Assembly: GCA_016199325.1 (NCBI GenBank)
Contig: JACQGW010000378.1
Span: 1-11,909 of the forward strand
DNA from: Chloroflexota bacterium
GTDB taxonomy: Bacteria; Chloroflexota; Dehalococcoidia; JACQGW01
Reading direction: 5' to 3'
DNA length: 11,909 nt
Part shown: one piece after another, positions 1 through 11,909 of the stretch
Numbering within the stretch: the stretch's first letter is position 1
How the letters are laid out: each line of letters opens with the position of its first letter
Made by a program: the position numbers and the translations under genes
The notes under the pieces: model-generated
The model's input: only the letters and a program-made list of their open reading frames with translations
The model's database searches: none
Told to the model about the DNA's origin: nothing

Positions 1-195
1 AGAAAGACGCCAAGAATGCCGATTGGTCGTTTGGTCAATCCCTGCGCAAACCACTCCAGTCGAACACGACAGTGATATTGGTGAGTAGCGCCCGTCCAAA
101 GCCGACGCTTGACGTATGACCTGTGACGCATGACGCATGACGTATGACGCACCAAACCGGCAACCCGCGTCCATCAAGATTCGTCTGGCAGGCCC
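1..195. other. Non-coding flank, no gene seen
   Basis: I see no credible coding region here. Reading frames entering from the neighbouring gene are arginine-rich shadows. The stretch contains a short direct repeat (TTGGTC at 23-28 and 31-36) and the heptamer array at 104-152. No hairpin followed by a T-run is visible downstream of the leftward gene that ends at 196, so no terminator is called. A lutC-like gene, often next to lutA and lutB, would be expected further left if it exists; it is not in this window. Confidence 0.6.
104..152. repeat. Seven-copy heptamer tandem repeat (GACGYAT-like)
   Basis: Seven consecutive 7-bp units can be read: GACGCTT, GACGTAT, GACCTGT, GACGCAT, GACGCAT, GACGTAT and GACGCAC. 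The GAC start is kept in every unit, and the other positions vary mostly by C/T changes. The array lies 43 bp beyond the stop codon of the leftward iron-sulfur gene. A 7-bp period would not preserve a reading frame. The function is unknown; it may be a slippage-derived intergenic repeat dispersed in the genome. Confidence 0.8.
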
Positions 196-2403
196 CTAGG
201 CCGGTCCTGGAACGGCGCCGCGCCGGACCATCCGCTCGGCGACCACTTCGGCCAGGTGCTTGACGACGAGCGGCTTGCCGGCGGCGTCGATCCCTCCGCG
301 CAGGTGCATGATGCAGCCGGGGTTGTCCGCCACGACCATCCGAGCGCCGGTCGCCTCGGCGTTCGCCAGCTTTCGCCCCATGATCCGCTGGGCCACCTGC
401 GGGTGTTCTATCGAAAACGAGCCGCCGAAGCCGCAGCAAACGCTCGAATCGGCCATCTCGACGATCTCCAGCCCCAGCGCGTCGCTGAGGATCCGTCGGG
501 GCTCCGCCTGGAGCTTCAAACAGTTCGCCGACTGGCACGAGTCGTGGTAGGTCACCGGTTCGGTCGGCCCGTCGGCCAGCGCGCCGGCCGGCAACTGCGC
601 CACGTTCGTCAGGAAGCTGGTGAAGTCGATCACCCGCGCGGCCTGGCGCTCGGCCCGCTCAAGCCAGGCGGGGTCGTCGGCGAACAGGTGGGCGTAGTCC
701 TGCGTGATCGAGACCACGCAGCTATTCGAGCCGCTGACAACGTACTCGCCCGGCGACTGCTCCAGCGTCTCGACCAGCCGCCGGGCCAGTGATCGGGCGG
801 CCTCGCCGTCGCCCATGTTCAGGTAGGGCAGCCCGCAGCACTCCGGCGCGTCCAGAACGGCCACGCGCGCGCCGAGCCCCTCCAGAACGCCGACGACCGC
901 AACGCCCATCTCCGGATAGATCTGGTCGGTGATGCAGCCGGGGAAATACGAGACCGTCAGCCCCTCGGCAGCCGTGCCCGCCAGAACGGTGGGCTGCGGC
1001 GTCCGGTGCCGGTCGCGCGCCGCGAACGATCGCCGGGCGAACGCCGGCAGGCTACGCCAGCGTGTCATCTCCGACGCCCCGGGCATGGACCGGATGAGAC
1101 CGTCCTTGCCGGTGAACGGCACCTGGCCCAGCCGCGCCAGCCGCCCCACCAGGGAGCCGGGCTCGACGAGCGCCTTGACGGAGAGCTGCTTGGCCGCCGA
1201 CGGCGGCTTCCGTTCGATCACCTGCTGCCGGACGTCCAGGATCTGGCGGGGAATGGGAATGCCGACCGGGCAGACCGTCTCGCAGGCGTTGCAGCTCAAG
1301 CAGAGGCTCTGCGGCCCGGCCGCCGCCGCCAGGCCGTGGTGGAGCGCCGTCAGAACCAGCCCGATCGGCCCCGTATAGATGTGGCCGAAGGCGTGTCCGC
1401 CGACCTCGCGATAGGGCGGGCAGACGTTCGAGCAGGCGCCGCAGCGGATACAGTAGAGCGCCTCGACGAACGCCGGGTCGGCGGCCGCGGCCGTCCGGCC
1501 ATTGTCGAGCAGGACGATGTGTACCTCCTCCGGACCGTGGACGCCGGTGGTGAGCGACAGCTCGATGTCGCCGGTTCGGCTCGGTCCGGTGGTGAAGGAG
1601 ACGTAGGTCGACAGCTTCTGACCGGTCGCGTTCCGGGCCAGCACTTTGAGGATGGCCGTGGCATCGTCCAGGTCCGGCACGATCTTCTCGACGCCGAGGA
1701 GCGCTACGTGGAGACGCGGCAAGGTGCTGACGAGCCGTCCATTCCCCTCGTTGGTTACCAGGACGAGCGTGCCGGTGCTGGCGATGGCGATGTTGGCGCC
1801 GGTGATGCCCATGTCGGCCTCGACAAAGGCCCGCCGCAGCTCGCGCCGGGCCACCTTCACCAGCTTCTCCACCTCGGGCGGCTGGACCATGCCGGTGTGG
1901 CGGCTGAACAGCTCGGCCACCTCCTCGCGGGTCTTGTGGATGGCCGGAGCGATGAGGTGAGACGGGCGCTCGCCGGCCAGTTGGATGATCCACTCGCCGA
2001 GATCGGTCTCGACGACCCGCACGCCCAGCGCCTCGAGGGCGCGGTTCAGCTCGATCTCCTCGGTCGCCATCGATTTGCTCTTGACGGCGAGCTTGACGTC
2101 GTGCCGCTGGGCCAGGTCGCCGATGATGCGCCGGGCCTCCTCGGCCGTTCCGGCCCGGTGGACGACGGCGCCGACCTTCTCGGCCTCCGCCGTGAACTGC
2201 GCGACGAGCTCGGGCAGGCGGGCCAGTGCGGCGGCTTTGCGCCGATGGAGATCGCGCTGAATCTCGGCGAAGTCCTCGCCGGCAAATGCCGCCAGGCGCC
2301 GCTGCTGAAACGCGGAGAGCGAGCGGCCCAGCGCAACCCCGAGGTTCTTCGACGCCAGCGCCTGCGCCAGTCGCTCTTCAAAGGGGGCGATAGTATCGGT
2401 CAT
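196..2403 (-). CDS. Fused LutB-LutA type iron-sulfur oxidoreductase (LUD domain plus two CCG domains)
   Basis: A 735-residue protein joining LutB and LutA, subunits of the L-lactate (2-hydroxy acid) oxidation complex that normally yields pyruvate. Residues about 60-300 form the LUD domain. A ferredoxin-type double cluster follows, CxxCxxCxxxCP at C318-C328 and again at C368-C378. The LutA part has two CCG domains: C490 with C522-C523, and C623 with C656-C657 and C697. There is no signal peptide or membrane segment, so it should be cytoplasmic. The frame stays open to 2544, but I prefer ATG 2403: GAAGG lies 5 nt upstream, the putative promoter at 2507-2535 falls inside the longer version, and the extra N-terminus resembles no domain. 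Such fusions are known, for example in Desulfovibrio. LutC, the third subunit, is absent here. The LUD and CCG assignment is strong; the actual substrate (lactate, glycolate or another 2-hydroxy acid) is not shown. Confidence 0.92.
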   Translation of the reverse strand: MTDTIAPFEERLAQALASKNLGVALGRSLSAFQQRRLAAFAGEDFAEIQRDLHRRKAAALARLPELVAQFTAEAEKVGAVVHRAGTAEEARRIIGDLAQRHDVKLAVKSKSMATEEIELNRALEALGVRVVETDLGEWIIQLAGERPSHLIAPAIHKTREEVAELFSRHTGMVQPPEVEKLVKVARRELRRAFVEADMGITGANIAIASTGTLVLVTNEGNGRLVSTLPRLHVALLGVEKIVPDLDDATAILKVLARNATGQKLSTYVSFTTGPSRTGDIELSLTTGVHGPEEVHIVLLDNGRTAAAADPAFVEALYCIRCGACSNVCPPYREVGGHAFGHIYTGPIGLVLTALHHGLAAAAGPQSLCLSCNACETVCPVGIPIPRQILDVRQQVIERKPPSAAKQLSVKALVEPGSLVGRLARLGQVPFTGKDGLIRSMPGASEMTRWRSLPAFARRSFAARDRHRTPQPTVLAGTAAEGLTVSYFPGCITDQIYPEMGVAVVGVLEGLGARVAVLDAPECCGLPYLNMGDGEAARSLARRLVETLEQSPGEYVVSGSNSCVVSITQDYAHLFADDPAWLERAERQAARVIDFTSFLTNVAQLPAGALADGPTEPVTYHDSCQSANCLKLQAEPRRILSDALGLEIVEMADSSVCCGFGGSFSIEHPQVAQRIMGRKLANAEATGARMVVADNPGCIMHLRGGIDAAGKPLVVKHLAEVVAERMVRRGAVPGPA

Positions 2404-2506
2404 CTGCGCCTTCGGCGGTCGGCCATCGGCGGCCAGGGCATGACATCGAGTGCCACAGGGCACCAGCTCGGCTGATGGCTGGCCGCGGATCGTCGTTTGT
2501 CTCTGT

Positions 2507-2535
2507 ATGATAGTCGTGCCCTGGCGAAAACGCAA
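2507..2535 (-). promoter_or_regulatory. Putative sigma70-type promoter for the LutB-LutA gene
   Basis: On the minus strand, TTGCGT (complement of 2530-2535) is separated by exactly 17 nt from TATCAT (complement of 2507-2512). The -10 matches TATAAT at five of six positions; the -35 is weaker. Transcription would start near 2500, leaving a leader of about 95 nt before ATG 2403. It lies back to back with the rightward promoter. This is pattern matching only. Confidence 0.45.
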
Positions 2536-2552
2536 CGGGGTCACAGGCCCCG
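2536..2552. promoter_or_regulatory. Inverted repeat between the two divergent -35 elements
   Basis: CGGGG at 2536-2540 and CCCCG at 2548-2552 form a 5-bp inverted repeat around a 7-nt spacer, followed on the plus strand by six A's. It sits between the -35 hexamers of the two divergent promoters, where an activator or shared repressor could bind. It is short and GC-rich, so chance is a real alternative. It is not a terminator in either direction, because no T-run follows on the strand where it would be needed. Confidence 0.25.
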
Positions 2553-2563
2553 AAAAAAGGGTA

Positions 2564-2592
2564 TTGACAAAGAACCGAGGGAGTGGTATCCT
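2564..2592 (+). promoter_or_regulatory. Sigma70-type promoter of the rightward operon
   Basis: A perfect TTGACA at 2564-2569 is followed, after exactly 17 nt, by TATCCT at 2587-2592, matching TATAAT at four of six positions. The expected start site is near 2599, inside the palindrome at 2597-2609. This is the only good promoter I see upstream of the eight rightward genes. The leader to the first start codon would be about 150 nt. Confidence 0.7.
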
Positions 2593-2596
2593 TCAA

Positions 2597-2624
2597 CTGG
2601 TCAGACCAGCGGACCAGACACCAG
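2597..2624. promoter_or_regulatory. FadR/GntR-type operator over the rightward start site
   Basis: CTGGTCAGACCAG at 2597-2609 is a perfect 13-bp palindrome and fits the TGGTnnnACCA core typical of FadR-subfamily GntR regulators such as FadR, PdhR and LldR. Two more ACCAG half-sites follow at 2613-2617 and 2620-2624, at 7-8 bp spacing. Placement right after the -10 and across the expected +1 suggests repression that is relieved by a metabolite. FadR-subfamily regulators commonly sense small carboxylic acids. No GntR gene is in the window, so the regulator is encoded elsewhere. Confidence 0.65.
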
Positions 2625-2694
2625 GACGACAAGGCTGACAGGAACCCGGTCACGACCCAGCAGCTCGTCGTGGCGCCCCGCGGCGGCGACTTTC

Positions 2695-2706
2695 CGTTCG
2701 CGAACG
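2695..2706. promoter_or_regulatory. 12-bp perfect palindrome in the operon leader
   Basis: CGTTCGCGAACG lies in the 5' leader, 46 nt before the first start codon. It could be a second operator or a small leader hairpin. No flanking T-run suggests attenuation. The sequence itself is certain; its role is not. Confidence 0.3.
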
Positions 2707-2738
2707 AGGGCTTTTCGCGGCCCTGATCGGAAAAAGAG

Positions 2739-2744
2739 AAGGAG
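2739..2744 (+). promoter_or_regulatory. Ribosome binding site of the first operon gene
   Basis: AAGGAG with an 8-nt spacer to ATG 2753 is close to ideal and fixes the start of the lyase gene. Confidence 0.8.
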
Positions 2745-2752
2745 TTGACTCG

Positions 2753-3664
2753 ATGGCTTCTCCCCTGCGTGGAGTCTATTCGGCCATGTGCACGCCGTTC
2801 ACCGCCGACGGCAGCGACATCGACGAGGCGGGCCTGCGAGATCTGGTCGACGGGACCATTGCGGCAGGCATTCATGGGCTCATCCCCTGCGGCAGCACGG
2901 GCGAGTTTGCCTCGATGAATACCGAAGAGCGCATGCGGGTAACCGAAATCGTCATGGACCAGACCCGCGAGCGTGTGCCGGTGGTCCCACATACGGGCTC
3001 GAGCAGTCTGCGCGAGGCTGTCAAGCTCTCCCAGCACGCAGAACGCCTGGGCGTCGCCGGGGTGATGGTGGTCTTTCCCTTCTACGAGCCGATCAGCCTG
3101 GACGAGGTCTACGACTACTACCGGGCCGTTTCCGATGCCGTCAGCATTCCCATCATGGTGTACAATTCGCCCTCCGGCACGGGGAAGAACCTCCCATCCA
3201 GCTTCATCGCTCGCCTCGGACGGGAGATCGCCAACGTGAAGTACTTGAAGGACTCCAGCGCGAGCATGCCGCAGATCCATCAGCTCGTGTACCGGCACGC
3301 CGCCGAGATCATCACCTTCAACGGGTGGGACACCATGTTCTATGCCGGCTTCGAGGTCGGCTGTCAGGGCGCCGTGTGTGGGCCCGCCAACGTGATGCCC
3401 AGGCAGTGCGCGCAGATCTTCGACCTCGTCCAGGCGGGCAAGCTGGACGAAGCGCGGGATCTGGACAAGAGGATCTGGCCCGTGATGCAGTTCTTCGAGG
3501 AAAACAGGTACAACGCGGCCATCAAGGCCGGGGCCAACCTCGTCGGCTTCCGCGTCGGCACGGTGCGGCCTCCGTTCCAGCCGTTGGCTCCGGAGAAAGT
3601 CGAGGAGCTGCGCCAACTGCTGGTCGCGGCGGAAATCATCCGGCCGGCCCTGAGCCGGGCGTGA
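2753..3664 (+). CDS. DapA/N-acetylneuraminate lyase family Schiff-base lyase
   Basis: A 303-residue TIM-barrel enzyme of the DHDPS/NAL superfamily, normal in length. Members form a Schiff base between lysine and pyruvate or another 2-oxo acid, to condense, cleave or dehydrate. Visible residues are GSTGE at 47-51, the FY pair at 110-111, Y137 in YNSPSGTG, and Schiff-base K166 in YLKDSS. The arginine that binds the semialdehyde carboxylate in true DapA (YNVPSRT) is replaced by G142, so lysine synthesis is unlikely. Catabolic relatives include sugar-acid aldolases or dehydratases and the hydroxyproline-pathway deaminase. Its place as first gene of an operon under a FadR-type operator, and the HcnA/HcnB-like sequences after it, favour a catabolic role. 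The exact substrate cannot be read from sequence. The start is secured by AAGGAG at 2739-2744. Confidence 0.93.
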   Translation: MASPLRGVYSAMCTPFTADGSDIDEAGLRDLVDGTIAAGIHGLIPCGSTGEFASMNTEERMRVTEIVMDQTRERVPVVPHTGSSSLREAVKLSQHAERLGVAGVMVVFPFYEPISLDEVYDYYRAVSDAVSIPIMVYNSPSGTGKNLPSSFIARLGREIANVKYLKDSSASMPQIHQLVYRHAAEIITFNGWDTMFYAGFEVGCQGAVCGPANVMPRQCAQIFDLVQAGKLDEARDLDKRIWPVMQFFEENRYNAAIKAGANLVGFRVGTVRPPFQPLAPEKVEELRQLLVAAEIIRPALSRA

Positions 3665-3785
3665 AGTCGAAGTCGAGGGAATGGGTTTCGTGCGGAGCTG
3701 TATGACCGCCGTTCGCCCCGGAATGACGGTCAACACGGTGGTGCCGCAGGAGGTCAGGGAGCACGATGAGCTTACGGCAAACTGA
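3654..3785 (+). pseudogene. C-terminal remnant of a HcnA-like [2Fe-2S] subunit gene
   Basis: Between the lyase and flavoprotein genes, a frame open from 3654 to a TGA at 3783-3785 encodes a tail like that of HcnA-type ferredoxin subunits. It includes EVEVEG, then VRSCMTAVRPGMTV, matching the family's RxCxTxVRPGM ending, in which the cysteine is the last cluster ligand. The body with the other three cysteines is missing: a stop at 3651-3653 and the lyase coding sequence lie there. The frame overlaps the start of the following HcnB-like gene by 20 bp, as expected of a former coupled hcnA-hcnB pair. The likely history is a deletion or recombination that joined the lyase gene to the hcnA tail. 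A 34-residue product could still start at ATG 3681 and help coupled translation of the next gene. The assignment is from remembered family motifs, not an alignment. Confidence 0.65.
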
Positions 3786-5217
3786 GGTCGCCGTTATCGG
3801 GGCGGGGCCTGCCGGTATCGCCGCTGCCCTGGCCGCCGCCGGGGCGGGCGCACGCGTAACGGTGGTAGACGAGTATCCCACAGCGGGGGGGCAAATCTAC
3901 CGGCAGTTGCCCACGGCCTTCCGTGTCAAGCCGGGAGCGGCCCGTGGCCGGGACCAGACCAGAGCCCAGGCGCTCCTGAGCAGGCTCCGCAGCTCATCGG
4001 TTGAGGTGTGCACGGGCACGCTGGTCTGGGGCTTCCACGATCACCACACGCTGGCCCTCTACCGCGAAGGTGAGGGAACGGAGGCGCTGCGCGCCCAGGT
4101 GGTCGTCGTCGCCACGGGCGCGTACGATCGCCCCGTCGCCTTCCCAGGCTGGACCCTGCCGGGCGTCTGGACGGCGGGCGGCGCGCAGACGATGGTGAAG
4201 GCCCAGCAGGTCCTTCCGGGCCGGCGGGTGCTGCTGGCGGGGGCTGGGCCCTTCTTGCTGCCGGTGGCCAGGTCGCTGGTGGAGGCGGGAGCCCAGGTGG
4301 TGGCGCTTGCGGAAGCCACTGCGACGAGCGAATGGGCGGCGCGGGCCCTCGCGATGCTCCACCACTGGGGGCGCGTGGTCGAGTTCATCGAGTACGAGCG
4401 CGCGCTGCTGCGGGCGCGCGTGCCTCATTACTACGGCCACGTGATCGTGCGGGCCGAGGGCGATGGCGACGTACGGCGGGCCACCATCGCCGCGGTCGAC
4501 CGGAGCTGGCGGCCCCGAGCGGGGACGGAGAAAACCTTCGACGTGGATCTCGTATGCACCGGCTACGGCTTTCTGACTTCGATGGAGATCCCCCGCTTGC
4601 TGGGGTGCAGCATGCGCTTCGACTCGCTTCAGGGGCAGTTCCTCCCGGAGCACGACGAGGAGATGGAGACGAGCGTCCCGGGCGTCTTCGTGGCCGGCGA
4701 GACCGCAGGCGTCGGCGGCGCCGAGCTGGCCCTCGCGCAGGGGGAGATCGCCGGGTACGCCGCCGCCCGGCGGCTCGGCAAGGAGCTGGATCCACGCAGC
4801 AGGAGCGCGCTATCCGCGGCCAGGGCCCGGCGGCAACACCTCCAGGGGTTTGCCGACCTGCTCAACCGCATGTTCACCATGCGTCCCGGCATCTATGGAC
4901 TCGCCCATGCCGATACGCCGCTCTGTCGTTGCGAAGAGGTTACCGTGGGAGAGGTGCGCCAGGCCATCGCGCATGGCGCGCGCAGCATGAATGCGCTGAA
5001 GTCCTGGCTGCGGATCGGCATGGGGCCGTGCCAGGGACGGGTCTGTGGCTACCTCGCGGCTCACCTGCTGGCAGCGGAGGTCGGCGTTCCGCCGACGGAG
5101 TCGCGGCCGATGACGCCCCGCCCGCCCATCAAACCGATTCCGCTCGGGGCCATGGCCGGGCTGCTCGAAGCCCTGCACGATGAGGGAGACACGAACCGCA
5201 GCCGTGAGGCTACTTGA
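3766..5217 (+). CDS. HcnB/OoxA-like FAD/NAD(P) oxidoreductase with BFD-type [2Fe-2S] domain
   Basis: A 483-residue flavoprotein related to the alpha subunits of hydrogen cyanide synthase (HcnB), opine oxidase (OoxA) and D-hydroxyproline dehydrogenase. Seen: the FAD-binding GAGPAG at 12-17, ATGAYDRP at 116-123, a second Rossmann glycine motif LAGAGP at 157-162, and the late FAD motif GVFVAGE at 306-312. The C-terminal BFD-like cluster domain has C387, C389, C422 and C427. In known complexes this subunit passes electrons to or from a DadA-like catalytic flavoprotein (HcnC/OoxB) and a small ferredoxin (HcnA). Neither is intact here; only the HcnA tail remains just upstream. It may act alone, or with partners encoded elsewhere. 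AGGAGGT at 3748-3754 precedes ATG 3766, and no other in-frame start is near. It is cytoplasmic, with no signal peptide. Confidence 0.88.
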   Translation: MSLRQTEVAVIGAGPAGIAAALAAAGAGARVTVVDEYPTAGGQIYRQLPTAFRVKPGAARGRDQTRAQALLSRLRSSSVEVCTGTLVWGFHDHHTLALYREGEGTEALRAQVVVVATGAYDRPVAFPGWTLPGVWTAGGAQTMVKAQQVLPGRRVLLAGAGPFLLPVARSLVEAGAQVVALAEATATSEWAARALAMLHHWGRVVEFIEYERALLRARVPHYYGHVIVRAEGDGDVRRATIAAVDRSWRPRAGTEKTFDVDLVCTGYGFLTSMEIPRLLGCSMRFDSLQGQFLPEHDEEMETSVPGVFVAGETAGVGGAELALAQGEIAGYAAARRLGKELDPRSRSALSAARARRQHLQGFADLLNRMFTMRPGIYGLAHADTPLCRCEEVTVGEVRQAIAHGARSMNALKSWLRIGMGPCQGRVCGYLAAHLLAAEVGVPPTESRPMTPRPPIKPIPLGAMAGLLEALHDEGDTNRSREAT

Positions 5218-5244
5218 GAATCGACGGAGGAAGAAGGTAGAGAG

Positions 5245-5982
5245 ATGCCCGTACTGACGCAGCGGGTGGGGCAGAACATGGCGGGGCACCCCATAGGCAT
5301 TCTGTTGTTGGAGACGCACGCCGTCCTTCTGCCCGGGAACGTGGCGAACGCCACGACCTTCAATTTCCCGGTCCTCTATAAGGTCGTTCCCGGCGTCGAG
5401 GCCGACCGCCTCATCGTGCGCGCCGACGAATCGTTGCTGGAGCCGCTCATCGAGGCCGGCAGGGAGCTCGTGCGCGAGGGCGTACGGGCCATCAGCTCCG
5501 GCTGCGGGTACTTCGGCTACTTCCAGCGCCAGATGGCGGAGGCCCTGGAGGTCCCCGTTTTCATGTCCAGTCTCCTCCAGGTGCCCCTCATCGCCCGCTC
5601 GCTGCTGCCGAAGCAGTCCGTGGGCATCATCTGCGCCAACGGCAAGTACATGCGCGAGCGCACGCTGCGCTCCTGCGGCGTCGACGAGTCGGTACCGCTG
5701 GTGATCGCCGGCCTGGAGGACCAGCCCACGTTCTTCACCAACTTCCTGCTGAACCAGGGCAAGGCTGACATCGAGGTGATGGCGCAGGAGGTCGTAGGTG
5801 TCGCCGGGCGGATGGTCGAGCAGCACCCTGAGGTCGGCGCAATTCTTCTGGAATGCAGCGACCTGCCGCCGTACGCGGCCGAGATCCAGGCGGTGACGGG
5901 TCGGCCAGTGTTCGACTTCGTCACGATGATCAACTGGATGTACAGCGCCGTGGTGCGCCGGCCGTACACGGGCTACATGTAA
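5245..5982 (+). CDS. Aspartate/glutamate racemase family protein
   Basis: A 245-residue protein with the two-cysteine layout of the Asp/Glu/hydantoin racemase superfamily: C87 in SSGCGYFG and C204 in LLECSDLPPY. Members use the pair as acid and base for racemisation; relatives include hydantoin racemase, arylmalonate decarboxylase and maleate isomerase, so racemase activity is not certain. Both cysteines are present, which argues against the decarboxylase type that keeps one. The gene begins 27 nt after the flavoprotein gene; GGAGG at 5226-5230 and AAGG at 5234-5237 lie upstream of ATG 5245. A racemase beside an amino-acid-oxidase-like flavoprotein suggests that a chiral amino or hydroxy acid is processed, but this is inference. 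No signal peptide. Confidence 0.85.
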   Translation: MPVLTQRVGQNMAGHPIGILLLETHAVLLPGNVANATTFNFPVLYKVVPGVEADRLIVRADESLLEPLIEAGRELVREGVRAISSGCGYFGYFQRQMAEALEVPVFMSSLLQVPLIARSLLPKQSVGIICANGKYMRERTLRSCGVDESVPLVIAGLEDQPTFFTNFLLNQGKADIEVMAQEVVGVAGRMVEQHPEVGAILLECSDLPPYAAEIQAVTGRPVFDFVTMINWMYSAVVRRPYTGYM

Positions 5983-6013
5983 TCAACGCCTGTCCGACAG
6001 GGGAAGTAGAGAG

Positions 6014-6745
6014 ATGGTTCCCAACTTAATCGTCATGCTCACCTACAACGATCAGACGGTGCCCGACGCACGGGAGGTATTCGAGAAGGCGCAGGGCGCA
6101 CGGGCCCAGCACTGGGGCTTCAAGGACGTGGGGCTGCCGGTTGAGCAGATGCGCCGTCTCGTCGACCGCATCAAGGCGGCGGACAAGACCACGTACCTGG
6201 AGGTCGTGCGCTACAGCGAGGAGGAATGCCTGGAGTCGGCCGACATCGCCCTCAGGTGTGGCTTCGACTACCTCATGGGCACGGTTTACCACGACTCTGT
6301 ACGCCGGCTCCTTGCCGGCCAGCGAATAAAGTACCTTCCCTTCTGTGGGAAGGTCAGCGGCAGCCCCAGCATTCTGGAGGGCTCCGTCGACGAGATCGTC
6401 GCCGATGGCCGGCGCATCGCCCTGGAAAGGGTAGACGGCTTCGACCTGCTGGCCTACCGCCACCGGACCGACCCCGAGGGGCTGGCGCGGCGCTTCGTGC
6501 GGGAGGTAGACCGCCCCGTGGTCATCGCCGGCAGCATCGGGAGCTTCGAGCGGCTCGACCGCGTGAAGGAGATCGGGCCCTGGGGATTCACCATCGGCAG
6601 CGCCTTCTTCGACCGCAAGTTCGGCAAAGAGTTGTCCTTCGCCGCGCAGATCGACCGGGTCATCGCCCATATGGAAGGGGACGCATCCTTGTCTGCAAGC
6701 ACGGGCGCCCCGGGAGGCACGGGGCTATTCGTCGAAAGGGGATAG
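6014..6745 (+). CDS. TIM-barrel protein of unknown function
   Basis: 243 residues. I cannot assign a function. The repeating strand-helix pattern and the end of the barrel (VVIAGSIGSF at 169-178, then GFTIGSAFF at 191-199) resemble the two phosphate-binding strands of HisA/TrpF/NanE-like (beta/alpha)8 barrels, which suggests a phosphorylated ligand. Charged residues at strand ends that look like active-site candidates are K37-D38 (FKDVG), E63 (YLEVV), K113 (CGKV) and R149 (AYRH). The last 22 residues, from G222, are small and low in complexity and probably form a disordered tail beyond the barrel. The preceding GTAGAGAG-ATG context is the same as that of the upstream racemase-family gene. The cupin gene starts 4 nt after this stop, so the two are probably translationally coupled. 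A phosphosugar isomerase, epimerase or aldolase fed by the downstream kinase is a reasonable guess. Confidence 0.8.
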   Translation: MVPNLIVMLTYNDQTVPDAREVFEKAQGARAQHWGFKDVGLPVEQMRRLVDRIKAADKTTYLEVVRYSEEECLESADIALRCGFDYLMGTVYHDSVRRLLAGQRIKYLPFCGKVSGSPSILEGSVDEIVADGRRIALERVDGFDLLAYRHRTDPEGLARRFVREVDRPVVIAGSIGSFERLDRVKEIGPWGFTIGSAFFDRKFGKELSFAAQIDRVIAHMEGDASLSASTGAPGGTGLFVERG

Positions 6746-6749
6746 ACCG

Positions 6750-7085
6750 ATGGAGATCAGGGTCATCCGCGAATCCGAGACGCGCCTCTTCCTGGAGGGG
6801 CCAGAGGTCTGCCGGGAGTACTTCCGGACGGGCAAGATCACCTTTGGATCCTCCACCCTCCTGCCCGGCCAGACGGGGGCCATCGACCCGGGACACGCCT
6901 CATCGCACGAGGTGTTCTTCGTCAGCCGCGGCCATGTGCTCTTGCGCAACCCGGAGGACGGGGCCTGCTACGAGCTGAGGGAGGGAGACGCCGTGATCAT
7001 CCCTGAGGGCAGGCCGCACGAGCTGACGAACATCGGCATGGAGAAGGCGATCATCACCTGGAGCGCGGCTCCCAGCCCGGCGTAA
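6750..7085 (+). CDS. Small single-domain cupin
   Basis: A 111-residue cupin. Motif 1 reads DPGHASSHEVFFVSRG (46-61) and motif 2 PEGRPHELTN (85-94). H49, E54 and H90 fit the usual metal-ligand positions, but the first histidine of the HxH pair is proline (P47); H53 might substitute. Such small cupins serve as sugar-phosphate isomerases, lyases, oxygenases or simple ligand binders, so the reaction is open. The gene starts 4 nt after the TIM-barrel gene, with AAGGGG just upstream inside that gene, and ends 15 nt before the kinase start, so it is embedded in the operon. No targeting signal is present. Confidence 0.85.
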   Translation: MEIRVIRESETRLFLEGPEVCREYFRTGKITFGSSTLLPGQTGAIDPGHASSHEVFFVSRGHVLLRNPEDGACYELREGDAVIIPEGRPHELTNIGMEKAIITWSAAPSPA

Positions 7086-7100
7086 GGGAAGGAAGTGGAG

Positions 7101-8621
7101 ATGGAGATGGACAACATCCTTGCCCTGGACCTGGGCACGACCGCCGTCAAGGTCATCCTCTTCCGGCAGGACGGGACGGTTCTCGCCAGGTCCACCCAGG
7201 AGTACGCCTTGCTCACGCCCACCACCCTCGCGGTGGAGCTGCCGGCCGAGACCTACTGGACGGCCTTCAAGAAGGGTGTGGCCGAGGTATTGGCGGCCTC
7301 AGCGGTGCCCCCTGCCAGCATCAAAGCCCTCGGCATCTCTGCCCAGGGGGAGACGCTGATCCCGCTCGGCGCCGACGGCCAGCCCCTGACGAACGCCATC
7401 GTCTGGCTGGACAACCGCGCCCAGGCAGAAGCGGAGATGCTGGCGGCGGAGTTCGACAACGAGGCCAGCTATCGCGTGACCGGCCAGGTCAGCATCGTCC
7501 CCACGTGGCCGGCCGCCAAGATCTTCTGGCTCAAGCGCCATCAGCCGAAGCTGTTCCGGCAGACAGCCAGGTTCTGCCTGATCGAGGACTACTTCATCTA
7601 CCGGATGACGGGCTCCCTCGTCTGCGAGGGCTCGCTGGTCTGTTCCACCGTCTACTGGGACATCGTAAAGAAGCGCTGGTGGCCGGAGATGCTCTCCTAC
7701 CTCGGCGTATCGACAGAGCGGCTCCCGGAGCTGCGGGAGTCGGGTGAGGTGGTCGGCCCGTTGCAGCCCGCGGTCGCCCGGGAGCTCGGCCTCTCCCCAG
7801 AGACGCTGGTTTGCACCGGCGCACTCGACCAGGCCTGCGGGGCCATTGGCGTAGGCAACATCGGGCCGGGAGTGATCTCGGAGAACATCGGCGCCGCGCT
7901 CGCCATCTGCGCTACGGTGGACCGGCCGACCTTCGATCCCAGGCGGCGGATGCCCTGCCACTACCACGCCTATCCCGACGGCTACATGATGCACACCTTC
8001 ACCACCGGCGGTATGGTGCTCAAGTGGTATCGCGACGGCTTCTGTGGGCCGGAGGTGGAGGCGGCTGCCCTGGCCGGCATGGATAGCTACGACGTGCTAA
8101 GCCGTGAGGCCGCCCAGGTGCCGCCGGGGTCCGACGGGCTCGTGATGCTGCCGCATCTGCAAGGGGCCATGGCCCCCGAGGACAACCCCAGGGCCAGGGG
8201 GGTCTTCTTCGGCTTCACTCTCCACCATACGAGGCCCTACTTCATCCGGGCCATCATGGAGTCGATCGCTTGCGCCATCAAGCGCAACATCGACGTCCTG
8301 GAGGATGTCGGCATTCCCGTGCGCGAGATCCGATCGCTGGGCGGCGGGTCGCGCAGCCAACTGTGGAATCAGATCAAGAGCGACCTCACGCAAAGGCCCC
8401 TGTACACGATGCAGAACGAGGAGGCGGGCTGTCTCGGCGCCGCGATGCTGGCAGGGCGAGCGGTCGGCATCTATCCCGACCTTCGGTCGGCCGTCGATAA
8501 GATGGTGGCGCTCAAGCAGCGGTACGAGCCGCAGGCCGAGAATGCCCCGGCTTACGCCGCCACCTACGAACGCTACGGCCGACTCTACGACTCGCTTCTC
8601 GATCTGTTCGCGAGCGGGTGA
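7101..8621 (+). CDS. FGGY-family carbohydrate kinase (XylB-like)
   Basis: A 506-residue kinase of the xylulokinase/glycerol kinase family, which phosphorylates a sugar or polyol with ATP. Seen: DLGTT (10-14) for phosphate binding, the catalytic aspartate D243 in TGALDQACG, TTGGMVLKWY (301-310), and the GGGSRSQLW loop (414-422). Overall length fits XylB. At the substrate loop, where xylulokinases have QMHG, this protein reads AQGET (81-85), closer in form to the NQRET of glycerol kinase; the substrate is therefore probably not xylulose. Start choice: the frame allows GTG 7095, ATG 7101 or ATG 7107. GGAAGG at 7087-7092, 8 nt before 7101, favours 7101, though GGAG at 7097-7100 could serve 7107. 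It presumably makes the phosphorylated intermediate used by other operon enzymes. Confidence 0.92.
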   Translation: MEMDNILALDLGTTAVKVILFRQDGTVLARSTQEYALLTPTTLAVELPAETYWTAFKKGVAEVLAASAVPPASIKALGISAQGETLIPLGADGQPLTNAIVWLDNRAQAEAEMLAAEFDNEASYRVTGQVSIVPTWPAAKIFWLKRHQPKLFRQTARFCLIEDYFIYRMTGSLVCEGSLVCSTVYWDIVKKRWWPEMLSYLGVSTERLPELRESGEVVGPLQPAVARELGLSPETLVCTGALDQACGAIGVGNIGPGVISENIGAALAICATVDRPTFDPRRRMPCHYHAYPDGYMMHTFTTGGMVLKWYRDGFCGPEVEAAALAGMDSYDVLSREAAQVPPGSDGLVMLPHLQGAMAPEDNPRARGVFFGFTLHHTRPYFIRAIMESIACAIKRNIDVLEDVGIPVREIRSLGGGSRSQLWNQIKSDLTQRPLYTMQNEEAGCLGAAMLAGRAVGIYPDLRSAVDKMVALKQRYEPQAENAPAYAATYERYGRLYDSLLDLFASG

Positions 8622-8646
8622 GCACCCTGAGCGGATCCCAGACATC

Positions 8647-8658
8647 CCCCACGTGGGG
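8647..8658. promoter_or_regulatory. Palindrome CCCCACGTGGGG before the first AlkP gene
   Basis: A perfect 12-bp palindrome in the 53-nt gap between the kinase and the first AlkP-superfamily gene, ending 2 nt before the AAAGGA ribosome site. As RNA it gives only a 4-bp stem with a 4-nt loop, with no T-run, so it is not a terminator. It could be a protein-binding site or a small hairpin tuning translation of the last two genes. Confidence 0.3.
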
Positions 8659-8674
8659 TGAAAGGACGGCATTG

Positions 8675-10603
8675 ATGAGCAAGATACCCAAGAAGGTGAT
8701 GGTCCTCGGCATCGACTCGGCGATTGCCGCGCGGGTCTACCAGGCGGCGAAGGAGGGAAAGCTGCCTACCCTCCGGAGACTGATGGACGCGGGGGTGTAC
8801 GCGACCAACTGCTTCGTCCCCAACCCGACGGTCACGCCGCCCAACTGGACGAGCATCACCACCGGCGCCTGGCCGGGCACCCACGGCATCACCGGTTTTT
8901 CGGTGCAGTTCGAGGGCGAACCGCTGTACCCGGCCCGCCAGGGCCTCGACGCCCGCTACGTGACGGCCGAGCGCGTCTGGACGGCCGCCCGTCGCGCCGG
9001 CAAGAAGGCCATCGTCGTCAACTACCCCACCACCTGGCCGCCCACGCCCGGGGTTGACTACCAGGTCGCCGGGTACGGCCTCGCGGTCAACGACTACCGC
9101 ATCGGCCTGTTCTACCCCGACGGCAAGGTGACGAACCTCTGCCACGACATCCTGCTGGCCTCGGAAGCCTATCCGCACGCCACCGAGGTGGTCTTCGAGA
9201 AAGCTCACGGCTGGGACGGGCTCACGCCCTCGGCCAGGGCCCTGGAGGCGACGGTTCAGCCGGAGATCCGCGAGCCGATGCACCGCCTGAAGCCGTTCAC
9301 CTGGCACCTGCTGCTGGACTCCTCGACCGGAGGCGCCCTGGATACCGTGATCGTGGCGCGAGAGAAGAGCGCAGCGGGCGTCTTCGCCAGGCTGAAGGTG
9401 GGGGAGTGGTCTCCCCACATCTACGATACGTTCGAGACGGAGAAGGGGCCGCGCAAGGGCGTGTTTCGCTGCAAGCTGCTGGAGCTCTCGCCCGATGGCC
9501 TCCAATTCAGGCTGTACGTGCCGTGCATCTGCGGCCTCCAGGGGTGGGGCTATCCGGAGGCGATTGAAGACGAGATCCGGTCCGAGGACGGGCTGCCGAT
9601 GGGGCGCGCTGGCTGGGAGCCCTATACCTGGGACTGGATCGACAGCCAGACGCTGATCGAAACCACGGAGCTGTACTGCACCTGGCTGGCCGATACCTCC
9701 CTGCATCTGCTGCGCAACAAGCCCTGGGACATCTTCTTCATACACGAGCACTCCATCGACTGGGCCTACCACGTCCTGTCCGACAACATCGACCCCCTGA
9801 CGGCCGTCGATCCTTCGCTGGTCGAGACGATGCAAGCCCTGGAAGTGGCCCTGTATCAGGTCATCGACCGGTGCTTTGGGCGGATTCTCGAAGTGGCGGA
9901 CGAGGACACCGTCGTCGTGATCGTCTCGGACCACGGCTGCAAGTCGCTCGGCATCCCGTTCCCGGTCAACGACGCGCTGGAGAAGGCGGGCCTTCTTGTG
10001 TACCTCCCATCGACAGACGAAGACGAACCGAGGGAAGTCGATTGGTCGAAGACCAGAGCCATCTGGCAGCGCTCGGGCGGCTACATCTGCATCAACGTGA
10101 AAGGGCGCGATCCGCAGGGCATCGTCGAGCCTGAAGATTACGAACGGACCGTGGACGAGGTCATCAAGGTCCTGCACCAGGCGGTGGACCCCGAGACCGG
10201 CCTGCGCCCCATCGCCATCGCCCTCCGCAAGGAAGATGCGCCGGTGCTGGGGCTCTGGGGCGACCGGGTCGGGGACATCTTCTACAACGTCGACCCGCGC
10301 TTCGAAGAGGAGCACGCCTACCATCTGTCGACCGCCCACTACGGCGTCGGCGACCTGAAAGGCATGTTCATCATGGCGGGGCCCGGCGTCAAGCAAGGGG
10401 AGGTCCTCGACCGCAACGTCCATCTGACCGATATCGTGCCCACCATCTGCCATCTGGCCCGCCTCCCGGTGCCCACGGAATGCGAAGGGGCCATTCTCTA
10501 CCACGCCCTCGAAGATCCCGGGGCGCCGCTTCGGGAGATGCAGTCCCTCAGGTCCAGCGTGAACCGCTACCGGAGGGTGCTGAAGCGGCCGGTGAAGCTA
10601 TAA
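8675..10603 (+). CDS. AlkP-superfamily phosphohydrolase/phosphodiesterase, catalytic set intact
   Basis: A 642-residue enzyme of the AlkP superfamily, in the soluble phosphodiesterase/phosphohydrolase-phosphomutase branch. All seven expected two-metal-site residues are present: D14 (GIDS), T54 nucleophile (TPPNW), D362 and H366 (DWAYH), D419-H420 (SDHG) and H555 (TAHYG). About 270 residues (81-350) between the N-terminal core and D362 form a large cap or insert, probably setting substrate choice. With no signal peptide or membrane segment it should be cytoplasmic, unlike secreted alkaline phosphatases. The open frame reaches GTG 8618, overlapping the kinase stop, but ATG 8675 has AAAGGA at 8661-8666 with 8 nt spacing and begins directly before the core strand. 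The family hydrolyses phosphate mono- or diesters; the substrate here may be a phosphorylated operon metabolite. Confidence 0.9.
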   Translation: MSKIPKKVMVLGIDSAIAARVYQAAKEGKLPTLRRLMDAGVYATNCFVPNPTVTPPNWTSITTGAWPGTHGITGFSVQFEGEPLYPARQGLDARYVTAERVWTAARRAGKKAIVVNYPTTWPPTPGVDYQVAGYGLAVNDYRIGLFYPDGKVTNLCHDILLASEAYPHATEVVFEKAHGWDGLTPSARALEATVQPEIREPMHRLKPFTWHLLLDSSTGGALDTVIVAREKSAAGVFARLKVGEWSPHIYDTFETEKGPRKGVFRCKLLELSPDGLQFRLYVPCICGLQGWGYPEAIEDEIRSEDGLPMGRAGWEPYTWDWIDSQTLIETTELYCTWLADTSLHLLRNKPWDIFFIHEHSIDWAYHVLSDNIDPLTAVDPSLVETMQALEVALYQVIDRCFGRILEVADEDTVVVIVSDHGCKSLGIPFPVNDALEKAGLLVYLPSTDEDEPREVDWSKTRAIWQRSGGYICINVKGRDPQGIVEPEDYERTVDEVIKVLHQAVDPETGLRPIAIALRKEDAPVLGLWGDRVGDIFYNVDPRFEEEHAYHLSTAHYGVGDLKGMFIMAGPGVKQGEVLDRNVHLTDIVPTICHLARLPVPTECEGAILYHALEDPGAPLREMQSLRSSVNRYRRVLKRPVKL

Positions 10604-10608
10604 AGGAG
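10603..10608 (+). promoter_or_regulatory. Ribosome binding site that decides the start of the last gene
   Basis: AAGGAG overlaps the stop codon of the previous gene. It lies 9 nt before ATG 10618 but only 3 nt before ATG 10612, so 10618 is preferred. Confidence 0.65.
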
Positions 10609-10617
10609 AACATGGGG

Positions 10618-11892
10618 ATGAACGCCAACGTGCCTCGCAAGGTCCTGGTGGTGGGCATCGACTCCACCGTCCCTGGTCGCGTGTACCGCTGGGCCCAGGA
10701 AGGCCAACTGCCGGCGCTGGGCCAGTTGATGCAGAACGGCGTGCATTGCAGCAGCTACTACGTGTATCTCCCTACCGTGGCTGCCGCCAACTGGGCCAGC
10801 CTCTGCACGGGCACCAGGCCCGGGATCCACGGCGTGACCGACCAGGTGATCCACGTACCCGGCAGCCCTCTGGACGTCGTGTATGCGCCGCCCAGCCTGG
10901 ACGAGCTGCCGGTAGAGACACTGGCGCAGGCCGCAGCGCGGCAGGGCAAGAAGAGCCTCGTGCTGGAGCTCCCCGCCGGTCTGCCTGAGGGTGCCGACGC
11001 CGCCAAGCTGGTGAAGTCCCTGCAATGGCAGTTGGGCCAACTGGTGGAGGACGCCAGGCAGCAGCTCTCGGCGCCGTGGAGCTTCTGCTTCCTGCATCTG
11101 GACCTGCTGGAGAAGGCGCAACAGGCGCTGTCGGCGGAGGGGTACGCGCAGGCCGAGCTCGCGCTGCACCAGGCCATAGACGGCGCCCTGGGCGAGCTGG
11201 TGCAGTCGGCGGGCGAGGGGTCTCTCGTGGTCGTGGCCTCTACCCACGGGCTGAAGCCTCCGGGCAGGCCCTTCCAGGTGAGCGAGCTCCTGGAGAGGGC
11301 TGGACTGCTGGCCTACCTGCCGGGGCCGGATCGCAAGGTGGACTGGGCTCGCACGAAGGTGGCGCCCGTGGGCACGGCGCACCTGTTCGTGAACCTTCAG
11401 GGACGCGATCCCCAGGGGATCGTGGCGCCGGAGGAGTACGCGCAGGTGGTGGACCGAACCATCGACGTGCTGCTCCAGTGCGTGGATCAGGAGAGCGGGC
11501 TGGGTCCCGTCCGGGTGGCGCTGAAGCGGGAGGACGCCCGGGTCCTGGGCGTGTGGGGAGACCGAGCCGGCGACGTGGTGTACGTCCTGGATCCCCGGTT
11601 CGGCGGCCAGTATGGCCCCTTCCTCACAACCGCGCGTGCCGGCGATGGGGATCTCAAGGGGATGCTCGTCATGGCCGGCCCCGGGCTGAAGAAAGGGGAG
11701 GTGGTGAGACGACCGCTCTGGCCGGCGGACCTGGTGCCCACCCTCTGCTACGTGGCGGAGATCGAGGAGCCGCGGGAGTGTGAAGGGGCTGTGATCTACC
11801 AGGCGTTAGAAGAGCCCGGGGGGCTGGGGATGCAGATCTTCAACTTGAGGTCGGAGCTCCAGCGCCTGAAGCGGATTGTCGACAAACGCTAG
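10618..11892 (+). CDS. Shortened AlkP-superfamily paralogue lacking most catalytic residues (probable pseudoenzyme)
   Basis: A 424-residue paralogue of the preceding protein. The first 80 residues and residues from about 154 onward align with it, including an ungapped stretch from GRDPQGIV (263-270) to DPRF (325-328) and GDLKGM (344-349). The catalytic set is largely gone: nucleophile Thr becomes A55, Asp becomes E165, His becomes Q169, Asp of SDHG becomes T209 (STHG), and the last His becomes R340. Only D15 and H210 remain. The large insert is cut from about 270 to about 73 residues. The frame is intact, with a good ribosome site and normal GC, so it looks maintained rather than decaying. 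It may bind the same ligand, pair with the active copy, or have a new role. It starts 14 nt after its paralogue's stop, so the two are very likely co-translated. No signal peptide. Confidence 0.88.
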   Translation: MNANVPRKVLVVGIDSTVPGRVYRWAQEGQLPALGQLMQNGVHCSSYYVYLPTVAAANWASLCTGTRPGIHGVTDQVIHVPGSPLDVVYAPPSLDELPVETLAQAAARQGKKSLVLELPAGLPEGADAAKLVKSLQWQLGQLVEDARQQLSAPWSFCFLHLDLLEKAQQALSAEGYAQAELALHQAIDGALGELVQSAGEGSLVVVASTHGLKPPGRPFQVSELLERAGLLAYLPGPDRKVDWARTKVAPVGTAHLFVNLQGRDPQGIVAPEEYAQVVDRTIDVLLQCVDQESGLGPVRVALKREDARVLGVWGDRAGDVVYVLDPRFGGQYGPFLTTARAGDGDLKGMLVMAGPGLKKGEVVRRPLWPADLVPTLCYVAEIEEPRECEGAVIYQALEEPGGLGMQIFNLRSELQRLKRIVDKR

Positions 11893-11909
11893 AGCGGGGG
11901 TCAGGGGCC

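What the first reader, a model, noticed from the sequence alone, without database searches (positions are those of the whole stretch)
10618..11892. Catalytically dead AlkP-superfamily paralogue encoded right after its intact sister
Aligned by eye, the 642-residue protein keeps D14, T54, D362, H366, D419, H420 and H555. The 424-residue one has D15, A55, E165, Q169, T209, H210 and R340 in their places. Loss of the nucleophile plus metal ligands of both sites rules out the standard mechanism, yet the frame is open, the fold landmarks and C-terminal half are well kept, and it is tightly coupled to the active copy. The cap region is also about 200 residues shorter. This looks like a maintained pseudoenzyme: a regulatory subunit, a heterodimer partner or a ligand sensor.
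Basis: partly seen in the sequence, partly recalled or inferred. Interest (0 to 1): 0.75.

Follow-up and report, generated by a model that had tools for sequence, protein, structure and literature searches.

The report
Dead phosphatase beside its working sister
A bacterial gene next to a zinc phosphodiesterase-like enzyme gene encodes a shortened relative that has lost the catalytic metal site yet has close and distant kin that are all dead in the same way, so it is probably a non-catalytic helper; its actual job is untested.

Summary
The finding is real. Window 8675-10603 encodes an intact AlkP-superfamily protein (642 aa, NPP-like core). Window 10618-11892, 14 bp downstream with its own AGGAG, encodes a 424-aa relative that lacks the ~200-residue cap. 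Three capped protein searches gave six further short relatives. All seven form one clade (100/99, with cap and catalytic columns removed). All seven lack the same four residues of the intact proteins: H359 (D/E instead), H366 (Q/R), D419 (T/A/S) and H547 (Y/C/F). Most other conserved core positions are kept, and the fold is predicted at pLDDT 94.9.

Two corrections. H555 is not the third metal histidine: column 555 is His in 2 of 191 intact relatives, column 547 in 189. The nucleophile loss (T54A) is private to the window's copy; six of seven keep Thr. The dead clade is old and is not a copy of its present neighbour.

A second, apparently independent 'mini' dead AlkP (~250 aa) precedes an OsmC-like gene and an intact AlkP in the same order in two genomes. 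P0050 is a third dead form.

Best reading: a maintained pseudoenzyme, most likely a non-catalytic partner of an intact AlkP. The partner role is inferred. The gene neighbours of the other six dead relatives could not be seen.

The parts
8675..10603 (+). Intact AlkP-superfamily protein P0001, 642 aa, PF01663, NPP-like core plus ~200-residue cap
9041..9640 (+). Cap region of the intact protein (about residues 123-322), absent from the short copy
   Evidence: Boundaries from the two BLASTP segments; alignment
10313..10315 (+). Codon of H547 in the intact protein, probable third metal histidine
   Evidence: His in 189 of 191 intact relatives; position; assignment as ligand is inferred
10604..10608 (+). 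AGGAG, likely ribosome-binding site of the short gene, directly after the stop of the intact gene
   Evidence: what the sequence shows
10618..11892 (+). Short, capless, catalytically dead AlkP relative P0002, 424 aa
   Evidence: (pLDDT 94.9, pTM 0.91)
10780..10782 (+). A55 at the nucleophile column (Thr in the intact protein and in 6 of 7 dead relatives)
11101..11103 (+). D162 at column 359 (His in 188 of 191 intact relatives; D or E in 7 of 7 dead)
11110..11124 (+). E165 and Q169 at columns 362 and 366 (D and H in intact relatives)
11242..11247 (+). T209-H210 at columns 419-420 (D-H in intact relatives)
11611..11613 (+). Y332 at column 547 (His in intact relatives); Y, C or F in 7 of 7 dead
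11821..11883 (+). Predicted C-terminal helix (residues 402-422), shared with the intact protein; candidate interaction tail
   Evidence: DSSP of the model; tails listed; interaction role inferred

Best explanation
P0002 is a true pseudoenzyme of the AlkP/NPP superfamily, from an old clade that lost the cap and four active-site residues (shown by sequence). It is translated next to an intact relative (shown). It most likely works as a non-catalytic partner: it binds an intact AlkP, in the window P0001, through the retained core surface and C-terminal helical tail, and controls its activity, stability or substrate access, in the manner of the trypanosome prozymes (inferred). Steps shown: loss of site-1 ligands H366 and H547 and of site-2 ligand D419; kept fold; monophyly; adjacency in the window. 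Steps inferred: no catalysis, partner binding, regulation.
For: Seven proteins lack the same four residues and form one clade at 100/99 with the cap and catalytic columns left out. Pairwise identity falls to 44%, yet all seven frames are full length. In a neutral substitution-only simulation of P0002, 1 of 200 runs stayed open at 66% identity and 0 of 200 at 45%. 37 of 50 conserved core columns are kept in at least 6 of 7 dead proteins, and the losses centre on the active site. The C-terminal part is the best kept between P0002 and P0003: 78% and 74% identity in regions 548-615 and 616-642, against 62-69% elsewhere. The gene is 14 bp from the intact one. A second dead form (mini, ~250 aa) keeps the N-terminal part and the same C-terminal module, and precedes an OsmC-like gene and an intact AlkP in two genomes at 51% protein identity. 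Precedent: the dead paralogue prozyme activates AdoMetDC by heterodimerisation (PMC5201418, abstract and outline); a dead paralogue raises deoxyhypusine synthase activity 3000-fold (PMC3663545, start of abstract in the listing).
Against: No complex was modelled: the structure tool takes one chain. Contigs of the other six dead relatives could not be read, so pairing is seen once for this clade. The dead clade is not sister to P0001: P0001 pairs with P0007 (100/100), and the dead clade groups weakly (89/95) with other Chloroflexota paralogues, so long co-evolution with P0001 itself is not shown. The window's operon has other genes that P0002 could serve. Single C-terminal tails end in Cys in 6 of 7 dead but not in P0002 or P0001. 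The P0002-P0001 tail similarity may simply be common descent.
Confidence: 0.5

Rival explanations
1. Stand-alone ligand sensor: P0002 binds a phosphate-bearing metabolite in the emptied pocket and signals to other proteins, with no direct role for the intact neighbour.
For: Dead-specific conserved residues near the pocket suggest a re-tuned site: Cys at column 354 in 7 of 7 dead, D/E at 359, while D14, H420 (7 of 7) and T54 (6 of 7) are kept. The gene lies in a run of eight same-strand genes with gaps of 4 to 101 bp, including an FGGY kinase, a cupin and a DHDPS-family gene.
Against: No output domain; 424 residues are one AlkP core. Sits directly behind an intact AlkP.
Confidence: 0.2
2. Re-purposed enzyme: the altered pocket catalyses another reaction, with one metal or none.
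For: D14, T54 (6 of 7), D362 (5 of 7) and H420 remain, and new conserved residues appear (C354, D/E359). Other AlkP members use changed metal sites (recalled: sulfatases use one Ca2+ and formylglycine).
Against: The window's copy has also lost the Thr and has E for D362. Site 1 keeps one of three ligand columns in most members. No sequence or structural precedent for this residue set was found.
Confidence: 0.15
3. Decaying gene: the dead copy is drifting toward a pseudogene, at least in this genome.
For: The window's copy has gone furthest in the clade: it alone lost T54, and it shares D362E with P0003. It also lacks the clade's C-terminal Cys.
Against: Open frame, gene-like G+C by codon position, high-confidence fold, 66% identity to P0003 over 99% of its length, and the neutral simulation.
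Confidence: 0.05
4. Alignment artefact: the metal ligands are supplied by shifted residues and the protein is an ordinary active AlkP.
For: Profile alignments to solved structures place the third histidine loop (columns 547-555) ambiguously.
Against: D362-x3-H366 and D419-H420 align without gaps in all seven, and no other conserved His or Asp appears nearby in the clade. Two lost ligands (H366, D419) do not depend on the ambiguous loop.
Confidence: 0.03

Closest known systems
Nucleotide pyrophosphatases/phosphodiesterases (NPP/ENPP, PF01663) of the AlkP superfamily
   Different: P0002 keeps D15 and H210 only of the seven. P0001's inserted cap and its H420-to-H547 gap of 127 (109 in NPP3) are family features.
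Predicted AlkP superfamily phosphohydrolase/phosphomutase proteins (name given by JGI to many relatives)
   Same: P0001 and its ~640-aa relatives belong here by sequence.
   Different: The dead clade is capless, 424-453 aa, and lacks four near-invariant residues. No function is known to me for the family.
Prozyme-type dead paralogues (trypanosome AdoMetDC prozyme, dead deoxyhypusine synthase)
   Same: An inactive paralogue of an enzyme kept beside an active one; working principle proposed here.
   Different: Unrelated enzymes. In those cases binding and activation were measured (PMC5201418 abstract; PMC3663545 listing); here neither is tested.
Pseudophosphatases (STYX, MTMR family)
   Same: Phosphatase folds without catalytic residues that regulate active relatives or sequester ligands (PMC10211241, passages).
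   Different: The examples seen in those passages are Cys-based or lipid phosphatases of eukaryotes, not metal-dependent AlkP proteins.

Membership tests
AlkP superfamily, NPP-like (P0001) | AlkP fold | tested here: met
AlkP superfamily, NPP-like (P0001) | Two-metal ligand set D, T, D, H, D, H, H | tested here: met
   D14 T54 D362 H366 D419 H420 H547 by alignment; third His by conservation, not by coordinates
AlkP superfamily, NPP-like (P0002) | AlkP fold | tested here: met
AlkP superfamily, active enzyme (P0002) | Nucleophile and two-metal ligand set | tested here: not met
   A55, E165, Q169, T209, Y332 in place of T, D, H, D, H
Pseudoenzyme | Loss of conserved catalytic motifs with kept fold | tested here: met
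Pseudoenzyme | Maintained by selection | tested here: inconclusive
   Open frames, conservation pattern and neutral simulation favour it; dN/dS not measurable without relatives' DNA
Pseudoenzyme | No catalytic activity | not testable with these tools
   Needs assays
Prozyme-like activator | Encoded or expressed with its active relative | tested here: inconclusive
   Met in the window (14 bp); unseen for the other six clade members; met for the mini form in two genomes with one gene between
Prozyme-like activator | Hetero-oligomer with the active relative that changes its activity | not testable with these tools
   Only single chains can be modelled; needs co-purification and kinetics

The most novel reading that the evidence does not exclude
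In this much-duplicated AlkP family, dead capless relatives arose several times (the 424-453 aa clade, the ~250 aa mini form beside OsmC, and P0050) and became obligate regulatory subunits of intact AlkP enzymes, giving hetero-oligomeric AlkP enzymes controlled by a prozyme-like subunit.
Probability: 0.33. Interest if true: 0.72.

Novelty: new variant of a known kind. Interest (0 to 1): 0.5.

Why it matters
Pseudoenzymes are best known from eukaryotic signalling. A bacterial, metal-dependent phosphodiesterase fold that has repeatedly shed its metals and cap while staying near intact relatives would be a simple, purifiable system for asking how dead paralogues control live ones. It would also warn annotators: the short proteins carry PF01663 above its cut-off (P0002) and the intact ones are called AlkP hydrolases, though the short ones cannot use that mechanism. 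My searches of the held open-access papers for such a case (listings seen) showed no description of it; subscription journals are mostly not held.

Tried and rejected
Recent tandem duplication of P0001: rejected, because P0001 pairs with P0007 (74% identity, 100/100) and the dead clade lies apart.

H555 as metal ligand: rejected on conservation (2 of 191). I could not settle the third histidine by coordinates, because models come without them; profile alignments put the NPP and PafA histidine at about columns 552-554, where the family has no conserved His, so H547 is an inference.

Search for short dead relatives with their neighbourhoods: genome contigs with P0002 alone gave none; with alignment A1 it gave 31 loci and no short dead member. 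Viral contigs gave none. Whole genomes: class of G001, 1 of 29 with a match at 1e-60; Chloroflexota sample, 17 of 400 at 1e-40; class of G133, 5 of 41 at 1e-70; 9 of 11 named-locus genomes at 1e-60; class of G403, 1 of 396 at 1e-90; phylum of G402, 2 of 84 at 1e-100. These sets overlap. The 30 loci held from the best matches (L062-L091) carry the intact letters wherever the columns are present; three are truncated at the N-terminus. Weaker or unlisted matches were not opened (for example G007:C109 with a 421-aa frame), and in the two largest searches only four candidates per genome were scored.

Mini form in other genomes: 2 of 400. Its independence from the seven-member clade rests on its different missing segment; no tree was built with it. 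Its G001 copy hits no Pfam family, and its frame there runs on past the homologous part; only the G001 copy lacks the nucleophile Thr and D14, while the G029 copy keeps both.

dN/dS: not run, no DNA of P0003-like relatives.

Full report
What is there. The window carries eight same-strand genes with gaps of 101, 27, 31, 4, 12, 53 and 14 bp: DHDPS family (2753-3664), FAD/BFD oxidoreductase (3766-5217), Asp/Glu racemase family (5245-5982), a protein with no Pfam hit (6014-6745), cupin (6750-7085), FGGY kinase (7098-8621), intact AlkP (8675-10603) and the short AlkP (10618-11892). The short gene starts 14 bp after the stop of the intact one, behind AGGAG. The window ends 17 bases after its stop, so what follows is unseen. 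No whole genome is held for the window.

Catalytic residues. In NPP3 the two zinc ions are held by D168, T206, D326, H330, D373, H374 and H483 (PMC6052110, passages). P0001 matches this order and spacing with D14, T54, D362, H366, D419, H420 and H547. Among 191 intact relatives column 547 is His in 189 and column 555 in 2. P0002 has D15, A55, E165, Q169, T209, H210 and Y332. A further near-invariant residue, H359, is D162 in P0002.

A dead clade. Three protein searches, each scoring about 8,000 capped candidates, listed 74, 120 of 124 and 120 of 159 proteins. Among them six short relatives align over 99% of P0002: P0003 (66% identity), P0004 (47), P0076 (45), P0077 (45), P0078 (44) and P0142 (43). 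At columns 14, 54, 359, 362, 366, 419, 420 and 547 the seven read: P0002 DADEQTHY, P0003 DTDEQTHY, P0004 DTDDQAHY, P0076 DTDDRAHY, P0077 DTEDRAHY, P0078 DTDDRSHC, P0142 DTDDRSHF. Of 211 aligned rows (nine duplicates dropped first), 179 read DTHDHDHH; the rest include fragments, distant outgroups, the seven dead, P0050 (H366D, H420R) and P0160 (H366D). A tree of 56 rows picked from the 211, with cap and catalytic columns left out, joins the seven at 100/99 and in all of 200 bootstrap trees counted, apart from P0001+P0007 (100/100). The next grouping, with P0080/L033 and P0005/L001, is weak (89/95). An earlier tree of 78 rows joined the first six at SH-aLRT 100.

Maintenance. Pairwise identity in the clade runs from 44% to 74%. 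In 200 neutral substitution-only runs from P0002, frames gained 5.7 stops on average at 66% identity (1 run open) and 8.7 at 45% (none open). Of 50 conserved core columns, 37 are kept in at least 6 of 7, 8 are mixed and 5 are lost: P122, H359, H366, D419, H547. So the loss is selective and shared. The window's copy has gone furthest, having also lost the nucleophile. dN/dS could not be measured.

Independent parallels. Genome G001 (Chloroflexi bacterium FK_Sedi_B_Bin.34) gave 58 matches to P0002; by my count of that table about 26 are separate frames of 640-750 aa. One contig carries a mini relative of about 270 homologous residues, lacking the stretch with D362 to H547, followed by an OsmC-like gene and an intact AlkP of 680 aa. 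G029, from the same class, has an orthologue of 252 aa (51% identity), then an OsmC gene (PF02566), then an intact AlkP of 663 aa (its active-site letters were read by eye in the alignment). The mini form was found in 2 of 400 Chloroflexota genomes. Its independence from the seven-member clade is inferred from the different missing part. P0050 falls with the intact P0029 and P0031, so its loss is separate.

How it may work. With both site-1 histidines and D419 gone, the standard two-metal mechanism is excluded by sequence. What is kept is the fold, the surface-determining core, and the C-terminal module with its helix. That module is also what the mini form keeps. I therefore favour a protein-protein role with an intact AlkP, at about 0.5, over a stand-alone sensor (0.2), a re-purposed enzyme (0.15), a decaying gene (0.05) or an alignment artefact (0.03). 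Dead activators of live paralogues are known in trypanosomes (PMC5201418; PMC3663545).

Limits. Pairing with an intact AlkP is seen once for the seven-member clade. None of the best genome matches that I opened was a short dead member, but the largest searches scored only four candidates per genome. The third metal histidine is assigned by conservation. Substrate and pathway are unknown.

Novelty. Pseudoenzymes and pseudophosphatases are a known kind; a dead, capless AlkP/NPP-fold clade encoded with an intact relative in bacteria was not found in my paper searches (listings). I call it a new variant of a known kind.

Noticed in passing
L092 8777-9601 (-) and L118 5911-6669 (+): A ~250-residue 'mini' AlkP relative without most active-site columns, followed by an OsmC-like gene and an intact AlkP in two genomes of one class.
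   Followed up: partly
Genome G001: One 4.4-Mb Chloroflexi genome has about 26 (my count) full-length members of this AlkP family; those with long flanks (L001, L002, L011, L012, L116) lie near what look like ABC-importer genes (by eye, not family-searched).
   Followed up: partly
C-termini of family members: A helix ending in ...RP-M-C with a final Cys: 6 of 7 dead relatives, the G029 mini form, and 29 of 191 intact relatives end in Cys; the window's pair does not. Purpose unknown.
   Followed up: no
P0050 (495 aa): Another short AlkP with H366D and H420R, grouping with intact P0029 and P0031; a separate loss.
   Followed up: partly
dead clade, columns 354 and 359: Cys at column 354 in 7 of 7 dead proteins (Phe, Leu or Tyr in most intact ones) and D/E at 359: conserved new residues near the old active site.
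   Followed up: no
window 196-2544 (-): Divergent gene for a 782-aa protein with LUD, 4Fe-4S and two cysteine-rich (CCG) stretches, like a fused lactate-utilisation subunit.
   Followed up: no
window 6014-6745 (+): 243-aa protein with no Pfam hit and only a weak partial HisA-type NCBIfam match, between a racemase-family gene and a cupin.
   Followed up: no
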